From Candidatus Uhrbacteria bacterium (GTDB taxonomy: Bacteria; Patescibacteriota; Patescibacteriia; 2-12-FULL-60-25), in assembly GCA_021413945.1 (NCBI GenBank), contig JAIOPK010000017.1, positions 62,001-126,000 of the forward strand: 64,000 bases of DNA. Reading direction: 5' to 3'. This document shows, piece after piece, positions 1 to 64,000 of this stretch (positions are counted from its first letter, which is position 1; each line of letters opens with the position of its first letter). The notes beneath the pieces are model-generated. The model was given only the letters and a program-made list of their open reading frames with translations, did not search any database and had not been told where the DNA came from. The position numbers and the translations under genes are program-made.

Positions 1-384
1 CATTTAACTTTGTTTTATCAAAGCATCATGATTGAGGCGGTCACAGTCATATACATAAGATTTCTAAGCTAGTAAATTTAGCAATTGTCGGATCCAGTAA
101 TGCTTTGAACCGGATAAAGCATATATGCTTCACGTGAAACATATGTTAATGAGAATTTATACAGCAATCTTGTTATATTCAATTGTTTCACGTGAAACAA
201 TTTGAAAGTATATATAGAAATTACTTAAAGAGCTTGATAACAAATAGTGTTTCACGTGAAACATTCGACATATATACCGCCATATATTTGTAAAGATACG
301 GAGATAGTTAACAAACGGAAATATCGGTATAAGAAAATAGTTTGAAAAAACTAAATATTGTTTCACGTGAAACATTATTGAAAC

Positions 385-412
385 AAAAGATCCCGCAATG
401 CGGGACCTTTTA
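385..412 (-). terminator. terminator after tRNA-Ala(CGC)
   Basis: On the minus strand a GGTCCCGC/GCGGGATC hairpin with a three-base loop is followed by TTTT, just downstream of the tRNA. The flanking A and T runs extend the stem. Confidence 0.8.
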
Positions 413-414
413 CA

Positions 415-490
415 TGGTGGACAGTAGCGGAATCGAACCGCTGACCTCTGCAATGCGAATGCAGCGCTCTACCAGCTGAGCTAACTGCCC
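415..490 (-). tRNA. tRNA-Ala (anticodon CGC)
   Basis: A full cloverleaf of 76 nt with encoded CCA. The acceptor stem GGGCAGT/ACTGTCC contains the G3-U70 wobble pair that identifies alanine tRNAs. The anticodon stem CTGCA/TGCAG encloses loop TTCGCAT, giving anticodon CGC (codon GCG). The gene sits between parS sites at 359 and 500. Confidence 0.95.
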
Positions 491-758
491 ATGTTCGAAT
501 GTTTCACGTGAAACATTAAGGCGTGGGACAACTTATAAATGTTTCACGTGAAACATTTAGTCATTAAACTTCGGTTAGGAGTCTAAAAATCGTATACGAA
601 TGTTTCACGTGAAACATTTCCTAAAAAACCGTTACTTGCTGCGATGTAAACCTTGGAATGTTTCACGTGAAACATTTCCTACCAAGATTCACGTGAACCA
701 CTTTCGAGAAGCCTCCAAAATGTTTCACGTGAAACAAATGCTGATCACTTGCTTCACC

Positions 759-833
759 TGGTGCCTCCACGAGGAATTGAACCTCGATCTAGGGCTTAGG
801 AGTCCCTCGTTCTATCCGTTGAACTATGGAAGC
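759..833 (-). tRNA. tRNA-Arg (anticodon CCT)
   Basis: A 75-nt cloverleaf with encoded CCA. Acceptor stem GCTTCCA/TGGAGGC, T-stem CGAGG/CCTCG around TTCAATT, and anticodon loop CTCCTAA give anticodon CCT (codon AGG). The bottom anticodon pair is an A-G mismatch, which is slightly unusual. It ends 22 bp beyond the last parS site. Confidence 0.92.
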
Positions 834-973
834 CTATGTGTCGTAAAACGTTATTAATGTTTAATTACGTCTTTAGCTCCGCTCAGCAGAGCGAGGATTC
901 TCCCAGCCCCGGCAGGGAAGTGGGCCTAGTATATTTTTTTCAGGCGTTAACGTCAACGATTTTAGGCGAACGC

Positions 974-1002
974 TTGACGAAAAATGCGAGTACGGCTAAT
1001 CT
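974..1002 (+). promoter_or_regulatory. promoter of rpsT
   Basis: TTGACG, a 17-bp spacer, then TAATCT. The -10 ends only 12 nt before the ATG, so the transcript would have a very short leader. The bases between tRNA-Arg and this promoter show no other gene. Confidence 0.6.
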
Positions 1003-1014
1003 TAGGCAGATTCT

Positions 1015-1278
1015 ATGCCAAACAAGCATGCCGCAATCAAAGACCTCCGCAAGAATGAGCGACGCGCTCTTCGTAATGCTCGGCTTAAAATGCACGTAAA
1101 GTCGCTTTCTAAGCAATTAAAGGAGCTTGTGAAGGAAGGAAAGAAGACGGAAGTTGTCGCGCTTTCTTCCAAGCTTCAGCAAGCCGCAGACAAGGCCGCA
1201 AAAAATCATGTCTTACCGGTCAACAAAGTTCGTCGCATGAAGTCGGCAACACACAAACTGATTGCCACAACAAAATAA
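1015..1278 (+). CDS. rpsT: 30S ribosomal protein S20
   Basis: An 87-residue, lysine- and arginine-rich helical protein opening MPNKHAAIKDLRKNERR, the standard S20 N-terminus, at the usual S20 length. S20 binds 16S rRNA early in 30S assembly. The ATG has no Shine-Dalgarno sequence and lies about 6 nt from the inferred transcription start, so the mRNA is nearly leaderless. The gene stands alone, convergent with holA, and shares a bidirectional terminator with it. Confidence 0.95.
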   Translation: MPNKHAAIKDLRKNERRALRNARLKMHVKSLSKQLKELVKEGKKTEVVALSSKLQQAADKAAKNHVLPVNKVRRMKSATHKLIATTK

Positions 1279-1280
1279 TT

Positions 1281-1312
1281 AAAAAGTCCTCCGATCAATC
1301 GGAGGACTTTTT
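1281..1312. terminator. bidirectional terminator between rpsT and holA
   Basis: Near-perfect inverted repeat AGTCCTCCGAT/ATCGGAGGACT flanked by A and T runs, suitable for both converging genes. Confidence 0.85.
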
Positions 1313-1323
1313 AATTATTACAG

Positions 1324-2166
1324 CTAGGGGATCAAGGCAACGGATTCCGACTCGTTACAAAAACCCGCTCTTTGTAAAAACAACATTTCAAGCGCAGCGG
1401 CAAAAGCGACATTTGGTTCAACCATTTTCATTCCTTGTAACTTTCTCACTACAAAGGGAGGAAGACCTACGGTGTCATTATCGTTCACACGAAGCGCCGC
1501 GATCGACTGCTGTACCAAGATCGACGTTTCCGCATAACCAAACTCCATTTCATCGACAGACTTCCTTCTGCGTAAGTCATTCCGAATGACCTGATCCGCC
1601 ATGTCATAGGCGTTTGCTTCAGAACCCGTCGAACTTGGTTCCAGCGGTGCGCCGGCCGATAATTTTATCGCCTCATTAATAAACATCCAACTATCTCCTT
1701 CACACGCTGAAGCCAATCTTGATACATTATTTTCATCAATATTACCAAGGCTTTTTGCAACGTCCTTTGCCCATGTCAAAAAAGCATGACCCGTCAGCAG
1801 GGGATACTCATTCACGACAATTTTCGGTAACGATTCGTATGCCTTCATGACGCTCGATGGAGGTTTTTCTTCTTCAACACACACGACAATCATGGCATCG
1901 ACATCTCTAGAAAGAGCCTCGACCAACGCTTTCTGTTTTGCCTTCGGGCAACTGGAAATAATTCCATCAACACGCAGAAAACGCATCGGAGAAAAGAGAC
2001 TTGCTCCTGCCGCCTTCCCAACCAACTCATCGACGCCGTCCTTCCCCGACGTCAACCGCTCCACCGATCTTCCTTCCGGATCATGTTTCAATCGGAACGC
2101 AGTTTCAAGTTCGCGAGCTCTCGCAAGAGCTCGGTAGCTATTCGGTCCGCAACATAAAATCAACAT
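1324..2166 (-). CDS. holA: DNA polymerase III delta subunit-like protein
   Basis: A 280-residue protein resembling HolA, the clamp-loader subunit that opens the beta clamp. It begins MLILCCGPNSYRAL, has an N-terminal AAA+-like fold without a P-loop, and a C-terminal helical region (LRRRKSVDEMEFGYAETSI) of the type that forms the collar. HolA is usually 330-340 residues, so this one is short. It starts 7 nt after polA stops on the same strand, so the two probably form a polA-holA operon. No Shine-Dalgarno sequence precedes the ATG. The assignment rests on overall pattern; divergence within the family lowers certainty. Confidence 0.75.
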   Translation of the reverse strand: MLILCCGPNSYRALARARELETAFRLKHDPEGRSVERLTSGKDGVDELVGKAAGASLFSPMRFLRVDGIISSCPKAKQKALVEALSRDVDAMIVVCVEEEKPPSSVMKAYESLPKIVVNEYPLLTGHAFLTWAKDVAKSLGNIDENNVSRLASACEGDSWMFINEAIKLSAGAPLEPSSTGSEANAYDMADQVIRNDLRRRKSVDEMEFGYAETSILVQQSIAALRVNDNDTVGLPPFVVRKLQGMKMVEPNVAFAAALEMLFLQRAGFCNESESVALIP

Positions 2167-2173
2167 ATCGATA

Positions 2174-4846
2174 TCATTTCACCTCTTTCATCTCTTCCCA
2201 ATTCTTTCCAGCTTTTGACTCGACCACAATCGGAACATCAACCTCTTTCACATCCTCCATAATTCCTTTTGCAAAAGTCGCAACCTTCTCAACGTCTTTT
2301 ATCGGCACCTCAAACAACAATTCGTCATGAACCTGCAAAAGCATGTGGCTAGCAGGGGACACGTCCGACAACTTCTTGGCGATCTCAATCATCGCGAGTT
2401 TAATCAAATCCGCCTCCGAACCCTGCACCGGCATGTTGATAGCCATGCGTTCAGCCTGCGCCCTGACCATTGGTAGCGCGGAATGGATCTCCGGCAAGTA
2501 GCGTTTTCTACCAAAAATCGTCTCAACATAGCCAAGTCTTCGTGCTGACTCCTTGGTCTCAACCATATACTGCTTAATCCCTGTATACGCTTGGAAGTAC
2601 TTATCGATGAATTCTCTCGCCTCCTTAAAAGAAATTCCCGCCGATTGCGCCAAACCTTGCGGACCTTGGCCAAAAATCAGCCCAAAGTTAATCGCTTTGG
2701 CAATTCTGCGTTGATCTTTCGTCACATCCTTCAAAGAAATACCCCAAATCGATGAAGCGGTCGCCGTGTGCACGTCCTCACCATTCTTAAATGCCGCGAG
2801 CATCGACTTGTCCTTGGCAAGTTCGGCGACCAGTCGTAATTCGATCTGCGAATAGTCGCACGACAATAAGACCATGCCATCGCCTGCGATAAAAGCACGG
2901 CGAATTTTCCGACCAAGTTCCGTTCTAATTGGAATATTTTGTAAGTTTGGTTCCGACGATGAGAGTCGTCCCGTCGCCGCAACAGCTTGATCGTATGTCG
3001 TATGAATGCGTCCTTCCTTGTCGGTAAGATCCGGCAAAACGTCGACGTACGTCGAAAGTAATTTCGACACTTCTCGATATTCCTCGATCATCTCGATAAT
3101 CGGATGTGTGCCACGCAGCTTTTCAAGTTCTTGCGCCGCCGTCGAGAAACCTGTCTTGCCTCGCTTCACGCCTTTTGTGGCCAAACCAAGTTTCACAAAC
3201 AATACTTCCGCAAGTTGAGTAGGGGATCCCGGATTAAAATCCATTCCTCCCGCCTTAATCATCTTCACTTCAATCTCTTGCTTGGCCTTGGACATCTCTT
3301 TGGAGAGCCCGCGTAAATATTCGCGATTGATTAAGATGCCTTTTCTCTCCATCGCACGAAGTACGGGAAGCAAGGGAAGTTCAAATTTCTCAAGAATCGG
3401 AATAAGCGACTCCTCTTTGAGCGACTTCATGAGCGGAGCAACGCAAGCCCTGATAACACTCGCTTCCGCTAATGGTCCGGCATCTTGTTCAAGCTGAACA
3501 CTCGCAAATTTTGCCGCGATCGCACTCAAGTCGTGATTGCGTTCACCGGCTCCCAACACGTATCCGGCAAGCATCGTATCAAAACTCCAGCGTGGAATTT
3601 CCAAACCATGCGCTTCCAAGATCTTCATGTCCTGCTTTGCATCGTGTCCGACAAGCTTCACATCGTCATCCGACAAGAATTCTTGTATCGATGCCTTCGC
3701 TGACTCGATGGTCGAAGCCGGAAAAAGATAAGCCGTCTCATCATCTGCTAGCATCAATCCTCCGGCATCATTCCCAAACAATGACCCTTGCGACGTTCGA
3801 ACGGCACGCACGACAACATTCTCGGATTTACCCAATATGTCTAACGCACTTTTGACATCATTCTTCTTCTCGACACGAATCTCGTTTAACAAAATATTCT
3901 TCAACGATACCGACAATTCCGGTTTCACTTTTTCAACAGACTTTTTTTCTCCCTTCACTTTTTTTTCTTTCACGACAACCTCGCCGGGAATTTTTCCAAG
4001 CAAAGATTTAAAACCGTTCGCATGCAAAAACGCGAGCAGACCATCTCGATCTCCGGGGAATGTCCCTGCCTCCGGCTTCCAATCGATCGGAACATTCTTG
4101 TCGATCGTCACGAGGTTGATGATCGCAGGAATTTCTTTCTCTGCACGAAGAAGCTTCTCCCTCGTCGAAACCGACAAATCCGACTTCTTGTCATGCGCCG
4201 CCTTCAAAATTTCTTTAAGATTACCGTAATTCTTCAATAATTCCGTCGCTCCCTTCTCGCCAATGCCTTTAATACCCGGGATGTTATCCGACGGATCACC
4301 TCGCATGGCCTTATATTCGATAAACTGCTCTGGCGTTAGCCCATATTCCTCCATAATTGCGTCCAAGTCGTACATCTTTGTCTCCGTTACGCCTTTCTTG
4401 AAAGCCATGACCGAAACACCGGGTCGAACGAGCTGCAAAGCATCACGATCGCCCGTGACAATGACGACTTCCCAGCCGGCTTTTCGAGCACGCTCAGCAA
4501 ACGTACCGATCAAATCATCGGCCTCAAACCCATCTTTTTCTAGCGATGGAACGCCAAGTAAAGCCAATCCCTCCTTAACCCAGGGAATCTGCGCATATAA
4601 TTCGTCCTCTTTCTGAACGCGATTAGCCTTATAAGCCTCATATGCCTCATGTCGAAACGTCGGCGCTTCCGTATCCCAACAAGCGATAAACGCATCCGGC
4701 TTATCGTCGTTCAAAAGCTTCATGACCGACATCATCATGCCGTACACGCAATTTACGACCTCGCCCTTGGGATTCGTAAGAGGCCGGATCGCATGCCAAG
4801 CCCGATGAAGCAGGGCGTTCGCATCCAATATGTAGAGACGTTCCAT
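2174..4846 (-). CDS. polA: DNA polymerase I
   Basis: 890 residues from the ATG reading MERLYILDANALLHRAWH; an upstream in-frame start at 5020 only adds noise read from the opposite strand of a neighbouring region. Domain order: 5'-3' exonuclease (about 1-290, with EADDLIGT and GDRDALQL), degenerate 3'-5' exonuclease (about 330-510), polymerase (about 540-890). Polymerase motif A is DYSQIELR, the O-helix is RRIAKAINFGLIFG and motif C is QVHDELLFEV. The 3'-5' domain lacks the DxE metal ligands at its first motif (VVVRAVRTS), so proofreading is probably lost. PolA removes primers and fills gaps. It is followed by holA. Confidence 0.96.
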   Translation of the reverse strand: MERLYILDANALLHRAWHAIRPLTNPKGEVVNCVYGMMMSVMKLLNDDKPDAFIACWDTEAPTFRHEAYEAYKANRVQKEDELYAQIPWVKEGLALLGVPSLEKDGFEADDLIGTFAERARKAGWEVVIVTGDRDALQLVRPGVSVMAFKKGVTETKMYDLDAIMEEYGLTPEQFIEYKAMRGDPSDNIPGIKGIGEKGATELLKNYGNLKEILKAAHDKKSDLSVSTREKLLRAEKEIPAIINLVTIDKNVPIDWKPEAGTFPGDRDGLLAFLHANGFKSLLGKIPGEVVVKEKKVKGEKKSVEKVKPELSVSLKNILLNEIRVEKKNDVKSALDILGKSENVVVRAVRTSQGSLFGNDAGGLMLADDETAYLFPASTIESAKASIQEFLSDDDVKLVGHDAKQDMKILEAHGLEIPRWSFDTMLAGYVLGAGERNHDLSAIAAKFASVQLEQDAGPLAEASVIRACVAPLMKSLKEESLIPILEKFELPLLPVLRAMERKGILINREYLRGLSKEMSKAKQEIEVKMIKAGGMDFNPGSPTQLAEVLFVKLGLATKGVKRGKTGFSTAAQELEKLRGTHPIIEMIEEYREVSKLLSTYVDVLPDLTDKEGRIHTTYDQAVAATGRLSSSEPNLQNIPIRTELGRKIRRAFIAGDGMVLLSCDYSQIELRLVAELAKDKSMLAAFKNGEDVHTATASSIWGISLKDVTKDQRRIAKAINFGLIFGQGPQGLAQSAGISFKEAREFIDKYFQAYTGIKQYMVETKESARRLGYVETIFGRKRYLPEIHSALPMVRAQAERMAINMPVQGSEADLIKLAMIEIAKKLSDVSPASHMLLQVHDELLFEVPIKDVEKVATFAKGIMEDVKEVDVPIVVESKAGKNWEEMKEVK

Positions 4847-4881
4847 GGCCACAGCATGACAGGAAGAGACGCCAAACAGAA

Positions 4882-4916
4882 GAGGACCCCTTCCGCTGAT
4901 TGCGGAGGGGGTCCTC
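4882..4916 (-). terminator. terminator after the 299-residue gene
   Basis: A 15-bp stem GAGGACCCC(T/C)TCCGC with a five-base loop lies directly after the stop at 4930 and upstream of polA. On the minus strand it is followed by a T-rich tract. Confidence 0.8.
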
Positions 4917-4929
4917 GAGTAGGCTCGAT

Positions 4930-5829
4930 TCAGCCCAGGGCCTTGATGTAGGCCCAAAGTACCAAACCGGTGAAGTTCTGAAGCGGGTGGCGCGTGACGA
5001 GGAACCCGTCGACGACCCATCGCTGGGTCAGGATCGAGGTTGCAGTCGGAATACGCGGATCCGTGGTGTCGCGCTCGATGGCATCACCCGGCAGCGAGAT
5101 CGACTCGCTCCAATGAGCTTTTCCGCGCGGCGTGATCGTGACCAGACGGAAATCGCTGCCTTCCAGCGAAACCAGACTGACCGCGTTACCTTCGACATCA
5201 CGCTCGAATCGACTTGCGTCGAGAATGTGCTTGCCGACGGGCGCCGTTCCGACAGACCGCCAGTCCATGACGGGATCTTCCGTGTTCGCGGCCATGACGA
5301 TCTCGAGCGATCGGCCTTCCGTTCGCAATCGAATCGCATAGGCGATGCCGTCCGTGGCATTCAGGCCGACCAGTGCCGGGCCCACGTGGCGCGGCGTAAG
5401 ATCGGTCCATCGTCCCTGCTGACGGAGCAGACAGCACTCGAGCTCGCCGACGAAGCGCATCTGCAACGGAGCGACTCCGGTCTCGGAGTTCTTCCGACGA
5501 CGCAGAGCATCGACGATCGTGTTGAGCGTTCCCGGCTCCTGAAGCAGGCCCCGAAGCCCTGCGCTACCGGTGAGAAACACACGGCGGCCGAGCGTATAGT
5601 ATCCGCGGATGCGGATCTCATCTTTCTCGCATGCGACGAACTGGGTACCGGGCCGATTCGGCATACGAGCCAATCGGACCATACGTGCCCCGCTCGTCCC
5701 ATGCAGACCAACGAGGACGATACGATCTCCATAACTATTCATCTGCCCATCGATGGCGCCGATCGGAACGAACTCGTCCGGCGTCGTCGGAAAGGGCACC
5801 GGCGTCTCGCGAGAAGCATTGAGGTTCAT
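4930..5829 (-). CDS. hypothetical protein (accessory cassette)
   Basis: 299 residues from the ATG at 5829, chosen because GAGGAA sits 7 nt upstream; an in-frame start at 5844 has no such site. I do not recognise the family. The sequence is beta-rich with many short hydrophobic strands (RIVLVGLHG, VFLTGSAGL, RLVTITPRGKAHW), no signal peptide and no clear membrane span, which suggests a soluble repeat or beta-propeller-like fold (inference). It is a self-contained unit with its own 17-bp-spacer promoter, strong ribosome site and strong terminator, inserted between polA and tRNA-Cys. That differs from the neighbouring genes, which have no Shine-Dalgarno sequence. Confidence 0.8.
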   Translation of the reverse strand: MNLNASRETPVPFPTTPDEFVPIGAIDGQMNSYGDRIVLVGLHGTSGARMVRLARMPNRPGTQFVACEKDEIRIRGYYTLGRRVFLTGSAGLRGLLQEPGTLNTIVDALRRRKNSETGVAPLQMRFVGELECCLLRQQGRWTDLTPRHVGPALVGLNATDGIAYAIRLRTEGRSLEIVMAANTEDPVMDWRSVGTAPVGKHILDASRFERDVEGNAVSLVSLEGSDFRLVTITPRGKAHWSESISLPGDAIERDTTDPRIPTATSILTQRWVVDGFLVTRHPLQNFTGLVLWAYIKALG

Positions 5830-5886
5830 CGCACTTCCTCTCAAAAAAAGAACGGAATCCGTCGGCAGGTACGCAAACGGGTTGGC

Positions 5887-5915
5887 AGGATACGATAAAT
5901 CAAAGGTATTGTAAA
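5887..5915 (-). promoter_or_regulatory. promoter of the 299-residue gene
   Basis: On the minus strand TTTACA, a 17-bp spacer, TATCCT, followed by a leader of about 50 nt and a GAGGAA ribosome site. Confidence 0.6.
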
Positions 5916-5969
5916 GGGGTCGCGCTGTCCTTGCGAAAAAGGTCTTTGATCGCTAATATCCTCGCACAC

Positions 5970-6044
5970 GGCGTGGTAGCCAAGTGGTAAGGCACGGGTC
6001 TGCAAAACCTGTATTCGAGAGTTCGATTCTCTCCCACGCCTCCA
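5970..6044 (+). tRNA. tRNA-Cys (anticodon GCA)
   Basis: A 75-nt cloverleaf: acceptor GGCGTGG/CCACGCC, discriminator T and encoded CCA, anticodon loop CTGCAAA giving GCA, and T-arm GAGAG/CTCTC around TTCGATT. Confidence 0.95.
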
Positions 6045-6077
6045 AACAAAAATCCCCCAAACGGGGGATTTTTGTTT
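6044..6077. terminator. bidirectional terminator after tRNA-Cys
   Basis: Perfect stem AAACAAAAATCCCCC and its complement around AAA. It also covers the stop codon of the converging 3D-domain gene. Confidence 0.85.
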
Positions 6078-6705
6078 AGCTCTGATCGTCAATCTTGGCG
6101 ATAAGATACGGCTGTTCAATCGGAGGAGCGGCGGGACCATACTTACCAACCTTGTTCAGGTCGGCCGTACGACCCTTCCACTGTTCCCAATTCTTCACGC
6201 CCGTACCCATCTCGATAACCTCGACCTGAATATTGCGCTTGAGACCATAGGCCTTAGCAGCCTTAAGATCCGGCATCCAGATGTCGACACGATATCCGTA
6301 ACGCGGATTCATGCGGTCATGCACCTCAAAGATCTTGTCACCGAACACGGTCGGGATGCGGATCTTGGTACCAATCGGCAACACGTTCGTCGCGACATAA
6401 CCATCGCGGACAACCGAACCGTCAGCCGTAATAAACGGAGAACCATCGGTTTCACCCGGACGAGACGTATAAGCCGTCGAGGCCATACGGATGGTTTTAA
6501 TGGCAACCGGACGCGGCTTTTCCGGAATGACAAAGGTATTGTCATTAACATCCGCAACCTTCGTTTCATTCCAGAAGAGGGCTGGGACCAGGTTCGCAGC
6601 CATAGCAACCGGCGTGCTGGCCTGTACGCCAACAAGAACGACCGCCATAATGGCAAGACACGTCTTTTTGAGCACGTTATACTTGATCCAAGTAAGGTTG
6701 GTCAT
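6076..6705 (-). CDS. 3D-domain (RlpA-like double-psi beta-barrel) secreted protein
   Basis: 209 residues from the ATG at 6705. The N-terminus (MTNLTWIKYNVLKKTCLAIM) leads into a hydrophobic signal or anchor segment ending around TPVAMA. The middle carries the 3D-domain pattern: STAYTSRPGETDGSP, then ADGSVVRDGYVATNVLPIGTKIRIP, then FEVHDRMNPRYGYRVDIWM, with the conserved aspartates. Such domains occur in secreted peptidoglycan-acting enzymes and resuscitation-type factors, so a role in wall remodelling is likely. It is divergent from a class A penicillin-binding protein gene, which fits that role. A 17-bp-spacer promoter lies upstream. Confidence 0.85.
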   Translation of the reverse strand: MTNLTWIKYNVLKKTCLAIMAVVLVGVQASTPVAMAANLVPALFWNETKVADVNDNTFVIPEKPRPVAIKTIRMASTAYTSRPGETDGSPFITADGSVVRDGYVATNVLPIGTKIRIPTVFGDKIFEVHDRMNPRYGYRVDIWMPDLKAAKAYGLKRNIQVEVIEMGTGVKNWEQWKGRTADLNKVGKYGPAAPPIEQPYLIAKIDDQS

Positions 6706-6732
6706 AAGTTGGGAGTTAATAATTAACAGGAA

Positions 6733-6761
6733 ATCATAACATAATAAAGCCCTTTTGTCAA
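6733..6761 (-). promoter_or_regulatory. promoter of the 3D-domain gene
   Basis: On the minus strand TTGACA, a 17-bp spacer, TATGAT, in the 73-bp gap between the divergent wall genes. Confidence 0.7.
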
Positions 6762-6778
6762 GGGTTTTGCCCCATAAA

Positions 6779-9637
6779 ATGGCTAATATTAGCAAAGTTT
6801 TAAGAGAGTGGCGCTCAAAGTTACGTCCATTGAGCCGAAAACTCGGCCCAAAGGCTTGGATTGCGCTAAAAGTAGCTGTTTTGGGCGGTTTGGCCGTTGC
6901 GATTATCGGTCTTTTTGCCTTTACCATATTTGCCGCCTGGGTCAGCCGTGATCTTCCGGATCCAAACTCGCTCATCACGCGCAGTGTCCAGCAGTCGACC
7001 AAAATCTTTGATCGGACCGGCGAACATCTCCTCTATGAAATCCATGGCGATGAACGGCGCACGCTCGTAAAAATCGAGAACATCCCAAACTCGATGCAGA
7101 AAGCGGCGATCGCGATCGAGGATCGTTTGTTCTATGAACATAACGGCGTCTACTGGCGCGGCTTTATCCGCGCCGGAGTCATGAGTGTTTTGCGCGGTCA
7201 AAAACTGCAAGGCACTTCTACGCTCACGCAACAACTCGTGCGCAACGCGATTCTAACAACGGAACGCTCATACGTTCGTAAGTTGCGCGAGATCATCTTG
7301 TCGTTGCAGATCGAACAAAAATATTCCAAAGAGGAAATCTTGCAGTTGTATCTAAATGAGATTCCATTCGGCTCCAACTTGTATGGCGTCGAGTCGGCAT
7401 CGTTGACGTACTTTGGCCATCCCGCCAAGGAACTCACGCTCGACGAAAGCGCGCTCCTCGCCGCCATCATCCAGCGTCCGGATTATTTCTCTCCGTATGG
7501 CACGGGACTCAGCGGCGACAACCGCGTACAGCTCGTCCAGCGCCAACACACCGTACTCGATAAGATGGCTGCGGAAGGTTTTTACCCGCAGGCGGAAGTC
7601 GATGCGGCTAAAGAAATCAAAACGCTCGACAAAATCAAGCCGCGCCGCATCGGGAATATCGATGCGCCGCACTTTGTGATGTATGTTCGCGATTTGCTCG
7701 AGACAACATACGGCGACCGCACCGTCGCACAAGGCGGACTCAAGGTCATCACAACATTAGACTGGAATATGCAGCAAGCCGCGGAGGAAGAAGTCAAAAA
7801 GGGCGTTGAAGCACTCGGTAAGCAATACAAATTTACGAACGCGGCACTTGTCGCTCTCGAACCAAAGACGGGACAAGTCCTGACCATGGTCGGTTCCAAA
7901 GATTTTTTTGACGAGCAGATCGACGGCCAATTCAATGTCACGCTTTCCGAGCGCCAGCCGGGATCCAGCTTCAAGCCAATCGTATACGCATCGGCGTTCA
8001 TGCGCGGCTATCTGCCGGAAACCCAAGTCTGGGACGTGAACACGACATTCAAGACGGAGATCGGAAAATACGAACCAAAAAACTACAGCCTGAAAGAAAA
8101 CGGTCCCGTTTCTCTTCGCCAGGCCTTGGCCGGTTCGTTGAACATCCCGGCGGTGAAGGTCTTGTACCTCGTCGGCGTCGGACGTGTGCTCGATTTTGCG
8201 GAGTCGCTCGGCTACTCGACGCTCAAAGACCGCAGCCGATTTGGATTATCCCTCGTGCTCGGCGGTGCGGAAGTAAAACCGATCGAGCATGCGGCCGCCT
8301 TTGCCGCATTCGCGACGGATGGTGAATGGCGTCCGACTTCCGCCGTCCTGCGCGTGGAAGATGCCGACGGAAAAATTCTCGAGGAGTGGAAAGACCCGGA
8401 ACCTCGCCGCGTCATGGACCAGCAGATCGCTCGCCTCATCAACGATGTTTTGTCCGATAACAATGCTCGCGCCTACATCTTTGGCGGACGCAACTCGCTC
8501 ACGCTTCCGGATCGCCCTGTTGCCGCCAAAACAGGAACGACAAACAATAACCACGATGCTTGGACCGCCGGCTATACTCCGGACCTCGTTTCCGTCGTCT
8601 GGGTCGGCAACAACGACAATACGGAAATGAAAAGCGGTGCCGACGGCTCGATTGTCGCGGCCCCCATCTGGCAGGCCTTCATGAAGCGCGCCCTCAAAGA
8701 CAAACCCGTAACTCGCTTTACCAAGCCGACCCCTCCGCAAACAACCCGTCCGATTCTGCTTGGCAAAGTCTTTGAACAAAAAATCAAAGTCAACAAAGTT
8801 TCAGGTAAGCTTGCCACCGATCAAACCCCTCCCGAACTTGTCGAGGAGCGTATTGGCCGTGAAGCGCACACGATTCTCTACTACGTCGATAAAGACGATC
8901 CAACCGGCCCGCCTCCATCCAATCCCGCGGAGGATCCGCAATTCGGCAACTGGGAATCAGCCGTCCAAGCCTGGGTTTCCAGAACCGGCTGGAATGCGAC
9001 AAGCTCCATTCCTCTACAAACGGACGATGCCTTCACGGAAGAAACGCGTCCGCAGATCGGCATCATCTCACCCCAGACCAACGGCTCCGTTTTCTCACGT
9101 CAAACACAGGTGAGCCTCTCCATTAACTCAACAAGACCGATCATGCGCGTTGAAGCCTTCGTGGAAGGCATCCCCGTCGGCTCCGGCTTAACAGCTCCCT
9201 GGAATTTTCCCATCCGCATTCCCAACCGCATCGGAAAGGGTTTCCGTACCCTCGTCGTCCGCGCCTATGACAACATGGGTCAACCGGGCGAAGCCAGCCT
9301 CACCTTCAACCTCGAGGCCGATGCCGATCCAAACGAGCCGACCATCTCAATCATCGTCCCCTCAAACGGCGAAACATGGGCGAGGTCGACATTCCCAAAA
9401 ATAATTCGCGTCCGTCTGGAAGAACCTTCCAAGTATGACCGCGTCGACGTGAGCTTCATCGGTGCCGACGGGGTCGATCGCTTGGTCGGTACGCAAGCCC
9501 TTCCAAGCAGCAACGACTTCACCGTCTCCGTCCCGGCAGGCCCACCCTCCGGCGCCTACAACCTCGTTGCTAAAGCCAAAAAAGCAAATACCGATCAATA
9601 CGATCGCGTACAAGTAACGATCAACATTACGGAGTAA
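6779..9637 (+). CDS. class A penicillin-binding protein (PBP1A family)
   Basis: 952 residues from the ATG reading MANISKVLREW. A membrane anchor spans about 30-60. The GT51 glycosyltransferase region includes EDRLFYEHNGVYWRG near residue 115 and QGTSTLTQQLVRN. The transpeptidase region has the active-site SSFKP near 395, the SLN motif, and KTGTTNNNHDAWTAG near 583. The C-terminus adds Ig-like beta domains (QIGIISPQTNGSVF onward), longer than in typical PBP1A. The enzyme polymerises and crosslinks peptidoglycan outside the membrane. There is no Shine-Dalgarno sequence at the start. The in-frame start at 6755 would overlap the opposing promoter and is less likely. Confidence 0.95.
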   Translation: MANISKVLREWRSKLRPLSRKLGPKAWIALKVAVLGGLAVAIIGLFAFTIFAAWVSRDLPDPNSLITRSVQQSTKIFDRTGEHLLYEIHGDERRTLVKIENIPNSMQKAAIAIEDRLFYEHNGVYWRGFIRAGVMSVLRGQKLQGTSTLTQQLVRNAILTTERSYVRKLREIILSLQIEQKYSKEEILQLYLNEIPFGSNLYGVESASLTYFGHPAKELTLDESALLAAIIQRPDYFSPYGTGLSGDNRVQLVQRQHTVLDKMAAEGFYPQAEVDAAKEIKTLDKIKPRRIGNIDAPHFVMYVRDLLETTYGDRTVAQGGLKVITTLDWNMQQAAEEEVKKGVEALGKQYKFTNAALVALEPKTGQVLTMVGSKDFFDEQIDGQFNVTLSERQPGSSFKPIVYASAFMRGYLPETQVWDVNTTFKTEIGKYEPKNYSLKENGPVSLRQALAGSLNIPAVKVLYLVGVGRVLDFAESLGYSTLKDRSRFGLSLVLGGAEVKPIEHAAAFAAFATDGEWRPTSAVLRVEDADGKILEEWKDPEPRRVMDQQIARLINDVLSDNNARAYIFGGRNSLTLPDRPVAAKTGTTNNNHDAWTAGYTPDLVSVVWVGNNDNTEMKSGADGSIVAAPIWQAFMKRALKDKPVTRFTKPTPPQTTRPILLGKVFEQKIKVNKVSGKLATDQTPPELVEERIGREAHTILYYVDKDDPTGPPPSNPAEDPQFGNWESAVQAWVSRTGWNATSSIPLQTDDAFTEETRPQIGIISPQTNGSVFSRQTQVSLSINSTRPIMRVEAFVEGIPVGSGLTAPWNFPIRIPNRIGKGFRTLVVRAYDNMGQPGEASLTFNLEADADPNEPTISIIVPSNGETWARSTFPKIIRVRLEEPSKYDRVDVSFIGADGVDRLVGTQALPSSNDFTVSVPAGPPSGAYNLVAKAKKANTDQYDRVQVTINITE

Positions 9638-9680
9638 AAAGAAAGAAGCCCCCGACTCAAGTCGAGGGCTTTTTTCTTTT
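9637..9680. terminator. bidirectional terminator between PBP1A and dnaN
   Basis: Stem AAGCCCCCGACT/AGTCGAGGGCTT with long A and T flanks, between converging genes. Confidence 0.85.
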
Positions 9681-10809
9681 ACTGCCTGATCGGCATCACG
9701 ATATATCTGAACCCTTCCTGATCCTTCGGAGTGACAACAACCGGATTCATCGCATCAATCATTCGAAGGATAATCTTGTCCGTTCCCATTGCCGAGAGTC
9801 CGTCGGAAATATATCGGAAGTTCAAAATCACTTTGTTCGCCTCGCCTTCGATCTCTGCTTTCAACGTCGTCTTATGAGCACCGGTTCCCGTGTCCGCTGA
9901 CGAGACCTTAAGTCCTTCCCCCGGAACAACCTCGAAATGAATATCGAACAAACCCTGTCGTGAGAACAACGATGCCGCACGAATCGCTTTCTGCAATTCC
10001 GATCGCGACAAAATCATCGTTGTTTTGAAAGAAGCGGGGATCAACTGTCGATAGTCCGGGAACGAAGCTTCGATGAGACGCGAGATCAGCTCAACATTTC
10101 CATAGGTCATCACCATTTGGCTATCCGTCACCGACCATTCGACTTGTTCCGGCATCCCCACATCGTCCTTATAGGCGGTGAGGATTCTGGCAGCCTCCTG
10201 CATCGCCCGACCTGGAACGATACATTTTCCCTCTTGCTGCGCTCCACTTCCCTCCAGAGGCAAAACGCGCTCCGAGAGGCGGTATGAGTCAGTAGCAGCC
10301 ATGACTAAGCTGCCTTTCACCTGACTATGAAAGAAACAAGCCACGCCGGAAAGCTCCGGACGGGATTCGGAACCTGAAACGGCAAAGGCGACCTGTCCGA
10401 TCGCATTTCGTAGCGCCTCGGCTTTCAAATGATATCCACCATCCTTAGCTAACTTGGGGATAAGAGGAAATTCCGACGATGGCATACCCTTTATCGAAGT
10501 TGATGACCCATCAGCCCGTACCTCAAGCACATCATCGACAAGCACGAGTTCAACTTTTCCAGCCGGAAGCAGGGAAATATAGTCCTGAAGGAGTTTTGCC
10601 GGCACCGTAAACTCACCAGGGGCCTCAACTCGGCCACGAACCTGTGCAGAAACCGCCATTTCAAGATTGGTTGTCGAGAGTTTAAGTCCTCCGGAATCTG
10701 TTTTGAGAAGCACATTCCCCAAAATAGGAAGGTTGGCATTCTTTCCGGAGATGTGACTCACCAGAGATAAGCCTTGAAGAAGATTTTCTTGGGTACAAGC
10801 GAAGTGCAT
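9679..10809 (-). CDS. dnaN: DNA polymerase III beta sliding clamp
   Basis: 376 residues from the ATG reading MHFACTQENLLQGLSLVSHISGKN, the normal DnaN length. The three-fold repeated clamp pattern is visible (LPILGNVLLKT; PSSEFPLIP; SFPDYRQLIP), as is the conserved C-terminus MPIRQ. It forms the ring that tethers replicative polymerase. It lies downstream of dnaA on the same strand, separated by the origin. No Shine-Dalgarno sequence is seen; an in-frame start at 10854 would run into the origin and is not favoured. Confidence 0.96.
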   Translation of the reverse strand: MHFACTQENLLQGLSLVSHISGKNANLPILGNVLLKTDSGGLKLSTTNLEMAVSAQVRGRVEAPGEFTVPAKLLQDYISLLPAGKVELVLVDDVLEVRADGSSTSIKGMPSSEFPLIPKLAKDGGYHLKAEALRNAIGQVAFAVSGSESRPELSGVACFFHSQVKGSLVMAATDSYRLSERVLPLEGSGAQQEGKCIVPGRAMQEAARILTAYKDDVGMPEQVEWSVTDSQMVMTYGNVELISRLIEASFPDYRQLIPASFKTTMILSRSELQKAIRAASLFSRQGLFDIHFEVVPGEGLKVSSADTGTGAHKTTLKAEIEGEANKVILNFRYISDGLSAMGTDKIILRMIDAMNPVVVTPKDQEGFRYIVMPIRQ

Positions 10810-10904
10810 ATATGTTTTCTGTCTGATGTTTACACTCCGTGTTGGCTTAATCAAGTATATAGATAAATAGTAGTAACAATAGGGTATGTGGACAGAAGGG
10901 ATAA

Positions 10905-10938
10905 ACTAAAACGTGGCTAGTTACAGCCACGTTTTAGT
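10905..10938. repeat. perfect 14-bp inverted repeat inside oriC
   Basis: ACTAAAACGTGGCT and its exact complement are separated by six bases. It could act as a terminator for dnaA, a dnaN leader element or an origin structural element; the sequence does not decide. Confidence 0.85.
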
Positions 10939-11028
10939 ATAATTTCTTCCACTGTTGACGGGGACACTATCTGTTCAATACGGGGACAAAAGCTCTGTTC
11001 TGTCCTTGTTCATACTCTTGTCCCGCTT

Positions 11029-11071
11029 TTATCCATGGGTTTATCCCCATTTACCCACAGAATTATCCACA
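11029..11071 (-). promoter_or_regulatory. array of four DnaA boxes
   Basis: On the plus strand TTATCCATG at 11029, TTATCCCCA at 11041, TTACCCACA at 11051 and the perfect TTATCCACA at 11063. Spacings are 12, 10 and 12 bp, about one helical turn, and all have the same orientation. Confidence 0.85.
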
Positions 11072-11086
11072 AGAGATTTTGCTAAC

Positions 11087-12472
11087 CTACGAGGCTTGGC
11101 TATAGAGACGCTCTCGCAGTGTTGTTAGATCATGCTTCAGCTGGTCGTCGTCTTTCAGCATTTTGTTAATTTTGTCGCATGCATGCATCGCGGTCGTATG
11201 GTCGCGTCCTCCAACCTGGTTCCCGATCGACGGATACGAGCATTTTGCCTCTTCACGAAGCAAGTACATGGCTACCTGTCGCGGAAAAGCGAGTCTGCGC
11301 TCACGACTCTTACCCAAAATATCTTCCATCGAAATGTCGTAATAGGTAATAACCGTCTCAATGAGCAGTCTCGGCGTGACATTCCGCTTGGTAATCGTCG
11401 GAGCAAAGCTCTGTAGGAGTGGTTGGACGGTCTGCAGTGTTGGTTGGATGTTCTTGAACTGGTGGTAAGCGATGATTTTATTCATTGCACCCTCCAATTC
11501 ACGTACATTCGACTGAATCGCACCGGCAATCGCATGAAAAATTTCTGTAGATAGAGCGTAATTCTTGTCGCGAGCCTTTGCCTGAAGGATAGCGACGCGC
11601 GTTTCAAAATCCGGCTTGGAAATATCCACCATCATGCCCCACTCAAAGCGCGATTGCAGTCGTGCTTCCAGTGTTTGGATATCTTTTGGCGGTCGATCGG
11701 AAGTTATTACGATTTGTTTCTTGTTTTGATGCAAATCGTTGAATGTATGGAAAAATTCTTCCTGCGTTCCTTCTTTTCCAACTAAAAACTGAATGTCGTC
11801 GATGAGAAGTACGTCAACCAAGCGATATTTATCCTTGAAAGCATTAATCTGGCCTCCGCGAACCGATCGAATAAACTCATTCGTGAATCCTTCGCAGGTC
11901 ACATAGCAGATTTTCGCCTCCGGCATCCTCGACTGCACGTGATGACCGATCGCATGGAGCAAATGCGTCTTCCCCATGCCGGCACTTCCGTGGATAAACA
12001 GGGGATTATAAACATCTCCCTTGGCCGCAACCGCTTGAGACGCCGCATGAGCCAATTCATTGCTCTTGCCAACGATAAATGAGCCAAACGTGTATCGAGG
12101 ATTGAGTCCGACATCATGATTACCCCCTTCTGACTTTGCAGTCGCTTCAAACCGGGAAGATTCCTGCGCAGGAACATCGTTTGAAGACTGCTGGGTGATT
12201 TCTATGGGTAGAACCGTTGTATTTTTTACCTCAATTCGGTACGTAACCTCGCGAATCGGCAGATTTGATGCAACGCGCAAGGCCTTAATGATCTGGTCGT
12301 TGTACTTCTTCTCCATCCAGGTCTTCGTAAACGTGTTTGGAACGGCGACAACAGCCTTTGTTCCCTCGGCACTGATGAGATACGTGTTCTTAAACCAGGT
12401 CGTAAAGTTCGCTTTTGAGAGACTTAACTCAAGTTCTCCGAGTACCGCCTGCCAAAGAGCTTGCTGATCCAT
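11087..12472 (-). CDS. dnaA: chromosomal replication initiator DnaA
   Basis: 461 residues from the ATG reading MDQQALWQAVLGELE. Domain I is about 1-90; Walker A GSAGMGKTH is near 165; Walker B is VLLIDDIQF; sensor and arginine-finger regions follow. The C-terminal DNA-binding domain carries the signature GGRDHTTAMHACDKI. DnaA melts the adjacent origin. The start at 12472 is preferred over 12490 because it gives the usual N-terminus; neither has a Shine-Dalgarno sequence. Confidence 0.97.
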   Translation of the reverse strand: MDQQALWQAVLGELELSLSKANFTTWFKNTYLISAEGTKAVVAVPNTFTKTWMEKKYNDQIIKALRVASNLPIREVTYRIEVKNTTVLPIEITQQSSNDVPAQESSRFEATAKSEGGNHDVGLNPRYTFGSFIVGKSNELAHAASQAVAAKGDVYNPLFIHGSAGMGKTHLLHAIGHHVQSRMPEAKICYVTCEGFTNEFIRSVRGGQINAFKDKYRLVDVLLIDDIQFLVGKEGTQEEFFHTFNDLHQNKKQIVITSDRPPKDIQTLEARLQSRFEWGMMVDISKPDFETRVAILQAKARDKNYALSTEIFHAIAGAIQSNVRELEGAMNKIIAYHQFKNIQPTLQTVQPLLQSFAPTITKRNVTPRLLIETVITYYDISMEDILGKSRERRLAFPRQVAMYLLREEAKCSYPSIGNQVGGRDHTTAMHACDKINKMLKDDDQLKHDLTTLRERLYSQAS

Positions 12473-12549
12473 AGAAATTAAGACGATCATTCCAACTGTG
12501 CATAACTATGTCAAACCACCGTCGAATAGTTCAGCAAAAGGGTGAATAC

Positions 12550-12578
12550 TTGCCAATTTCTGCGGAATCCTGTACCTT
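12550..12578 (+). promoter_or_regulatory. promoter of rpmH-rnpA-yidD
   Basis: TTGCCA, a 17-bp spacer, TACCTT, with the ATG of rpmH 17 nt after the -10. Confidence 0.45.
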
Positions 12579-12595
12579 TGTCGGGTCACAACTAT

Positions 12596-12763
12596 ATGGC
12601 TACAAAGCGAACCTACCAGCCCAAAAAGCGCCGCAGAGCTCGCGTCCATGGTTTTCGTTCCCGAATGAGCACCAAGAATGGCCGTGAAGTCCTCTCCCGC
12701 CGCCGAAAGAAGGGCCGCCGCGTCTCGGCAATCAAAACAGTCGTAAAACGCTCCCGCCGATAA
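12596..12763 (+). CDS. rpmH: 50S ribosomal protein L34
   Basis: 55 residues from [20 protein letters not shown], with the L34 signature [22 protein letters not shown]. Slightly longer than the usual 44-47 residues. It heads the conserved rpmH-rnpA-yidD group diverging from dnaA. No Shine-Dalgarno sequence. Confidence 0.95.
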
Positions 12764-12802
12764 AGCGGTAGAATAGGCGAGGGGAAACCCTCGTCTTTTC
12801 AT

Positions 12803-13210
12803 ATGCTGCCCAAACAAGAACGCCTCCGGCGTGCCAAAGATTTTGCCCTCCTCTCCCAGAAGGGCCGCGTTGTGTATAGCCCGTTCTACGCTTTACGCAT
12901 TCGTTCAAGCCAAGAACCGACCAAAGTCGGCTTTGTTACCTCTGCAAAAGTCTTCAAAACCGCCGTCGCCCGCAATCGAGGCAAGCGACGCATGCGCGAA
13001 GTCCTTCGACTCCTCAAATCCGAGTGGCCCAAGAACATGGACCTCCTTTTTATCTTGAAACTCGAACTTCTCAAAGTCGATTTCGACGAACTCCAAGCCA
13101 TGGTCCGCCGCTCATTCGAAAAAATCCCGGAAGCAATGAGCAAGCCGCCGACGCCTCGCAAAATGAAAGCGCGCAAAAAGTCGTCCGTCGTCTTCAAGAG
13201 CGAACCATAA
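12803..13210 (+). CDS. rnpA: ribonuclease P protein component
   Basis: 135 residues with the conserved RNR region AVARNRGKRRMREVLR and the N-terminal LPKQERLRRAKDF. It helps RNase P RNA cleave the 5' leader of precursor tRNAs. The C-terminal tail (PRKMKARKKSS) is a basic extension. It follows rpmH by 39 nt, and its stop is immediately followed by the yidD start codon. Confidence 0.93.
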   Translation: MLPKQERLRRAKDFALLSQKGRVVYSPFYALRIRSSQEPTKVGFVTSAKVFKTAVARNRGKRRMREVLRLLKSEWPKNMDLLFILKLELLKVDFDELQAMVRRSFEKIPEAMSKPPTPRKMKARKKSSVVFKSEP

Positions 13211-13462
13211 ATGAATATTTTTCATTTACCACGACGACTCGGCCAAATGTCGATTCGCATTTACCAAAAAACCCTCTCTCCTGACCACGGCCCGTTTCAG
13301 GATTTATTTCCGTACCGCGTCTGCAAGTTCCATCCGACCTGTTCACAGTACACATACGAAGCGATCGGGAAGTACGGTCTCATCAAAGGCTCCTGGATCG
13401 GTTGGAAAAGAATATTACGATGCAATCCGTGGAGCCATGGCGGAATCGACAACGTCGCTTAA
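13211..13462 (+). CDS. yidD: YidD membrane protein insertion efficiency factor
   Basis: 83 residues with the YidD hallmark CKFHPTCSQYTYEAI and CNPWSHGG. It starts on the base after the rnpA stop (TAAATG), so it is translationally coupled. YidD assists membrane insertion with YidC; yidC, which usually follows, is not next here. Its 3' end overlaps the converging DUF167 gene by 4 bp. Confidence 0.93.
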   Translation: MNIFHLPRRLGQMSIRIYQKTLSPDHGPFQDLFPYRVCKFHPTCSQYTYEAIGKYGLIKGSWIGWKRILRCNPWSHGGIDNVA

Positions 13463-13716
13463 AGTCCGAGCATCGTTTTCACGTCTTCATCCGGCAGGGG
13501 AATATCGATGCGCTTTCTTTTTCCAGTCGCCCCTTTGTCGATAGAAATATCTGACGGAGCCAGATCGAGTTTCTTCGCAAGAAAGCGAATGAGTTCTTCG
13601 TTCGCCTTCCCGTCGACGGGGGGCGCCGCGAGTCGTATTTTTAGTGCACCATCATGCATGCCAACGATCTCCGTGATCGAAGCATTTGGCACCACGAGGA
13701 TATTCAAAGTAGACAT
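13459..13716 (-). CDS. DUF167 (YggU) family protein
   Basis: 85 residues with the DUF167 pattern: NASITEIVG, then LKIRLAAPPVDGKANEELIRFLAKKL. Small conserved protein of unknown function. Tail-to-tail overlap with yidD. No Shine-Dalgarno sequence. Confidence 0.88.
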   Translation of the reverse strand: MSTLNILVVPNASITEIVGMHDGALKIRLAAPPVDGKANEELIRFLAKKLDLAPSDISIDKGATGKRKRIDIPLPDEDVKTMLGL

Positions 13717-13730
13717 AATTGAATCATAGC

Positions 13731-13757
13731 AAAAACCGCGGTTTCCCGCGGCTTTTG
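13731..13757 (-). terminator. terminator after tig
   Basis: On the minus strand CCGCGG, a GAAA loop, CCGCGG, then TTTTT, right after the trigger factor stop. Confidence 0.8.
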
Positions 13758-13758
13758 T

Positions 13759-15042
13759 TTACTTAATACACTGCTCCTTCACCCACTCCAGCGTCCGGCG
13801 ATTCCGCATCGTCACCTTCACATAGTCGCGATAGTCGGGGCTCGAAACATGTGCGCGCGTCTCCTCCTGCTCTGCCGGCAAATTCTCGAGAATGCGATCG
13901 AGCTCCGCGTCCACTTCCTCGTCGGCAACGTCGATATCTTGCTGCTTGGCAAACGCCTTGATGAGCACCGCCGTCTGAATACGTCGGATCGCTTGTTTCA
14001 CAAAGTCGAGTTTCAAATCGGCTTCCGTTTTCTTGATCGATCCAAGATAGTCTTCCCATTTCATTCCTTGCTCCTCGATGCTGTGCTGTAGCTCGTGCTG
14101 CATGCGGCGCACTTCTTCGTTGATCAAAATCTCCGGTACTTCCGAGAAGCTGGAATTCTCCACGAGCTTCTCAAGCATTTCGATCTCCGCGGCATCGGTC
14201 GCGCGCTGATCCATTTCCTTCTGCATATTTTCTTGCAGCTTTTTGCGCAGCTCCTCGACCGTATCGATGCCTACGCCCTTCGCAAACTCATCATTCATCT
14301 CCGGCATCTTCAGTTCATGTACGGATGACGCCTTCACTTTGAAGTCGATATCCTTGCCGGCCAAATGCTTCTGTAAATATTCCTCCGGAAAGGGGAGTAC
14401 AAAGGTACGTTCCTCACCCTCTTTGATTCCTTCGAGTTTCTTCGTCAGTCCAGGAATATATTGAGGTTCCGAGAGGTAGACACGATAGTCGCGGCCCGTT
14501 CCGCCCTCAAGAGCCACATGATCGCGCGACATTTCCATGTCGACGATAACGAGGTCATCCATGGTCGCGGCACGATCAACCTTCACTTCCGTACGTCGCA
14601 TCTTGCGCATCTCATCGATCGCTTCCTCGACTTCCTTATCGGTCGCTTTCTTGATCTTTTTCTCAACGGCGCAATCTTTCACAACCGGCATCTTCGTCAC
14701 TTCCGGCGCGATCGGCGTATGCGTTGTGAACTTCACGGGCTGGCCAGGAGTAATTTGATCGATGTTGACCGCCGGCGAACCAACCGTTTCAAGCTTCTCG
14801 CCAATAACAGCCTTCACATAATAGGAGCGGACGATGCGCTCGAGCGCCGTCTCCAAAATTTTCATCTCGCCAACCAAGCGGACGACATCGGTATACGTTG
14901 CCTTGCCCGGACGGAATCCTGCCATAGGTTTGGCCGTTGAAATCTCAACGACAGCCTCTTCACGAAACGGAGCCGTATCTTCCCACGGAATCTCGAACTC
15001 AATTTTGACCTCCGACTTGGGGAGTGTGGTGACTTTAAACAT
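13759..15042 (-). CDS. tig: trigger factor (peptidyl-prolyl isomerase chaperone)
   Basis: 427 residues. The ribosome-binding N-terminus has the conserved stretch AGFRPGKATYTDV near residue 42 (GFRxGKxP class). The central FKBP-like domain is around 150-240, followed by a helical C-terminal chaperone arm ending RRTLEWVKEQCIK. It binds nascent chains at the ribosome exit. No Shine-Dalgarno sequence; the ATG is preceded by TATATAT, which could itself be a -10 element. A tRNA T-arm-like sequence lies immediately upstream. Confidence 0.95.
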   Translation of the reverse strand: MFKVTTLPKSEVKIEFEIPWEDTAPFREEAVVEISTAKPMAGFRPGKATYTDVVRLVGEMKILETALERIVRSYYVKAVIGEKLETVGSPAVNIDQITPGQPVKFTTHTPIAPEVTKMPVVKDCAVEKKIKKATDKEVEEAIDEMRKMRRTEVKVDRAATMDDLVIVDMEMSRDHVALEGGTGRDYRVYLSEPQYIPGLTKKLEGIKEGEERTFVLPFPEEYLQKHLAGKDIDFKVKASSVHELKMPEMNDEFAKGVGIDTVEELRKKLQENMQKEMDQRATDAAEIEMLEKLVENSSFSEVPEILINEEVRRMQHELQHSIEEQGMKWEDYLGSIKKTEADLKLDFVKQAIRRIQTAVLIKAFAKQQDIDVADEEVDAELDRILENLPAEQEETRAHVSSPDYRDYVKVTMRNRRTLEWVKEQCIK

Positions 15043-15106
15043 ATATATAGGACTCGAACCTACGCGGTTTCTCGTGAAACGTCAACCGTCCGCTATGGCA
15101 GCAGAA
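15043..15106 (-). other. tRNA 3'-half-like sequence (possible integration scar)
   Basis: On the minus strand GTAGG, TTCGAGT, CCTAT forms a T-arm, preceded by a GTTTC-ACGA-GAAAC hairpin. No matching 5' acceptor strand or CCA is found, so it is not a working tRNA. It borders a two-gene accessory insert. It overlaps a three-mismatch parS-like sequence at 15066. Confidence 0.3.
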
Positions 15107-15138
15107 AGCGCCGTCACCCAGATGAGGGTAACGGCGCT
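15107..15138 (-). terminator. terminator of the 15.1-15.8 kb cassette
   Basis: Stem AGCGCCGTTACCC/GGGTGACGGCGCT followed on the minus strand by TTTCTGCT, four bases after the 68-residue gene. Confidence 0.85.
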
Positions 15139-15141
15139 ACG

Positions 15142-15348
15142 TCAGGACTTTGTGTCTCCGTGGCTTTCTTGGCGGTAGATGTTCCGAGCCTCGAGTTCGT
15201 CGAGTAGTCGGAAGACGGCGGAGTCGTACTTTCTCCAAAACGCTTCACGCATGTCGCTTGCGGTCTTGGGCCAGTTCTTGGCGCGAGCCTCCGCCTCGTT
15301 GGCGGCGAGCGCAATCATCACGGCGACAAAGAGCAGGTTCTTCTTCAT
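15142..15348 (-). CDS. small exported hypothetical protein
   Basis: 68 residues with a signal-peptide-like start MKKNLLFVAVMIALAANEAEA, then a charged helical tail (FWRKYDSAVFRLLDELEARN). Unrecognised. The ribosome site AAGGAG lies 7 nt before the ATG and overlaps the end of the upstream 156-residue gene, so the pair is an operon. The strong Shine-Dalgarno sequence and the terminator mark it as accessory. Confidence 0.75.
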   Translation of the reverse strand: MKKNLLFVAVMIALAANEAEARAKNWPKTASDMREAFWRKYDSAVFRLLDELEARNIYRQESHGDTKS

Positions 15349-15353
15349 GCTCG

Positions 15354-15824
15354 CTACTCCTTATGCGGCGGAATGCTCTTGCGGTCGACCTCGCCCTCGA
15401 CGGCTTGGTCTCCGTCGTACTCGATCGTGAAATCGCGCGAGCCTCCGCGCAGGGAGAGAATCTCGAACGTACGATCGAGTAGCGGCTTGATGGCGATGAG
15501 CCAGTCGCGATCCACCGGCACCCGCTGCTCCACGAGGTCCGGAAGCGCGAGCGGAATGGTGATGCGTGCGGCCGACGTGACCTGGACTTGGAAGGGTCCA
15601 AATTCGTGGCCGTCGTTCTTTGGCTTGGTGACCCTAAGAACCGAGTGAAGGTTCTTGACGACGGCTTGGGCGTCGGACGTGCGCATGCAGAAGCAGACGT
15701 CGTCCACCATCGAGCGGAACCACAGGAGACCCCGATAGTGGGTCACCTGCTTGAGGAGCGGCGCAGTGTCCACAATGAGTACCTCCGTCGAGCTGAGCTC
15801 GATCCGTGGAAAGTGCGCCTTCAC
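15354..15824 (-). CDS. hypothetical protein (accessory cassette)
   Basis: 156 residues from a GTG at 15824. No recognisable domain, signal peptide or membrane span; mixed alpha/beta composition (EVLIVDTAPLLKQVTHYRGL near the N-terminus). AGGT lies close before the GTG. A TTGACA occurs about 20 bp upstream without a -10 at normal distance, so either the promoter or the true start may be misjudged. It is followed 5 bp later by the exported 68-residue protein. Confidence 0.65.
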   Translation of the reverse strand: MKAHFPRIELSSTEVLIVDTAPLLKQVTHYRGLLWFRSMVDDVCFCMRTSDAQAVVKNLHSVLRVTKPKNDGHEFGPFQVQVTSAARITIPLALPDLVEQRVPVDRDWLIAIKPLLDRTFEILSLRGGSRDFTIEYDGDQAVEGEVDRKSIPPHKE

Positions 15825-15874
15825 CGTACCTGCTTCCGCCCGATTGTCAATCTCTATTGAGGGGAGCCTGACTC

Positions 15875-15903
15875 TTGATTCTTTCTCCGTTCTCCTCTAT
15901 TCT
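15875..15903 (+). promoter_or_regulatory. promoter of ychF
   Basis: TTGATT, a 17-bp spacer, TATTCT. The ATG follows the -10 by 10 nt, implying a leader of about 3-4 nt. Confidence 0.55.
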
Positions 15904-15913
15904 CCGCACCAAT

Positions 15914-16996
15914 ATGGCTCTCCAAATCGGCATCGTCGGTCTTCCAAACGTGGGCAAGTCCACGCTCTTTTCTGCGATCACCAAAAAGCAGGTCGACTGC
16001 GCGAACTACCCATTCTGTACCATCGACCCTAATGTCGGCGTCGTTGAAGTTCCAGATGAGCGTTTGGCCGTTCTGTCGAAGATGAGCGGAAGCCAAAAGC
16101 TCATTCCGACCGTGATCGAATTCGTCGACATCGCCGGCCTCGTGAAGGGCGCATCAGAAGGCCAAGGCCTCGGCAACAAATTTCTCGCCAACATCCGCGA
16201 GACAGATGCGATCGCCCAAGTCGTCCGCGCTTTTGAGGACTCGAACATTTTGCACGTCGATGGTTCGATTAATCCTCTGCGCGATGCAGAAACGATCAAC
16301 ACCGAACTCGCCCTCGCCGATTTGGACGTGTTGACCAAGCGCGCCGGTACCATCGACAAGCAAATGAAGAGCGGAAAGACAAAGGAGCTTGAAGCAGAAG
16401 CCGCCGCCGTCGCCAAAGCCATCCAGAACTTGAACAACGGCACCATGCTTCGCGACGTCGAGTGGACCGCCGACGAACGTTTTGCTCTCCGCGTCCTCCA
16501 ATCGCTCACCATGAAGCCGATGCTCTACGTCGTGAACGTGAGCGAGGCCCAGCTTGGCGATGAATCGTGGAAAGCGCGCGTCGCCGGCTTAAAAGGTCTC
16601 ATCGTTCCCGTCTGTATTAAAATGGAAGCTGATCTTTCCACGATGTCCGACGAGGAAAAACGCGAGTACCTCGAGATGGCCGGCCAAACGCAAAGCGGTT
16701 TGAATAAATTGATCCAAGAAGCCTACGTAGCTCTCGGTCTGATCACGTTTTTGACGACAGGTGAAGTAGAAACCCGCGCCTGGACCACCCCAAAAGGATC
16801 AACCGCCCCCGTCGCCGCCGGCGTCATCCACACCGATTTTGAAAAGAACTTTATCCGCGCAGAAATTACTCCCTATAAGGACTACGTCGAGTTTGGCGGA
16901 GAAGCGGGCTGCCGTGAAAAGGGGAAGACGCGCATTGAAGGCAAAGATTACATCATGCAAGATGGCGATGTTTGCTATTTCAGAATCGGAGCATAA
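15914..16996 (+). CDS. ychF: redox-regulated ATPase YchF (Obg-family)
   Basis: 360 residues from MALQIGIVGLPNVGKSTLF, with the P-loop GLPNVGKST. Signatures: FCTIDPNVGVVEVPDERL, DIAGLVKGASEGQGLGNKFLANIRE, and the C-terminal TGS domain ending DYIMQDGDVCYFRIGA. YchF/OLA1 proteins bind ribosomes and hydrolyse ATP. It has no Shine-Dalgarno sequence and appears nearly leaderless. comEC follows in the same reading frame. Confidence 0.96.
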   Translation: MALQIGIVGLPNVGKSTLFSAITKKQVDCANYPFCTIDPNVGVVEVPDERLAVLSKMSGSQKLIPTVIEFVDIAGLVKGASEGQGLGNKFLANIRETDAIAQVVRAFEDSNILHVDGSINPLRDAETINTELALADLDVLTKRAGTIDKQMKSGKTKELEAEAAAVAKAIQNLNNGTMLRDVEWTADERFALRVLQSLTMKPMLYVVNVSEAQLGDESWKARVAGLKGLIVPVCIKMEADLSTMSDEEKREYLEMAGQTQSGLNKLIQEAYVALGLITFLTTGEVETRAWTTPKGSTAPVAAGVIHTDFEKNFIRAEITPYKDYVEFGGEAGCREKGKTRIEGKDYIMQDGDVCYFRIGA

Positions 16997-17107
16997 AATT
17001 CAGGCCATCTGAACCACGTCCCATTCTGGAAACTCTCCGGCTGGCTCCTCGCGGCTTTTTTATTTGGCATTGCTATCCATAGTCCGTGGCCATACGCGAC
17101 GATCGGT

Positions 17108-18166
17108 ATGGAATGGCTCGCAATCGGGACAGGAATGGCCATCGTCCTTCTCTTTTTATCTTCAAAGCCCGCCGTTCGCTATTCGCTGTTCGTCCTTCTC
17201 GCCTTGATGCTCGGTCTCTGGCGCTTCGAGGCATCCACTATTCCCCGCAACCTCCGCTTCCTCAATCCAAGCGGCTTTGCTTACGAACGTGCGGCACCAA
17301 ATCCTTATCGCGACTACCTCTCCGACCGCATCCATCAAGGTTTGCCCGGCGATGAAGGAGCTCTACTCTCCGGAATTCTGTATGGCGAACGAAGCCTCAC
17401 AAAAGAGTCCCGCGACGCCTTCCGCACGGCCGGCATGTCGCATCTCGTCGCGGTTTCGGGCTCTAACGTCATGCTGGTCGTGTTGGCGGCCATGCATCTC
17501 TTTGGCTTGTTTCATCTTTCTCGCAGGAAAACATTTCTATTACTAACGGGCGTCCTCGTCGCCTTCGTCTGGCTGGTCTCTCCGCAGGCGCCCGTCGTCC
17601 GCGCCGCGATCATGGGCTGGCTCATCGCGCTCGCGCCCGTCGTCGGACGCCTGCCGTCGACCAAGCGTCTCCTCCTTGTCGCGGCCGCACTCTTTGCCGC
17701 ATGGAAACCTTGGTCGCTCGTTTATGATCCTTCATTCGCCCTCTCATTCTTGGCGACGGCCGGACTCATGACTTGGGGCAAGTATTTCGATGACTACTTT
17801 GAAAAGCGCATCCCATGGACAAGTTTGCGCGAAGGTTTATCGATGACGCTCGCGGCGACGCTGATGACAACTCCGTACGCCGCTTGGGCTTTTGGCCAAA
17901 CGACCATCGTCGGCGTTGTTACCAACTTGTTGGCACTTCCGTTGATCCCTTGGGCGATGGGGAGCGGTCTCGTCGCTCTCGCGCTTCCTTTTGAACCGTT
18001 CACGCTCCCGGCCAAGGGATTCTTGTCGGTACTTCTCTGGATCGCCAACACCGCGCAAGGTTTAGGCTGGGGTTCATGGTCGGGACTTGGGGTGACGCCT
18101 TGGTTCATGATCGCGTGCTACATCGTGATTTGGTGGGCGTGGAGAAAGTTATCCACTTATAAGTGA
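17108..18166 (+). CDS. comEC: ComEC/Rec2-type competence channel protein
   Basis: 352 residues from the first ATG; about ten hydrophobic spans and the ComEC core pattern LLSGILYGERS, FRTAGMSHLVAVSGSNVMLV and AAIMGWLIAL. ComEC forms the inner-membrane channel for DNA uptake. The ComEC beta-lactamase-like C-terminal domain is absent, so this is a short form. In-frame sequence from about 17009 to 17107 reads as protein (PFWKLSGWLLAAFLFG) but has no ATG, GTG or TTG; a CTG at 17009 is the only plausible earlier start. It directly follows ychF. Confidence 0.88.
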   Translation: MEWLAIGTGMAIVLLFLSSKPAVRYSLFVLLALMLGLWRFEASTIPRNLRFLNPSGFAYERAAPNPYRDYLSDRIHQGLPGDEGALLSGILYGERSLTKESRDAFRTAGMSHLVAVSGSNVMLVVLAAMHLFGLFHLSRRKTFLLLTGVLVAFVWLVSPQAPVVRAAIMGWLIALAPVVGRLPSTKRLLLVAAALFAAWKPWSLVYDPSFALSFLATAGLMTWGKYFDDYFEKRIPWTSLREGLSMTLAATLMTTPYAAWAFGQTTIVGVVTNLLALPLIPWAMGSGLVALALPFEPFTLPAKGFLSVLLWIANTAQGLGWGSWSGLGVTPWFMIACYIVIWWAWRKLSTYK

Positions 18167-18315
18167 AATAAAAGAATCCACAGGTACTATTCATATTTTG
18201 TCGGGGGTCTTCGCATGTTTCTGTTGCCCGACATTCGCGACATCGTTCACGACTCTCAGCCACGAAAGAATATTAATATTCAAAAGTGTTTTGTTCGATA
18301 AGACAAACAGAATTT

Positions 18316-18344
18316 TTGACGATGCGGACAGTAATTCCTATCTT
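18316..18344 (+). promoter_or_regulatory. promoter of the MopE-type lipoprotein gene
   Basis: TTGACG, a 17-bp spacer, TATCTT, the same -10 as the promoter at 27225-27253. Bases 18167-18315 before it show nothing clear. Confidence 0.6.
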
Positions 18345-18721
18345 GGAATCAGGCACGAGGGAATCGCAAACGCCCGTATGTGTCGCATTCATTCACAAGT
18401 TCCGAACGTCGGAACAAGAACAGTGCATTGTAGGTTGTAGGACGGCCCCGGGAGGGAAACGGCCCGGACGCTGTCCATGATTCGGACCGTTCTATGCTTG
18501 CGGTTCTGGGTCATGCTGAAAAGCCGGTTGGACAATGTGCGTTACCGGACGAGGAGTGTGGGGTGGGGCGGGCAAAATGACTCTGACTCATCAGTGGTCG
18601 TGCCGCGCCTTGCTCAACACTGGTGCGACGACCACGCGCCTCCCGTTCCGGTCGAGTAACTGCGCCGGGGAGATCCCCGGCCGTGCCCACAATGAGTGTT
18701 TGGCACGGTCGGGAGGTTCCT
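18345..18721 (+). other. long structured leader, no gene seen
   Basis: About 370 nt between promoter and start codon with no convincing reading frame. Hairpins: GTTCCGA-ACG-TCGGAAC at 18399-18415, a GC-rich region at 18438-18478, CCGGGGA/TCCCCGG at 18665-18680, and CCGTGCC/GGCACGG at 18681-18708, which ends 2 nt before the GGGAGG ribosome site. Confidence 0.5.
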
Positions 18722-19597
18722 ATGCGCCGCTGGTTCATCTGGTTTCTGGTCGGTATCAGTTCCATCATTCTCTTTCCGTCGATCGCCGGCTGTGCAAAAG
18801 GCGATCACACGACGCCGCGTCGTCGTGACGGAGGCCTCGATCATCCGATCGATGCCCGCCCGCCCCCAACGTTCGCCGCTGACGCCGCATCTCCGCCGAC
18901 CACGGTCGGAACGGATGCGGGAACACGTTCAGTCGATGCGTTCGTACCGCGAACGCCAACGCGCGAAACATGCAACGGCGTCGACGACGACCTCGACTCG
19001 CATGTCGACGAAGACTTTCTCTGTCCGCTCGGTCGAATGGGGGAGATCTGTGTCACGAGCTGCGGCGTGAACGGCTATCGCGAGTGCGAGGCACCGCTCT
19101 GCTCGTGGAGTACGAGCTGCCACACCTTCGACGAAGTCTGCGGCGATACGCTCGACAACGACTGCAACGGTCTCGTCGACGACGGATGCGCAAGCAACCC
19201 CGGCACCGGCTGGGTCTGCGACGATGCGATGACCCACATTCATCTCGAACCGAATCCGTCGCGCATCGGCCCCTGTGCCGAAGGCTGGACCCTCGTTCTC
19301 TGGGGAGCAGGCGGTGTATCCGAGTCGTATCTCTCGACTCCGGGCGATGCGCTCGACGTCACCATCCGCGACGACTGGCTCGGCTGGGCCGCATTCACCG
19401 CCTACTGCGGCGACTGGAGCGGCGTCCGCGACTGGAGCACATTCGAAGGCCGACTCGCATCGGAAGCCGGTGTCACCATCACCATCGACGGCGTCACCGT
19501 CCCCGTCCAAGTCTGCTACGACCCCGGCGGCTCCCTCATCCGCCCCCTCGTCCCCGTGCAATGCGGCCTTCCCGCCTGTCCTGGACGCACGTACTGA
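18722..19597 (+). CDS. lipoprotein with MopE-type metal-binding motifs
   Basis: 291 residues from the ATG at 18722, chosen for GGGAGG 5 nt upstream; an in-frame start at 18623 lies inside the leader. Signal peptide with lipobox SIAGC (Cys24). A disordered D/A/P-rich linker runs to about 80. Two cysteine/aspartate motifs follow: ETCNGVDDDLDSHVDED near 82-98 and EVCGDTLDNDCNGLVDDGC near 138-156, matching the CNGxDDDCDG type (MopE-like, putative Ca or Cu binding) common in Myxococcota. The remainder is a beta-rich domain with two cysteine pairs. Probably surface exposed. The motif type and the strong Shine-Dalgarno sequence suggest acquisition from outside the core genome. Confidence 0.88.
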   Translation: MRRWFIWFLVGISSIILFPSIAGCAKGDHTTPRRRDGGLDHPIDARPPPTFAADAASPPTTVGTDAGTRSVDAFVPRTPTRETCNGVDDDLDSHVDEDFLCPLGRMGEICVTSCGVNGYRECEAPLCSWSTSCHTFDEVCGDTLDNDCNGLVDDGCASNPGTGWVCDDAMTHIHLEPNPSRIGPCAEGWTLVLWGAGGVSESYLSTPGDALDVTIRDDWLGWAAFTAYCGDWSGVRDWSTFEGRLASEAGVTITIDGVTVPVQVCYDPGGSLIRPLVPVQCGLPACPGRTY

Positions 19598-19600
19598 AGC

Positions 19601-19634
19601 AGCGCCCCGATCCGACTTCTCGGGCCGGGGCGCT
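19601..19634 (+). terminator. terminator of the lipoprotein gene
   Basis: AGCGCCCCG/CGGGGCGCT stem followed by TTTACTT, three bases after the stop. Confidence 0.75.
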
Positions 19635-19728
19635 TTACTTAACCACGCACGAACCCTCCCTTGACACGAACTATTTACCTCTAAATAACCGTCCCGTATC
19701 GTATAGAACATAAATCGAACACTCACAT

Positions 19729-20811
19729 ATGGCAAAAAAAATAACCGATGAACAAGCCGGCCGCCGTGAAGCAGCGCAAACCGCTATCGATCAGATCAAA
19801 GAAAAGTTTGGCGACGGCTCCATCATGCGTCTTGGGGAAGCTCGCAAGATGGACGTCGAGACGATTCCAACCGGCTGTCTCTCCCTCGACCTCGCGCTCG
19901 GCGTCTTTGGAGTCCCGCGCGGCCGCATCGTAGAAATCTACGGACCGGAAGCTTCCGGAAAGACGACGCTCGCCCAGCACATCATCGCGGAAGCGCAGAA
20001 GATGGGTGGTATTGCCGCTTTCGTCGACGCAGAACATGCGCTCGATCCTGATTACGCTCGAAAGATCGGCGTGAACGTCGATGAAATGCTCATTTCCCAG
20101 CCGGACAACGGAGAACAAGCGCTCGATATCGTAGAAACGCTCGTTCGTTCCAACGCCGTTGACGTCATCGTTGTCGACTCGGTAGCCGCCCTCACGCCAA
20201 AAGCGGAAATTGAAGGAGAAATGGGCGACCACCACATGGGTTTGCAGGCGCGCCTCATGTCGCAAGCGCTGCGTAAGCTCACGAGTATCGTTTCACGCTC
20301 AAAAACGACCGTTATTTTCATCAACCAGATCCGCATGAAGATCGGCGTCGTATTCGGCAACCCGGAAACAACGACTGGTGGTACCGCATTGAAGTTCTAC
20401 TCGTCGATGCGTATTGAAGTGCGACGAAGTGCACAGATCAAGATGGGGGAGAAGATCATCGGTAACCGCGTGAAGGTAAAAATTGTGAAGAACAAGGTCG
20501 CGGCTCCGTTCCGCACCACGGAATTCGACATCATGTACAACGAGGGCATTTCCGTTCCGGGCGACTTGCTCGATTCCGGCGTTGAACTTGGCGTTGTGAA
20601 TAAAAACGGTAACTCCTACTCGTTTGGTGGGGAGAAGCTGGGGGTTGGCCGTGAAAATGCCAAACTAGCGTTAAAAGAACGACCGGCATTGATGAAAGAG
20701 ATGCGTGAAAAGTCGATTGCCGCATGGCGTGAACGCGAGCAAAGCGGTGTATCGACCAACAAGGCCGATGAAGCGGACGACGATTCCAGCGACACTCCAG
20801 CCGCGGAATAA
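19729..20811 (+). CDS. recA: recombinase RecA
   Basis: 360 residues. Walker [10 protein letters not shown] near 70, Walker [14 protein letters not shown] loops [22 protein letters not shown] and the L2 region [18 protein letters not shown]. Acidic C-terminal tail ([14 protein letters not shown]), as usual. RecA pairs homologous DNA and drives repair. A TTGACA at 19661 probably belongs to its promoter, though the -10 is not clear; no SOS operator was identified. No Shine-Dalgarno sequence before the ATG. Confidence 0.97.
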
Positions 20812-20828
20812 ACGAATGTCTGTAAACC

Positions 20829-20837
20829 TGCTAGAAT
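20829..20837 (+). promoter_or_regulatory. extended -10 element of ftsK
   Basis: TGC-TAGAAT located 9 nt before the ftsK ATG, with no good -35. It implies transcription starting about 2-3 nt before the start codon. Confidence 0.5.
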
Positions 20838-20846
20838 AGGGCGGTT

Positions 20847-23075
20847 ATGGCTCGACGGAGGAAGCGATCATTAGATCTTGCTTTGGACTCGGAAACCGGC
20901 AAGGGAGTAGCAGTCGTCCTGCTATTCTTCTTGTCGTTTTTCCTGTTGCTTTCCATGTTCGACTTGGCCGGCGCCTTTGGTCATGCGTTAAATGATGGTG
21001 TCTCCTATATTTTTGGCTGGGACAAGCTCATCGTGCCCTTTTTGCTCATGGCTTGGGCGTATCACATCCTCGCTCCCGACCGTTTGCCGATTCGCTTCAG
21101 CAACGCCGTTGGTTTCTTGCTGTTCTTCATTACATTGAATCCTCTCGTTCATGCCGTAAGTTTTCCGGAAGCAAAATCCGTCGCCGATGCCGCACTCATG
21201 GCTGCCGGAGGCAAACTTGGCGAGATCGTCGCCGTGCCGCTTATAACCATGATGGGTCTCGCCGGAGCGGTCGCCGTGCTCATCGCGCTCTTTGTCGTCT
21301 CACTGCTCCTATCATTCAACGCCTCGCTCAAACAAATTTTGTTTTTTGTCGACCTTGTCTTGAAGAGCATCATGACAGGCCTGCGCGCCATCTCGTCGCC
21401 CTTCCGATCCTGGAGCGACTCGCGTGCTCGTGCCTCGGAAGCGGCACAGCTTCGTGAGGGTCAATCGCTGATGATCGCCAAAGAAGAGGAGGTAGAAGAA
21501 GAGGAGGAAAGTGAGGGAGAGGAAGAGGCTGCAGACGAAGGAGAGGAAGAAGAAGAGGAGGAAGAGGAGGAAGGTTCGGAAAAGCCCGCCACGCCAAAGC
21601 GCCGCCGCCAAGCTCGCATCGAAATTCCATTTGAATTGCTCGAGCGACGCGACCAGCGACCAACTTCCGGTGACATCGTCCACAACCGAGAAGTCATTCG
21701 ACGTACCCTCGAGACGTTTGGCATCCCTGTCGAGATGGCCGAGGTTGCCGTCGGACCAACCGTTACACAATTCGCCTTCAAGCCAAGCGATGGCGTAAAA
21801 CTCTCGCGCATCACCGGTTTGCATAATGACTTGGCGCTCGCCCTTGCCGCGCATCCGATTCGTATTGAAGCGCCGATCCCCGGCAAATCGCTCGTGGGAG
21901 TCGAGGTTCCAAACCAAAGCGTGGCAACCGTCGGCTTGCGCGAGATGCTTGAGACAAAAGAATTCCGCGACCGCAAGACAACCATGTCCTTTGTGCTTGG
22001 TCGCGATGTTTCCGGCAAGCCATGGATGGCGGATCTTGCCCGTATGCCGCACTTGCTCGTCGCAGGTGCAACGGGCTCCGGTAAGTCCGTCATGTTGAAC
22101 ATCATCATCATGTCGTATCTGTACGCGCTCGGCCCCGACGACGTGAAATTCATCATGGTCGACCCAAAGCGCGTGGAACTCCAGGTCTACAACGGCATTC
22201 CGCACCTGCTTACGCCCGTCATCACCAAAGTTCCTGAAACCGTAAACGCACTCAAGTGGGCATTGCGCGACATGGATCGTCGTTACGATCTCCTCGCTAA
22301 ACACGGCGTCCGCGATATTTTGAGCTACAACGCAAAAGTTCAAGAGAAGCTCCCGTACATTGTCGTCTTGATCGATGAATTGGCAGATCTCATGGCTACG
22401 TCCGCCGCCGATGTGGAAGGTCCGATCGTGCGTCTCGCACAGATGTCGCGCGCCGTCGGCATCCACCTCGTTCTTGCGACCCAGCGCCCTTCCGTCGACG
22501 TCATCACCGGCCTCATCAAAGCAAACATCCCAGGACGTATTGCATTTTCCGTCGCATCCGCAACCGACTCGCGCACGATCCTTGACCAGCAGGGCGCGGA
22601 AAAACTGCTCGGCCGCGGAGACATGCTGTACTCGACCGCCGAGCTCTCCGTGCCCAAGCGCGTGCAAGGCGCCTTTGTCTCGGAAACGGAAATCGCCCGC
22701 GTCGTGGAATTCGTCAAATCCAAATACGAACCAGCCGATTACGATTTGTCGGTCACGAACCGCCCTTCAGCCGGTCCGACCATATTTGGCGACGACGGTT
22801 TGCCTTCGGAAGACTCCGATGAACTGATCCCGGCGGCCAAAGAAGAAATCCTCCGCGCCGGAAAAGCTTCCGCATCGCTGCTACAGCGACGTCTCAAAGT
22901 CGGATACGCGCGCGCCGCACGCCTCCTCGACCTGCTCGAACAAGAAGGCTTCATCGGCCCCGGCGACGGCGCCAAACCCCGCGAGATTCTCAAGGCTGAT
23001 TTTCTGAAAGATGAAATGCCGCCGGAGATTCCGGAAGACGCAGACGCGGAAGAGGAAGAAGAACCCGCCGAATAG
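20847..23075 (+). CDS. ftsK: DNA translocase FtsK/SpoIIIE
   Basis: 742 residues. Four membrane spans within about 1-165, then a very acidic linker (about 210-250, nearly all glutamate), the alpha-beta motor (Walker A GATGSGKSV near 407, Walker B VVLIDELADLM) and a C-terminal gamma winged helix (LLQRRLKVGYARAARLLDLLEQEGFIG). FtsK pumps chromosome termini through the septum. Short compared with E. coli FtsK, similar to SpoIIIE. No Shine-Dalgarno sequence; probably leaderless. Confidence 0.96.
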   Translation: MARRRKRSLDLALDSETGKGVAVVLLFFLSFFLLLSMFDLAGAFGHALNDGVSYIFGWDKLIVPFLLMAWAYHILAPDRLPIRFSNAVGFLLFFITLNPLVHAVSFPEAKSVADAALMAAGGKLGEIVAVPLITMMGLAGAVAVLIALFVVSLLLSFNASLKQILFFVDLVLKSIMTGLRAISSPFRSWSDSRARASEAAQLREGQSLMIAKEEEVEEEEESEGEEEAADEGEEEEEEEEEEGSEKPATPKRRRQARIEIPFELLERRDQRPTSGDIVHNREVIRRTLETFGIPVEMAEVAVGPTVTQFAFKPSDGVKLSRITGLHNDLALALAAHPIRIEAPIPGKSLVGVEVPNQSVATVGLREMLETKEFRDRKTTMSFVLGRDVSGKPWMADLARMPHLLVAGATGSGKSVMLNIIIMSYLYALGPDDVKFIMVDPKRVELQVYNGIPHLLTPVITKVPETVNALKWALRDMDRRYDLLAKHGVRDILSYNAKVQEKLPYIVVLIDELADLMATSAADVEGPIVRLAQMSRAVGIHLVLATQRPSVDVITGLIKANIPGRIAFSVASATDSRTILDQQGAEKLLGRGDMLYSTAELSVPKRVQGAFVSETEIARVVEFVKSKYEPADYDLSVTNRPSAGPTIFGDDGLPSEDSDELIPAAKEEILRAGKASASLLQRRLKVGYARAARLLDLLEQEGFIGPGDGAKPREILKADFLKDEMPPEIPEDADAEEEEEPAE

Positions 23076-23118
23076 GATTACGCTTTACGCTTTTCGCTTT
23101 CCGACTTAGGATCCAGAC

Positions 23119-23832
23119 ATGGCCTTCGTTTTAAAGCGCGTAAACGGCACCGGCAAGCTCGGCCCCGACTTGGTCGAGTTGCGCGAGCGTGCCGGTCTCT
23201 CGCTTGAACAGGCGGCAAAAGTTGCCAAGCTCACCCCGTCGTTCTTGCGCGCATTGGAAGAGGAAGACTGGAGTGGTTTACCCGATCCTGTCTATGCCGA
23301 GAAATTATTAAAATCATACGTCTCGTTCTTTGGCGTCAACGAATCCTACTATCTCCATAAATTTCGCGAAGGTCTCCGCACACGCGAGATCGAGCGCAAC
23401 CCCGCGGATTTTTTGCCAAGACCCGTAAAGCTCGGAGCAACCGCTCTCGTTGTCACCCCGCGCATTATCGCCGCCGTCGGTTTTCTCTGTTTCGTTTTTT
23501 TACTCGGCGGCTACGTGTATGTCCAAGCCCGCGCCATGTCGCTCGCACCCGATCTGGAAATCGTAAATCCGGTCGACGGCCTGCGCGTCGATGATCCGCA
23601 TGTCGTCATCCAAGGCCAAACACTCTCCGGATCGATTGTCGATATCAACGGCGTCGAGGCTACCGTCAGGCCTGACGGAAGTTTTTCTCATGAAATGAAT
23701 GTTCCACGTGGAACAACATTGATTCGTATCGTTTCCCGCCGCCGCCACGGTGCGGAATCCGTGGAAGTCAGACGCGTGATCTACGATCGCGCTCCCGTCA
23801 CCGCGCTTCCGGAAGAAGAGGTCACGCAATAA
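23119..23832 (+). CDS. RodZ-like helix-turn-helix membrane protein
   Basis: 237 residues: N-terminal HTH (LRERAGLSLEQAAKVAKLTPSFLRALEEEDW) typical of RodZ/HTH_25, one membrane span at about 117-137 (IIAAVGFLCFVFLLGGYVYV), and an external beta domain (about 145-225) resembling the Patescibacterial module with NPVDGLRVDDPHVVIQGQT. RodZ links MreB to the wall machinery; no mreB is in the window, so function is inferred from architecture. Its coding sequence contains a parS-like palindrome at 23700. Confidence 0.82.
   Translation: MAFVLKRVNGTGKLGPDLVELRERAGLSLEQAAKVAKLTPSFLRALEEEDWSGLPDPVYAEKLLKSYVSFFGVNESYYLHKFREGLRTREIERNPADFLPRPVKLGATALVVTPRIIAAVGFLCFVFLLGGYVYVQARAMSLAPDLEIVNPVDGLRVDDPHVVIQGQTLSGSIVDINGVEATVRPDGSFSHEMNVPRGTTLIRIVSRRRHGAESVEVRRVIYDRAPVTALPEEEVTQ
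23700..23715. promoter_or_regulatory. parS-like palindrome inside the RodZ-like gene
   Basis: TGTTCCACGTGGAACA is a perfect palindrome differing from the clustered parS sites by one symmetric change per half. This form is a functional parS variant in other bacteria. It is a lone copy 23 kb from the cluster. Confidence 0.5.
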
Positions 23833-24014
23833 AAAAATCATCCGCCAAGACCCGCAAAGCGTCATCAAGCCCAGGTGGCGCCTTTTGCATCGTCAGGAGA
23901 GAGATCCGCGAGTCTGCCAGAACGGCAAACGCATGGAGAGACGGGGCAAGAGGAGCCGGGGCATACAACGCTCCGCAGGTTTTGAAGGACGATTCGTTGA
24001 TTGAACGTAACGCA

Positions 24015-24051
24015 AACGCCCCGTTCAGGCAAGGGAGCCTGACGGGGCGTT
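24015..24051 (-). terminator. terminator after the two small genes
   Basis: Long stem AACGCCCCGT..CAGGC around a six-base loop, 26 bp beyond the stop at 24077. The T-tract is weak. Bases 23833-24014 show no gene. Confidence 0.65.
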
Positions 24052-24076
24052 GGAGTAGGAAGGAGCGCTCGGAGGA

Positions 24077-24163
24077 TTAAGGACCTCTTCGCCGATTGAT
24101 GAAGTGCAGGACGTCATCAATGATGAGCCAGACGAACACGGTCATGGCGATCGCGCTCAGCAT
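24077..24163 (-). CDS. 28-residue single-span membrane peptide
   Basis: Reads MLSAIAMTVFVWLIIDDVLH and ends HFINRRRGP: one hydrophobic helix followed by a basic tail, as in small membrane regulators. Its ATG shares one base with the stop of the upstream 60-residue gene (TGATG), and GAGGAG lies 8 nt before it, so it is translationally coupled. Function unknown. Confidence 0.6.
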   Translation of the reverse strand: MLSAIAMTVFVWLIIDDVLHFINRRRGP

Positions 24164-24345
24164 CAGGGCCGCTCCTCGCCGTCGGGAGCAGGCTCGTCGA
24201 TAGCGGCGGAACCGGACTCGAGAAGCAGACGCACGAGCTGGAGATTCATCTTAACGACGACGGTTTTGTCGTCGTTACCCTCTTCGCTCGTGAGTTCGGG
24301 CGGGGGCCACGTACTGGTCGTATTGGGACGATCTCGTTCGTTCAT
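24163..24345 (-). CDS. small hypothetical protein, 60 residues
   Basis: Strong ribosome site GGAGGTGAACGG before the ATG. N-terminus is polar and proline-rich (TSTWPPPELTSEEGNDD), followed by a short amphipathic helix (VKMNLQLVRLLLESG). No signal peptide. It forms a two-gene operon with the 28-residue membrane peptide. Unrecognised. Confidence 0.65.
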   Translation of the reverse strand: MNERDRPNTTSTWPPPELTSEEGNDDKTVVVKMNLQLVRLLLESGSAAIDEPAPDGEERP

Positions 24346-24366
24346 CCGTTCACCTCCGGGGGAAAA

Positions 24367-24395
24367 ACAATAACAGAAATCATTGATCGTGTCCA
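24367..24395 (-). promoter_or_regulatory. promoter of the 60/28-residue gene pair
   Basis: On the minus strand TGGACA, a 17-bp spacer, TATTGT, ending 21 bp before the start codon. Confidence 0.55.
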
Positions 24396-24411
24396 GGCTG
24401 GGGTACGAACA

Positions 24412-24445
24412 AGCCCCCGTCCCACAGAAATGTGGAACGGGGGCT
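24412..24445 (-). terminator. terminator after the 328-residue gene
   Basis: AGCCCCCGT(T/C)CCAC stem around ATTTCT, 42 bp after the stop at 24487, followed by TTGTTCG on the minus strand. Confidence 0.75.
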
Positions 24446-24486
24446 GTTCAGAGTGTGCCTCGAATTGCTTCGGGGCTCGTTCAGTG

Positions 24487-25473
24487 TCAGGCCTGGGCCT
24501 GGTCGGGGTCGGCGCCTTCGCCGGCCTTCTCCCTGCCCTCGGCCTCGGCCTTGGCCTTCTTGTCGGCCGTCCGCTTCTTGTTGCGGTCGCGCTTCGGCTT
24601 GCCCTCGGCCTTCGCCTCGGGCGCGCCGGCCTCGCCCTCGGCCTTGGCGGCCTGGGGGCGCATCTCGCGCGGGGCGGGCAGGAGCCCGCGCACCTGGTTC
24701 TCCTCGCGGAGACGGATGCCCGAGAACTTGCTCACGACCCGCTGGAAGAACGGCTCGAGCTGCGGGTAGAGACCGAGCAGCATGACGATGCTCTCGGTCG
24801 GCAGGAAGGCGGCGTATCCGAGGGCGTAGAAACCGCCCTTGATGACCGCCACGCGCTTGCCGTCGATCTCGGTGACGCTCGGCGTCGCCGGGTAGCGGCC
24901 AAAGACCACGCCGCTGAACTGGCGGGTCACGCCGCGCGCGTCTTCGCCGACATGCTCCTCGAGCTTCATGCCGACGGCCTGACGGAAGATCGTCCATCCG
25001 TTGCCGGCCTTCTTGGGCTCGCGGTACTCCGCGTTCTCCAGGAAGTAGGACAGCTGACGGATGCTGAAGCTCTCCGTGCGATCGAGGTTGCGATCGTCGG
25101 TCGTCTCCGGCCGCATGCGGTAGCAGGGGACGCGCGTGGGCGCGCCGTCGCCGTTCACCATGGGGAGCTCTTCACCCGACGGGGTGACGTAGATCCCCTC
25201 GATGAGCTTGAGCATGTGCCGGTTGAGACCGCTCATGAGCGCGATGACCTCCTTGAGGTCCTTGTCGTTCGTGCAGCGGTCACGTCCGAAGACGTGCATC
25301 GCGACCTGGGCCGAGAGGGCCATCTTGCTGCTGTCGGCTCCGGCGGTCTCGATGACCGCGGCCTCGAGCTGATTGCTCACGCGCCACTGGAAGCGGTGCG
25401 TGAACAGCGCCTGCTCGGCATCTGCCGACGGCATCGGGAACACGAACTGGACGGAGGGCTTCTTCTGGGTCAC
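24487..25473 (-). CDS. hypothetical protein with disordered charged tail
   Basis: 328 residues from the GTG at 25473 (GTGACCCAG), preferred because AGAGG precedes it by four bases; in-frame ATGs upstream at 25551 and 25539 lack spacing for a ribosome site. The folded part (1-280) mixes helices and strands (QFVFPMPSADAEQALFTHRF; DGKRVAVIKGGFYALGYAAF). The last 50 residues are alternating A/K/E/R (KPKRDRNKKRTADKKAKAEA), likely unstructured and nucleic-acid or protein binding (inference). No known domain. It belongs to the leftward accessory block; it uses the GTG-ACC start seen in three other accessory genes. Confidence 0.75.
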   Translation of the reverse strand: MTQKKPSVQFVFPMPSADAEQALFTHRFQWRVSNQLEAAVIETAGADSSKMALSAQVAMHVFGRDRCTNDKDLKEVIALMSGLNRHMLKLIEGIYVTPSGEELPMVNGDGAPTRVPCYRMRPETTDDRNLDRTESFSIRQLSYFLENAEYREPKKAGNGWTIFRQAVGMKLEEHVGEDARGVTRQFSGVVFGRYPATPSVTEIDGKRVAVIKGGFYALGYAAFLPTESIVMLLGLYPQLEPFFQRVVSKFSGIRLREENQVRGLLPAPREMRPQAAKAEGEAGAPEAKAEGKPKRDRNKKRTADKKAKAEAEGREKAGEGADPDQAQA

Positions 25474-25670
25474 GGGGCCTCTTTCTTCCGCTTCTGGCGG
25501 AGTGAAAACTGAACGTTGGGTTAACTTGTGAACGTGCATCCTCTTTTCCATTTCACCGGATTGGAGGTTTCGAGTCGGGGTTGAGACGCGTCATTGTCCG
25601 AGGGTTATGTAACCTCGCAGGGCGTATCAGAGTTCCGCCTAAGCGGACTTCCCCCCGTTCACTTCATCGT

Positions 25671-25700
25671 GTCATTCCAGCGAACGCTGGAATCCAGTGT
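25671..25700. repeat. REP-like palindrome
   Basis: ATTCCAGCG-AA-CGCTGGAAT with flanks GTC and CCAG. It resembles the widespread bacterial TCATTCCCGCGAA-type palindromes. Located between accessory genes, just after a terminator in the direction of transcription. Confidence 0.6.
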
Positions 25701-25720
25701 GATAAAGAGAATGGGTGGAA

Positions 25721-25744
25721 GGCCTCGTTCTGAAGAACGAGGCC
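25721..25744 (-). terminator. terminator after the 246-residue gene
   Basis: Perfect GGCCTCGTTC/GAACGAGGCC stem around a four-base loop, 22 bp after the stop at 25767. Confidence 0.75.
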
Positions 25745-25766
25745 CTCTCGGTGAGAGGTTGAAGGT

Positions 25767-26507
25767 TCAGTGCCGGCGACGCGAGACGGTGGGGGTCTGG
25801 CGATCTTGCCGGCGGTGTGGATCTTGGAGCAGTCCCTCGAGCACCTGAATGCGTGCTTCGAGTCGCTTGCGTCCGTTGTCGCGCAGGTCGTAGAACGACT
25901 GTTCCATCCGCCGGAAGTGCTTGAGGGCACCGTCCAACTTCTGGATCAAGACGTCTTCCGGATGCACGACGCGGCGGACCTTGAGGTTCGGAACCAAGTC
26001 GAGATCCCAGGGATCCTTCTTGGGCGTGACCTCGTGCTTGACCGCTGTTTCGACAGCCATGCGTCCCGCCGTCTCCGCTTCCGATCCGCTCGAGCCCGCG
26101 GCAAGGGTCTGGAGGGCGGCCGCTTTCACGGAAGCCCTGTCCTTGATCTTGCTCGGGGGCGAATACTGGAGCGGTGCGGTGCGGAATGCTTCGAGGGCAG
26201 CTTGGACGAGGTCGTCGTCGCCGCGGTCGCGAAGCGAGTTCACCATCGGCTCGAGGACCTTGTAGTCCATGCCGCGGATGTTGGGAGCGAGCTCGCGCAG
26301 CCTCTTCAGGCCGTGGATCCCGTTCTCGTGCGCGTATGCGTCGAGCTGGTGGCCGACGAGCCGGAGCTCGTTCTCGAAGTTCTCGTACTCGACGAGTGCG
26401 TCCTTGTACGACTGGATCAGGCAGTGATAGCCGAGCCAGTTGTCGTCGTACAGGAGATCGTCGACGCTCGAGTCTTCGTCGTCACGCATGACGAATGCGG
26501 GCATCAT
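25767..26507 (-). CDS. hypothetical coiled-coil-rich protein
   Basis: 246 residues, mostly charged helices (YKDALVEYENFENELRLVGH; LDGALKHFRRMEQSFYDLRD), an acidic N-terminus and a basic C-terminus (HRRQDRQTPTVSRRRH). No signal peptide or membrane span, so cytoplasmic. The ATG overlaps the stop of the upstream gene (ATGA), implying translational coupling. Unrecognised. Confidence 0.75.
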   Translation of the reverse strand: MMPAFVMRDDEDSSVDDLLYDDNWLGYHCLIQSYKDALVEYENFENELRLVGHQLDAYAHENGIHGLKRLRELAPNIRGMDYKVLEPMVNSLRDRGDDDLVQAALEAFRTAPLQYSPPSKIKDRASVKAAALQTLAAGSSGSEAETAGRMAVETAVKHEVTPKKDPWDLDLVPNLKVRRVVHPEDVLIQKLDGALKHFRRMEQSFYDLRDNGRKRLEARIQVLEGLLQDPHRRQDRQTPTVSRRRH

Positions 26508-27010
26508 GATCGCCCCCTTGCGTTGGGCTCGCCGATCATCTCGGTGAGGTTGCGGGGAGCGAGGTCAAACGCTTCGCGCCGCAGGAGCGCCCGCTTCTTG
26601 GACAGATCTTCCGGCAAGCCGTTGATCTGATCCTCGAGGTCGGCGATGCGGCGGTCGCGCGAGCGGGGAGAAGCCCCCACAAGCGCGAGGACGAGATCAC
26701 CCGCCTCGCGTTCCGCGAGACGGCGCTGGAGACGGGCGGCGACTTCCTGTCGCAGACCGTTCCGGAGCAGATCCTCGGTGGGCGGATGAGCCACCTCCGA
26801 GAAACCGCTCGCGTCACTCGGCTCGCTCTCGGCTCCGTCGTAGGAGGCCAGGGAGAGCTCCGCGTCCATGCCGTCGAGATCGATGTCCTCGGCGGCAAGT
26901 CGCGGGGGAATCCCGTCGTCGGGATCGAAGGGTCCGTTGGTATACGGATCCTCCGCGCGGTTCTTGGCAGACCATCGGTCGGCCGTCGTTACGAAATAAC
27001 CTTTGGTCAC
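26504..27010 (-). CDS. hypothetical acidic protein
   Basis: 168 residues from the GTG at 27010 (GTGACCAAAGG), preceded by GGAGG; a longer in-frame start at 27166 runs through the leader. The first 85 residues are acidic and loop-rich (DPDDGIPPRLAAEDIDLDGM), the rest a charged helix (LEDQINGLPEDLSKKRALLR). Co-translated with the 246-residue gene by ATGA overlap. Function unknown. Confidence 0.72.
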   Translation of the reverse strand: MTKGYFVTTADRWSAKNRAEDPYTNGPFDPDDGIPPRLAAEDIDLDGMDAELSLASYDGAESEPSDASGFSEVAHPPTEDLLRNGLRQEVAARLQRRLAEREAGDLVLALVGASPRSRDRRIADLEDQINGLPEDLSKKRALLRREAFDLAPRNLTEMIGEPNARGRS

Positions 27011-27224
27011 TGTGCCTCCGTGTCTTGGGTTTGAATTCGTTTCCGGAGCAAAAGCCCCAGCAGTCGATCCGGAAATTCCTGGAGGTATGCGCCCGTTCCA
27101 AAAGAGGAAGGGCGCAGGAGAGAGTGGCTTGAGAACCTTCGGCGTCCAACCGCAGTCGGAGACCATCGGCTCACAAGCAAATCACCTCCAAGAATTTCCG
27201 GGTCGATAGGGAAACGAACATCAA
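27011..27224 (-). other. leader of the 168/246-residue operon
   Basis: About 215 nt between promoter and GTG, without a credible gene. Two runs that could pair, GGAAATTC (27080) and GAATTTCC (27193), bracket a GCGCCC/GGGCGC-type hairpin near 27090-27115. Confidence 0.4.
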
Positions 27225-27253
27225 AAGATACGGCTTTTTCAGGATTTTGTCAA
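27225..27253 (-). promoter_or_regulatory. promoter of the 168/246-residue operon
   Basis: On the minus strand TTGACA, a 17-bp spacer, TATCTT. The stretch 27254-27351 between it and the next gene shows only a weak GCAGCC/GGCTG hairpin. Confidence 0.7.
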
Positions 27254-27351
27254 TGATGACTGACATCAGCCTGTGAGGGTTGGAATGAGGACTCCAGCCT
27301 TCAGTTGGCTGCCCGACTCATCCAGGATTGGAGAATCGGGAGCAGTGTCCA

Positions 27352-27951
27352 TCATCGGAAACGTTCCCGCAGATGGATTTGGAGATAATTGGTATCTCCG
27401 GTGATCGGAACCGTTGCACGGAAGCGGCACAGGTCGTGCCGAGTGTCCGTGGAACAGGATCCGCCGAGCGTTGGCGCGTAGCGAGTGTCTCCGCCGTAGG
27501 GCGGCGGTATCGCTTCGAGGAGAACGGGGTCGCCATGTGCTTCCACGTGGCGATGCGATCCCTCGCCGACGCTCCGTGCGCCGGTGACGGCACCGTATAG
27601 GATCGGGCGATCGAATCTCGACCAGCCCCATCCATCGTAGTGTCCGTCGATGTCGAAGGACACCTGGACGATTGCGTCTGCGCGATGCACCCCGTTCTCG
27701 ATGCCGAGATCGCTGATGCCCGTCACGCGAACGCGGAGCGTTCCTCCTCGAACCGCAAAGCCGGTGCGTGCCCGCTCGCAGACGATGCGCGTCGTTCCCT
27801 CGAAGCAGTGCTCCTCGGTTGCGTGCGCGTCGAGCGGCAAGTACACGTTGGCCGCCGGCTCAAAGTAGCCTTCGCCGTGGGAGGTGACGTGAAACCCGAT
27901 CAAGGTGATCGCGATCACGGCACCGACCACCCAGAACCAGGGGCCCTTCAT
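27352..27951 (-). CDS. membrane-anchored hypothetical protein
   Basis: 199 residues: a hydrophobic N-terminal anchor (WFWVVGAVIAITLIGFHV, about 5-22) and an external beta-rich domain with four cysteines (HCFEG; RIVCER; GGSCSTDT; DLCRF), probably disulphide-bonded. The ATG overlaps the upstream stop (TGATG). A much longer frame continues upstream to 28932 through two other genes and is not real in full. Unrecognised family. Confidence 0.72.
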   Translation of the reverse strand: MKGPWFWVVGAVIAITLIGFHVTSHGEGYFEPAANVYLPLDAHATEEHCFEGTTRIVCERARTGFAVRGGTLRVRVTGISDLGIENGVHRADAIVQVSFDIDGHYDGWGWSRFDRPILYGAVTGARSVGEGSHRHVEAHGDPVLLEAIPPPYGGDTRYAPTLGGSCSTDTRHDLCRFRATVPITGDTNYLQIHLRERFR

Positions 27952-28112
27952 CAGGCCGACCCCGGCTCGAGGACCTCGAACAGAGGGGTCTCGTCCTCGA
28001 TCTTGGGGAAGGTGAAGAGGGACGACTCCAAGTCGATGAGGGGCTCGGTGCCCTCCGGAACGACGTTGCCGATCTCTTCCTCGATCATGAGCATGAGCGC
28101 GATGGTATCCAT
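27951..28112 (-). CDS. small acidic hypothetical protein, 53 residues
   Basis: Starts MDTIALMLMIEEEIGNVVPE after AGGAGA at 7 nt. The sequence is acidic (EDETPLFEVLEPGSA). The stop overlaps the start of the membrane-anchored gene, so the two are coupled. An earlier in-frame start at 28229 would run through the hairpin module and is rejected. Confidence 0.68.
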   Translation of the reverse strand: MDTIALMLMIEEEIGNVVPEGTEPLIDLESSLFTFPKIEDETPLFEVLEPGSA

Positions 28113-28159
28113 CTTGTCTCCTGTATTTAGGGTCGCGGTCCCGCACATTGCGGAGCGTA

Positions 28160-28232
28160 CGCCCACCTCGTGAATCGAGTGAATCGATTTCCGGGGTAGG
28201 CGCCGTTGGGAGAGAGAATTCTCTCCCAACGG
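28160..28232 (-). ncRNA. two-hairpin intergenic RNA module, copy 3
   Basis: On the minus strand a 13-bp stem CCGTTGGGAGAGA with loop ATTC, then the conserved GGCGCC, then stem CCTACC/GGTGGG enclosing AATCGA-TTCAC-TCGATT. Same order and spacing as the copies at 29185 and 29718, with both sides of each stem changed together. Confidence 0.5.
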
Positions 28233-28241
28233 GCCAGTCGG

Positions 28242-28904
28242 TCAGGTCGTGGCCATGCGCTGCGCGAGATGCGCGGCGAACGGCTTCTGCGTCACGGGGC
28301 GGACGCGGCGGAGCATAGTGAGACGCTCGTCGAGCCGGGCCGCGAGCGCGGTCAGGTTCGCGTCGTTGATGCGCGAGATGTTCGGGTGGCGGAGCCCCTG
28401 CTCGTTCACCTCGTCCATCTTGTCGCGCGTCGTCTCCTCGAGCTCGCTGCGCAGCTCGCTGACGATGACCTCGAGGGTCGCGGTCAGCGTGCCGTCGGGG
28501 AGCGCCTTGCCGCCGGAGAGCGCGTGGAAGCGCTTCTCGAGCGCCTCGCGCATCTCCCGGCGCCGGCTCTCGAGCATGACGCGCTCGAGCTCCGCGACGT
28601 GGATCGGGTGGAGGCGCTTGATGATCGTCTCCGCCTTCTCCGCGATCGTGCGGTAGCTGTCGCACCCCTTGTGGATGCGCGCGAGCACCGCCATCGCCTT
28701 GCGGATCGTGAGCGTGAGCTTGTTGGGGTTCTTGACCCCGAAGCCCTCGAGCAGCTCGCCCTGCGTGATGCGCAGGAAGCCCTCGAGATCGCCGCGGAAG
28801 ACCGCGACGGGGTGCTTGTTCGCATCCTTGATCTCCGTCTGAACGAAGACGCGGATGGCGACGAGCTTGCCGATGAGCGCGGTGAGAAAGCGGGACTTGG
28901 TCAC
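28242..28904 (-). CDS. hypothetical helical protein
   Basis: 220 residues from GTG (GTGACCAAG) with GGAGG four bases upstream. Almost wholly helical and charged (REMREALEKRFHALSGGK; LARIHKGCDSYRTIAEKAET), strongly G+C-rich codons. No signal peptide. Followed 10 bp later by the two-hairpin module. Possibly a structural or DNA-associated protein; this cannot be decided from sequence. Confidence 0.78.
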   Translation of the reverse strand: MTKSRFLTALIGKLVAIRVFVQTEIKDANKHPVAVFRGDLEGFLRITQGELLEGFGVKNPNKLTLTIRKAMAVLARIHKGCDSYRTIAEKAETIIKRLHPIHVAELERVMLESRRREMREALEKRFHALSGGKALPDGTLTATLEVIVSELRSELEETTRDKMDEVNEQGLRHPNISRINDANLTALAARLDERLTMLRRVRPVTQKPFAAHLAQRMATT

Positions 28905-29184
28905 GAGGCCTCCGGTGTTGGTGTCGAGTCACGACGAAATGCCGTGTATCGCACCAAATCGATGGACGAAATTTTCGTCATCCGATTTGGGGCGCTGAGG
29001 GTTCATCTCAGCTATGTGGAAGTTCGCTTTTTGTTAGACCATGACCGGTCAGCGGCTCATCCCAAGTGTTTTAGGGAGAGACTTCGACGGTTGTCGTAGA
29101 CAAGATCTTGGAGCGAATCGCTACTTGAGCCTGTACACGCGCGAGTCCTTTCGTGACAGAGGACAGTGTTGCGGCACCGTCACT

Positions 29185-29255
29185 CCGATCTCGCTGGTCG
29201 AATTTCTTCAACCGTCGGGATCGGCGCCGGAGGAGAGAGTGAAACTCTCCTCCGG
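29185..29255 (-). ncRNA. two-hairpin intergenic RNA module, copy 1
   Basis: On the minus strand CCGGAGGAGAG/CTCTCCTCCGG, then CGCCGATCCCGAC, then GGTTGAA-GAAA-TTCGACC (a GNRA tetraloop), closing with GATCGG that pairs with CCGATC. Fifteen bases after the 122-residue gene. Bases 28905-29184 hold no convincing gene. Confidence 0.55.
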
Positions 29256-29270
29256 AACTGCGGTACTGTC

Positions 29271-29639
29271 TTACGGGATACACAGGAGGAGGAAGCCCTC
29301 TTGAGTGAGATACTCAAGGAATCCGAGACGCGTGATCCTTCGGTCATACGCTGACTGCCAGGCCCTCCGGAGCGACTCACAGCGCAGGGCTCGGCACGCG
29401 TCCATGACCGCGATTCCGTGATTCATGTAAAGATCCTCGAATTCGTCATCGCTCATCTGTGCGAGCCGATGCTCGGCGCTATCCGAGAGCTTGAAGTCGA
29501 CAGGTCGCAGATTCACGAACTTGAAGACCGGATGCTCGTGGAGTTTGGTGATCACGCCGATGTAGCGCGCAGTCAGCCTCCCGAGTGCAGCCTTGCGGTC
29601 GGTGAGCTGATCGGAACGTTTGTTGGCGGACATCTTCAT
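29271..29639 (-). CDS. hypothetical protein, 122 residues
   Basis: Strong ribosome site AAGGAGGAAATCAC before the ATG. Basic N-terminus (MKMSANKRSDQLTDRKAALG), then helices with an acidic middle (MSDDEFEDLYMNHGIAVMDA). No membrane span or signal. Sits between two copies of the hairpin module. Unrecognised. Confidence 0.74.
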   Translation of the reverse strand: MKMSANKRSDQLTDRKAALGRLTARYIGVITKLHEHPVFKFVNLRPVDFKLSDSAEHRLAQMSDDEFEDLYMNHGIAVMDACRALRCESLRRAWQSAYDRRITRLGFLEYLTQEGFLLLCIP

Positions 29640-29717
29640 GTGATTTCCTCCTTATGAGGATGGTTTATGTATGGAGACAGTCGAGATTTGAATCTCATCG
29701 GCTCGTTTAGTGAAGGT

Positions 29718-29788
29718 CCGATCTCGCTTGTCGAACGTGCGTTCAACAGTCGGGATCGGCGCCGGAGGAAGTAGTTACTTCCTCCGGC
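29718..29788 (-). ncRNA. two-hairpin intergenic RNA module, copy 2
   Basis: On the minus strand GCCGGAGGAAGTA/TACTTCCTCCGGC, then CGCCGATCCCGAC, then TGTTGAAC-GCAC-GTTCGACA, closing with GATCGG. Compared with copy 1 the outer sequence is identical while the inner stem and first hairpin change on both sides. About 200 bp after the 202-residue gene. Confidence 0.55.
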
Positions 29789-29986
29789 ATCAGGTCGGGA
29801 CACTGCTTTCCCAGGCTCCCCATTGGTCAACGGGGACAGATATCTGTTTTTTCGCGTAGCGATTAAACAGAGACAAACGCTATGTTCAGTCGCGGCCGCA
29901 AGCCGCTAGATTTCCAAAGGAGCACCTCATCTTCTGTAACCAAGTCCGATTCCGTCGGTACCGCGGTTGTCAGTCTTCCGACCGAC

Positions 29987-30595
29987 TCAGGCTGCGCGCG
30001 TCACGGCCCTCGGCTCCTTGGCCTTGGGCTTGGTCGCGGCGACCTGCACCGTCAGGAGGAGATCCTGGAGATCCGCGTAGCGGGCCTCCATCTCCTGCTT
30101 CGAGGCGTTCGCCTCGACGCCGACGACGGTGAGCTTGGCCTGCATCGCCTTCTCGTAGACGTTGATCGACCTCACGGTCGACTGCATCTTGGAGAAGAAC
30201 GCCGCCTGCCTCATCCCGATCTCCTGCTCGCACCGATCGAAGATCTCTTCGGTCGACATGCGCCGGAGCTGCTCGGGCTTGGCGCCGAGCCGCATGGCCT
30301 CCTGGTAGGCCTCGGTGCGGCGGTGCTTCCGCGCGTTCAAGCGCTTGGACACCACGACGAGGGCCCAATTGGCCATCCGGTACGGACATCCGCCACCCGA
30401 GAGGTGGACGACGATGAACGCGGCGCGGAAGAGGGTCGGGTCGCTCTCGCCCTTGAGCTCGAGCGTCTGGGAGACCTCGCCCCTGTTGAAGGCGGGGCAC
30501 TCGCCCTGCTGGACCATTCCCTCGCGGACGGTCCGGCCGTCCGGGTTGGAGATGATCGCAGCGAGGGCATCGAGCTTGAGCCTGAAATTCGACAT
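29987..30595 (-). CDS. hypothetical helical protein, 202 residues
   Basis: Start at 30595 chosen for GGAG five bases before the ATG. Helical, with a basic C-terminus (KPKAKEPRAVTRAA). The region CPYRMANWALVVVSKRLNARKHRRTEAYQEA suggests a helix-rich nucleic-acid-binding or structural protein, but no family is recognised. Its leader holds two mutually exclusive hairpins. Confidence 0.75.
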   Translation of the reverse strand: MSNFRLKLDALAAIISNPDGRTVREGMVQQGECPAFNRGEVSQTLELKGESDPTLFRAAFIVVHLSGGGCPYRMANWALVVVSKRLNARKHRRTEAYQEAMRLGAKPEQLRRMSTEEIFDRCEQEIGMRQAAFFSKMQSTVRSINVYEKAMQAKLTVVGVEANASKQEMEARYADLQDLLLTVQVAATKPKAKEPRAVTRAA

Positions 30596-30639
30596 GTTGA
30601 CTCCGTCTGGGTTGGAAGGTTGAAAGTTGTTGTCGCGTG

Positions 30640-30701
30640 CCACACGTTCGATCGAGAACAAAATATTCTCTGCCGAACGTGTGGAACGGGACGTTCCACA
30701 C
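30640..30701 (-). promoter_or_regulatory. switch-like leader of the 202-residue gene
   Basis: Two strong hairpins share the CCACACG segment. One is CGTGTGGAACG/CGTTCCACACG (30678-30702 region). The other is CCACACGTTCG/CGAACGTGTGG with an inner GAGAA/TTCTC stem (30640-30684). Both cannot form at once. The start codon lies about 45 nt further on. Confidence 0.5.
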
Positions 30702-31383
30702 GGGGGTTTGAAAGGTCAATCCGTTTTTTAGGCGGACAGGTGTAAGGAAGAAGGCGGTAAGAACCGAAGTTCGTTCCGCGGTGTGGAGCGCTTGATTCGA
30801 GAGACGCAGATTGCTCCGCCTCTTTCGAGTTAACGTTCCGTCCGTTCGGATGCCCGTGTTCGGGTCCGATCGGGGTTCTTCCATACGCCTGTCAGCCCTG
30901 AGCTCGTCGAAGTATTCCGACGAACGCATTGGAGGTGGATGGTCCGCACTGGTCCGAAGACCGGCAGATCCGAGAAGTCGAGCATTGAGTGGTCCCAGAC
31001 GAATCCGAGTCCACACAACACGCGAGCATCTACTCTGACTTGCGTCAGAGACTCCCTCCTCCAGTGCCTTCGTCCGAAAAAACAAAACAAGACGCTTGGG
31101 GCGTCTCGGTCGGTGCGTTAACAAGACCTCCGCTAGCTTCTAAAAAAAGAAGTAGCAGTCTTAGGTCTCGTCTCAGCTCTCCTTCCAAGACGAATATTAT
31201 TATGTGAAATGCGTTTCCGCAGATCAGACTTCCGACAGAGTCGGAAACCTGAGAGCGGAGCCGAGTGTGTAACCACTGCGGCTCAAGAGAAAAGGAACGG
31301 GTTAGCTTGTTATGTCTTGCGACGGGTCATCTTTGTTGAAAGCCTTGCTCTCAAAGGTGTTGGACCTTCCAACCTCTTCGCGA
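30702..31383 (-). other. non-coding, hairpin-rich spacer
   Basis: No frame here has a ribosome site or protein-like composition. Visible structures on the minus strand: CTCTGAC-GCAA-GTCAGAG at 31028-31047, TTCCGAC-TCT-GTCGGAA near 31228-31244, and the terminator at 31077-31108. A CAGCCCTGAGCTCGTCGAAG sequence at 30894 resembles a dispersed repeat. Confidence 0.5.
31077..31108 (-). terminator. internal terminator in the accessory leader region
   Basis: GAGACGC-CCCAA-GCGTCTTG followed by TTTTGTTTTTT on the minus strand, about 275 bp after the 65-residue gene. Transcripts from the 31.68 kb promoter may end here. Confidence 0.8.
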
Positions 31384-31581
31384 CTAGTTCAAGTCGCGGA
31401 ACGTGCGGCGCTTCGCCGCGTGGGTGCGCTTCATGCGCCGTCCGTTGCCGATTCGGCCTGCCGAGATCGGCTCGATCTGCGCGTAGCAGATCAGTCCGCC
31501 GGAGCGCGTGGGGCAACGCTTGATGCGCGAGGCGAGGAAGGCGTCGATCTCCTGCTGGCTGGTCCGGAAGACGCTGATCAT
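31384..31581 (-). CDS. small basic hypothetical protein, 65 residues
   Basis: Starts MISVFRTSQQEIDAFLASRI after GAGGTG; a GTG two codons earlier is also possible. Very basic C-terminus (GNGRRMKRTHAAKRRTFRDL), suggesting nucleic-acid binding. First gene downstream of the twin-type promoter at 31657-31685. Unrecognised. Confidence 0.7.
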   Translation of the reverse strand: MISVFRTSQQEIDAFLASRIKRCPTRSGGLICYAQIEPISAGRIGNGRRMKRTHAAKRRTFRDLN

Positions 31582-31656
31582 GGGCACCTCGTGGTGTTGG
31601 TTGGGAAGGCGTTTCCGACGACTTGGTCCCTTTCAGGTTAGTCATCGTAACCAAAT

Positions 31657-31685
31657 ACTATAGCACATAGCCAAGATTTTGTCAA
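31657..31685 (-). promoter_or_regulatory. strong leftward promoter (twin of the 55.26 kb promoter)
   Basis: On the minus strand TTGACA, a 17-bp spacer ending TGTGC, then TATAGT. The extended -10 and flanking bases closely match the promoter at 55261. A TAGCCAA lies in the spacer. Confidence 0.8.
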
Positions 31686-31887
31686 GTAAGGTGAACAAAT
31701 ACAAAGTTAGCCAAATTGGCTAAGAATAGTTACAAAACTGTACATCTCTGAATAGATGTTATTAGTTCGTAACAAAAATAGTGCTTAAGTTAGCCCAATC
31801 TGTGGATAAGCTAATCTTAGCCAAAAGCTAGACAGACATCTTTTGCCTTACATTAGCCATATTTGACTTATGTTCCGTTTTAGCCAA
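31669..31887. promoter_or_regulatory. TTAGCCAA operator-like array
   Basis: TTAGCCAA or close variants at 31668, 31707 (with its mirror TTGGCTAA at 31716, a perfect palindrome), 31790, 31817, 31853 and 31880. AT-rich surroundings. Lies between the leftward accessory promoter and the rpoB promoter, so it could control either. Confidence 0.6.
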
Positions 31888-31892
31888 ATAGC

Positions 31893-31921
31893 TTGACTAT
31901 CTCCATCTCTCATGATAAATT
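31893..31921 (+). promoter_or_regulatory. candidate rpoB promoter
   Basis: TTGACT, a 17-bp spacer, TAAATT, about 265 bp before the rpoB start. Confidence 0.5.
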
Positions 31922-32184
31922 TCGCGCGAAAACACGCGGCTTGACACGTCATTGTCAGCATGAGCTACCCAAAAAACCGTTAATCGAAGTCCGTCCCGAT
32001 ATCCCCTTCGGGACGCATTTTGATGCTCAATCGCGTGTTTTTGACCCTAATTTAATCGGTCGTTTCAGCCTGCGCGGTCACCATCTCACCCCGACAGTTT
32101 TGTCCTATTCGCATGGCGCGTTTCGTGCTCTGCGAAAGATGGTCCCGTCCGGACAGTTACGAAACCGACATTTTTGATCGCCAC
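31922..32184 (+). other. rpoB leader region
   Basis: No gene seen. Contains the hairpin CGTCCCGA/TTCGGGACG near 31992-32013 and runs in frame into rpoB only over its last 72 bases. Confidence 0.4.
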
Positions 32185-35100
32185 ATGCAAGCGATGCAAT
32201 TCCGCCGCCAGCCTCCCAAGGAAGCCGAGCGACGCTATTTCACGGCCGCCCGTGATGCCATGGCCCTTCCGGATCTTATCGAGATCCAAAAAGCGTCTTA
32301 CCGCTGGTTCCTCGAGGAAGGAATCCGGGAACTCTTTAATGAAATTTCTCCGATCAAAGACTTCATCGGTCGCGATCTCGAACTTTCCTTCGTCGATTAT
32401 TATTTCGACGAACCAAAGTTTGACGAGAAAACCTCCAAAGCCAAGAACGTCAACTACGAAGCTCCGCTTCGCGTGAAGCTCAAGCTCGTGAACCGCCGAC
32501 AGAACTCGGAAAAAGATTCCGAAGTCTATCTCGGCGACGTTCCGCTCATGACCGATCGAGGCACGTTCATTGTGAACGGCATCGAGCGTGTCGTCGTAAC
32601 GCAGCTTGTGCGATCGGCCGGTGCATTTTTTGCCGCCGAGGTCATGCACAATCGCCGCTACTACGGTGCAAAAATTATTCCAAACCGCGGTGCGTGGCTG
32701 GAATTTGAGACCGACGCCAACAACGTGATCTGGGTCAAGATCGATCGCAAACGCAAAGTCGCCGCCACGGCCCTTCTGCGCGCATTTGGTATTGGCGCCA
32801 ACGAGGACATCATGAAGTTGTTTGAGGAAGTCGATGTTCACCCGTTGAATCACTACATCGAATCAACACTCGCCAAAGACGTCTCCTCGAATGAAGAGGA
32901 AGGTTACATTGAAGTCTACAAGCGCATCCGCCCGGGAGATCTCGCGACATCGGACAACGCCAAATCGTTGATCCACTCGATGTTCTTCAACTTTGACCGT
33001 TACGACTTGGGTCCGGTCGGCCGCTACAAATTCAACAAGCGTTTTGGTTTTCCGACCGTTCATACGGAAATGGTGAAGGAAGAGAACCGCATTCTCACCA
33101 AGGAAGATCTCGTAAATATTTTAAGTGAAATCATCCGCTTGAACGTCTCGCAAGCGGAACCGGATGACGTCGACCACTTGGGTAACCGCCGCGTCCGCGC
33201 CGTTGGTGAACTCGTGCAGAGCCGTTTCCGCATCGGTCTCGCTCGCATGGAGCGCATCGTGAAAGACCGCATGTCGACGATGGACATCACGCTCATCAAT
33301 CCGGCCAAGCTGATCAACGCTCGCCCGGTCATCGGTGCGATCCGCGAGTTCTTCATGAGCTCCCAGCTTTCGCAGTTCATGGACCAGACCAACCCGCTCT
33401 CGGAGCTTGAACACAAGCGCCGTCTTTCCGCGATGGGTCCCGGTGGTTTGACCCGCGAGCGCGCCGGATTCGATGTCCGCGACGTGCACCGCACGCACTA
33501 CGGCCGCATTTGTCCGATCGCTTCACCGGAAGGTCCGAACATCGGTCTCGTGGGCCACTTGTCCTGCTACGCCCGCATCAACGAGTACGGCTTCATTGAA
33601 GCTCCGTATCGTTTGGTAAAGAGCTGGGCCAAGAACGATGGCAAGGATGCGATCGGGGAGACGCTCCGCGTGGATGTCCGCGATGGCGAGGGGAAACTCG
33701 TCGCGGAAGCCAATACGGAAGTCGACAAAAAATTGGCCGAGAAAATGACCAAAGTTTCTGTCGATAAATTGCCGATCATCCCGACCGTCACAACCGAGAT
33801 CGTGTACTTGAACGCCTTCACGGAAGAACAGGGCACAACCGCTCCCGCGACAACGCAGATCGGCAAGGACGGAAAATTCCTCGTCGAGCGCGCCGCCGCC
33901 CGTAAGAACGGAGAACCGACCGTCGTTGACGTGCATGAAATCGACTACGTCGACGTTTCTTCCAAACACATTTTGTCCGTCGGTACGTCGCTCATTCCGT
34001 TCGTGGAACATGACGACGGTCACCGCGCACTCATGGGAACGAACATGCAGCGCCAGGCCGTGCCGTGTATCAAGCCGGATGCGCCGATCGTCGGAACCGG
34101 CGTCGAGCGCCGCGTCGCCATCGACTCGGGTCATGCGATTATCGCGCAAGAAGACGGCGTGATCGTTTCCGTTTCCGGTAAGCACATCGAGTTCCAGTCC
34201 GCCGATGGAACGATGCGCCGCTACGAGCTCATCAAGTTCCAACGCTCCAACCACTCGACCTGTATCAACTACCGCCCATCGGTCAACAAGGGTCAGAAGG
34301 TTTATGCCGGAGAAGTCCTCGCCGACGGAACATCCGTTCAGCGCGGTGAACTCGCTCTTGGTCAGAACCTCATGTGCGCCTTCTTGTCATGGGACGGCTA
34401 CAACTACGAGGACGCCATTATTTTGTCCGAACGTCTCGTACACACCGATCGTTTCACCTCGATTCACATCGAGCACCACGTCATCGATGTCCGCGACACA
34501 AAACTCGGACCGGAAGCCGTCACTGCCGACATTCCGAACGTCTCGGAAGAAAAACTTCGCAACTTGGATGAGCACGGCGTCGTGCGCACGGGTGCGGAAG
34601 TAAAATCCGGCGACATTCTCGTCGGTAAGATCACGCCAAAGGGCGAGACGGATCTTTCGGCCGAAGAAAAATTGCTTCGCGCCATTTTCGGCGAGAAAGC
34701 CCGCGATGTCCGCGACTCCTCGCTCTACCTCGAGCACGGTGAAAAAGGAAAGGTTGTCGATATTAAAGTATTCTCGCGCGACAATGGCGACAAACTCCAG
34801 CCGGGAGTGTTGAAGCAGATCGTCGTGTCCGTAGCCGACCTCCGCAAAATTCAAGTTGGAGACAAGCTTGCCGGCCGCCACGGTAACAAGGGTGTTATCT
34901 CCAAGATCGTCAAAGTCGCTGACATGCCGTTCTTGGAAGACGGAACTCCGGTCGACGTGATTCTCTCACCGCTCGGTGTCGTTTCGCGTATGAACTTGGG
35001 TCAGATTCTGGAAACCCACTTGGGCCTCGCCGCCAATGCGCTCGGGTATGTTGTCGCAACACCGGTGTTCGACGGCGTTCCGGAAGACATTATCCGCGAG

Positions 35101-35649
35101 GAATTGAAGAAAGCCGGCTTCCCGGAAGACGGAAAGATCGCGTTGTACGACGGACGCACCGGCGACCGTTACGATCACAACCCGACCATCGGCTACATCT
35201 ATATCTTGAAGCTGAACCACATGGTCGAGGACAAGATTCACCAGCGCTCCATCGGTCCGTACTCGCTCATCACCCAGCAGCCGCTTGGTGGTAAGGCGCA
35301 ATTTGGAGGTCAGCGCTTTGGTGAAATGGAAGTCTGGGCTCTCGAGGCCTACGGCGCCGCTCACACGCTTCAGGAAATTCTCACGATCAAGTCGGACGAC
35401 GTCCCTGGCCGCTCCAAGGCTTACGAAGCCATCATCAAGGGCGAGCCGATCCGCAAAGTCAACGTTCCGGAATCCTTCAACGTGCTCGTTCGCGAATTGA
35501 AGGGCCTTGGTCTCGATGTCGAACTACTCAAAGACAACCGCCGCATCGACTCCGATGCCGGTCCGCGTCCCGAACATTTCCGCACGCGCCCAACCCTCGA
35601 CACAAAGGCGGAAGATTCCGAGTGGGGCCCGGCTCCGACCGATTTCTAA
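32185..35649 (+). CDS. rpoB: RNA polymerase beta subunit
   Basis: 1154 residues from the ATG at 32185 (MQAMQFRRQPPKEAERRYF). Upstream in-frame ATG at 32113 adds 24 residues without rpoB-like character; 32194 is another option. Conserved stretches: SSQLSQFMDQTNPLSELEHKR (rifampicin region), RICPIASPEGPNIGL, GDKLAGRHGNKGVIS, and the C-terminal GGKAQFGGQRFGEMEVWALE. Forms the catalytic core with beta-prime, encoded 25 bp downstream. No Shine-Dalgarno sequence. Confidence 0.97.
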   Translation: MQAMQFRRQPPKEAERRYFTAARDAMALPDLIEIQKASYRWFLEEGIRELFNEISPIKDFIGRDLELSFVDYYFDEPKFDEKTSKAKNVNYEAPLRVKLKLVNRRQNSEKDSEVYLGDVPLMTDRGTFIVNGIERVVVTQLVRSAGAFFAAEVMHNRRYYGAKIIPNRGAWLEFETDANNVIWVKIDRKRKVAATALLRAFGIGANEDIMKLFEEVDVHPLNHYIESTLAKDVSSNEEEGYIEVYKRIRPGDLATSDNAKSLIHSMFFNFDRYDLGPVGRYKFNKRFGFPTVHTEMVKEENRILTKEDLVNILSEIIRLNVSQAEPDDVDHLGNRRVRAVGELVQSRFRIGLARMERIVKDRMSTMDITLINPAKLINARPVIGAIREFFMSSQLSQFMDQTNPLSELEHKRRLSAMGPGGLTRERAGFDVRDVHRTHYGRICPIASPEGPNIGLVGHLSCYARINEYGFIEAPYRLVKSWAKNDGKDAIGETLRVDVRDGEGKLVAEANTEVDKKLAEKMTKVSVDKLPIIPTVTTEIVYLNAFTEEQGTTAPATTQIGKDGKFLVERAAARKNGEPTVVDVHEIDYVDVSSKHILSVGTSLIPFVEHDDGHRALMGTNMQRQAVPCIKPDAPIVGTGVERRVAIDSGHAIIAQEDGVIVSVSGKHIEFQSADGTMRRYELIKFQRSNHSTCINYRPSVNKGQKVYAGEVLADGTSVQRGELALGQNLMCAFLSWDGYNYEDAIILSERLVHTDRFTSIHIEHHVIDVRDTKLGPEAVTADIPNVSEEKLRNLDEHGVVRTGAEVKSGDILVGKITPKGETDLSAEEKLLRAIFGEKARDVRDSSLYLEHGEKGKVVDIKVFSRDNGDKLQPGVLKQIVVSVADLRKIQVGDKLAGRHGNKGVISKIVKVADMPFLEDGTPVDVILSPLGVVSRMNLGQILETHLGLAANALGYVVATPVFDGVPEDIIREELKKAGFPEDGKIALYDGRTGDRYDHNPTIGYIYILKLNHMVEDKIHQRSIGPYSLITQQPLGGKAQFGGQRFGEMEVWALEAYGAAHTLQEILTIKSDDVPGRSKAYEAIIKGEPIRKVNVPESFNVLVRELKGLGLDVELLKDNRRIDSDAGPRPEHFRTRPTLDTKAEDSEWGPAPTDF

Positions 35650-35674
35650 CTCACCGTAACGACACATATACTCT

Positions 35675-38600
35675 ATGGCGTTTTTCCAGACGGAGAATAT
35701 CAAGTCCACAGACTTCGACTCCATCCGCCTTAAGGTGGCTTCCCCGGAAGTCATCCGTTCCTGGTCGTACGGTGAAGTCACCAAACCGGAAACGATCAAC
35801 TACCGAACACAGAAACCGGAAAAGTCCGGATTGTTTGCAGAAGAAATCTTTGGTCCGTCAAAAGACTGGGAATGCTACTGCGGCAAGTATAAAAAGATCC
35901 GCTACAAGGACATCATTTGCGACAAGTGTGGCGTGCAGGTTACGCACTCGCTTGTTCGTCGTGAGCGCATGGGCCACATCGAGCTCGCCGCTCCGGTGAC
36001 GCATATCTGGTTCCTGCGTTCCGTTCCGTCCAAGATCGGCACCGTGCTCGACATGAGCATCCAGTCGCTTGAAAAAGTCATTTACTTCACCGCCTTTATC
36101 ATCACGCATGTCGATGAAGACTTGCGCGTGCAAGCGGTCGAGCAGGTGCGCGCCGAGTACAAGGGCAAGCGCAAGTCCATCGAATCGGAATCCGACCGCG
36201 AGATGGAGCGCGTCCAAAAGCAGGGCGAGGAAAAATCCTGGTCCGCCGACCAGCTCGCCAAGGAAATGGACAAGGCGCAGGCCAACAAGACGCATCGCTT
36301 GGATGAACTTGAGGCCGACTTTGACATGGCTGACAAGGAATTGAAGGACATGAAGGTGATGAAGATCATCACCGAGACCGACTATCACGAGCTCTCGCTC
36401 AAATACGGTCACGTCTTTGAAGCCAAAATCGGTTCCGAAGCCGTCGAGGAATTGCTCAACAAGATCGACGTGGAGGCGACGATGAAAGGTCTTCAGGCAG
36501 AATTGGTCGATGCATCGGAAGCTAAACACGACCGTCTCGTCCGCCGCGTGAAGCTGTTGAAGTCGCTCTTCGTTAACAAGATCGATCCGAGCTGGATGAT
36601 CCTGAAAGCGCTTCCCGTTATCCCTCCGGACTTGCGTCCGATGGTCGCGCTCGACGGCGGCCGCTTTGCGACCTCCGATTTGAACGATCTCTATCGCCGC
36701 GTCATTAACCGAAACAACCGCTTGAAGCGCTTGCTCGAGTTGAACGCTCCGGAAGTCATCGTGCGCAATGAAAAGCGCATGTTGCAGGAAGCCGTCGACT
36801 CATTGATCGATAACAGCGCCCGCTCGTCGAAGACGGTGATCGCCGCCACCGGCAAGAAGCGCCAGTTGAAATCGCTCGCCGACATTTTGAAGGGGAAGCA
36901 AGGTCGCTTCCGTCAGAACTTGCTTGGTAAGCGTATCGACTATTCCGGTCGTTCCGTCATCGTCGTCGGTCCGACGCTTGAGCTTCACCAGTGTGGTCTT
37001 CCAAAGACCATGGCTTTGGAACTCTTCAAGCCGTTTATCATTTCCGAACTCATCAAGCGCGAGCTCGTTCACAACATCCGCTCGGCCAACCGCTACATCG
37101 AGGCCGATCACGCGGAAGTTTGGGACATTCTCGAGCGCATCGCTGACGACGCCGTCGTTCTCTTGAACCGCGCACCGACGCTTCACCGTCTCGGTATCCT
37201 CGGCTTCCAGCCAAAACTCATTGAAGGTAAAGCCATTCAGATTCACCCGATGGTGTGTCCGGGTTTCAACGCCGACTTCGATGGAGACCAAATGGCCGTC
37301 CACATTCCGTTGACGGAAGAGGCGCGTTGGGAAGCCAAGAACTTGATGCTTTCGACCAAGAACCTCTTGAAGCCCGCTACCGGTCAGCCGATCGCCAAAC
37401 CGGACAAGGACATCGCATGGGGCTGCTACTACATGACGACGTCGCTCCCGCCAAAAGACGGCAAGATCAAAACGTTTGGTTCGCCCGCGGAAGCGTTGTA
37501 TCTCTTTAACAGCGGTCGTCTCTACATCCGCGAGACCATCAAAGTGAAAGTGAAGCACGACCAGCCGGCCATCGAGACAAACGTCGGACGTCTCATTTTG
37601 AACCAGCTCTTCCCGAAGGAAATCGGATTCCGCAATGAAGTCATCGGAACAAAGCAGCTCGGTGAAATCGTGCGCACCACGATCGAGCTCCGCGGCTTTG
37701 ACCGTACGGCCCGCTTCCTCGACGAAGTGAAGAACATGGGTTTCTTCTACATCACGCGTTCCGGCTTCAGCTACGGCATGGGAGACCTGCCTGTGCTCGA
37801 CAAGGACACCATCATGACGGAAGGCGACCGCAAGACATTGGAAATCGAAGACCAGTACAAGGAAGGTTTGCTCACCAAGAAAGAACGCTACAACTCGATC
37901 ATCCGCGTTTGGTCGGATGTGAAAGATCAATTGCAGAAAACAACGATGACCTCTCTCGATAGAGAGGGCGCCGTGTTCTCGATGATCGACTCCGGAGCCC
38001 GTGGTTCCGTGGGTCAGCTCACCAACGTCGTCGGTATGAAGGGCCTTGTGTCCTCGCCTAGCGGTGAAATTATCGAACTGCCGATCAAGTCCTCGTTCCG
38101 TGAAGGCTTGGACGTGTTGGAATACTTTATTTCCTCTCACGGTACGCGAAAAGGTTTGACCGACACCGCTCTGCGTACCGCCAACGCCGGTTACCTCACG
38201 CGCCGTCTCGTCGATGTCTCGCAAGATGTCATCATTATGGCCGAGGACTGTGGCGACACCGATGGTGTGGTCCTGACCGCCGCCGAATGTGAAGAAATTG
38301 GCGAACCGCTCCTCACCCGTCTCCATGGCCGCGTCCTCATGAAGGACATCAAGGATCCGGGAAGCAAGGACACGCTCGTGAAGAAGGGAAAGCTTGTCGA
38401 TGAAAACGATATTCGCGGTCTTCAGGGCAAGCAAATCGAGTCCGCTCACGTGCGCTCGTTGCTCACCTGTAAGTTGAAGCGCGGTTTGTGTCAGAAGTGC
38501 TACGGCACGGACTTGGCCTACAACCAGCTCGTGAAACTCGGTACCGCCGTCGGTATCATCGCCGCCCAGTCGATCGGTGAACCGGGTACCCAGCTCACCA

Positions 38601-39619
38601 TGCGTACCTTCCACTCGGGTGGTGTGGCCGCAGCCGACATTACGCAGGGTCTTCCGCGCGTGGAAGAACTGTTCGAGGCACGTTCGCCAAAGCGCAAAGC
38701 GCTCTTTGCGGAAGTCTCGGGCATGGCCAAGATTATCGAGGGTGAACGCCGTATTCTCCAGACCGCCAAGGGAGAAAAGCTCGTCGACACGACAAGCGGA
38801 ACGCGCACCATCATGATCCACCACACCGCCGTCCGCGAGGAGGTACATACCTTCCTCAAGCGCGACTCGGTTAAAGTCGAGGATGGTAACAAGGTGAAGG
38901 AAGGCCAGATGCTCATCGTCCGCTCGACGGGGGAGGAAGTCCTCGCCTCGCATCCGGGTACGATCCGCATCGAGAAGAACAAGCTCTTCCACATCTTTGA
39001 GGGCGCGACTGTGCTGGAACAAGAGGTTCCGGTCGGCTACTCGATTCTCATCAAGGATGGTCAGGAAGTCACCATGGGCGATGTGCTCACGGAAGGACAG
39101 TACGACTTGCAGGAACTCTTCCGCTTGAAGGGACATGACGCCGTCATGCGATACCTCTTGCGTGAAGTCCTCGCCATCTACGCCTCGCAGGGTCAGAAGC
39201 TGAACGCCAAGCACATCGAAGTCATCGTTCGTCAGATGTTTGCACGTGTATACGTGAAAGACGCCGGCGACACGGAACTCTTGCCTGGCCAAATCGTCGA
39301 CCGATTCCGCGCCGAGGAAGAAAATGAAGGGCTCGTCGCCAAAGGCAAAGCCACTCCGGCCGAGCTGCAAGCGCTCTTCATGGGCATCACCAAGGTTGCC
39401 CTCTCAACCGAATCGTTCCTCTCCGCCGCCTCCTTTATGGAAACGGCCCGCGTGCTCATCAACGCCGCGGTCACGGGAAAGATCGATCGCTTGGAAGGCT
39501 TGAAGGAAAACGTCATCATCGGTCGCCTCACCCCAGCCGGAACCGGCTTTGGAGTGAACCCGGCCGAGTTGGAAAAAGAAAACGAAAAGACGGATGCGGC
39601 CGCAAAGGCAGCCGCGTAA
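35675..39619 (+). CDS. rpoC: RNA polymerase beta-prime subunit
   Basis: 1314 residues. N-terminal zinc ribbon CYCGKYKKIRYKDIICDKCG, catalytic NADFDGDQMAVH, bridge-helix and trigger-loop regions (GARGSVGQLTNVVGMKGLV), second zinc site CKLKRGLCQKCYG. A helical insertion near residues 155-235 rich in charged residues fits the usual clamp region. Operon with rpoB; terminator follows. No Shine-Dalgarno sequence. Confidence 0.97.
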   Translation: MAFFQTENIKSTDFDSIRLKVASPEVIRSWSYGEVTKPETINYRTQKPEKSGLFAEEIFGPSKDWECYCGKYKKIRYKDIICDKCGVQVTHSLVRRERMGHIELAAPVTHIWFLRSVPSKIGTVLDMSIQSLEKVIYFTAFIITHVDEDLRVQAVEQVRAEYKGKRKSIESESDREMERVQKQGEEKSWSADQLAKEMDKAQANKTHRLDELEADFDMADKELKDMKVMKIITETDYHELSLKYGHVFEAKIGSEAVEELLNKIDVEATMKGLQAELVDASEAKHDRLVRRVKLLKSLFVNKIDPSWMILKALPVIPPDLRPMVALDGGRFATSDLNDLYRRVINRNNRLKRLLELNAPEVIVRNEKRMLQEAVDSLIDNSARSSKTVIAATGKKRQLKSLADILKGKQGRFRQNLLGKRIDYSGRSVIVVGPTLELHQCGLPKTMALELFKPFIISELIKRELVHNIRSANRYIEADHAEVWDILERIADDAVVLLNRAPTLHRLGILGFQPKLIEGKAIQIHPMVCPGFNADFDGDQMAVHIPLTEEARWEAKNLMLSTKNLLKPATGQPIAKPDKDIAWGCYYMTTSLPPKDGKIKTFGSPAEALYLFNSGRLYIRETIKVKVKHDQPAIETNVGRLILNQLFPKEIGFRNEVIGTKQLGEIVRTTIELRGFDRTARFLDEVKNMGFFYITRSGFSYGMGDLPVLDKDTIMTEGDRKTLEIEDQYKEGLLTKKERYNSIIRVWSDVKDQLQKTTMTSLDREGAVFSMIDSGARGSVGQLTNVVGMKGLVSSPSGEIIELPIKSSFREGLDVLEYFISSHGTRKGLTDTALRTANAGYLTRRLVDVSQDVIIMAEDCGDTDGVVLTAAECEEIGEPLLTRLHGRVLMKDIKDPGSKDTLVKKGKLVDENDIRGLQGKQIESAHVRSLLTCKLKRGLCQKCYGTDLAYNQLVKLGTAVGIIAAQSIGEPGTQLTMRTFHSGGVAAADITQGLPRVEELFEARSPKRKALFAEVSGMAKIIEGERRILQTAKGEKLVDTTSGTRTIMIHHTAVREEVHTFLKRDSVKVEDGNKVKEGQMLIVRSTGEEVLASHPGTIRIEKNKLFHIFEGATVLEQEVPVGYSILIKDGQEVTMGDVLTEGQYDLQELFRLKGHDAVMRYLLREVLAIYASQGQKLNAKHIEVIVRQMFARVYVKDAGDTELLPGQIVDRFRAEEENEGLVAKGKATPAELQALFMGITKVALSTESFLSAASFMETARVLINAAVTGKIDRLEGLKENVIIGRLTPAGTGFGVNPAELEKENEKTDAAAKAAA

Positions 39620-39635
39620 GGTCGAAGTAGAAAAG

Positions 39636-39667
39636 AAAAAACTCCTCCGATCAGCGGGGGAGTTTTT
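39636..39667 (+). terminator. rpoBC terminator
   Basis: AAAAACTCCTCCG/CGGGGGAGTTTTT stem with a five-base loop, followed by CTTTGG. Confidence 0.85.
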
Positions 39668-39682
39668 CTTTGGTAAAACAGC

Positions 39683-39688
39683 TACAAT
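39683..39688 (+). promoter_or_regulatory. -10 element of ruvC
   Basis: TACAAT ends six bases before the ruvC ATG, so transcription would start at or next to the start codon. No clear -35. Confidence 0.45.
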
Positions 39689-39694
39689 GCCCCC

Positions 39695-40174
39695 ATGCGC
39701 CTCCTCGGCATCGATCCCGGATTCGACCGTAACGGTTTTGGCGTTGTCGAAGACAACGGAGGCAAGCTCACCCACATCGCGCACGGCGTGCTTCAGACCT
39801 CCAAGGACGATTCCTTCATGACACGCCTCCGCCAAGTCCGCGACAACGTCGCTTCCCTCATCGATCAATACAAACCCGACTGCGTCGCCGTAGAACAGCT
39901 CTTTTTCCAAACCAACGCCAAAACCGCGATGAACGTCGCCATGGCTCGCGGCGTTATCCTTCTTGCGATCGCCGATGCGGGAATCAAGCTCGTAGAACCA
40001 ACGCCAAACCAAGTGAAATCCGGAACAACCGGACAGGGGAATGCTGATAAAAAACAGGTCCAAGAAATGGTGAAACGTCTCCTCAAACTCGACGCAATTC
40101 CCAAGCCAGATGACGCCGCCGACGCCCTCGCTGTCGCTATTGTTGGTTGTACCCTCTCAAATTCCGTTCACTAG
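39695..40174 (+). CDS. ruvC: Holliday junction resolvase RuvC
   Basis: 159 residues with LLGIDPGFDRNGFGV (first catalytic Asp), VAVEQLFFQTNAKTA (Glu), and the C-terminal PDDAADALAVAI with the last two Asp ligands. RuvC cuts Holliday junctions with RuvAB; ruvA is at 46.9 kb. Probably a leaderless mRNA. Confidence 0.95.
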   Translation: MRLLGIDPGFDRNGFGVVEDNGGKLTHIAHGVLQTSKDDSFMTRLRQVRDNVASLIDQYKPDCVAVEQLFFQTNAKTAMNVAMARGVILLAIADAGIKLVEPTPNQVKSGTTGQGNADKKQVQEMVKRLLKLDAIPKPDDAADALAVAIVGCTLSNSVH

Positions 40175-40186
40175 ACTCCTCTATAA

Positions 40187-40293
40187 GCGGATATCGTGTC
40201 GTAAAAATAGGCCGAGGACTGTTTGAGCCGACCTCGATCAATACCAAGATACCGGCGAGTTCCGCAGGCCTATTTTTATGACACGATATCCGC
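40187..40293. repeat. 107-bp element with 27-bp near-perfect inverted ends
   Basis: Arms at 40187-40213 and 40267-40293 match at 26 of 27 bases (GCGGATATCGTGTC, then TAAAAATAGGCC). The 53-bp centre contains CTGTTTGAGC and GCGAGTTCCGCAG. It may be a MITE-like element, a folded RNA, or a large terminator for ruvC. No coding sequence. Confidence 0.8.
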
Positions 40294-40380
40294 CCCCACC
40301 CCCCTTGATTTTCTCTTGTACCCTTAGCAAAAAAAGGTTAGAATAACCCCGTCCAAGGACACTCAAATTTCCGCTCTATT

Positions 40381-41022
40381 ATGCAAATTTTCTGGCATGG
40401 CTTCTCCTGCATCCGCATCGAAGCCACTCACGGCGACCAACAGGCCAGTTTAGTGACCGATCCCTATAGCAATGAAACCGGTTTGCGATTCCCGCGCACC
40501 CTCGCTCCGGACGTCGTCGCGTTGACCCATCAGGACGACAAGCGCTTCCCAACCGACGCCTTCACAAACGAACCCTTCATCATCCGCACCCCGGGCGAGT
40601 ATGAAGTGAACGGCATCTTTGCTTACGCGATTGCCCTGCGCTCGCCGGAAGACAAGTATCCCTTCAATCTCATGTATCGATTCCAAGTCGAGGGAATGAG
40701 TATCGGCTTCCTCGGCGGGTTGAATCGCGCGCTCACGGATGAAGAAGTCGCTTCACTCGGTAGTATCGATATCCTGCTCCTTCCCGTCGGCGGAGGCGAT
40801 CTGCTTTCTGCCAAACAAGCTGTCGACATCATCAAAGCAGTCGAGCCGCGCATGGTGATCCCGCTTGCGTACCACACCGAGGGCATCAAAGAAAAACTCG
40901 GTTCAGCCGACGCGTTTTGCAAAGAACTCGTCTGCAAGCGCGAGGACGGCAACAAGCTCAAGATCAGCAAGAAGGATCTTCCGGCGGATGAGCTGGTCGT
41001 CACGGTACTCGAGCGCGCCTAG
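40381..41022 (+). CDS. metallo-beta-lactamase-fold protein with degenerate metal site
   Basis: 213 residues resembling Lactamase_B_3/UlaG-like proteins: MQIFWHGFSCIRIEA start, LVTDPYS, TPGEYEVNGI, LLLPVGGG, VIPLAYHT. The metal-binding HxHxDH is replaced by THQDDKRF, so hydrolase activity is doubtful. Such proteins are frequent in Patescibacteria. No Shine-Dalgarno sequence; a TTGTAC-N17-TAGAAT promoter lies about 35 nt upstream. Precedes a small membrane protein and gyrA. Confidence 0.85.
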   Translation: MQIFWHGFSCIRIEATHGDQQASLVTDPYSNETGLRFPRTLAPDVVALTHQDDKRFPTDAFTNEPFIIRTPGEYEVNGIFAYAIALRSPEDKYPFNLMYRFQVEGMSIGFLGGLNRALTDEEVASLGSIDILLLPVGGGDLLSAKQAVDIIKAVEPRMVIPLAYHTEGIKEKLGSADAFCKELVCKREDGNKLKISKKDLPADELVVTVLERA

Positions 41023-41042
41023 CTGAAACAAATACAAAACAT

Positions 41043-41411
41043 ATGAAAGCTCACCGCACTCCTCCCAAGCGCACGCATGCGAGTTTGTCGCATGAAAGCG
41101 AGTCGCGCATTCTCTCTCATGAAGAAAAGCACGAGCTCATCCGAGCCCATGCCGACTCGCGGTACAAGCGTCCGCGCGGTTATGGACTCGGCTACTACAT
41201 CGCCGTTGCCGCTTCCTGTCTCGTCGTTGCAACAGGCTGGGTGATGACGCTCGACAGGGGGCTATGGACGCCGGTGCGCGAACCGGACCCGGCTATTGCG
41301 GAGATCGCGGAAAGTGCCAAAAAAATCAAAGCGGAAATCGATGAGACCACCGCCAAGCTCGACCAAGCGAGAAAGCAATTCAAGAACGCCACCGCATCTA
41401 GTACAAAATAA
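41043..41411 (+). CDS. small membrane protein with C-terminal coiled coil
   Basis: 122 residues: basic N-terminus (HRTPPKRTHASL), one membrane span at about 60-80 (GYYIAVAASCLVVATGWVMT), then an acidic coiled coil (AEIAESAKKIKAEIDETTAK). Likely a bitopic envelope protein. It lies between the metallo-beta-lactamase-fold gene and gyrA, with 15-20 bp gaps, suggesting a shared transcript. Not assigned to a family. Confidence 0.8.
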   Translation: MKAHRTPPKRTHASLSHESESRILSHEEKHELIRAHADSRYKRPRGYGLGYYIAVAASCLVVATGWVMTLDRGLWTPVREPDPAIAEIAESAKKIKAEIDETTAKLDQARKQFKNATASSTK

Positions 41412-41426
41412 GTTTTTAACGAAAAT

Positions 41427-43895
41427 ATGCCCGACCAGGAAAAGGTTCTTCCGATAGCCGCCAACACCTTCAACGCTCCCTTTGTTGAGGAGATGCAGGT
41501 GGCGTTCCTCGATTACGCGATGAGCGTCATCGTTGACCGTGCGCTTCCCGATGTCCGCGACGGTTTGAAGCCGGTACATCGCCGTATTTTGTACGCGATG
41601 TGGACGCTTGGACTCCGCGCCAACGCCAAGTTCCGCAAATCGGCCACCATCGTTGGAGAAGTGCTCGGTAAATACCACCCGCACGGCGATATTTCCGTTT
41701 ACGACGCGATGGTCCGCATGGCCCAAGACTTCTCGATGCGCTACATGCTCGTCCGAGGCCAAGGAAACTTCGGATCCGTCGATGGTGACGGCGCCGCCGC
41801 CTATCGTTATACGGAAGCCAAGCTTTCCGGAATCGCGGAAGAACTTATTTTTGATATTGACCGAGAAACCGTCGATTTCCGCCCCAACTACGACGGCTCA
41901 CACGATGAACCCAAAGTTCTCCCGGGAAAACTCCCAAACTTGCTCCTGAACGGCACCGTCGGCATCGCCGTCGGTATGGCGACCAATATGCCCCCGCACA
42001 ACCTCACCGAGGTTTGCAACGGTATTGAGGCTTTGATCGAAAATCCGGACATTGAGATCGACGAGCTCGTCAAAATCATCCCCGGCCCCGACTTCCCAAC
42101 CGGTGGAATCATTTATAACCGCGCCGACATCAAGCAGGCGTATGCGACGGGCAAAGGCGGAATCGTCATCCGCGCCAAAACAGAAATTATCGAGGAAAAA
42201 TCCGGCAGCTTCCGCATCATTGTCGAGGAATTACCGTATCAGGTAAACAAGGCGCAATTGCTCGAGAAGATCGCCGAGCTCGTCACCGAGAAAAAAATCG
42301 AAGGTATCCGCGACTTGCGCGACGAGTCCAACAAAGACGGCATCCGCATGGTCGTCGAGCTCAAGAAAGACGCCTACCCAAAGAAGGTCTTGAACCAGCT
42401 CTTCAAGATGACGCAGCTGCAGGAAACATTCCACGTAAACTCGCTCTGCTTGATCGACGGAATCCAGCCGCGCATTCTCACATTGAAAGAATTGCTCGAG
42501 GAATACCTCAAGCATCGCAAAGAAGTCGTCCGCCGCCGCACGCAATACGAGCTCGACCGTGCCAAAGAGCGCATGCACATCTTGGAAGGTTTGCGCATCG
42601 CCCTTTTAAAGATCGATGAAATCATCGCGCTCATCAAAAAATCCAAAGACAAGGACGAGGCAAAGAGCGGCTTGATGTCCAAGTTCCGATTGTCGGAAAT
42701 TCAAGCGCAAGCGATTCTCGACATGCGCTTGCAGCAGCTCACCAACCTTGATCGATTGAAGGTCGAGCAAGAATGGGAAGAGAAAAAGAAGCTCATCGAT
42801 GAATTGGAGGGCATTCTTGCATCGGCAAAAAAGATTCTCAACATCATCAAAGGAGAAGTCGCCGGCTTAAAAGAAAAATTTGGCGATGAACGCCGCACCA
42901 AAATTGTCGCCGGCCCCGTCGGCGAGCTCGCGATGGAGGACCTGGTCCCTTCGGAGGAGACGCTCGTGATGTTGACCGCCGACGGTTACATCAAGCGCTT
43001 GCCGCCGGACACGTTCAAGAGCCAAGGACGCGGTGGAAAAGGCGTTATTGGTCTGGAAACCAAGGATGAAGATCAGGTGATGAGCATGTTCACCACCAAC
43101 ACGCACACGGAAATCATGTTCTTCACCAACCGTGGCCGCGTGTTCCGCCTCAAAGCATACGAGCTTCCTGTCGGTAGCCGTACGAGCAAGGGCCAAGCCA
43201 TCGTCAACTTCCTCCAGCTCGCTCCGGGGGAGAAAATCTCCATCACATTGCCGATGGAAAACATGGACGGCGCAAAATCCCTCGTCATGGTCACCAGCCA
43301 GGGAACGATTAAGAAATCGGCTCTCGACGAATTCGCCAACGTCCGCCGCTCCGGCCTCATCGCGATCACATTGCATGAAGGTGACGAGCTCATTTGGGTG
43401 AAACCTTCGAACGGCGACGACGACATCTCTCTCGTCACGCGAGAAGGCCAATCGATCCGCTTCTCGGAAGAAGATGTGCGCGCCATGGGCCGCTCCGCCG
43501 CCGGCGTCCGCGGTATTCTCCTCAAGAAAAAGAACGATGAAGTCGTCGGCATGGACGTCATCAATCCAAAACTCGCGGACAAAGGATTGCTCGAGCTCTT
43601 CGTCCTCACAGAAAACGGTTTGGGCAAGCGCACCTCGCTCTCAGAATACAAGCAGCAAGGCCGCGGCGGCTCCGGAATCCGCACCATGAAAGTCACGGAC
43701 AAAACAGGCGGCGTCATCGGCGCCTTCATCTCGGGCAAAGACGATGATCAGGACCTCGTCATGATCTCCAAACAAGGAATCGTCGTCAGAACACCATTCA
43801 AGAGTGTTCCGAGTCTCGGACGCGACACGCAAGGCGTAAGACTGATGCGCTTCAAAGAAGCGAACGACAAAGTTTCCAGCGTCACGATCGTCTAG
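41427..43895 (+). CDS. gyrA: DNA gyrase subunit A
   Basis: 822 residues. Catalytic tyrosine in [20 protein letters not shown]-equivalent [12 protein letters not shown], a coiled-coil gate region ([20 protein letters not shown]), and a C-terminal beta-pinwheel with the GyrA box QGRGGKG and repeats such as [11 protein letters not shown]. Gyrase introduces negative supercoils. gyrB is not in the window. Confidence 0.96.
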
Positions 43896-43903
43896 AAATG
43901 CAG

Positions 43904-43935
43904 AAACGCCCCCGACAAGAAAGTCGGGGGCGTTT
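43904..43935. terminator. bidirectional terminator between gyrA and maf
   Basis: AAACGCCCCCGAC/GTCGGGGGCGTTT around a six-base loop. Confidence 0.88.
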
Positions 43936-43940
43936 GTGTT

Positions 43941-44522
43941 TCAGAACTTGTAGTCGAGGGCACCGAGCAGCAGCTTCACCGTTGCGATTGGCATGCCGAG
44001 CACGCTCGTTCTGTCGCCGTTGATCGCCTCGATGAACGGCTTGAGATCCGGGTCATCGATGTCAAAGGCGCCGCAGCAGTCCATGATCGTTCCGCGGCGT
44101 AGCGCGCCATCGATCGCCTTCTTGGAGATCTGTCTGAAGAGTACGCAGGCGCGATCTACGGCGACGGCCTGTGCGCGCGTCTTCGTGTTGGTGACGACGA
44201 CGGCCGTGTACGTCATGGGCGGGTTCTGCCAGTAGTCGACGAGTCGAGCCCTCGCCTCGGTCGGCGATGAGGGCTTCTCGAGAATCTGGCCGTCGCTCAC
44301 CACGACTTGATCGCTCGTGATGAGAAACCCGGCCGGTGGTCGGCGCTGGAGGATCGCCTCCGCCTTGGCATGCGCGAGCTTGAGCACGAGCGTGTTTGGG
44401 CTAAGGATTCCCTTGCTGATCAGCTTCTCGTCGATGTCCGGACGGATGACCGTGAAGGTAAAGCCCGCCTCGCGCAGGACCTGCGCGCGAAAGGGCGAAG
44501 AAGAACCAAGGATGATGTCCAT
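43941..44522 (-). CDS. maf: Maf-family nucleotide pyrophosphatase
   Basis: 193 residues starting MDIILGSSSPFRAQVLREAG, matching the Maf signature SSSPRR-type loop, followed by ITSDQVVV with the catalytic Asp and EKPSSPTEARARL. Maf proteins hydrolyse nucleoside triphosphates, including modified ones. GGGAGG precedes the ATG, unlike core genes. It opens a run of nucleotide-related accessory genes between gyrA and ruvA. Confidence 0.9.
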   Translation of the reverse strand: MDIILGSSSPFRAQVLREAGFTFTVIRPDIDEKLISKGILSPNTLVLKLAHAKAEAILQRRPPAGFLITSDQVVVSDGQILEKPSSPTEARARLVDYWQNPPMTYTAVVVTNTKTRAQAVAVDRACVLFRQISKKAIDGALRRGTIMDCCGAFDIDDPDLKPFIEAINGDRTSVLGMPIATVKLLLGALDYKF

Positions 44523-44539
44523 GAGGACCTCCCGTGCAA

Positions 44540-44568
44540 AAGCTAGCGATTATCGGGTCTTTTGTCAA
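44540..44568 (-). promoter_or_regulatory. candidate maf promoter
   Basis: On the minus strand TTGACA, a 17-bp spacer, TAGCTT. The -35 is perfect, the -10 weak. Confidence 0.4.
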
Positions 44569-44573
44569 TCGTA

Positions 44574-44607
44574 AAGCGCCCCCGACCAGACTCGGTCGGG
44601 GGCGCTT
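44574..44607 (-). terminator. terminator after the 328-residue accessory gene
   Basis: AAGCGCCCCCGACC/GGTCGGGGGCGCTT stem, three bases after the stop at 44610 and directly ahead of the maf promoter. Confidence 0.88.
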
Positions 44608-44609
44608 CT

Positions 44610-45596
44610 TCAGGGAGTTTCTTCGAGATCCTTGATCTCGGCGGCTTCCTCGTTCGTGGCCGGTCTCACGTCCAGAGCCGGCGAGTCGCTGGGGGAGCTA
44701 GTCGTCGGTTCAGGCAGGGGGACGCGGGGCACCGCGGGGAGAGCGAGGGAGGAGAGGTCCGGCATGATCGAGTCGTCGCTCGGCGGGAACCCCGTCGGTT
44801 TCTCGACGGACGTCCTCACGAGGCCGAGCCTGTTCACGTACACCCCAAAGGGGCGGACGAGCATGCCGACGGAGAGATGCTCGGCGAGCTCCGAGAAGGA
44901 CACGCCTCCGACGAACTTCTCAAAGAGGTACGCGTACATCGGACGATGCTCGTCCTTGAACTTCTGTCCGCCTCGGTAGACGGCGGTTACCATGCGCGCG
45001 TGGAGTACGGACGGCACCTTGTCTCCAAAGAGCACGTCGAGGCCGATCGCCTTCATGATGTTGCGCTCGGTCTCGTGCTGCATGCCGAACGCCTGGTACT
45101 CGACCATGGCCTCGCACAGCTTGGCGACGCACAGGCGATTCTCGCGAGAGTCTTCCTTGATCAGGCTGACCATCACGGCGCTGTAGATGTCGCCAAACGG
45201 GATGTGCTTGAGGAAGAAGTCGATGTCGAAGGTGAGCTCTCTCTTCAGCCGGCTGGCCGCATCGGCGTCGATCGAGACGGCGAGTGTCACGTCCGCCGTC
45301 ATGCGTTCGAGGTCGAGCCGGGCCGCGAACTTCTCCGCGAACGGTCCCTCCATCATCATCACGTGCAGGTAGATGCCGAGGGCGCGCTCCTTGTCCTGAA
45401 GCGCCACCTCGAGAACTTCCTTGATCGGCAGCTTGTAGCGCAGCGTCTCCTGTTTGATGACACCATGCTCAAACGCGAGGGCGAGGAGTCGGGCAAACAT
45501 CGGTCCCGGTGGCGGAAGCGGCAGTGCGCTGACGATGCTGAGTGAGCTCGACGAGTCGAGCGGCGAAAGGCTTTGGTTCGACTGGTCGTTGGCCAC
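44610..45596 (-). CDS. hypothetical protein (accessory cassette)
   Basis: 328 residues from GTG at 45596 with AAGGAG 6 nt upstream. Serine-rich N-terminus, a helical middle (DIDFFLKHIPFGDIYSAVMV; FGMQHETERNIMKAIGLDVL), and a proline/serine-rich disordered tail (LPEPTTSSPSDSPALDVRPA). No signal or membrane span. No family recognised. A self-contained unit with its own terminator; shares the upstream region with the divergent deoxyribosyltransferase-like gene. Confidence 0.78.
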   Translation of the reverse strand: MANDQSNQSLSPLDSSSSLSIVSALPLPPPGPMFARLLALAFEHGVIKQETLRYKLPIKEVLEVALQDKERALGIYLHVMMMEGPFAEKFAARLDLERMTADVTLAVSIDADAASRLKRELTFDIDFFLKHIPFGDIYSAVMVSLIKEDSRENRLCVAKLCEAMVEYQAFGMQHETERNIMKAIGLDVLFGDKVPSVLHARMVTAVYRGGQKFKDEHRPMYAYLFEKFVGGVSFSELAEHLSVGMLVRPFGVYVNRLGLVRTSVEKPTGFPPSDDSIMPDLSSLALPAVPRVPLPEPTTSSPSDSPALDVRPATNEEAAEIKDLEETP

Positions 45597-45755
45597 GGCG
45601 TCTCCTTGGTGAGAGTGAATGGGTTGGGCAAATTGTCAATGGAGCCGAGGCCAATTGACCATAATAAGATGGAAATGTCAAAGGTCTGCGTCGGAGCGTA
45701 TTCTGAATTTGATCGCTTCCAGCATATCGATTAAGGTCCCCGTCGGAGGCCGCTC

Positions 45756-46238
45756 ATGGACCAGATCCGTGTCGTCTACACGCTCCAGGAGTTTCCCGAT
45801 CCCTCGATTCCTTCCATCTTTCTCGCCGGTCCTACGCCGCGCAAGTCGTACATCAAATCATGGCGCCCAAAAGCGCTTCAGATAATGCGGCGTTACCGTC
45901 CGGACGTAACGGTCTACTATCCCGAGCCTGTTTCCGTCGACAAGTGGAGTCCGGATAGCGATGACCACATCAACTGGGAGCGGGCGGCTATGGCGCGCTC
46001 GCGCGTCATCCTCTTTTGGGTCGACCGCAAGCTCGATTCCATGCCGGGCTTCCGTACCAACACTGAGTGGGGCTATTGGACGGCGCGAGATTACGACCGT
46101 CTCGTGCTGGCCTATCCGCCCAAGGCTCCGGGCATGCGTGGCATGCACAACGACGCTCTTTGCTACAACATCCCGTACGTCCACTCGCTCTCCGCCGGTA
46201 TCGCCGTCGCCCTCGAGAAGGCACTCTCTACTCGATGA
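45756..46238 (+). CDS. nucleoside 2-deoxyribosyltransferase-like protein
   Basis: 160 residues with IFLAGPTPRKSYIKSWRPKA near the N-terminus, then INWERAAMARSRVILFWVDR and TNTEWGYWTARDY, the pattern of the Nuc_deoxyri_tr2 family, which exchanges or cleaves the base of nucleosides. GGAGG precedes the ATG by 6 nt. Convergent with thymidine kinase, which supports a nucleoside-salvage setting. The exact substrate is not readable. Confidence 0.78.
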   Translation: MDQIRVVYTLQEFPDPSIPSIFLAGPTPRKSYIKSWRPKALQIMRRYRPDVTVYYPEPVSVDKWSPDSDDHINWERAAMARSRVILFWVDRKLDSMPGFRTNTEWGYWTARDYDRLVLAYPPKAPGMRGMHNDALCYNIPYVHSLSAGIAVALEKALSTR

Positions 46239-46268
46239 AGCCGAGCTCAGCTCGGTAATAAAAAAGTC

Positions 46269-46301
46269 GAACCCCGCGCTCCAGTCTGGAGGGCGGGGTT
46301 C
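46269..46301. terminator. bidirectional terminator before thymidine kinase
   Basis: GAACCCCGC/GCGGGGTTC with an inner CTCCAG/CTGGAG stem, between converging genes. Confidence 0.85.
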
Positions 46302-46307
46302 ATTCGT

Positions 46308-46871
46308 TCAGCGGGGGACGACGTGGTGCTCGACGCATCGCGGCTCGTACGTCTCGAGCGGCGGTCCCTGCTCGCGGATGGACGAGTCCCAGTGTGCGGG
46401 TTCGCCGCGCACGAGCCGTTGGGATCTCGTAGCGGGACCAAAGCACGTCGTACACACAGCCGTGAGAATGGTGTGCTCCGTCGCCCGGGCGCGGAGCCAA
46501 TCCATGATAGGAAAAACGATGCCGCGAAAGTCCGTATCGCGCCCTGCGGCAACGAGCGGGAATCCGCGATCAAACAGCTGCGCGAGCACCGGAGCGAAGT
46601 CCATCTCCAGATCCTGGATCTCGTCGATCGCAAGGATCTCGCCGTTGCGCGTGAAGCGCAGCAAGTCGGACGGATCCTTGAAGCGGAGCGCGTACTCCTG
46701 CTGTCCGGCGCGAGAGAAGGCATGCAGTCGGTCCCGATGGGAGCTCGCGTGCATGGAGACGGCTACACTCCTGCCCAGCGTGCGCAGATACGCGACACGA
46801 TTGAGCAAAAGGGCCGACTTACCCGAGGCCATGCATCCCGTAAACAACGTCAGCGTTCCAAACTTGGACAC
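46308..46871 (-). CDS. tdk: thymidine kinase (type II)
   Basis: 187 residues from the GTG at 46871, preferred because GGAGGTGAAC lies just before it; the in-frame ATG four codons upstream overlaps that site. P-loop GCMASGKSALLL, Walker B-like AIDEIQDLEMD, GRDTDFRGIVFP (the GLDxDFRGxPF lasso motif), and zinc ligands CTTC and later CVEHH. It phosphorylates thymidine in salvage. Strong ribosome site and terminator mark it as accessory. Confidence 0.9.
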   Translation of the reverse strand: MSKFGTLTLFTGCMASGKSALLLNRVAYLRTLGRSVAVSMHASSHRDRLHAFSRAGQQEYALRFKDPSDLLRFTRNGEILAIDEIQDLEMDFAPVLAQLFDRGFPLVAAGRDTDFRGIVFPIMDWLRARATEHTILTAVCTTCFGPATRSQRLVRGEPAHWDSSIREQGPPLETYEPRCVEHHVVPR

Positions 46872-46939
46872 GTTCACCTCCATGAAAAGGACCGCACCCA
46901 GCCTAGCATATGCGCCCGCAATCGGTTATGCTCATGCGT

Positions 46940-47491
46940 ATGATCGGTTCGTTACGCGGCCAAATTCTGGAAAAAGGCCCAACTTGGCTCCTCCTCGAGG
47001 TGGCCGGCATCGGCTATCGCATTAAGACGAGCCCGGCGGTGCTGTCGACGCTCGGTTCGGAACACGCCTTTCTCTACACGCACGACCATGTCCGTGAAGA
47101 CGCGCATGATCTTTTTGGTTTTTTGTCGCTGGACGACCTCGAACTCTTTGAGCGGCTCCTCACGATTTCCGGCGTCGGCCCCAAATCCGCGATGACCATC
47201 ATGTCCGTCGGTTCCGCCGATCAGGTGAAGAAGGCGATCATGTCCGGCGACCTCGCGATGCTCACGTCCGTCCCGGGTGTTGGAAAAAAGACTGCACAAA
47301 AGATTATTTTGGAGTTGAAGGGTATGCTCGTCGATGCGGATAGCGGAGTCGGCGTCGACACGGAAGTCGTCGACGCGCTCGTCGGTCTCGGATACTCGGC
47401 GCAACAGTCGCGAGATATTTTGAAACTCGTCAAAGCCACCGAGCCTTCCGAAAAAATTCGTGAAGCGTTGAAGTACTTGTCCAAGCCCTAG
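46940..47491 (+). CDS. ruvA: Holliday junction branch-migration protein RuvA
   Basis: 183 residues from MIGSLRGQILEKG, with GIGYRI, the helix-hairpin-helix motifs LTISGVGPKSAM and LTSVPGVGKKTAQKI, and a C-terminal domain III (EVVDALVGLGYSAQQSRDIL). Earlier in-frame starts at 46910-46934 are less typical. Works with RuvB and RuvC. femAB-like gene follows 1 bp later. Confidence 0.95.
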   Translation: MIGSLRGQILEKGPTWLLLEVAGIGYRIKTSPAVLSTLGSEHAFLYTHDHVREDAHDLFGFLSLDDLELFERLLTISGVGPKSAMTIMSVGSADQVKKAIMSGDLAMLTSVPGVGKKTAQKIILELKGMLVDADSGVGVDTEVVDALVGLGYSAQQSRDILKLVKATEPSEKIREALKYLSKP

Positions 47492-47492
47492 T

Positions 47493-48452
47493 ATGAAATG
47501 GAAGCTTTGGAAGGGGAGTGATCAAGAATGGGATGCCATCATCTCCGCTTTTCCGTATGCGCAATTTGCTCAGTCGTCGGCATGGAAGGATTTTCAGAAG
47601 TCACTCGGTCGTGATGTTGTCCGCGTAAGCGACGGCGAGTCATTTTGCCAGCTCACGCACATCAAGAAAACGATCGGTTCCTTCTGGCTCGCCCAACGCG
47701 GTCCTGTCGGAGTCGACTCTGGAGACTTTGCGGAAAAAATCGCGCCACTATTACCGGATTCCCCCTGGTTCATCCGTTTCGAACCCGTCCCTCCTCTCCA
47801 TTCTGCATTCTCCATTTTGCATTCTAGTCTCCTCCGCCGTCCCTCCCACGACCCGAGTATCACCCGCCTCCTCAATGTCGCGGCAACGGAAGAAGAAATA
47901 CTCGCGCAGATGCATCACAAGACGCGCTACAATATCCGCGTCGCGCAAAAACACGACATCATGATCCGCGAGGCAGATTCCATCGATGAATTTTTATTAT
48001 TACAGCGCGACACGGCAAAACGCGATCGTTTCTCCGCCCAAAGCGACGCGTACGTGCGCAAGCAATTCGACTTCCTGAAAAAAGAGGGAATGGCAGGTAT
48101 TCTCATCGCGGAAAAAGACGGTGTGCCGCTCGCCGCCAACTTCATGCTGGCCTACGGCGACACCGCCACGTATTTGTACGGCGCCTCCTCCTCGACGGAT
48201 CGCCAGCTCATGGCGCCGTATCTCCTGCATTGGGAATCGATTCTTTGGGCAAAGCGGAGCGGTCGTCGTTATTACGATTTTTGGGGAGTGAATTCCGACG
48301 ACAAGAGCCACCCGGATTTCAAAAAAGCTTGGGACGGCATCTCTAGATTCAAAGCCGGCTGGGGCGGAGTCCAGATTGAGCTTCCCGGCACATACGATTT
48401 CCCGATTAAGTCGCTCCTCTACAATCTCGGCCGATCCATTCGCAAGATTTAA
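47493..48452 (+). CDS. FemAB-family peptidyltransferase
   Basis: 319 residues with the two GNAT-like halves of FemX/FemAB: QFAQSSAWKDFQKSLGRDVV at the N-terminus, the middle MHHKTRYNIRVAQKHDI, and the C-terminal YGASSSTDRQLMAPYLLHWE and RRYYDFWGV. These enzymes add amino acids from aminoacyl-tRNA to the peptidoglycan stem. Starts one base after ruvA. Residues about 103-111 (HSAFSILHSS) come from a tandem 14-bp DNA repeat that looks inserted. Last residues KSLLYNLGRSIRKI fit the family end. Confidence 0.88.
   Translation: MKWKLWKGSDQEWDAIISAFPYAQFAQSSAWKDFQKSLGRDVVRVSDGESFCQLTHIKKTIGSFWLAQRGPVGVDSGDFAEKIAPLLPDSPWFIRFEPVPPLHSAFSILHSSLLRRPSHDPSITRLLNVAATEEEILAQMHHKTRYNIRVAQKHDIMIREADSIDEFLLLQRDTAKRDRFSAQSDAYVRKQFDFLKKEGMAGILIAEKDGVPLAANFMLAYGDTATYLYGASSSTDRQLMAPYLLHWESILWAKRSGRRYYDFWGVNSDDKSHPDFKKAWDGISRFKAGWGGVQIELPGTYDFPIKSLLYNLGRSIRKI
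47798..47825. repeat. tandem 14-bp repeat in the femAB-like gene
   Basis: CCATTCTGCATTCT followed directly by CCATTTTGCATTCT (one mismatch), in frame within coding sequence. Confidence 0.85.
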
Positions 48453-48483
48453 AAAACCCTCCGACAGTCGGAAGGTTTTTTTG
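48451..48483. terminator. bidirectional terminator after the femAB-like gene
   Basis: AAAACCCTCCGAC/GTCGGAAGGTTTT stem with a one- to three-base loop and T run. Confidence 0.8.
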
Positions 48484-48487
48484 TTTG

Positions 48488-49006
48488 TTAGTGCTTGTGA
48501 TCGTGTCCCTTTCCGCCGCAGCACTCTCCCATGTCTTTATCTTTCCCGCCGCAGCATCCCTCGTCCTTCCCGCCACAGCAGTCTTTCCCCATCATCTTGT
48601 GAGCGACCGAAAGATGGCCCGGGCCCGCAATCGCGAGGGCGACTGCGATACCCAGCAAGGCAAAATCGACATCGCCAAGCGGGAAGCTGAACTTCTTCAC
48701 CATACCCAAAGCGACGAGCATGACGATGGAAAGCAACACACCGGCCGGTCGTACAAAGATGCCGAGGAGGAGCGCGATTCCGCCGAGAAACTCGGTGAGC
48801 GCGACGACCCAGGCAAAAAACATCGGCATCGGAAAGCCGAGTCCGCCGACCATGCCGGAGAACATGTCGAGACTCGGATTACCCGTCAATTTACCCCAAC
48901 CATGCATGACAAAAATGATACCGGCGACGATACGGATAGCGAGCAATGCCTTGTCGACATGCCACCCCTGTCCCACGCAGTCGGTCTTACACAAAAGAGT
49001 TTTCAT
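48488..49006 (-). CDS. DoxX-family membrane protein with Cys/His-rich tail
   Basis: 172 residues with four membrane spans of the DoxX type (RIVAGIIFVMHGWGKL; VALTEFLGGIALLLGIFVRP). The last 35 residues contain three CCGGK repeats and end GHDHKH, a probable soft-metal-binding tail not usual for DoxX. Two additional cysteines occur at the N-terminus (MKTLLCKTDC). Function of DoxX proteins is uncertain (redox or sulphur related in some species). No Shine-Dalgarno sequence; a TATCCT lies 12 nt before the ATG. Confidence 0.88.
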   Translation of the reverse strand: MKTLLCKTDCVGQGWHVDKALLAIRIVAGIIFVMHGWGKLTGNPSLDMFSGMVGGLGFPMPMFFAWVVALTEFLGGIALLLGIFVRPAGVLLSIVMLVALGMVKKFSFPLGDVDFALLGIAVALAIAGPGHLSVAHKMMGKDCCGGKDEGCCGGKDKDMGECCGGKGHDHKH

Positions 49007-49033
49007 AGTGTCTACAGGATAACAAAAACGGCG

Positions 49034-49495
49034 TTATCGCGCCCCTTTCGTCAAGGATCGCAACAGTGACTCCTGGCTCGGATCGAGATGGGCTTCTGGC
49101 CGCGACGTTTTAACGATATTCCAAGCTTGTTCCATCGTGAGTCCGCGTTTCAGCATTAAGTACGCCGCATAAAACGTTGGCGCTCGCCCATGACCGTTCT
49201 TGCAGTGGATATAAACCTTCCGACCCTCGCGCAACATTTCTTCCAAGGCCGCGGCGCCCGTCAAAATATTATGCATGCTCGGCGCCTGATGGTCGGCCGT
49301 CGGCAGCCACAAGAAGCAATCGACGCCATAGGGCTGGTCTATCGTTTCGCCTTCAAGAGAGATATCGCAAGTAACGCCGTTATCGAGAAGTCCCCACTTG
49401 AAATGATGCGTACAGCACGCATTGGTTCCAATATATACCTGCGCCTCAATCTGCGAGGATTCCATCGATTTGTGAGGCAAAAAGTCGAGGTTCAT
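49034..49495 (-). CDS. dual-specificity protein phosphatase
   Basis: 153 residues from the ATG at 49495 (MNLDFLPHKSMESSQIEAQV). Active-site loop VYIHCKNGHGRAP matches HCxxGxxR of cysteine phosphatases; preceding LPTADHQAPSMHN fits the general-acid loop. Longer in-frame sequence to 49837 reads the complement of the neighbouring lipoprotein's proline-threonine linker and is not real. Likely dephosphorylates protein tyrosine or serine/threonine. No Shine-Dalgarno sequence. Confidence 0.88.
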   Translation of the reverse strand: MNLDFLPHKSMESSQIEAQVYIGTNACCTHHFKWGLLDNGVTCDISLEGETIDQPYGVDCFLWLPTADHQAPSMHNILTGAAALEEMLREGRKVYIHCKNGHGRAPTFYAAYLMLKRGLTMEQAWNIVKTSRPEAHLDPSQESLLRSLTKGAR

Positions 49496-49565
49496 ACGCC
49501 CCATCGTACCACGACTTGTCAGGACTTTGCCTCCCTCCTGTTTCCATGATACGAACCATATATCT

Positions 49566-50270
49566 ATGAAAACCCATCTTTCCAAACTCGTCGCCGTTTC
49601 GTCGATTGTCGCGCTTTTGGGTGCCGGCTGCTTTAGCTCGGAACCCGTAGCCAACACCAACACGCCGCCAACAACTAAGCCCGCCGACACCACGACGAAG
49701 CCAGCCCCGACACCGGCTCCTGACGCGACCCCGACCCCGACCCCTACGCCAACACCGACCCCGACACCAACACCCGACACAACCATGAACCCGGACCGCG
49801 TTGTCGAGGTTAAGGAATTGCCGGTGATCGACGGCACCTGGAAAACCTATACCAACGCCTCCCTGAAATTCTCCTTCCAGTATCCGACCCGCGGCCGCTA
49901 CGCTCCGGAATGGAACGTTGCGATCATGCGCGCGGATGATGCGCGTCTTGATGGGAAATGTCTGAAACCGGAATCCAACCTTCGCACAACCAACGGATCG
50001 CTCGTCGTCGGTGACAGCACATTCTGTATCGTGCGCACAGCCGATGCCGGAGCCGGCCAGCGTTATTACGCCGATACATTCACAACGCCTCTTTCCGACC
50101 GTATCGTCGTCATCACATTCAACAAGCGTTTGGCCAATGGAGATATGTTTGAGGATGAATCCTGCCATGGCAAAATCGTCATTTCCTCCGGCACGTCCTG
50201 CATCTTGTTTGATGAGGCGCTCTATCGCTCCCATTTGAACCAGATCGTCAGCACCTTCCGTCACGAGTAA
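49566..50270 (+). CDS. lipoprotein with Pro-Thr linker
   Basis: 234 residues. Signal peptide with lipobox LGAGC (Cys20), then an extended PT-repeat linker (about 28-75) typical of Patescibacterial surface lipoproteins, then a globular domain starting near WKTYTNASLKFSFQYPTRGR with three cysteines. This domain resembles small beta-rich domains found after PT linkers, of unknown role. Starts without a Shine-Dalgarno sequence, 71 bp from the divergent phosphatase. Confidence 0.85.
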   Translation: MKTHLSKLVAVSSIVALLGAGCFSSEPVANTNTPPTTKPADTTTKPAPTPAPDATPTPTPTPTPTPTPTPDTTMNPDRVVEVKELPVIDGTWKTYTNASLKFSFQYPTRGRYAPEWNVAIMRADDARLDGKCLKPESNLRTTNGSLVVGDSTFCIVRTADAGAGQRYYADTFTTPLSDRIVVITFNKRLANGDMFEDESCHGKIVISSGTSCILFDEALYRSHLNQIVSTFRHE

Positions 50271-50281
50271 GAAAAAAGAAG

Positions 50282-50309
50282 AAGCGGTCCGACGAACGTC
50301 GGACCGCTT
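50282..50309. terminator. bidirectional terminator between lipoprotein gene and pyrF
   Basis: AAGCGGTCCGAC-GAAC-GTCGGACCGCTT, perfect. Confidence 0.88.
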
Positions 50310-50323
50310 TTCAGTTGTCGTTG

Positions 50324-51049
50324 TCAGACGTTGATCGTGCTACCGATCTCGTCAGCGATGAGCTTGGCCATGTCGACGGGATCGCGATCCTTGGTGATCG
50401 CGCTTCCGATGACGAGGTAGTCGGCGCCGTTCCCGATGGCAGAGCCCGGGGTCGCGACGCGCTTCTGATCCTCCACATCCTTGCCCATCGGCCGGATGCC
50501 GGGGATGACGCGGACGAGTCCGTCGAGCCGTTCGTCCTCGCCGAGCATGATGAGCTCGAGCGGGGAGCAGACGATTGCGTCGGCGCCGGCCTTCACGAGG
50601 TCGAGCGCAAAGGCGTGAACCTTGGCCGTCGGCATCTCATTGAAGACGTGCCGGCATTCCGACTCGTCCATCGAGGTGAGAACGGTGACGCCCGCCATGA
50701 GCATGTTCTGCTTGGCCTTGGCTGTCTCCGCGAGCCCGCTCGGCCCGGCCGAGGCATGCACCGTGAAGAGCCAAGGCATGTAGCCGGCCCAGACCTCCGC
50801 CGCCCTCGCCATCGTGCGCGGGACATCGGACAGCTTGCGGTCGAGCATGCACTTCTTGCCACCTTCGCGGATGAGCGAGATCGCCCACCGATCGCCGATG
50901 ATCGCACAGAACTCACTGCCGACCTTGAATCCGCCGACATACGGGGAGAGCGTCGTGACCCGAGTCCGGACTTCCTCCTCGTTCATGTCGTCGAGGGCGA
51001 CGATGATGCGTTCGTGGGGCTCGCAGGTAACGCGCTGGCTGACCGTCAT
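50324..51049 (-). CDS. pyrF: orotidine 5'-phosphate decarboxylase
   Basis: 241 residues from the ATG at 51049, preceded by GGAGGAAACC. Motifs: IIVALDDMNEEEV, GFKVGSEF, catalytic MLDRKLSDVPRTM (D-x-K-xx-D type), VTVLTSMDE, and the phosphate-binding RVIPGIRP and YLVIGSAIT. It makes UMP in the last step of pyrimidine synthesis. No other pyr gene is nearby. An accessory-type unit: strong Shine-Dalgarno sequence and its own terminator. Confidence 0.93.
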   Translation of the reverse strand: MTVSQRVTCEPHERIIVALDDMNEEEVRTRVTTLSPYVGGFKVGSEFCAIIGDRWAISLIREGGKKCMLDRKLSDVPRTMARAAEVWAGYMPWLFTVHASAGPSGLAETAKAKQNMLMAGVTVLTSMDESECRHVFNEMPTAKVHAFALDLVKAGADAIVCSPLELIMLGEDERLDGLVRVIPGIRPMGKDVEDQKRVATPGSAIGNGADYLVIGSAITKDRDPVDMAKLIADEIGSTINV

Positions 51050-51134
51050 GGTTTCCTCCAAAGGTGCGGGAGGAGCTTGCGCGGAACGCCGTTTTTTGGC
51101 AAGATTCGCCCGCTGGAAGTTCGGCTAGATCCTC

Positions 51135-51211
51135 GGGCCGTTAGCTCAGTTGGCTAGAGCACTGCCTTTGCAAGGCAGGGGTCGTCGGTTCGAATCCGAC
51201 ACGGTCCACCA
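51135..51211 (+). tRNA. tRNA-Ala (anticodon TGC)
   Basis: A 77-nt cloverleaf with encoded CCA. Acceptor GGGCCGT/ACGGTCC has the alanine G3-U70 pair; anticodon stem CTGCC/GGCAG encloses TTTGCAA, giving TGC; T-arm GTCGG/CCGAC. Confidence 0.96.
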
Positions 51212-51212
51212 T

Positions 51213-51244
51213 ACAAAAATCCCGCCGATTGGCGGGATTTTTGT
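51213..51244 (+). terminator. terminator after tRNA-Ala(TGC)
   Basis: ACAAAAATCCCGCC-GATT-GGCGGGATTTTTGT, perfect. Confidence 0.88.
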
Positions 51245-51304
51245 ATCCCGACGACCCTTGCCAAATCTCCAATATTATGATTCACTCCCGCACGAGGTGA
51301 TCCT

Positions 51305-51709
51305 TTGTCAACACGCAATCGTACCCTGGACGTTCTCGAGCTCCTCACCGGTCACTACGAGGTGACCGCCCGCGACACGGAGCGCGCCTACATCTCGATC
51401 AGCTTCTGGCTGAGCAAGACGATGGGCAACTCGCAGATCCCGATGGAGGGTCTGCTCATCACGGCCAAGTTCGGCGACAAGACGCGCACGCTCGTCCCCG
51501 AGCGCCTCGACGTCTCCCGCGACCGCCTCGGCATGCGCCTCGCGATCGACGCCCTGCCCAAGAAGTGGCTCGGCGAGTGCGAGATCACGTTCGGACGCAG
51601 CTTCCGCTGCTTTCCGTTCAAGGGGATCCCGGACATCTCGGCATCGCTCAAGCCGGAACGCACGAGCCACCAGTCCGTCGAGCCGTCGTTGGAGGCGGCC
51701 TCGCCGTGA
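51305..51709 (+). CDS. hypothetical protein (accessory cassette)
   Basis: 134 residues from TTG at 51305 with GAGGTGATC upstream. Basic N-terminus, mixed alpha/beta (ERAYISISFWLSKTMG; KFGDKTRTLVPERLDVSRDR). Unrecognised. Its TGA overlaps the GTG of the next gene by GTGA, indicating translational coupling. It follows tRNA-Ala and its terminator. Confidence 0.7.
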   Translation: MSTRNRTLDVLELLTGHYEVTARDTERAYISISFWLSKTMGNSQIPMEGLLITAKFGDKTRTLVPERLDVSRDRLGMRLAIDALPKKWLGECEITFGRSFRCFPFKGIPDISASLKPERTSHQSVEPSLEAASP

Positions 51710-52146
51710 CCAAGTGGCGGAGTCTCTTCCGGAGAAAGGCGGACGATCATCCGCCGTTCACGCCGGAAGTGCTCGACCAGTACGTCGTCCGTGAAGCGCA
51801 TGTGACCCACTGGGCTCGCCTGAATCGCTTCATGGTGTCGGTCGTTCTGGAGACCCCTCTCTACAGCCACCGGATGAGGGGCTTGTTCCTCGCCAGGCGT
51901 CTGCGCTTTGGCTTCGAGGACGCCGAGCGGCCCTTCTCCATCAAGGAGGCAACGGTTCAGGAGGCGACCATCGCCTTCTGTGTGAACTACATTCCGGCCG
52001 ATCTCGGACGCTTCATGCGTTCCGACCCGCTCCTTCTCCAGTCCGTTCTGAAACCCGAGGTCAAACTCCGGATCCCGACCTACACGTTCAGCGTGTTCGA
52101 GGTTCCGAAGCCCGCACCTCCCGATTCCGACGGCACGCCGCTCTGA
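51706..52146 (+). CDS. hypothetical protein (accessory cassette)
   Basis: 146 residues from GTG at 51706 (GTGACCAAGTGG), with GGAGG upstream. Basic N-terminus (VTKWRSLFRRKADDHPPFTP), mixed alpha/beta, proline-rich end. Same GTG-ACC start as genes at 25473, 27010 and 28904. No known domain. A terminator follows. Confidence 0.72.
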   Translation: MTKWRSLFRRKADDHPPFTPEVLDQYVVREAHVTHWARLNRFMVSVVLETPLYSHRMRGLFLARRLRFGFEDAERPFSIKEATVQEATIAFCVNYIPADLGRFMRSDPLLLQSVLKPEVKLRIPTYTFSVFEVPKPAPPDSDGTPL

Positions 52147-52148
52147 AA

Positions 52149-52180
52149 AGCGCCCTGGTCCACCTCTGGACCGGGGCGCT
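52149..52180. terminator. bidirectional terminator
   Basis: AGCGCCC(T/C)GGTCCA/TGGACCGGGGCGCT stem between the accessory pair and the converging dehydrogenase gene. Confidence 0.78.
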
Positions 52181-52186
52181 CTTCGT

Positions 52187-53170
52187 TTACTTGGCCGGAT
52201 TGATTGGATCATTCCCCGTCAGCACCGCAATAATATTTTCCGCAGCCACCCGGCTCATCGCTTGTCTTGCTTCGATCGTTGCACTCGCCGTATGCGGCGT
52301 CAGCACCACATTCGTAAACTGTTTCAACTCGAGTTTGTCCGACATGTCGCAGTCGATCGCAGGCTCGCATTCGTAAACATCGAGCCCAGCACCCGCGATT
52401 CTCTTCGTTCTCAACGCACGCAGCAACGCTTTCTCGTCCACGACAGGTCCGCGCGCCGTATTAATCAGGAGCGCCGTCTTTTTCATGAGCGCAAACTGTT
52501 CCGTAGAGATCAAATGTTTTGTCGATGGAAGCAGGGGAACATGCAGTGAGACAAAATCAGAAACTTTCAGCAACTGGTCGAGCGGTAATTGCCGAGCATC
52601 AAACTCCGTTTCAAATTCCTTATTACGTCGCATATCGGCATACACGCACTTCATCCCAAATCCGTGTACCGCCTTCTTTGCAAGCGACATTCCAATGCGT
52701 CCGAGGCCGACAATACCAAGCGTCTTTCCTTCAACATCCGTTCCAATCAAATTATTTGGCGACCAACCCTTGTACCGCCCCGCACGCGCATACGTATCCG
52801 ATTCCGGAATCCGATGTGCCAATGCAAGAATCAACGCGAACGCATGTTCCGCCACCGATCGATTCACATCATCGGAAGGCGTATTAGTCGCCACGATGTT
52901 ACGCTCTTTTGCCGCCGCAAGATCGATATTGTCGAACCCAACGGCATAGTTGGCGATGATCTTCAGCGACGACCCAGCCGCATCCATCACCTCGGCATCG
53001 ATTTTGTCGGTCAAAAGCGAGAGAAGAGCGTCACAGCCGACGACGCGCTTCAAGAGTTCTTTCCGAGGGATCACCTCGTCATGCTCGTAGACATCGACCT
53101 GATACTTCTTGGCCTTGAGCATGTTAATACCCTCATCGGCAAAGGGTCTTGTGACAAAGATGCGAGGCAT
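52187..53170 (-). CDS. D-isomer-specific 2-hydroxyacid dehydrogenase
   Basis: 327 residues. NAD-binding GKTLGIVGLGRIG near 145, and catalytic residues Arg in INTARGPVVDE, Glu in GLDVYECEP and His in LTPHTASAT. Reduces 2-keto acids such as glyoxylate or hydroxypyruvate, or oxidises D-hydroxyacids; the substrate is not readable. Last gene of a three-gene leftward operon with a BASS-type transporter and PfkB kinase. No Shine-Dalgarno sequence. Confidence 0.92.
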   Translation of the reverse strand: MPRIFVTRPFADEGINMLKAKKYQVDVYEHDEVIPRKELLKRVVGCDALLSLLTDKIDAEVMDAAGSSLKIIANYAVGFDNIDLAAAKERNIVATNTPSDDVNRSVAEHAFALILALAHRIPESDTYARAGRYKGWSPNNLIGTDVEGKTLGIVGLGRIGMSLAKKAVHGFGMKCVYADMRRNKEFETEFDARQLPLDQLLKVSDFVSLHVPLLPSTKHLISTEQFALMKKTALLINTARGPVVDEKALLRALRTKRIAGAGLDVYECEPAIDCDMSDKLELKQFTNVVLTPHTASATIEARQAMSRVAAENIIAVLTGNDPINPAK

Positions 53171-53182
53171 ATACCGCTTATC

Positions 53183-54133
53183 TTACACTATTTTTCGCTG
53201 TTTCGTTCCTAGTACCCGTATCGCAGCCAGTTTAAGCACCGGAAGCAAAGCATTCACGACCAAAAGCAGCAAAACCTGCTTCGGAACCACCCCCAAATCC
53301 CTAAAGAACCGCTCACCAACGAAGAGTGCCAGCGTGTTATTCATGTACAGCATGCAAAGCGCGATCGTCATGCGGTCGGCCGGAGATCGCCAGCGGACGA
53401 TGTAGTACGCGCCCCAAGTCATCGTTCCGAGCAAAGCCATCGAGACAGCCATCATCCAAGCATCGCGCATCGTGAACGTCATGCCTCCGCCGCCTTGCGT
53501 GCTCGCGACAATTCCCGTGATCAAGATTCCAAACGCGGCAACGGAAAGATTTCGCCACACACTGTCGAGCTTCACAACTTGCTTTGGCACCGCCTTCTTC
53601 ACAAGCATCGCCAAAATAAATGGAGCGACGATGGTGAGCGAGAGCGAGAAAAACATTCCGACCGTATCGATCTCCATGCTCTGTCCGATCGCGATTTTTG
53701 TGACAAGCGGAATCGTAAACGGTGCGAGCAAGGAAGTGATCGTCGTGATCACGAGCGCGAGAGAAGTTTTTCCGCCAAAAAATTCCGCCATGAGCGCAAT
53801 CGTCATTCCGGTTGGCATCGCGCCGAGGATCAGAAGCGCGACAGACCACTCGCGCGAGAGAAACGATGTCGGAACAAAGAGCGCAAACGGCATGATGACG
53901 AGCATGTAGAGCGTCGTGATCGCGAGCATGCGCCAATCTTTTGCGTAGGAAACGACTTCGCCGAGCGAGAGTCGGAGGCTGGAAAAGAAAAAGACGAGAA
54001 TGAGCAGCTGTGTCGAGTACGTGTTCAATACCTTGAGCTGGGACGGAAAAACCAGCCCCAAGATGATACCGCCCAAGATCACGAGGATCTGGTTCTCGGT
54101 CAGCAGGCGCTTCAGGTTCTTGATGTTGAGCAT
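53183..54133 (-). CDS. BASS-family (bile acid:sodium symporter-like) transporter
   Basis: 316 residues with nine to ten hydrophobic spans; the second half includes the BASS-type region ending NNTLALFVGERFFRDLG. Family members move organic acids or other small anions with sodium. The kinase-transporter-dehydrogenase grouping hints at uptake and use of one carbon compound (inference). It starts one base after the kinase stop. Confidence 0.82.
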   Translation of the reverse strand: MLNIKNLKRLLTENQILVILGGIILGLVFPSQLKVLNTYSTQLLILVFFFSSLRLSLGEVVSYAKDWRMLAITTLYMLVIMPFALFVPTSFLSREWSVALLILGAMPTGMTIALMAEFFGGKTSLALVITTITSLLAPFTIPLVTKIAIGQSMEIDTVGMFFSLSLTIVAPFILAMLVKKAVPKQVVKLDSVWRNLSVAAFGILITGIVASTQGGGGMTFTMRDAWMMAVSMALLGTMTWGAYYIVRWRSPADRMTIALCMLYMNNTLALFVGERFFRDLGVVPKQVLLLLVVNALLPVLKLAAIRVLGTKQRKIV

Positions 54134-54134
54134 G

Positions 54135-55106
54135 CTAGAGAGGAAACTTCTTTAAGATACCCGCTTTTGCCCCCATGTGGGTCACGACCCCGATCGCATT
54201 CAGTAGCCCGACGCGCAGGGCATCATCGAGGTACAAACCCTTTGCGAGCGCACCGACAAACCCCGATCCAAACGCATCTCCGGCCCCGGTCGTGTTCAAA
54301 CGCTTCCCGCGGAGCGCTGGTGAGTACAAAGTCGCACCATGCGCGCGGACATGCGCGCCCTTCTTTCCATCGGTAATGACGAGCGCTTGCCGCGGGAGAT
54401 CGCCGAGCTTTTTCATCGCCTCTTCGAGGAAACGCGGCGCCACATGCGCGAGCATCGCCGCCTCTTCACGATTCACAAGCAGTACATCCGTCGCTTTCAA
54501 GAACGGTAATAATTTTTTACGACCAAGTTCCAATTCCGCATTCCCCGGATTCCACGCAACACGCGCGTTCATCTTTTTTGCATGATCAAAAATATTTTTG
54601 ATCGCCTTCATGTCTCCACCAAGCGATGTCAAATAAATCCATTTTGCTTTGTACGGACGATTCACAATTTTTCCGGGTCGATGCCAAGGAAAAAGTTTTG
54701 CATCAAGATGACTCGCCGCTCCGCGATGCGTCAAAATTCCGCGATACCCCTCGCCGGAAACAAGAATAATAGAATATCCCGTCGTCCGTTCCTTGTCCCG
54801 CTGGATTCCGGTCGTGTCGATTCGCTCCGCGTTCAGTTGTCGAACGATGCTGTCGCCCGCCTCGTCGACACCCACGCGGGAGAAGCAGGCCGTCTTCAAA
54901 CCAAATCGCGCAAACGTGACCGCGGCATTGGTCGCACCGCCTCCCGTCGCAAAGACCAACTCGTCGATACCCAGCTTCGATCCCAGGGGAATACAAGCAT
55001 CAATCCCGTCCGGAGCCATTCCGTCGGGCCGTTCTTTCCAGCCGGCACTTTTCACAAAAACATCCTGCGTCGCCGAGCCGATGGTGATCACATCAAACCG
55101 TGGCAT
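54135..55106 (-). CDS. PfkB-family sugar/nucleoside kinase
   Basis: 323 residues. N-terminal FDVITIGSATQDVFV, the GGGATNAAVTFARFGL region, and the C-terminal catalytic NTTGAGDAFGSGFVGAL with the conserved Asp base. Phosphorylates sugars, adenosine or similar; ribokinase/adenosine-kinase branch likely. First gene of the operon; a TGTGC-TAAAAT extended -10 lies six bases before the ATG, so the mRNA is probably leaderless. Confidence 0.92.
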   Translation of the reverse strand: MPRFDVITIGSATQDVFVKSAGWKERPDGMAPDGIDACIPLGSKLGIDELVFATGGGATNAAVTFARFGLKTACFSRVGVDEAGDSIVRQLNAERIDTTGIQRDKERTTGYSIILVSGEGYRGILTHRGAASHLDAKLFPWHRPGKIVNRPYKAKWIYLTSLGGDMKAIKNIFDHAKKMNARVAWNPGNAELELGRKKLLPFLKATDVLLVNREEAAMLAHVAPRFLEEAMKKLGDLPRQALVITDGKKGAHVRAHGATLYSPALRGKRLNTTGAGDAFGSGFVGALAKGLYLDDALRVGLLNAIGVVTHMGAKAGILKKFPL

Positions 55107-55112
55107 ATGCCT

Positions 55113-55123
55113 ATTTTAGCACA
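55113..55123 (-). promoter_or_regulatory. extended -10 of the pfkB operon
   Basis: On the minus strand TGTGC-TAAAAT with only six bases before the start codon. Confidence 0.5.
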
Positions 55124-55145
55124 CCCGGCTTGTTTTTCGCTTGTT

Positions 55146-55242
55146 TTAGCCAATGGCTAACCTTAGCGATGTCTGTTCTTTAACAGAATATTGTGTAAAA
55201 AATCGCTAACATTCGTCAGTAATCTAAGCTAACCTTAGCCAA
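55146..55242. promoter_or_regulatory. TTAGCCAA operator-like array
   Basis: Palindrome TTAGCCA-A-TGGCTAA at 55146-55160, a CTTAGCGA...TCGCTAA pair at 55162 and 55203, and TTAGCCAA at 55235. Same motif as at 31.67-31.89 kb, and again directly upstream of a strong promoter. Confidence 0.6.
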
Positions 55243-55260
55243 TAATAATGTCCACTTTGC

Positions 55261-55289
55261 TTGACAAAAAGGACTATTTGTGCTATATT
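55261..55289 (+). promoter_or_regulatory. strong promoter of the envelope operon (twin of 31.66 kb)
   Basis: TTGACA, a 17-bp spacer ending TGTGC, then TATATT. It shares TTGACAAAA, TGTGCTATA and downstream TGGT with the leftward promoter at 31657-31685. Confidence 0.85.
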
Positions 55290-55374
55290 ATATGGTCAGT
55301 AAAGGAATGGGTTGGTCGCCATTTCACAATAAAAGACTCAAGCCAGTCCGCGACCACGGGATGGTTTTAGTCTG

Positions 55375-55398
55375 TCCATGACCAAATTCGGTCGTGGA
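55375..55398 (+). promoter_or_regulatory. leader hairpin of the CATGAC/GTCGTG type
   Basis: TCCATGACC-AAATTC-GGTCGTGGA, nine pairs including a G-U, 25 nt before the start codon of the first operon gene. Confidence 0.55.
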
Positions 55399-55422
55399 TA
55401 AGAGAACTTGGAGAAGAACGGA

Positions 55423-55635
55423 ATGCTCATCATCGCGTATTGCATGATCGCACTCGGCGCCTGCCTCGCAGTCTTCGGACTCATAACGCTCAGAAAATAC
55501 CTTGCTCCGACATCGGAAAAGCGCGAGAGACTCATCCGTCGTGGTCCTTGGACGTACATCCTCGGAACCGTGTCCTTCGTTTCAGGGCTTCTGACCGGTC
55601 TTGCGGGCTTGTTGCTTCTCTATATCTATCGTTGA
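55423..55635 (+). CDS. small two-span membrane protein
   Basis: 70 residues from the ATG at 55423 with GGAG nine bases upstream; a TTG at 55408 is in frame but overlaps that site. Two hydrophobic helices (MLIIAYCMIALGACLAVFGL; ILGTVSFVSGLLTGLAGLLL) with a basic loop between (KRERLIRRGPW), so a hairpin in the membrane. First gene of the envelope operon. Unrecognised. Confidence 0.75.
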   Translation: MLIIAYCMIALGACLAVFGLITLRKYLAPTSEKRERLIRRGPWTYILGTVSFVSGLLTGLAGLLLLYIYR

Positions 55636-55671
55636 TTCTTCAACGTTCTTTCCCAGAGGACTGTCTCCGAC

Positions 55672-56190
55672 ATGCACAGCTTTCATCGTGCACTGTCGGA
55701 TCTCCCCTTGGCTCCACGACACTCTCGTCGCGGACCTAAGCCGGAGGCAATCAATTTGTTCAACCCCCACGCACGTCGTCCCGTCGATCTCACTGCGTAC
55801 CGCAACCGCCGCGTGGTCCGCAGCGTTCCCACGCCCGCGCCGCAGAAGCGCAACGACAAGCTCGTCGTGCTCCGCGCACGCCGGCTCGACGCGGTGATCG
55901 CGTACCTGCTGCTCGCGGTCGTCACGGCTTCGATCGGGTTCGGTCTCTGCGTGAACGCGATCTACGTGATCGCGCCGCGCACGCCCGACTTGCTCCCCGT
56001 GAGCATGGTCCTGATCCTCGGCGCGATGTTCATCGCCTTCGGCATCCGCTTCCTCCGCAAGGCCCGCGCCGCGTGGAAGGAGTGCGACGCATTCGACGAC
56101 AAGCTCGAGCGCCAGCGCAAGTCGCTCGCAAACGTCATCCAACCGGTCGAGCGCAAGCTCCCGCTCCCGTTCCACGACTGGATGCATTGA
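55672..56190 (+). CDS. membrane protein, two spans
   Basis: 172 residues: a basic 70-residue cytoplasmic N-terminus (RRLDAVIAYL precedes the first span), two spans at about 75-95 (LLLAVVTASIGFGLCVNAIY) and 108-125 (LPVSMVLILGAMFIAFGIRF), and a charged C-terminal helix. AGAGGA lies about 11 nt before the ATG. No family recognised; may pair with the preceding membrane protein. Confidence 0.72.
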   Translation: MHSFHRALSDLPLAPRHSRRGPKPEAINLFNPHARRPVDLTAYRNRRVVRSVPTPAPQKRNDKLVVLRARRLDAVIAYLLLAVVTASIGFGLCVNAIYVIAPRTPDLLPVSMVLILGAMFIAFGIRFLRKARAAWKECDAFDDKLERQRKSLANVIQPVERKLPLPFHDWMH

Positions 56191-56246
56191 TGCACTAACG
56201 GTCTACCCATGGACCGAAACAAAAACTTCCCATGGGCTTTCTCTTG

Positions 56247-56269
56247 GATCTGCGACTCTGTCGTGGATC
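56247..56269 (+). promoter_or_regulatory. leader hairpin of the CATGAC/GTCGTG type
   Basis: GATCTGCGAC-TCT-GTCGTGGATC, ten pairs with two wobbles, about 40 nt before the lipoprotein start. The right arm is identical to that at 59112. Confidence 0.5.
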
Positions 56270-56308
56270 AATGATGAAAGACAGAAACAATCAACCTGAG
56301 GTGAGTAG

Positions 56309-57706
56309 ATGAAGAATCTTTCCGGTCTGATGTTCGCACTCGTCGCCTTCGTGGCGATGAACGGCTGTACCACCATCACGCTCGTCTTCGGCGGAAGCGA
56401 TTCCGATCCGAGGCCGATGGCGATGGGAGACGCCGGTGTCCCGATGGGGGATGCCGGTCGAGCTGAGCTCGATGCCGGTCCGATGCTCCACGACGACGCC
56501 GGCCCCGTGCCGACACCCGACGCCGGCCCCGCGCCGACGCCCGATGCCGGCACCGACAGCGGTCCCGTCGTCACGGTCGACAGCGGCACGGAGAGCTCGG
56601 CGGTCATCGTTGAGCCCTACGGCATGCGCGAGTCGACGATCCTCGTCGGCGACGGCGGTGCGGTCTGGCACATGGTCTCGGGTTACCGATTCCATGCTGT
56701 CGACGGCTCCATCGCCTCGCTCGACGGTGTCGACGTCATCCTCGACGGCGATGCCGCGAACATCAACATGGTCGCGATCGCTTCCGAAGGAGTCGTCCAC
56801 GGATCGGATATCTTTCCGTCCGGTGTCGGCTCGACGCGTCGCATCGACACGAGCGGTTCGCCCATCAGCGCCGGATCGGATGGCTACGGCTATTTCCAGA
56901 TCTGGGTGAAGGTCGCGAACGTCCAGTCCAGCGCTTCCGTCAGCGGAGCGACGACGGGCGTCTGCAACTCCGGCGATCGCTTCCGTGTCGGCGCTTACAA
57001 CGTCGATTATCACCTCGGAAGCGTGGTCGCGGGCACGTCCTTCGACACCATCTACGGCAACGAGTTCCAGATCCGGAAGACGCGCCCGACGGTCACACGT
57101 CTGTCGCTCTCGACGACGACACTCTCGAACGGCACGGATCAGGACCTCTACCGGTTCCAGGTCAGTGCCGATGCCGCGGGCTCGATCGGGATCCACTCGA
57201 TCTCCTTCGACGTCAGCGGTACGGGCGTGACTCTCTCGAACTTCCGACTGCGGAAGGGCTCGACGGAAATGTCGCTCACCGATTGCCTGATCGTCGACGA
57301 GACGGCGGCGAATCTCTCCGGAGGCTCGCTGGTCGTCGATCCGACGGACACGCATCGCGTGGTGATCTGGTTCCTCAACGAGCAGACGGTCACGGGCAGT
57401 GGCAACGTCTACACGCTGCACGCAACGCCGAGCGGTGTGGTAGCGGGGGACAGCGTCTCCTTCAACTTCCATCGCACGTCGACGGGCGCAACGGGCTACC
57501 TGCTCGACGACCCCATTCACTCCGCGCTCGACACGAGCGCATGGGGCTCACCCAGAACGGGAACGGTGATCGCGGCCGGATTCATCTGGTCCGATTTCTC
57601 GGAGGTCCCGCACTCGGACTTCTACGGAGTCGGCGGCGGCTCGCGCGACTGGACCGACGGCCTCTACATCGAGGACCTCACCCAGACGCAAACGCTGTCG
57701 CGCTAG
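56309..57706 (+). CDS. surface lipoprotein with DAG-rich linker
   Basis: 465 residues. Signal peptide with lipobox AMNGC (Cys20); linker of repeated DAG units (about 40-90) like those of myxobacterial lipoproteins; then two beta-rich domains with the pattern FRVGAYNVDYHLG and RLSLSTTTLSNGTDQDLYRF. The C-terminus reads FIWSDFSEVPHSDFYGVGGG then SRDWTDGLYIEDL, close to the WSD...HS...DWTNGY ending I know from Patescibacterial secreted proteins. GAGG precedes the ATG. Probably exposed on the cell surface, and likely the main product of the operon. Confidence 0.85.
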   Translation: MKNLSGLMFALVAFVAMNGCTTITLVFGGSDSDPRPMAMGDAGVPMGDAGRAELDAGPMLHDDAGPVPTPDAGPAPTPDAGTDSGPVVTVDSGTESSAVIVEPYGMRESTILVGDGGAVWHMVSGYRFHAVDGSIASLDGVDVILDGDAANINMVAIASEGVVHGSDIFPSGVGSTRRIDTSGSPISAGSDGYGYFQIWVKVANVQSSASVSGATTGVCNSGDRFRVGAYNVDYHLGSVVAGTSFDTIYGNEFQIRKTRPTVTRLSLSTTTLSNGTDQDLYRFQVSADAAGSIGIHSISFDVSGTGVTLSNFRLRKGSTEMSLTDCLIVDETAANLSGGSLVVDPTDTHRVVIWFLNEQTVTGSGNVYTLHATPSGVVAGDSVSFNFHRTSTGATGYLLDDPIHSALDTSAWGSPRTGTVIAAGFIWSDFSEVPHSDFYGVGGGSRDWTDGLYIEDLTQTQTLSR

Positions 57707-57746
57707 TCGCACCTTCGCTCGCAAGAGCATCTCTGGATCGAGCCGC

Positions 57747-57822
57747 ACCGTTGTTCACTCAACGGTCGGCTCTCCTCTCCGCCTTCTGACAAACCAACAC
57801 CAACGTTGGAGTCGGAGGCCGA
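57747..57822 (+). ncRNA. intercistronic hairpin module a
   Basis: ACCGTTG-TTCACT-CAACGGT, then TCGGC/GCCGA enclosing TTCTGAC/GTCGGAG. Ends 3 nt before the ATGGAGG ribosome site. Confidence 0.5.
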
Positions 57823-57835
57823 AGATGGAGGGTTA

Positions 57836-58432
57836 ATGGAATACTTTCAGCTCGCGCAATACGTCTTCATCGGCATCGCGTTGATCGTTCTGCTCGTCCG
57901 CGCGTTCAGCATTCGCGAACGCATCGGGACAGTCACCGATGCACGGGAGGCGCTTCGCACGACCGCGCTGGAAGTCGCGCTCCTTCAGCAGGGCCTCCGC
58001 AAGGAGAAGATGACGGCTACGTCATTGGACCGCCTCCTCCTGCTCAAGAGCGCGCAGCGTCACGTGCAGACGGTGGTGGACGACATCGGATCGACCGGCT
58101 CCAACTGGCGTCTCGATCTGTTCGGGCTGGTAGTCATCGTGGACATCATCATCGATCTCTTCGGAGTCGCGGTGATGCTCATGTTCTCAGCCGTGCTTCT
58201 CGAGGCGTTTACGTTCAACATCGACGTTCTGCGCATCCTCCTCGGCGTGCAGATCCTCGGTAGTCTGGTGTTCCCGTACATTCTCAAGAAGCTCTCGAGA
58301 GTCTGCGACAGCTTCTTGTTCGTACTCGACCTGAAGACTCACATGGCCGAATCGATCCTGCATGACACGCTGCCAAAGCACGTCGCCGACACGCTACTGA
58401 GGGCCGAGCGCGGTAGCCGGATCTCTGGCTGA
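57836..58432 (+). CDS. membrane protein with central double span
   Basis: 198 residues from the ATG four bases after GGAGG. N-terminal span (YVFIGIALIVLLVRAF), a helical cytoplasmic segment, two spans near 100-155 (LDLFGLVVIVDIIIDLFGVA; ILLGVQILGSLVFPYILKKL), and an amphipathic end. No known family. Confidence 0.75.
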   Translation: MEYFQLAQYVFIGIALIVLLVRAFSIRERIGTVTDAREALRTTALEVALLQQGLRKEKMTATSLDRLLLLKSAQRHVQTVVDDIGSTGSNWRLDLFGLVVIVDIIIDLFGVAVMLMFSAVLLEAFTFNIDVLRILLGVQILGSLVFPYILKKLSRVCDSFLFVLDLKTHMAESILHDTLPKHVADTLLRAERGSRISG

Positions 58433-58457
58433 TCAAGTCGTTCTTTCCCTGGAGTCC

Positions 58458-58520
58458 GACCTGTTGTTCACTCAACGGTCGGCTCTCCCTTCGTCCCGCT
58501 AACCCATCCCGGGTCGGCGG
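58458..58520 (+). ncRNA. intercistronic hairpin module b
   Basis: GACCTGTTG-TTCACT-CAACGGTC, then CCGCTAACC/GGTCGGCGG (eight of nine pairs). Same position relative to the next ribosome site as modules a and d. Confidence 0.45.
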
Positions 58521-58542
58521 TACGAGAAGGAGTGAGTGCAGA

Positions 58543-59025
58543 ATGAAGCTGATCCTTTCCGTCCTGTTCCTGTCCGCGTTCGTGATCGTCGGCTGTGCGG
58601 GCGCGGAGCCCGTCGCTTCCGAGGAGGCATCGCTCGTGACCTACACCGTCACGTTCGACGTCGCCGAGATCGAGACGCACGCGATCCGCATCATGCGCTG
58701 TGACGAGGTCACCGGCATGTGCGAGATCGACGAGCCCGAGGGCTGCCGCTACGTCGATACCGAGGGCGTCACGGGCCACCTCTGCGACTTCACCGTCGCC
58801 GAGGACGAGACGCTGGCCTTCAACGTCCAGCTCGACTCCGCCTTCGCCTGCGCGATCGACGACGCCGAGTGCGCACGCCTCGGCTCCGTCCACGTCTTCC
58901 GCGACGGCGAACCCGTCGCCCACGTCCGCGACGTCCACGGGGAGTTCTGCAACTTCCTCATCACCTCCCGTTCCCCCGCAGGCCCTGAGCCTGTCGAAGG
59001 GGCCGTCGATCTCGACGGCATCTAG
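58543..59025 (+). CDS. cysteine-containing lipoprotein
   Basis: 160 residues. Signal peptide and lipobox VIVGC (Cys18); acidic beta-rich body with three cysteine pairs (RCDEVTGMCEIDEPEGCRY; LCDF; FACAIDDAECARL). AAGGAG before the ATG. The C-terminus PAGPEPVEG is the translation of a widespread dispersed DNA palindrome, so the original end may have been altered by repeat insertion. Confidence 0.8.
   Translation: MKLILSVLFLSAFVIVGCAGAEPVASEEASLVTYTVTFDVAEIETHAIRIMRCDEVTGMCEIDEPEGCRYVDTEGVTGHLCDFTVAEDETLAFNVQLDSAFACAIDDAECARLGSVHVFRDGEPVAHVRDVHGEFCNFLITSRSPAGPEPVEGAVDLDGI
58981..59004. repeat. dispersed palindrome CCCTGAGCCTGTCGAAGGG
   Basis: Lies in frame at the 3' end of the lipoprotein gene. 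It matches the CCTTCGACAGGCTCAGG element familiar from many unrelated bacteria. Confidence 0.6.
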
Positions 59026-59041
59026 GGCTACCAGAGCCCGA

Positions 59042-59121
59042 GGTCCGGATCCGTTGTTCTCAACGGGTCCGACCTCCTTCTCAGATTCATGACCCCGCTA
59101 AAGTGGCGGACGTCGTGGATC
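59042..59121 (+). ncRNA. intercistronic hairpin module c
   Basis: GGATCCGTTG-TTCT-CAACGGGTCC, then GATTCATGAC/GTCGTGGATC (ten pairs) around CCGC/GCGG, five bases before GATGGAGG. Confidence 0.55.
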
Positions 59122-59152
59122 GCAGATGGAGGACAATATTAGGACAAACCCA

Positions 59153-59773
59153 ATGTTGGCGTCGTCGATTTATCAGCTCTCCGGCCCGCGCAACCTCCGG
59201 GTTGTGCTCTCGCCGCAAGAGGTCGACGGCATTCAATCCTTCTTCGTAGGAATCTGCCGCATTTGTACTCCGGGTGAAGCCGTGGCGTACAAGCAGGAGT
59301 CCTACGATGGGATCAACATCTACGCCTGGGTCGAGAGGAAAGTGACTCTCGCAGACGTTTCGTCGCGCGGAGACCTCATCTGCGAGGTCCGCCGGCGGAT
59401 TTTCTCCGAATCAGGTCTTCCGCACGTCGTCTCCATGCCGGAGCTCAGGTTCGAGGAAGCCGGTCCGCAGACAGGTTCACGCCAAGATCGGGCGTACTTC
59501 ATGCAGTGCGTGCTTCACTCTCCCGAACCGGAAGAGCCGGATCGCGAACTGTTCGACATCGGTCGCCTGATCGATCTCCCGCCAGACGGCTATCCGCTAA
59601 GCGAAACGCCGGTGGAGACCCTCCGCAACATTCTGGTGAAGCGAGACCCCGGGTCTCACAACAGGCAGTGGGCGTGGCAACAGCGCATGCTCCTCCTCAA
59701 GGATGCCGCAGAAGAGAGACACGCTAACCGCGTTCTCGACAATGAGTGGTTGTCCAATAGGCCAGCCGCTTAA
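59153..59773 (+). CDS. hypothetical protein
   Basis: 206 residues from the ATG at 59153 (AGGA eight bases upstream). An earlier in-frame ATG at 59126 overlaps the GGAGG site, and an ATT at 59138 sits at ideal spacing, so the start is uncertain. Mixed alpha/beta (NLRVVLSPQEVDGIQSFFVG; RGDLICEVRRRIFSESG), no signal or span, so it is the one apparently cytoplasmic product of this operon. Unrecognised; a Nudix-like fold was considered but the Nudix box is absent. Confidence 0.68.
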   Translation: MLASSIYQLSGPRNLRVVLSPQEVDGIQSFFVGICRICTPGEAVAYKQESYDGINIYAWVERKVTLADVSSRGDLICEVRRRIFSESGLPHVVSMPELRFEEAGPQTGSRQDRAYFMQCVLHSPEPEEPDRELFDIGRLIDLPPDGYPLSETPVETLRNILVKRDPGSHNRQWAWQQRMLLLKDAAEERHANRVLDNEWLSNRPAA

Positions 59774-59789
59774 CACTCTGGAAGGCCGC

Positions 59790-59850
59790 ACCGTTGTTCA
59801 CTCAACGGTCGGCTCTCCTCTCCGCCTGCCGACAACGTGTCGGCGGCCGA
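59790..59850 (+). ncRNA. intercistronic hairpin module d
   Basis: ACCGTTG-TTCACT-CAACGGT, then TCGGC/GCCGA enclosing GCCGACA-ACG-TGTCGGC, three bases before ATGGAG. Shares 35 bases with module a but the inner stem differs on both sides. Confidence 0.55.
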
Positions 59851-59863
59851 AGATGGAGAAAAA

Positions 59864-60313
59864 ATGAATCGAGTCACGTACCTGTTCGTGTTCGTCATCA
59901 TGCTCGGTGCATCGTCGGCGTCGACGGCATCGGCGCAGTACGACGCTTACATCCGTGAAGCGTCAGTACTCTACAGTCTCCCGGAAGCCTTCATCCGCGC
60001 GGTCATCCGCACGGAGAGCAACTTCCACCCGACATCCCGATCGAGCGCCGGTGCCGTCGGTCTCATGCAGCTCATGCCGGCAACGGCCCGCAGCATGGGC
60101 GTCACCGACCGCTACGATCCGTACCAAAGCATCATGGGAGGTTGCCGCTACCTGCGTCTCCTCGCCAATCGCTACGGCGGAAACCTCGCCCTCACGCTCG
60201 CGGCCTACAACGCCGGTCCCGGCTCGATCATCCGCGCCGGCGGATTTCCCCCGAGCGTCACCGGCTACGTAAACGCGGTCCTACGTCACTACCGCAGTTA
60301 CGCCGGGCGCTAG
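59864..60313 (+). CDS. secreted lytic transglycosylase (SLT domain)
   Basis: 149 residues from the ATG at 59864. Signal peptide cleaved near SASTASAQ. The rest is one SLT domain: IRAVIRTESNFHPTSRSSAG with the catalytic Glu, AVGLMQLMPATARSMG, and LTLAAYNAGPGSIIRAGG. Cleaves peptidoglycan glycan strands outside the membrane. In an operon with lipoproteins and membrane proteins, it suggests a device that must cross or remodel the wall. GGAG precedes the ATG. Confidence 0.93.
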   Translation: MNRVTYLFVFVIMLGASSASTASAQYDAYIREASVLYSLPEAFIRAVIRTESNFHPTSRSSAGAVGLMQLMPATARSMGVTDRYDPYQSIMGGCRYLRLLANRYGGNLALTLAAYNAGPGSIIRAGGFPPSVTGYVNAVLRHYRSYAGR

Positions 60314-60368
60314 ATTGCAACAGAACCCGGCAACATCTAGGGTCGCCCTGACCCTTCCTGAGGCCCGA

Positions 60369-60439
60369 ACCGTTGTTCACTCAACGGTCCGGCCTCCTCT
60401 CAGATTCATGACCCGCCATGGTGGCGCCAGTCGTGAATC
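60369..60439 (+). ncRNA. intercistronic hairpin module e
   Basis: ACCGTTG-TTCACT-CAACGGT, then GATTCATGAC/GTCGTGAATC around CGCCA-TGG-TGGCG. The right arm changes one G-U of module c to A-U. Confidence 0.55.
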
Positions 60440-60455
60440 GCAGATGGAGGTTTGC

Positions 60456-61460
60456 ATGCACATTCGACAGTTCGCGTTCCTGTTCGCTCTGTTTCTCGTC
60501 GCCCTTCCGGCGACGGTTCGCGCGCAGTCCGTGGTCGTTCTCGGCATCAACTCGATCGAGGGCGACGACGATCCCGCGCGTCGAGTCACGCAAGCGCTCC
60601 GTACGGCGCTCACGGCCCAAGGCTGTCATGTCTCGGATCGCGACGCCTCGCTCGCGCAGATGCAGCTCGTCAACAGCTGCAGCTCGATCAACATCGCGTG
60701 CCTGGACAGCATCGCGGACACGCTGTCCACGGGAACGCTGGTCTTTGGCACGATGCACCGCGTCAACACGGACGTAGAAGAGGAGATCAGCATCGAGCTT
60801 CATCTCTTTGACCTGCTCGAGCACCGCATCCTCACGCATCACACGGGGAGGCTGTCGCTCACGCCGTCGGATGAGGCGATCACCGCCTTCGCGCAAGCCG
60901 CAGCGCCGGCCCTCACCGACTGCCTGCACGTCTCGACAGATCCGGTACATCCGGTCGTCGCAACCGCTCGCACCGACGAGGACGAGCCGCGCTCCGGCCC
61001 GATCCCTCCCACCGACTTCCCGGAGCTCGACCAGCCTCCCGCCACCCCTTCCTCGTACAACCACGAGTGGGCCGGCTGGTCGCTCATCGGCCTCGGCGCG
61101 GCGCTCCTCATCGCCGACATTCCGGTTTGGGCTCGTCTGAACGATCTCAACTCGGATCCGTCGATGCTCGACTACCGTCACCGTCTCGCCCTCGGCGCGA
61201 CGGGCGACGCCTGCACCAACGCCTCGGCCGGCAACATCCTGTCCGTTCCGGGTCTCGATCCGGTCGCGGCAGGCACGCAGGTCGACCATGTGCGCGGCGC
61301 ATGCTCCGAGGGCGCAACCCTCGAGGTGCTCCAGTACGTGTTCCTCGCGATCGGTGTGGCTTCGGCCGGTACCGGGGCACTGCTCCTTGCGACAGGCGTG
61401 CTGGTCTCACCCTCGGTCTCGACCGACCACGCAACCCTCTCCGTCTCCGGCTCCTTCTGA
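60456..61460 (+). CDS. exported protein with C-terminal membrane spans
   Basis: 334 residues from the ATG at 60456, after GGAGG. Signal peptide (FAFLFALFLVALPATVRAQS); a domain at about 25-160 resembling the alpha/beta TolB-N-like or CsgG-like sensors of Myxococcota outer proteins (SVVVLGINSIEGDDDPARRV; TGTLVFGTMHRVNTDVEEEI); a proline linker; then two spans near 205-225 (WSLIGLGAALLIADIPVWAR) and 295-315. Last gene of the envelope operon. Family assignment is tentative. Confidence 0.75.
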   Translation: MHIRQFAFLFALFLVALPATVRAQSVVVLGINSIEGDDDPARRVTQALRTALTAQGCHVSDRDASLAQMQLVNSCSSINIACLDSIADTLSTGTLVFGTMHRVNTDVEEEISIELHLFDLLEHRILTHHTGRLSLTPSDEAITAFAQAAAPALTDCLHVSTDPVHPVVATARTDEDEPRSGPIPPTDFPELDQPPATPSSYNHEWAGWSLIGLGAALLIADIPVWARLNDLNSDPSMLDYRHRLALGATGDACTNASAGNILSVPGLDPVAAGTQVDHVRGACSEGATLEVLQYVFLAIGVASAGTGALLLATGVLVSPSVSTDHATLSVSGSF

Positions 61461-61467
61461 CACGCTG

Positions 61468-61501
61468 AAACGCCGTCCTGATTCACTTCAGGACGGCGTT
61501 T
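61468..61501 (+). terminator. terminator of the envelope operon
   Basis: AAACGCCGTCCTG/CAGGACGGCGTTT stem, then CTCATTTCT. Confidence 0.88.
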
Positions 61502-61556
61502 CTCATTTCTATCGACACACCTTGCCCTCCGGCCCAACCTAGGCCAACATGTTTCT

Positions 61557-63257
61557 ATGAAACGCCTCCTCATCGCCGCCCTCATCGCACTAGGCATAAA
61601 CGCGGCCCCTGCCCTCGCCGCCGAGTCCATAAGTGACTTCCACGTCGACGCCAAACTCGACGCCGACCGCAAACTCTCGATCACCGAGTATATCAACTAC
61701 GACTTTGGTGATCTTGATAAGCACGGCATCTACCGCGTCATCCCCGAACGTTATTCCCGCTATGGCGCTAATTTCGATCTACATTTGAATATTGGCGACT
61801 CCATGCAGGACGGAAAATTTGCGACGCAAGAAATTACCAGAGAAGGGGAGTATCGCAAAATTCGTTTAGGCGATGAAAACCGCACTATCACCGGTGAACA
61901 CGAGTACACGTTTAACTACACGACGATCCGCGCCATCAACGATTTTACGGAACAAGATAATACGGAACGCGAGCTCTACTGGAATGTCACCGGCAACGAA
62001 TGGCAAGTCCCGATCGGGAAAGCGAGTATACGCGTCGAGCTGCCCGCTCCTCCAACTAAAACGATCTGCTTCACCGGCTCCTATGGTTCCACAGAATCGG
62101 ACTGCGAAATCAAAACCCAAGGTTCGACCATCACCATCTCCGCAACCCGCGCACTTTTACCTAGCGAGGGCCTCACATTTGCCGTACGACTTCCGGCCTC
62201 GTCGATGCGCGACGTGAGCATGTATGAGCGCGTGACGTTATTCATTCAGGATAATATTTGGGTATTCACCCCGCTCCTCGTCTTCATCGCGATGTTCTAC
62301 TTCTGGTGGACCTATGGCCGCGATCCAAAAGGCCGAGGCACCGTCATCGCCGAGTATGAAGAGCCGGAAAACCTCCCGCCCGGTTTGCAGGTCTCGCTGA
62401 TCGATCAACAAGTTCCTTCCAAGGCGATCACGGCAACGCTTCTCGATCTCGCACGTCGCGGATACGCAAAACTCCGATTCGAAGGCGATCCAAATGAAGG
62501 CGGCTGGTTCAAAGCCAAGCCCAAAACATTTTACGAAAAAGGGAAAGATGGGGACGCTTCGTTGCTTCCTTACGAAAAGACACTGCTCGATGGCGTCTTT
62601 GCCTCCGGCGATTCCGTCGATCTCTCCGAACGTCACGAATCATTCTGGAAAGAGCTCCAAAAGTCACGCAAACAAATCTTCGATGAGCTCAAAACAAAAG
62701 GATATTTCGGCACCGATCCATCCGTCGTCCGGTTCCTCTGGTCGGCCGCCGCATTCGCTTGCGTCTTCCTCGGCTTCTTCTTTATTCCGTTATTTGGCGA
62801 GCTGTTCATCGTCTCCGGTATTCTCTCCGGCATCATTATCACGCTGTTTGGTTGGCATATGCCGCGCGTAACCAAGGAAGGCGCCGTCATGGCTGAGCGT
62901 GTCGAGGGATTCAAAAAATTCTTGTCGGTCACGGAAAAAGATCGCTTGGCATTCACGGACGCGCCCGCCAAGAAGCCGGAAGAATTTGCCCGCTTCTTGC
63001 CCGCGGCCGTCGCATTCGGCGTTGAAGAAAAATGGGCGGGACAATTCGCGAATCTCCAGCTACCGAAACCGTCCTATGTCGACGGACCGGTAAATGCCTG
63101 GTCAGCTGTCAATTATGCCCATGCCATGGACTCGTTCCACAGCTCGTCCGCCTCGTCGATGTACGCGGCTCCTTCATCGGCAGGCTCCGGCGGCTCCGGT
63201 TTCTCGGGTGGAGGTTCGGGCGGCGGAGGTGGGGGCGGAGGGGGAGGGAGTTGGTAA
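61557..63257 (+). CDS. DUF2207 domain membrane protein
   Basis: 566 residues. Signal peptide (IAALIALGINAAPALAAESI), the N-terminal DUF2207 beta domain (ISDFHVDAKLDADRKLSITE; YRVIPERYSRYG), one span near 228-246, a cytoplasmic region (LPPGLQVSLIDQQVPSKAIT), two spans near 395-440, and a C-terminal glycine/serine tail ending GGGGSW. DUF2207 proteins are common in Patescibacteria and their function is unknown. No Shine-Dalgarno sequence, core type. Confidence 0.93.
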   Translation: MKRLLIAALIALGINAAPALAAESISDFHVDAKLDADRKLSITEYINYDFGDLDKHGIYRVIPERYSRYGANFDLHLNIGDSMQDGKFATQEITREGEYRKIRLGDENRTITGEHEYTFNYTTIRAINDFTEQDNTERELYWNVTGNEWQVPIGKASIRVELPAPPTKTICFTGSYGSTESDCEIKTQGSTITISATRALLPSEGLTFAVRLPASSMRDVSMYERVTLFIQDNIWVFTPLLVFIAMFYFWWTYGRDPKGRGTVIAEYEEPENLPPGLQVSLIDQQVPSKAITATLLDLARRGYAKLRFEGDPNEGGWFKAKPKTFYEKGKDGDASLLPYEKTLLDGVFASGDSVDLSERHESFWKELQKSRKQIFDELKTKGYFGTDPSVVRFLWSAAAFACVFLGFFFIPLFGELFIVSGILSGIIITLFGWHMPRVTKEGAVMAERVEGFKKFLSVTEKDRLAFTDAPAKKPEEFARFLPAAVAFGVEEKWAGQFANLQLPKPSYVDGPVNAWSAVNYAHAMDSFHSSSASSMYAAPSSAGSGGSGFSGGGSGGGGGGGGGGSW

Positions 63258-63267
63258 TAAAAACGAC

Positions 63268-63300
63268 AAGGCCCCGATCCTGTGTGGATCGGGGCCTTTT
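63268..63300. terminator. bidirectional terminator after the DUF2207 gene
   Basis: AAGGCCCCGATCC-TGTGT-GGATCGGGGCCTT, perfect, with TTTT. Confidence 0.88.
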
Positions 63301-63302
63301 GG

Positions 63303-63623
63303 TCAGACAGGTTTCTTGCTCTGTTCGAGGAGTGCCTCGAACTCGGCTTCTCGCTGTGCTTCGAGCTCTTCTTCGGAAAGGACGACGGGTGCGGGCGGTG
63401 TCGAGACGCGCAGCATGCGATGGAACACGTCGTCGAGACTTTCATCGAGGAGCGCGTCCTCGACCTCGGGATCCCCGGGCGGGATCGATTGAGTAGTGAG
63501 GAGCGGACCATCCGGCGGAATTGTGTCCCGGTCGGAAGGATCGTCCTCGATCATCTCGACATCGCTGTCGTCGACAATCTTGGTGTCTTCCGATTCCGGA
63601 TCACGATTCCGCTTCGGATCCAT
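63303..63623 (-). CDS. acidic hypothetical protein
   Basis: 106 residues, very acidic and probably disordered in the first half (SEDTKIVDDSDVEMIEDDPS), helical at the end (LSEEELEAQREAEFEALLEQ). GAGGGTGACGC precedes the ATG and overlaps the stop of the upstream gene. Unrecognised; accessory type. Confidence 0.7.
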   Translation of the reverse strand: MDPKRNRDPESEDTKIVDDSDVEMIEDDPSDRDTIPPDGPLLTTQSIPPGDPEVEDALLDESLDDVFHRMLRVSTPPAPVVLSEEELEAQREAEFEALLEQSKKPV

Positions 63624-63626
63624 GCG

Positions 63627-64000
63627 TCACCCTCTTTTGAGCGGAGGCGGACCCTTCAACTTCTTCTTGTCGTTCGGCGGAGGACCGACGCGCGTCTTCT
63701 CGTCGTCGTCCTCGGCCGGTGCCGGGGGCGGGTTCGAGCCGAGCAGCTGGTCGACATCGCTGTCGTCGGCGTCGAGCGTGAGCCCATCGCCGCCCGTCAT
63801 CTCGATCTCCGGCTCCTCCAGGTCGTTCTTGGCCTTGGGAGGATCCGTCGCGGGCGTCGCGTCCTCGGTCGGCGGCGGAGGAGCCACCGAGTCGAGCACT
63901 TCCGGGGGAAGTACCGACGCGTCGGGCTTGGGAACTTCCCAGGCCGCCTTCGGCGGATCGATCCAGCCGAACTTGAGTGCGACCGCCTCGATCGCCGGCT
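63627..64000 (-). CDS. proline/aspartate-rich hypothetical protein (partial)
   Basis: The frame is open to the end of the window, so the N-terminus is missing. Readable part: ALKFGWIDPPKAAWEVPKPD, then P/E/D-rich repeats (APPPPTEDATPATDPPKAKN) and a basic end (NDKKKLKGPPPLKRG). Likely disordered. A GTG at 63899 is a possible internal start, but sequence before it also reads as protein. Same strand and style as the next gene, probably one operon. Confidence 0.6.
   Translation of the reverse strand, partial: PAIEAVALKFGWIDPPKAAWEVPKPDASVLPPEVLDSVAPPPPTEDATPATDPPKAKNDLEEPEIEMTGGDGLTLDADDSDVDQLLGSNPPPAPAEDDDEKTRVGPPPNDKKKLKGPPPLKRG

Follow-up and report, generated by a model that had tools for sequence, protein, structure and literature searches.

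A conserved, covarying two-hairpin element at cistron boundaries in Candidatus Uhrbacteria

An orphan-gene operon with three module copies

The window, by which we mean the whole stretch of 64,000 nucleotides that was analysed, carries at positions 24163-31900 a block of orphan genes located between recA-ftsK-rodZ-like genes and rpoB and transcribed against both flanks (Table 1). Within this block, a ~70-base RNA module composed of two side-by-side hairpins (hairpin 1 and hairpin 2) occurs on the minus strand at all three places where an earlier note on this DNA had claimed it. Folding confirmed the claimed order of parts in the window copies, a long hairpin of 11-13 bp first and hairpin 2 after it: hairpin 1 has 12 bp and hairpin 2 has 6 + 2 + 8 bp in copy A (z = -9.8), 11 bp and 6 + 2 + 7 bp in copy B (z = -5.6), and 13 bp and 8 + 2 + 6 bp in copy C (z = -8.0), where the z-scores were computed against dinucleotide shuffles. 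The free energies of the three copies range from -43.7 to -49.5 kcal/mol, and 0 of 200 shuffles were as stable. The changes said to occur on both sides of the stems are real in the window copies. The GGCGCC that had been called conserved is common to these three copies but is not kept in the wider family; the parts conserved elsewhere are a C.A position in the lower stem of hairpin 2 and UGA/UCG pairs, which the earlier note did not contain. A candidate degenerate fourth copy has a short hairpin 1, carries CGA/UCG in hairpin 2 and is followed by a start codon 48 nt on. In a search of this 1.05-Mb genome with the seed pattern GGCGCCNNNCCC, the fold was found at the three window copies and at no other fetched site.

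Table 1. Features of the operon in the window (R2 and R3 are covariance models, see text).
Feature	Position	Strand	Details
Strong promoter-like site, TG before the -10	31657..31685	-	11/12 consensus positions; sequence match only
Gene before copy A, 202 aa, orphan helical protein	29987..30595	-	orthologue in G001
Module copy A	29718..29788	-	hairpin 1 29788-29761; hairpin 2 29759-29718; found by fold and R2
Gene between copies A and B, 122 aa, orphan	29271..29639	-	no Pfam match
Module copy B	29185..29255	-	hairpin 1 29255-29227; hairpin 2 29224-29185, GAAA loop; found by fold and R2
Candidate degenerate fourth copy	28953..29012	-	R2 20.6 bits, R3 20.9 bits, fold z -5.8; marginal
Gene between copies B and C, 220 aa, orphan helical protein	28242..28904	-	homologues in G001 and G011
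Module copy C	28160..28232	-	hairpin 1 28232-28203; hairpin 2 28202-28160; found by fold and R2
Gene after copy C, 53 aa	27951..28112	-	ORF; ribosome-binding site 49 nt past module
Gene, 199 aa, N-terminal hydrophobic segment	27352..27951	-	ORF; start overlaps stop of preceding gene
Second promoter-like site, past the module-bearing genes	27225..27253	-	10/12 consensus positions, matched on sequence alone

The stronger promoter-like site is presumed to be the start of a transcription unit. Because promoter-like sites lie before the block and beyond the modules, the three copies appear to fall within one transcription unit. About 550 nt past the stronger site, in the leader, a terminator-like hairpin with a T-run is located at 31108-31088 on the minus strand and is possibly a leader attenuator. 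The leader of the 202-aa gene also contains a single hairpin, long and interrupted by a 2x2 internal loop (30625-30710, minus strand; z = -5.4), which resembles an enlarged hairpin 2. Far from the block, palindromes with TGTTTCACGTGAAACA are present at 181-202 and 536-559; TGTTTCACGTGAAACA matches the ParB-binding parS consensus, and the start of the window may lie near the replication origin.

The orphan genes of the block change very fast between species. Ordinary BLAST searches with the block genes found no relatives, and Pfam, PHROGs and NCBIfam gave no reliable match for the operon proteins. A search of the 143 other genomes gave no relative of the 122-aa gene. For the 220-aa gene, a more sensitive search found homologues with adjoining modules in G001 and G011 (E = 1e-13 to 1e-17). 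G001, which is of the same genus, also has an orthologue of the 202-aa gene, 27% identical from end to end and likewise followed by a module. Among the intergenic positions at which modules match between genomes is the gap past the 202-aa gene, which is unusually long at about 200-270 nt. The predicted structures of the 202-aa and 220-aa proteins are all-helical or nearly so (moderate confidence), and the two proteins may be distant paralogues (hhalign E = 1.7e-4, probability only 50%). Since modules hold matching intergenic positions beside homologous genes in G000, G001 and G011, they have passed down vertically together with the operon, unlike mobile cassettes. The homology of the operon genes between genomes led us to reject a gene-cassette model.

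Covariation and distribution among genomes

The first covariance model (R1) was built from the three window copies; it gave no further convincing copy in their own genome but did match relatives elsewhere in the same family, whose named records are Candidatus Uhrbacteria. A second model, R2, rests on 19 copies taken from the family's other genomes and on none from the window, its members having been initially chosen and aligned with R1. R2 recovers window copies B, A and C at 75.4, 65.9 and 53.9 bits (E = 6e-14 to 2e-9, values that are rough owing to a short calibration). This recovery supports the window copies from outside sequences, though the R2 members were picked via R1. At E <= 0.1, R2 matches occur in 26 of the 40 family genomes, usually 1-5 per genome, so that the absence from relatives that would have spoken against the module was looked for and not found. 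R2 and R3 matches are sparse in other families of the class, for example in G159, G167, G081, G054 and G157; beyond the class, copies were found in G515, a genome of another class of the phylum, with stop codons 18 and 6 nt upstream. The members of R3 include copies from G159, G167, G081 and G124, and none from G054, G157, G098 or G515. A DNA similarity search in the genus found nothing outside this genome, and hand-made tandem-hairpin descriptors were dropped for excess background in GC-rich coding DNA.

Further loci carry modules too, with orphan genes as neighbours in most cases, and some loci form arrays of up to five or six copies. An IS110-type transposase gene lies near one module copy (L180, G026:C37, 6745-8316). 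That the module is confined to few loci in each genome, mainly adjoining orphan genes, points to a regulon more than to mRNA processing in general and counts against the processing role favored below.

The copies share a mean identity of 41%. In a model-fitted alignment of 54 copies, 95.5% of the cells pair, compared with 55% in shuffled and 35-48% in slid alignments, and two-sided changes are present at all 26 pairs. As such an alignment leans to structure, hairpin 2 was recounted on 50 copies aligned with plain MAFFT and not fitted to structure: 91.7% of the cells are paired (59% shuffled, 30-48% slid), the covariation score is 0.89 versus 0.27, and all 15 pairs have changed on both sides. 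The covariance analysis that the earlier note proposed has thus revealed very strong two-sided covariation, and its first reading of a repeated two-hairpin RNA module is borne out in most of the sampled family genomes. Across many species the shape persists although almost every letter changes, which indicates a real and apparently undescribed mRNA element.

Hairpin 1 is free in sequence across the copies. Hairpin 2 is nearly fixed in length, at about two helical turns, and follows one plan: six to seven outer pairs, a C.A or U-A position, two pairs, a 2x2 internal loop, and a stem that ends under the loop in 5'-UGA/UCG-3' with a U.G wobble. Base preferences were counted in 77 sense copies, 54 of them strong and the remainder weaker, possibly with a few false ones. 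Pair 102:158 is C.A in 46 copies, U-A in 19, C-G in 9 and U.G in 1, and the pairs by the loop are U.G in 45 of the 77 copies (110:148), G-C in 61 (111:147) and A-U in 70 (112:146). Preferences as one-sided as these suggest that a partner recognises hairpin 2 and that stability is not the whole reason for them.

Position relative to genes and comparison with known elements

Modules sit between co-directional genes, following a stop codon and preceding a start codon. A same-strand stop codon lies at most 100 nt upstream in 56% of the copies, versus 12% in antisense and 7% at shifted positions, and a start codon lies at most 90 nt downstream in 39%, versus 6% and 8%, respectively; genes were called for these counts by a simple ribosome-binding-site rule. 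What we observe, in Uhrbacteria and sparsely outside them, is therefore a two-hairpin element that is conserved, covaries, runs in the direction of the genes and lies at cistron boundaries. The fold, the covariation, the orientation along genes and the intercistronic position together argue that the module acts as RNA, within mRNA. We tentatively read it as an intercistronic mRNA element that would mark where a cistron ends, so that the message can be processed or stabilised there, a reading to which, judging from sequence patterns, we would give nearly even weight.

A U-tract intrinsic terminator was rejected, since at least five T in the 8 nt past hairpin 2 are found in only 2 of the 77 copies; the lack of a U-tract and the location between co-directional genes bear out the earlier distinction from ordinary single-stem terminators. 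The module could instead be a tandem terminator that works without a U-tract and ends or attenuates transcription after each gene. V-shaped terminators, consecutive hairpins without separation after a stop codon, are already a described class (PMC8355165), and the module has their shape, with two adjacent hairpins, little or no spacer and a stop codon shortly before, termination itself being only putative. Unlike them, it has a fixed hairpin-2 architecture with the conserved C.A and UGA/UCG pairs, a signature that a generic terminator would not need, and it is restricted to a few copies at few operons per genome, often upstream of another gene, as in the 39% of copies with a near start codon. 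Palindromic hairpins with A- and T-runs are also present elsewhere in the window. We consider a V-shaped terminator unlikely.

It is also improbable, to our judgement, that the module is a binding site for the orphan helical proteins of the same operon, serving autoregulation or a ribonucleoprotein. From genome to genome, modules do accompany one and the same fast-evolving protein family, and the distant resemblance of the two helical proteins would fit such a role; however, modules also adjoin genes without detected relation to those proteins, a fold search with the 202-aa model gave no significant structural match, and Pfam recognised no RNA-binding domain in the operon proteins.

A DNA-level element, such as a single-strand-folding recombination site like integron attC, a cruciform or a REP-like mobile repeat, would agree with the energies: the sense strand is lower in free energy in 42 of the 77 copies and the mean difference is -0.6 kcal/mol, so that no strand is favoured and pairing alone cannot separate RNA from single-stranded DNA. 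The module recalls attC in its conserved shape, variable sequence and location past genes, but the core boxes are absent (RYYYAAC and GTTRRRY at the two ends, both found in 0 of 77 copies) and several genes between copies are vertically inherited homologues. Integron attC was therefore rejected, and in place of cassette shuffling, homologous genes keep their modules in G000, G001 and G011. At the curated gathering thresholds of Rfam 15, only tRNAs were found in the window, and the best match of the module copies was to naRNA4 (RF02564) at 27 bits, below the threshold of 59.5. REP/BIME and naRNA4 elements likewise occur as several intergenic hairpin copies after genes, and one module copy gives this weak sub-threshold match; the module differs from them in its almost fully sequence-variable stems, its mostly single orientation relative to genes and a score far below the Rfam cut-off. 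With modules holding their places by homologous genes and not moving with cassettes, we regard a DNA-level element as highly unlikely. A ligand- or protein-sensing 5' leader element of the downstream gene, which the near start codons in 39% of copies would favor, is most improbable, given that the upstream stop codon is the tighter and commoner association, that no conserved single-stranded pocket is seen in the alignment and that Rfam gives no match at gathering score.

A possible role at cistron ends

For the intercistronic mRNA element that we favor, the two hairpins would have separate tasks. Hairpin 1, strong and free in sequence, could be a mechanical barrier that shields the 3' end of the upstream cistron, and hairpin 2 might be read by an RNA-binding protein or by a double-strand ribonuclease such as RNase III, with its near-fixed length, fixed lower mismatch and fixed UGA/UCG pairs by the loop as the features recognised. 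Cutting or binding at hairpin 2 would separate the cistrons and set the output of each fast-evolving gene of the operon. We infer this division of labour, both the protection of an upstream end by hairpin 1 and the reading of hairpin 2 by a protein or RNase III, from the features described above.

In the early mRNA of phage T7, RNase III processes hairpins that lie between the genes of one transcript, span about two helical turns and contain an internal loop. The module resembles them in its two helical turns, internal loop and location between genes of a presumed single transcript, and differs in the extra strong hairpin 1 immediately 5', in the bacterial group and in that cleavage is putative. 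RNase III is encoded in this genome and in most relatives, without a specific link to the module; the module does have the long imperfect helix in intercistronic position, in an RNase III-encoding genome, that an RNase III site would have, cleavage being only putative. A second RNase III gene of this genome is located beside a sigma-factor-like gene (G000:C2:463385-463780, L195), and nearly all relatives have one RNase III gene. A correlation of the module with the second gene was rejected, as that gene is rare in relatives and does not track the module.

Uhrbacteria are ultra-small members of the CPR bacteria, organisms that are mostly uncultured. Our literature search of open-licence papers found no comparable structured cis-acting RNA or such a motif in CPR bacteria. 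It is conceivable, and we hold it with some doubt, that the module represents a cis-acting RNA family not described before, found in Patescibacteria and most densely in Uhrbacteria, whose C.A and UGA/UCG features a dedicated protein would read and which would define a regulon of fast-evolving orphan genes, possibly related to a host-dependent lifestyle. With the covariance model the element is found by its shape, and orphan genes come to light that presumably have a regulatory mark in common and that no protein search links to one another, a case of an RNA shape outlasting both RNA and protein sequence within one operon.

Follow-up and report, generated by a model that had tools for sequence, protein, structure and literature searches.

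Mutually exclusive hairpins and a tandem structured RNA in a putative leader divergent from rpoB in a Candidatus Uhrbacteria genome

One segment in the leader of a 202-residue gene of a Candidatus Uhrbacteria bacterium can pair with either of two others, and the initial annotation likened this to a riboswitch or attenuator choice. Are the exclusive stems real, are they kept in relatives, and is the choice between them used? The window analysed here is the whole 64,000-nt stretch (G000:C12:62001-126000), from a genome of 1.05 Mb in 23 contigs (G000 below) whose RpoB N-terminus is 83-87% identical to those of its nearest named relatives, recorded as Candidatus Uhrbacteria or Patescibacteria group bacterium. 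Regulation in Patescibacteria is, in our judgement, little explored.

The exclusive hairpins and their locus

All of the stems described in the initial annotation are present, on the minus strand, which is also that of the 202-aa reading frame (Table 1). We refer to the three segments as A, B and C. A and B form an exact 11-bp hairpin, with A running one base beyond the end first given for it, and B and C form an 11-bp stem that encloses an inner hairpin, including the GAGAA/TTCTC pairing noted before. B is shared, so the two pairings are exclusive. The distance to the start codon, put earlier at about 45 nt, agrees with the 44 nt between the end of C and the ATG.

Table 1. Features of the leader and its surroundings, in window coordinates
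Feature	Position	Strand	Remarks
202-aa ORF (P0001)	29987..30595	minus	ATG at 30595; no known family
Segment C, CGAACGTGTGG	30650-30640	minus	partner of B in the later hairpin, the more stable one
Inner hairpin GAGAAUA/UGUUCUC	30670-30654	minus	tip of the B-C stem
Segment B, overall	30674..30688	minus	overlapping registers for A and for C
Segment B, C register, CCACACGTTCG	30684-30674	minus	partner of C
Segment B, A register, CGTTCCACACG	30688-30678	minus	partner of A
Segment A, CGTGTGGAACG	30702-30692	minus	partner of B in the early hairpin
Conserved anchor 13-mer, GGATTGACCTTTC	30710..30722	minus	20 nt before A; identical in G002, GGACTGATCCTTC in G014
Element copy 2	30739..30889	minus	R1 44.4 bits, E 8.9e-9; R2 74.3 bits, E 1.5e-12
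Element copy 1	30926..31067	minus	R1 37.4 bits, E 3.6e-7; R2 61.6 bits, E 6.7e-10
Terminator-like hairpin with T-run	31080..31108	minus	just upstream of copy 1; equivalent in same place in G002
Promoter-like TTGACA-17-TATAGT	31657..31685	minus	11/12; TTGACA..TATAGT at the corresponding place in G002
rpoB	32113..35649	plus	six RNA polymerase beta domains; divergent from leader

The 131-nt leader folds on the minus strand at -43.7 kcal/mol (z -4.3), a value equalled by none of 200 shuffles; the plus strand (z -1.6) does not stand out, 17 of 200 shuffles being as good. In a strict scan for A-B-C triples the leader scores 22 bp combined, compared with a best of 18 bp in 80 shuffled window strands, which carry 0.15 matches per strand. 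Real sequence is richer in triples than shuffles are, with 9 of 136 random 200-nt stretches reaching the 2-in-100 level, and the case therefore rests on conservation and not on shuffles alone. The shuffles together with conservation in relatives with changed letters (see below) rule out a chance origin of the triple, and the exclusive stems are confirmed as a real feature.

The remaining strong matches of the triple scan in the window lie at ~180-680, within an array at 126-736 that consists of nine TGTTTCACGTGAAACA sites, eight of them exact and the ninth with a single mismatch. The array resembles the ParB parS site, and this end of the window may therefore be near the replication origin. 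A lone copy of the palindrome with two mismatches, TGTTCCACGTGGAACA, lies far from the array at 23700-23715.

A search of 57 genomes with the 202-aa protein matched two, its own and G002 (26% identity, E 8.4e-10), and the G002 homologue is fast-evolving. No relatives were found in the genome and viral contig collections searched, and comparison with Pfam, PADLOC and NCBIfam gave nothing of note and no recognised DNA-binding domain. A single-sequence structure model (pLDDT 48) is too poor to judge DNA binding. Two other features of the neighbourhood can be recorded. First, the promoter-like site and the terminator-like hairpin bound a separate transcript-like stretch of ~570 nt (31080-31657, minus strand), of which 81 nt (31283-31203) are conserved in G002. 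Second, a loose paralogous protein family with the motif RIHKG..SY..I occurs at the rpoB-divergent loci of G000, G002 and G011, its members being at 28242-28904 (minus strand) of the window and in L009 and L016.

Conservation of the stems and modelled order of folding

Of the 37 family genomes in which rpoB was matched, 36 supplied the region divergent from it; in the remaining one, G010, the match is at the end of a contig, and part of this genome was taken separately. DNA matches to the upstream region were found in G002 and G014, and comparison of homologous leaders, a test set in advance, shows both stems in each of these two alignable leaders. The letters of A, B and C are wholly different among the three genomes and yet every pair is Watson-Crick, with no G-U among the 26 A-B and 36 B-C pairs counted. 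In the order G000, G002 and G014, A-B has 11, 7 and 8 bp and B-C has 11, 11 and 14 bp, with the inner helix inside B-C in all three; the 13-mer GGAYTGAYCYTTC precedes A by 20, 20 and 23 nt, and C ends 44, 37 and 29 nt from the ATG. The frame upstream of the ATG in the window is open for ~40 codons, but a coding leader was rejected: the frame of the 13-mer relative to the ATG differs between G000 and G002/G014, and we treat the leader as noncoding for this reason.

In a strict scan of the 36 regions, the triple is at the equivalent place in G000, G002 and G014 only. G008, G012, G022 and G057 gave matches at other places or in the form of AT-rich or plain palindromic repeats, and G011, which by eye looked like a fourth such leader, is no better than its shuffles (34 of 60). 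The gene downstream in G014 has no detectable homology to the 202-aa protein, so the leader is not dedicated to one gene family and is older than, or independent of, the gene that it precedes.

Stems without G-U pairs suit a DNA-level repeat as well, in which X, reverse X and X are protein-binding sites (for example, for the downstream protein regulating itself) or form a recombination hairpin at a gene-exchange boundary, with RNA folding secondary. The perfect inverted repeat of A-B and the different genes downstream in G014 and G000 are consistent with this. However, an operator needs no inner helix between B and C, P0001 lacks a recognised DNA-binding domain, and the 11-mer is confined to its own two places, with an exact-match search of the 1.05-Mb genome giving no further site. 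There is room for an operator used at this leader alone, and we consider a DNA-level site as a whole to be distinctly unlikely. No phage DNA relatives of the leader were found.

Folded in isolation, the A-B hairpin has -16.8, -11.6 and -13.7 kcal/mol and the B-C hairpin -26.7, -38.8 and -40.0 kcal/mol in G000, G002 and G014 respectively. B-C is thus the more stable by 10 to 27 kcal/mol, which makes a free two-state equilibrium unlikely in any of the three leaders. In a model of the growing transcript P(AB) is 0.94-1.0 until C is being made, after which P(BC) is ~1; modelled in this way, A-B forms first and B-C replaces it after C has been transcribed. Computation thus shows stems that are conserved with compensating changes in two homologous leaders, and an order of A-B and then B-C. 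One of the closer parallels is with cotranscriptional strand-displacement hairpins, in that A-B is an early local hairpin which a later, long B-C hairpin replaces.

The same energy gap means that A-B may be a mere passing intermediate. B-C could then be a static hairpin, protective or ribosome-positioning in the 5′ UTR, with A-B a by-product of the repeat, and its dominance at equilibrium and its inner helix in all three leaders count in favour of this. A nevertheless remains complementary to B in all three despite their different letters, and a static hairpin seems to us a rather unlikely account of the leader.

The comparison with an attenuator or riboswitch has held in part: the exclusive stems are kept in relatives, but there is neither a terminator nor consistent control of the start site. 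In trp-type attenuator leaders a middle segment, ahead of the gene, has a choice of two partners, one on its upstream and one on its downstream side, and B resembles it in pairing with either A or C. A-B-C differs in having no U-run terminator in either state and no identified leader peptide. No U-run follows B or C and a terminator scan found nothing at A-B-C, which argues against an intrinsic-terminator attenuator; the sole terminator-like hairpin with a conserved U-run is the one upstream of element copy 1. Constrained folding of the three leaders gave opposite or small shifts at the Shine-Dalgarno sequence and start codon, the unpaired fraction of the latter in the A-B versus the B-C state being 0.33 versus 0.69 in G000, 0.74 versus 0.0 in G002 and 0.11 versus 0.31 in G014. 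Both the terminator and the anti-Shine-Dalgarno read-outs were rejected, and with access to the start site so inconsistent we speak of ordered refolding and not of a start-site switch.

A tandem four-way-junction RNA upstream of the hairpins

Just upstream of A-B-C are two tandem copies, of ~150 nt each, of a four-way-junction element that was missed in the initial annotation. Each consists of a closing stem, P1, and three arms. Among 55 copies aligned by fitting to a covariance model, 51 of 54 pairs are altered on both sides, and 84.0% of cells are paired compared with 60.1% when shuffled and 35-43% when slid. An alignment of ten copies by MAFFT is unfitted, although its structure was drawn from the folds of the same sequences and in alignment A1 the seeds are off by one base at some ends; in it, 36 of 54 pairs are doubly changed and 78.6% of cells are paired, versus 64.6% shuffled and 34-44% slid. 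The compensatory changes thus exceed both the shuffled and the slid controls, as expected of a new structured RNA. The 5′ strand of P1 is nearly fixed as GGAGG, and two apical pairs, G-U (columns 141-179) and G-C (142-178), are invariant in 55 of 55 copies; the invariant wobble suggests specific recognition.

Model R1, built from the ten MAFFT-aligned copies, recovers both copies in the window, as does model R2 (Table 1). We note a weak third match outside the window at G000:C2:162486-162623 (R1, E 0.078), which is absent with R2 at E 0.001.

The element is an uncatalogued RNA without an Rfam match. At gathering score the window gives tRNAs only and the loci of 19 relatives a single tRNA; a search of 1.2 kb around A-B-C at E up to 10 gave nothing near threshold, and two strong element loci at E up to 1 gave sub-threshold matches only. 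The tmRNA and RNase P RNA of this genome score above their cut-offs elsewhere (C12:195271-195692 and C12:126818-127253) and were discarded as identities. No description of the element was found in a literature search that lay mostly outside subscription papers, and passages of PMC11665869 mention riboswitches solely as tools.

Several classes of RNA resemble the element in part. Tandem riboswitches (e.g. glycine) also place two structured modules from a single family one after the other in a 5′ leader, but the modules here are four-way junctions with an invariant GG..CU apical core and without an Rfam match, and small, unrelated genes follow them. GOLLD, ROOL and OLE RNAs are likewise exceptionally structured and noncoding; the element differs from them in its smaller modules, in matching no Rfam family at gathering score and in its chromosomal location beside rpoB or the region of the ribosome recycling factor. 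Translational riboswitch platforms likewise have their exclusive stems behind a conserved structured RNA and ahead of the start codon, and A-B-C departs from them in its lack of consistent Shine-Dalgarno masking and its varied downstream genes.

Distribution of the element and possible uses of the refolding

Within the 36 rpoB-divergent loci R1 gives 68 matches at E up to 1, and 29 of these loci have one below E 0.01. With R2 the element is found in 35 of 41 family genomes, the same 41 having been drawn for the order as for the family, and most often in two copies; G014 has one copy by both models. A sample of the class comprised 285 genomes, of which at least 33 have a match at E up to 1e-4; at least 14 of the matching genomes belong to seven families other than this one, these being lower bounds with ten candidates scored per genome. 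When 48 rpoB loci from named bacteria were searched, matches below E 0.1 came from L053 (Candidatus Uhrbacteria) alone, which indicates few false positives. All R2 matches placed in rpoB loci point away from rpoB, and outside the family the element is also divergent from rpoB in, for example, G112 and G140. A second type of locus is a region that combines the ribosome recycling factor with a class II tRNA synthetase, presumably glycyl-tRNA synthetase (e.g. G199, G229 and G242).

The surroundings of the element suggest either that it serves as a general 5′ leader module for genes that change fast or that it is an RNA gene followed by genes of that kind. In 19 of 68 clusters the first copy is preceded, at 30-60 nt, by a TTGACA-like promoter (17-nt spacer, at least 10 of 12 positions), and a terminator-like hairpin is just upstream of the element in 14 and downstream of it in five. 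In several genomes the element is 28-60 nt before a likely start codon (G023 +28, G024 +39, G006 +56), and the first reading frames past it are mostly small and unlike between genomes. G242 has a separate promoter for each copy and a small ORF after each. In G199 and G229 a promoter 30-41 nt before the pair and an intrinsic terminator 14-30 nt past it favour an RNA gene, at least there. That the tandem pair is a stand-alone RNA acting in trans, with A-B-C a mere downstream spacer, would also fit its recurrence at two types of locus. However, no more than five of the 68 clusters have a downstream terminator, one of these being inside the G014 B-C hairpin, elements often lie directly before start codons, and the conservation of A-B-C in three leaders would demand a separate reason; we think this explanation fairly improbable.

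A-B-C is not a general part of the element. At the 2-in-100 level 6 of 67 clusters have a triple behind the element, which is no enrichment over the 9 of 136 random stretches, and this comparison gives no support as a group to apparent extra cases in G007, G005 and G020. These counts bear on a classical riboswitch, with the tandem elements as aptamers and A-B-C as expression platform. Two features are what a riboswitch would have: the conserved, highly structured tandem RNA, with its invariant apical core, lies directly upstream of A-B-C, and the stretch from there to the start codon holds two exclusive stems. Exclusive pairing is also found in both homologous leaders with different letters. 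Yet the platform is in three leaders only, there is no U-run or consistent anti-Shine-Dalgarno step, the RNA has no Rfam match, and the downstream genes vary by genome, unlike most riboswitch regulons. A riboswitch of this kind is very improbable.

The explanation that we tentatively prefer, at somewhat less than an even chance, is that A-B-C is the 3′ end of a long structured leader RNA, in which the tandem elements are followed by an ordered hairpin exchange used as a timed step. A heavily structured 5′ leader would be transcribed from the minus strand, divergent from rpoB, with the two elements first, then the 13-mer, and the exchange 20 nt further on. As polymerase passes, the tight A-B hairpin would form; when C emerges ~40 nt later, strand displacement would take B from A and the longer B-C hairpin would persist. 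The exchange, most likely a timed one-way folding step, may determine whether ribosomes, or a bound factor, get to the downstream gene, or at what time they do so, and the tandem elements upstream would influence it. The presence of the triple in three leaders only counts against such use.

Possibly, though on the unlikely side, the tandem RNA is a class-wide, undescribed RNA of ABY1-like Patescibacteria with a biochemical function of its own, and A-B-C is one lineage's read-out of it. Such an RNA may be an RNA-level sensor, a ribosome-recruiting platform or an RNA machine. A highly structured RNA that has stayed in tandem across a family and in other families of the class, that lies at rpoB or near the ribosome recycling factor gene, and that has strong promoters and an invariant apical core is a concrete target in the search for new RNA function; the exclusive hairpins, which one lineage has attached to it, make a small refolding device that can be tested.

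Two minor observations concern individual loci. Between the element and the ORF, L019 (G003), L018 (G020) and L024 (G027) contain tRNA-like stretches that have matched ends and a GGTTCRA resembling that of a T-arm, and which neither ARAGORN nor Rfam calls as tRNAs. In L029 (G007) the element occurs three times, the copies being similar and flanked by repeats. Two of the three sit immediately ahead of unrelated small ORFs, an arrangement that resembles duplicated leader-plus-gene units.

Follow-up and report, generated by a model that had tools for sequence, protein, structure and literature searches.

All eight genes of a plus-strand operon (operon 1) are preceded by a leader made of two adjacent hairpins, HP1 and HP2, as revealed by folding every intergenic region between 55.3 and 61.5 kb of the window (the whole 64,000-nucleotide stretch analysed, G000:C12:62001-126000, from a 1.05 Mb genome). 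The same module recurs at almost every gene, compensatory changes preserve it although the letters differ, and other families of Patescibacteria have it as well; it has the look of an RNA family, hitherto undescribed, that sets apart the genes carried on one message. We reason (the whole analysis resting on sequence and folding energies) that it may be a cis-acting, conserved intergenic RNA module that punctuates the polycistronic message and renders the translation of each gene conditional, a reading to which we give a probability of roughly 55%.

Operon 1 is flanked by a divergent pfkB-type kinase gene on one side and by a DUF2207 gene (also found downstream in G014) on the other, and lies behind a sigma-70-like promoter (TTGACA...TATATT, 55262-55292, plus strand) that resembles promoters in Candidatus Uhrbacteria isolate SJ877 (G002, same genus as G000) and in G011. 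Gene 7 is the only one of the eight with a firm family (SLT transglycosylase, E 4e-28), and the products of genes 3 and 5 resemble secreted lipoproteins. The leaders (81-145 nt) directly follow the previous stop codon, and many of them have a polypyrimidine tract 5' of HP1. HP1 is situated just 3' of the preceding stop (starting 10-47 nt past it for genes 4-8), often with the loop UUCACU, and HP2 begins at the final bases of HP1. In genes 2 and 4-8, HP2 terminates in the Shine-Dalgarno sequence (SD), and most leaders have CUCC:GGAG as the closing helix across the SD. The 95-nt regions upstream of the genes at 57836, 58543, 59153, 59864 and 60456 had fold z-scores of -3.5 to -6.2, whereas most of the remaining genes in the window were near -0.5.

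The individual copies (all on the plus strand; gene starts are our own calls, including the probable ATT of gene 6) are arranged as follows. Gene 1 has HP1 at 55334-55373 and HP2 at 55374-55399 (arms TCCATGACC/GGTCGTGGA), with its SD (GGAG, 55410) outside HP2. The gene 2 leader consists of HP1 (55666-55700) and HP2 (55702-55747; E 2e-7 with the covariance model R1), the latter closing CTCC:GGAG over the SD ahead of a TTG start at 55756. Gene 3 resembles gene 1 in that its SD (GAGG, 56298) lies outside HP2 (56237-56280, closing CTTTC:GAAAG, E 0.02 with the later model R2), which follows HP1 at 56206-56236. The folds and the arm-swap test described below support the leaders of gene 4 (HP1 57740-57772, loop TTCACT; HP2 57772-57831 over SD GGAGG; ATG 57836) and gene 5 (HP1 58451-58486, loop TTCACT; HP2 58485-58533 over SD GGAG; ATG 58543); the arm swap likewise supports HP1 of gene 6 (59040-59076), whose HP2 (59074-59132) covers GGAGG. 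The start of gene 6 is probably the ATT at 59138, 5 nt past GGAGG, as the ATG of the listed open reading frame (59126) overlaps the SD. The last two leaders, those of gene 7 (lytic transglycosylase; HP1 59784-59814, loop TTCACT; HP2 59815-59859 over SD GGAG; ATG 59864; R1 E 1e-16) and gene 8 (HP1 60360-60396, loop TTCACT; HP2 60394-60450 over SD GGAGG; ATG 60456; R1 E 2e-8), are followed past the end of gene 8 by a terminator-like hairpin with a partial T-run (61467-61502), which has the loop TTCACT as in HP1. UUCACU is flanked by a stem of at least 6 in 8 of its 31 occurrences (background 2.5%), and seven of these eight loops belong to operons 1 and 2, among them that of the hairpin past gene 8; the sharing of this loop ties HP1 to the 3' ends of genes, to which it seems to belong.

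A sequence-only reading of this DNA had described a helix with a shared right arm before at least four of the genes. These four helices exist by sequence and fold at 55374-55399 (HP2 of gene 1), 56247-56269 (inside HP2 of gene 3, arms GATCTGCGAC/GTCGTGGATC), 59083-59121 (inside HP2 of gene 6, arms GATTCATGAC/GTCGTGGATC) and 60402-60439 (inside HP2 of gene 8, arms GATTCATGAC/GTCGTGAATC), which confirms the observation; they are nevertheless half the picture, since the two-hairpin module precedes all eight genes and in genes 2, 4, 5 and 7 is written in letters other than that right arm. The arm itself is present, but as a stand-alone signal it is not clearly above chance and was discarded (allowing one mismatch, GTCGTGRATC is found 22 times in the window, where 14.7 +/- 4.1 would be expected, and GTCGTGRA turns up elsewhere too); what carries the signal is the structure. 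The helix had also been placed 10-40 nt upstream of the ribosome site, which does not hold at 59084 and 60403, where the SD lies inside HP2 (likewise for genes 2, 4, 5 and 7).

That pairing is maintained in spite of differing arms, as the same reading had proposed, is borne out by covariation. In the alignment behind R1 (a covariance model of HP2 built on 15 sequences), 94% of the cells were paired, against 83 +/- 1 in shuffles, and the covariation score was 0.319 (0.137 +/- 0.018 shuffled). The larger HP2 set A4 (24 distinct leaders, fitted to the model) scored 0.373, whereas shuffles gave 0.163 +/- 0.015 and slid versions no more than 0.136; there were 44 doubly changed cells versus 13 and up to five standard pair types at a single position. 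As A4 was model-fitted and paralogous copies have a common ancestry, an alignment-free test was added, in which the 3' arms were exchanged among 24 leaders (2000 permutations). Each of these 24 leaders forms both hairpins, and their mean stabilities with their own arms (HP1, -18.7 kcal/mol; HP2, -24.2 kcal/mol) dropped to -10.3 and -16.5 kcal/mol, respectively, after swapping, none of the 2000 permutations reaching the real value in either case. We stress that the column-wise counts concern HP2, and that HP1 is supported by the arm swap. HP2 emerges as a long helix with conserved internal mismatches in which the pairing of SD and anti-SD is kept in 24 of 24 distinct A4 rows (CTCC:GGAG also in all A3 leaders); the inner pairs of CUCC:GGAG are invariant, and in G247 a differing SD comes with a differing partner (CCTTTTC with GAAGG).

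The orthologous operon of G002 was located through a homologue of gene 8 (35% identity); at least 15 genes of this operon have a two-hairpin leader. The commonest G002 leader reads GAG-stem-(UUCACU or CACACUU)-stem-CUC in its 5' part and CUCUCCGCC-stem-loop-stem-GGCCGAAGNUGGAGG in its 3' part, followed by 4-6 nt and the start codon. As HP1 and HP2 types occur in differing combinations, the modules reassort, and orthologous genes may differ strongly in leader letters (gene 5: W5 vs X7). The transglycosylase gene has a leader in G000 and none in G002, where it sits close behind its neighbour. In G002, genes that closely follow or overlap the previous one, namely this gene (L133:4731) and a small open reading frame (L133:9515), lack the module, in keeping with the punctuation reading. 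The G011 operon has three genes and two module copies and is likewise flanked by pfkB and DUF2207; in the other family genomes that were fetched the pfkB-DUF2207 neighbourhood is mostly without such an operon.

Outside the training loci, R1 matched three sites in G002 (C3, contig JADZFU010000003.1: 135445-, 161901+ and 36418-) and two in G011 (C8: 20763- and 19897-), and each of the five matches ends where a same-strand open reading frame has its SD and start codon, with HP1 preceding. A further R1 match at window 10114 was dropped, as it lies inside a sliding-clamp-like gene. The model R2, whose training set includes these five matches, added G247 (two adjacent genes clearly and a third weakly, L185:4278, E 0.013), G373, G015, G031, G417 and G527, with matches 0-17 nt 5' of a same-strand open reading frame or overlapping its start codon. 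Notable matches were thus found in relatives of G000 and in other Patescibacteria families, and 12 of the 14 outside the training loci stand directly before a same-strand open reading frame; the exceptions are window 31208 (non-coding) and a doubtful match in G524, which folds differently and was dropped. Any match at E <= 0.01 was obtained in 7 of 381 genomes at the class level and 6 of 380 at the phylum level. The covariance model is clade-specific, and in G014 similar two-hairpin leaders were seen by eye that the model missed. In viral contigs, a stricter leader pattern gave no match, and the 14-base HP1 core GTTGTTCACTCAAC gave single scattered matches that we took as chance. Searches against Rfam 15 returned only tRNAs for the window (no leader match) and, for L133 at E <= 5, a single spurious 22-bit match (cut-off 71).

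In the mechanism that we propose, HP1 would act as the 3'-side hairpin of the upstream gene and HP2 as the 5'-side hairpin of the downstream one. The linker between the two hairpins (CCUCCUCUC) imitates the anti-SD tail of the 16S rRNA, CCUCCUUUCU, and in the majority of copies would pair with the SD at the base of HP2. The 16S rRNA (ending in ...GGATCACCTCCTTTCT) carries CCTCCTTTCT in its tail; thus, SD pairing is usable and the linker CCTCCTCTC resembles the anti-SD of the ribosome itself. Most internal genes would consequently begin with a strong but masked ribosome site, and the translation of each would require the CUCC:GGAG helix to be opened, the likeliest openers being processing between HP1 and HP2, after which the anti-SD would stay with the upstream fragment, or else a bound factor that would stabilise HP1, which competes for the same CUC through its 5' GAG. 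In silico, the SD had a predicted unpaired probability of 0.09 (mean of 19 leaders), which became 0.04 with HP1 deleted and 0.23 once the anti-SD was deleted as well. The corresponding average for 17 control genes with an SD (starts taken from a simple ORF caller) was 0.26. The lower predicted exposure in the leaders speaks for masking, and that ordinary genes here also have partly paired SDs counts against it. In 17 of the 24 leaders HP1 reaches into the anti-SD, pairing two or more of its bases; this would allow branch migration, although the predicted effect is small; the change from 0.09 to 0.04 upon HP1 removal lends little to a strict two-state HP1/HP2 switch, which we discarded. Since some copies cover no SD (genes 1 and 3, the copy associated with a non-coding RNA at 31217-31284, and G417/G527, where the SD is farther down), masking cannot be the whole function, and HP2 seems to be kept for more than that. 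Punctuation of the message is the model that best fits these copies together with the UUCACU loop of the final hairpin. Hence, of the earlier proposal of a conserved regulatory RNA structure reused within one operon, conservation and reuse stand and the interpretation as a whole is supported, its regulatory part being a role that we infer.

It is possible, if tentatively so, that the module serves mRNA processing and stability alone, with an endonuclease (e.g., RNase III) cutting in or beside HP2, the resulting 3' and 5' ends being shielded by HP1 and HP2, respectively, and the SD pairing incidental. The copies without SD cover, including the one before a non-coding RNA, the HP1-like loop after the last gene and the long, conservedly mismatched helix of HP2 would all agree with this, as would the two full-length RNase III genes of G000 (C12:171321-171974 and C2:463355-464011; most family members have one). 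Against it stand the invariance of the CUCC:GGAG inner pairs and the RNase III copy number, which does not appear to track the module (two in G000, one in G002, none found in G011, a draft that is 95% complete); copy numbers across the family also give no support to the second RNase III as a dedicated processing enzyme. Rather doubtful, in our judgement, is a trans-regulated RNA regulon, in which a lineage-specific protein or small RNA would bind the HP1 loop (UUCACU or NNCACU) and set the SD helix of all regulon genes together. The over-representation of UUCACU in hairpin loops and its concentration in operons 1 and 2, the promoter boxes common to these operons and the polypyrimidine tract before HP1 speak for such a factor, but outside the near relatives the loop letters are not kept (in G247, G373, G417 and G527), and CsrA (PF02599) is absent from G000 (controls positive). 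These two alternatives overlap with conditional translation by punctuation, as processing or a bound factor could itself be the opener of the SD.

The promoter boxes are copies of a palindrome, GCTAANNTTAGC, that leader-bearing operons of G000, G002 and G011 carry at their promoters with no more than a single mismatch (window 31783, 31810, 55156 and 55228; L162:11548-11647; L165:8540 and 8603; L166:11313). Upstream of operon 1 they take the form of operator-like boxes GCTAACCTTAGC (55156 and 55228, spanning 55156-55239), a box that recurs at the promoters of such operons in G002 and G011, and they are probably the operator of a transcription factor. More speculatively, and we consider it unlikely, the whole could constitute a system in Patescibacteria dedicated to punctuating mRNA, in which regulon genes under shared GCTAANNTTAGC promoters would have a UUCACU hairpin at the 3' side and an SD-masking hairpin at the 5' side, cutting between them would remove the anti-SD so that message splitting would be the translation switch, and the module would also mark the start of a large structured RNA.

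A role for HP1 as a leaky intrinsic terminator, or as an attenuator, that grades expression along the operon is improbable: a stable G+C hairpin does occur shortly past the stop codons and pyrimidines follow, but CUCCUCUC after HP1 has only 3 U in 8, there is no direct U-run (CTCCTCTC), and HP2 and the SD pair would be left unexplained. An RNA thermometer opened by warmth is very improbable, for although the SD sits at the foot of an imperfect hairpin, as in ROSE-like elements, its predicted exposure in folding simulations barely rises from 20 to 65 C, no Rfam thermometer matched the window or L133, and the genes include no heat-shock family. Integron-like recombination sites were also set aside: the modules look like cassette joints, but most hold an SD at working distance from the start codon.

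Leaders that mask the SD usually control a single gene or the first gene of an operon. Early mRNA of phage T7 contains intergenic RNase III processing sites, i.e. a hairpin between successive genes of one message, and the module is similar in lying between successive genes, upstream of the next SD; it differs in having two adjacent hairpins with the SD built into the second, in belonging to a cellular operon and in that cleavage is hypothetical here. In adhE-like mRNAs, a masked ribosome site is opened through RNase III before one gene. The ribosome site here is also masked and cleavage (again hypothetical) would expose it, yet the same module stands before each gene of the regulon. In erm-type attenuators, neighbouring hairpins compete for one strand and the SD is masked in one state; HP1 and HP2 can compete similarly, but they mostly co-exist and are repeated per gene. 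ROSE-like leaders are reused before several genes. ROSE and ROSE-like leaders (e.g., PMC3669281) share with the module an imperfect hairpin that has the SD paired at its base; the module departs from them in its extra upstream hairpin, in having neither an Rfam match nor predicted melting, and in its presence at nearly every gene of an operon for surface and secreted proteins. A limited literature search recovered no described cis-regulatory RNA of this two-hairpin kind for Patescibacteria.

To our knowledge, none has been reported for this group, and the module offers a ready covariance model together with testable predictions on gene-by-gene expression within the operons of reduced genomes.

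Operon 2 of G000 (31.8-24 kb, minus strand) has stable intergenic hairpins as well. Between its promoter and its first long gene lies a non-coding, unannotated stretch of approximately 700 nt (window 30600-31300, minus strand), which is conserved in G002 (L165:7530-8240, minus strand; nhmmer E 1.5e-39), has a fold z-score of -10.3 and retains 39 pairs through double changes in a two-sequence consensus; it had no match in Rfam. We regard it as a candidate new large structured RNA, with a two-hairpin module lacking an SD (31217-31284, minus strand) at its 5' side.

Secreted lipoproteins with Asp-Ala-Gly-rich linkers are encoded at window 56309-57706 and 18722-19594, and also in L133 and L164. 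Such proteins seem reminiscent of myxobacterial lipoproteins, and a horizontal origin is possible. In the region 18594-18722 (plus strand), one lipoprotein gene has a stable leader with the SD (GGAGG) within a hairpin, possibly another, diverged copy of the two-hairpin layout, and a weak match to a MopE-like metal-binding motif. Lastly, CCCTGAGCCTGTCGAAGG, at window 58979-59003 and close to the 3' end of gene 5, resembles a short palindromic repeat that occurs in many bacteria.
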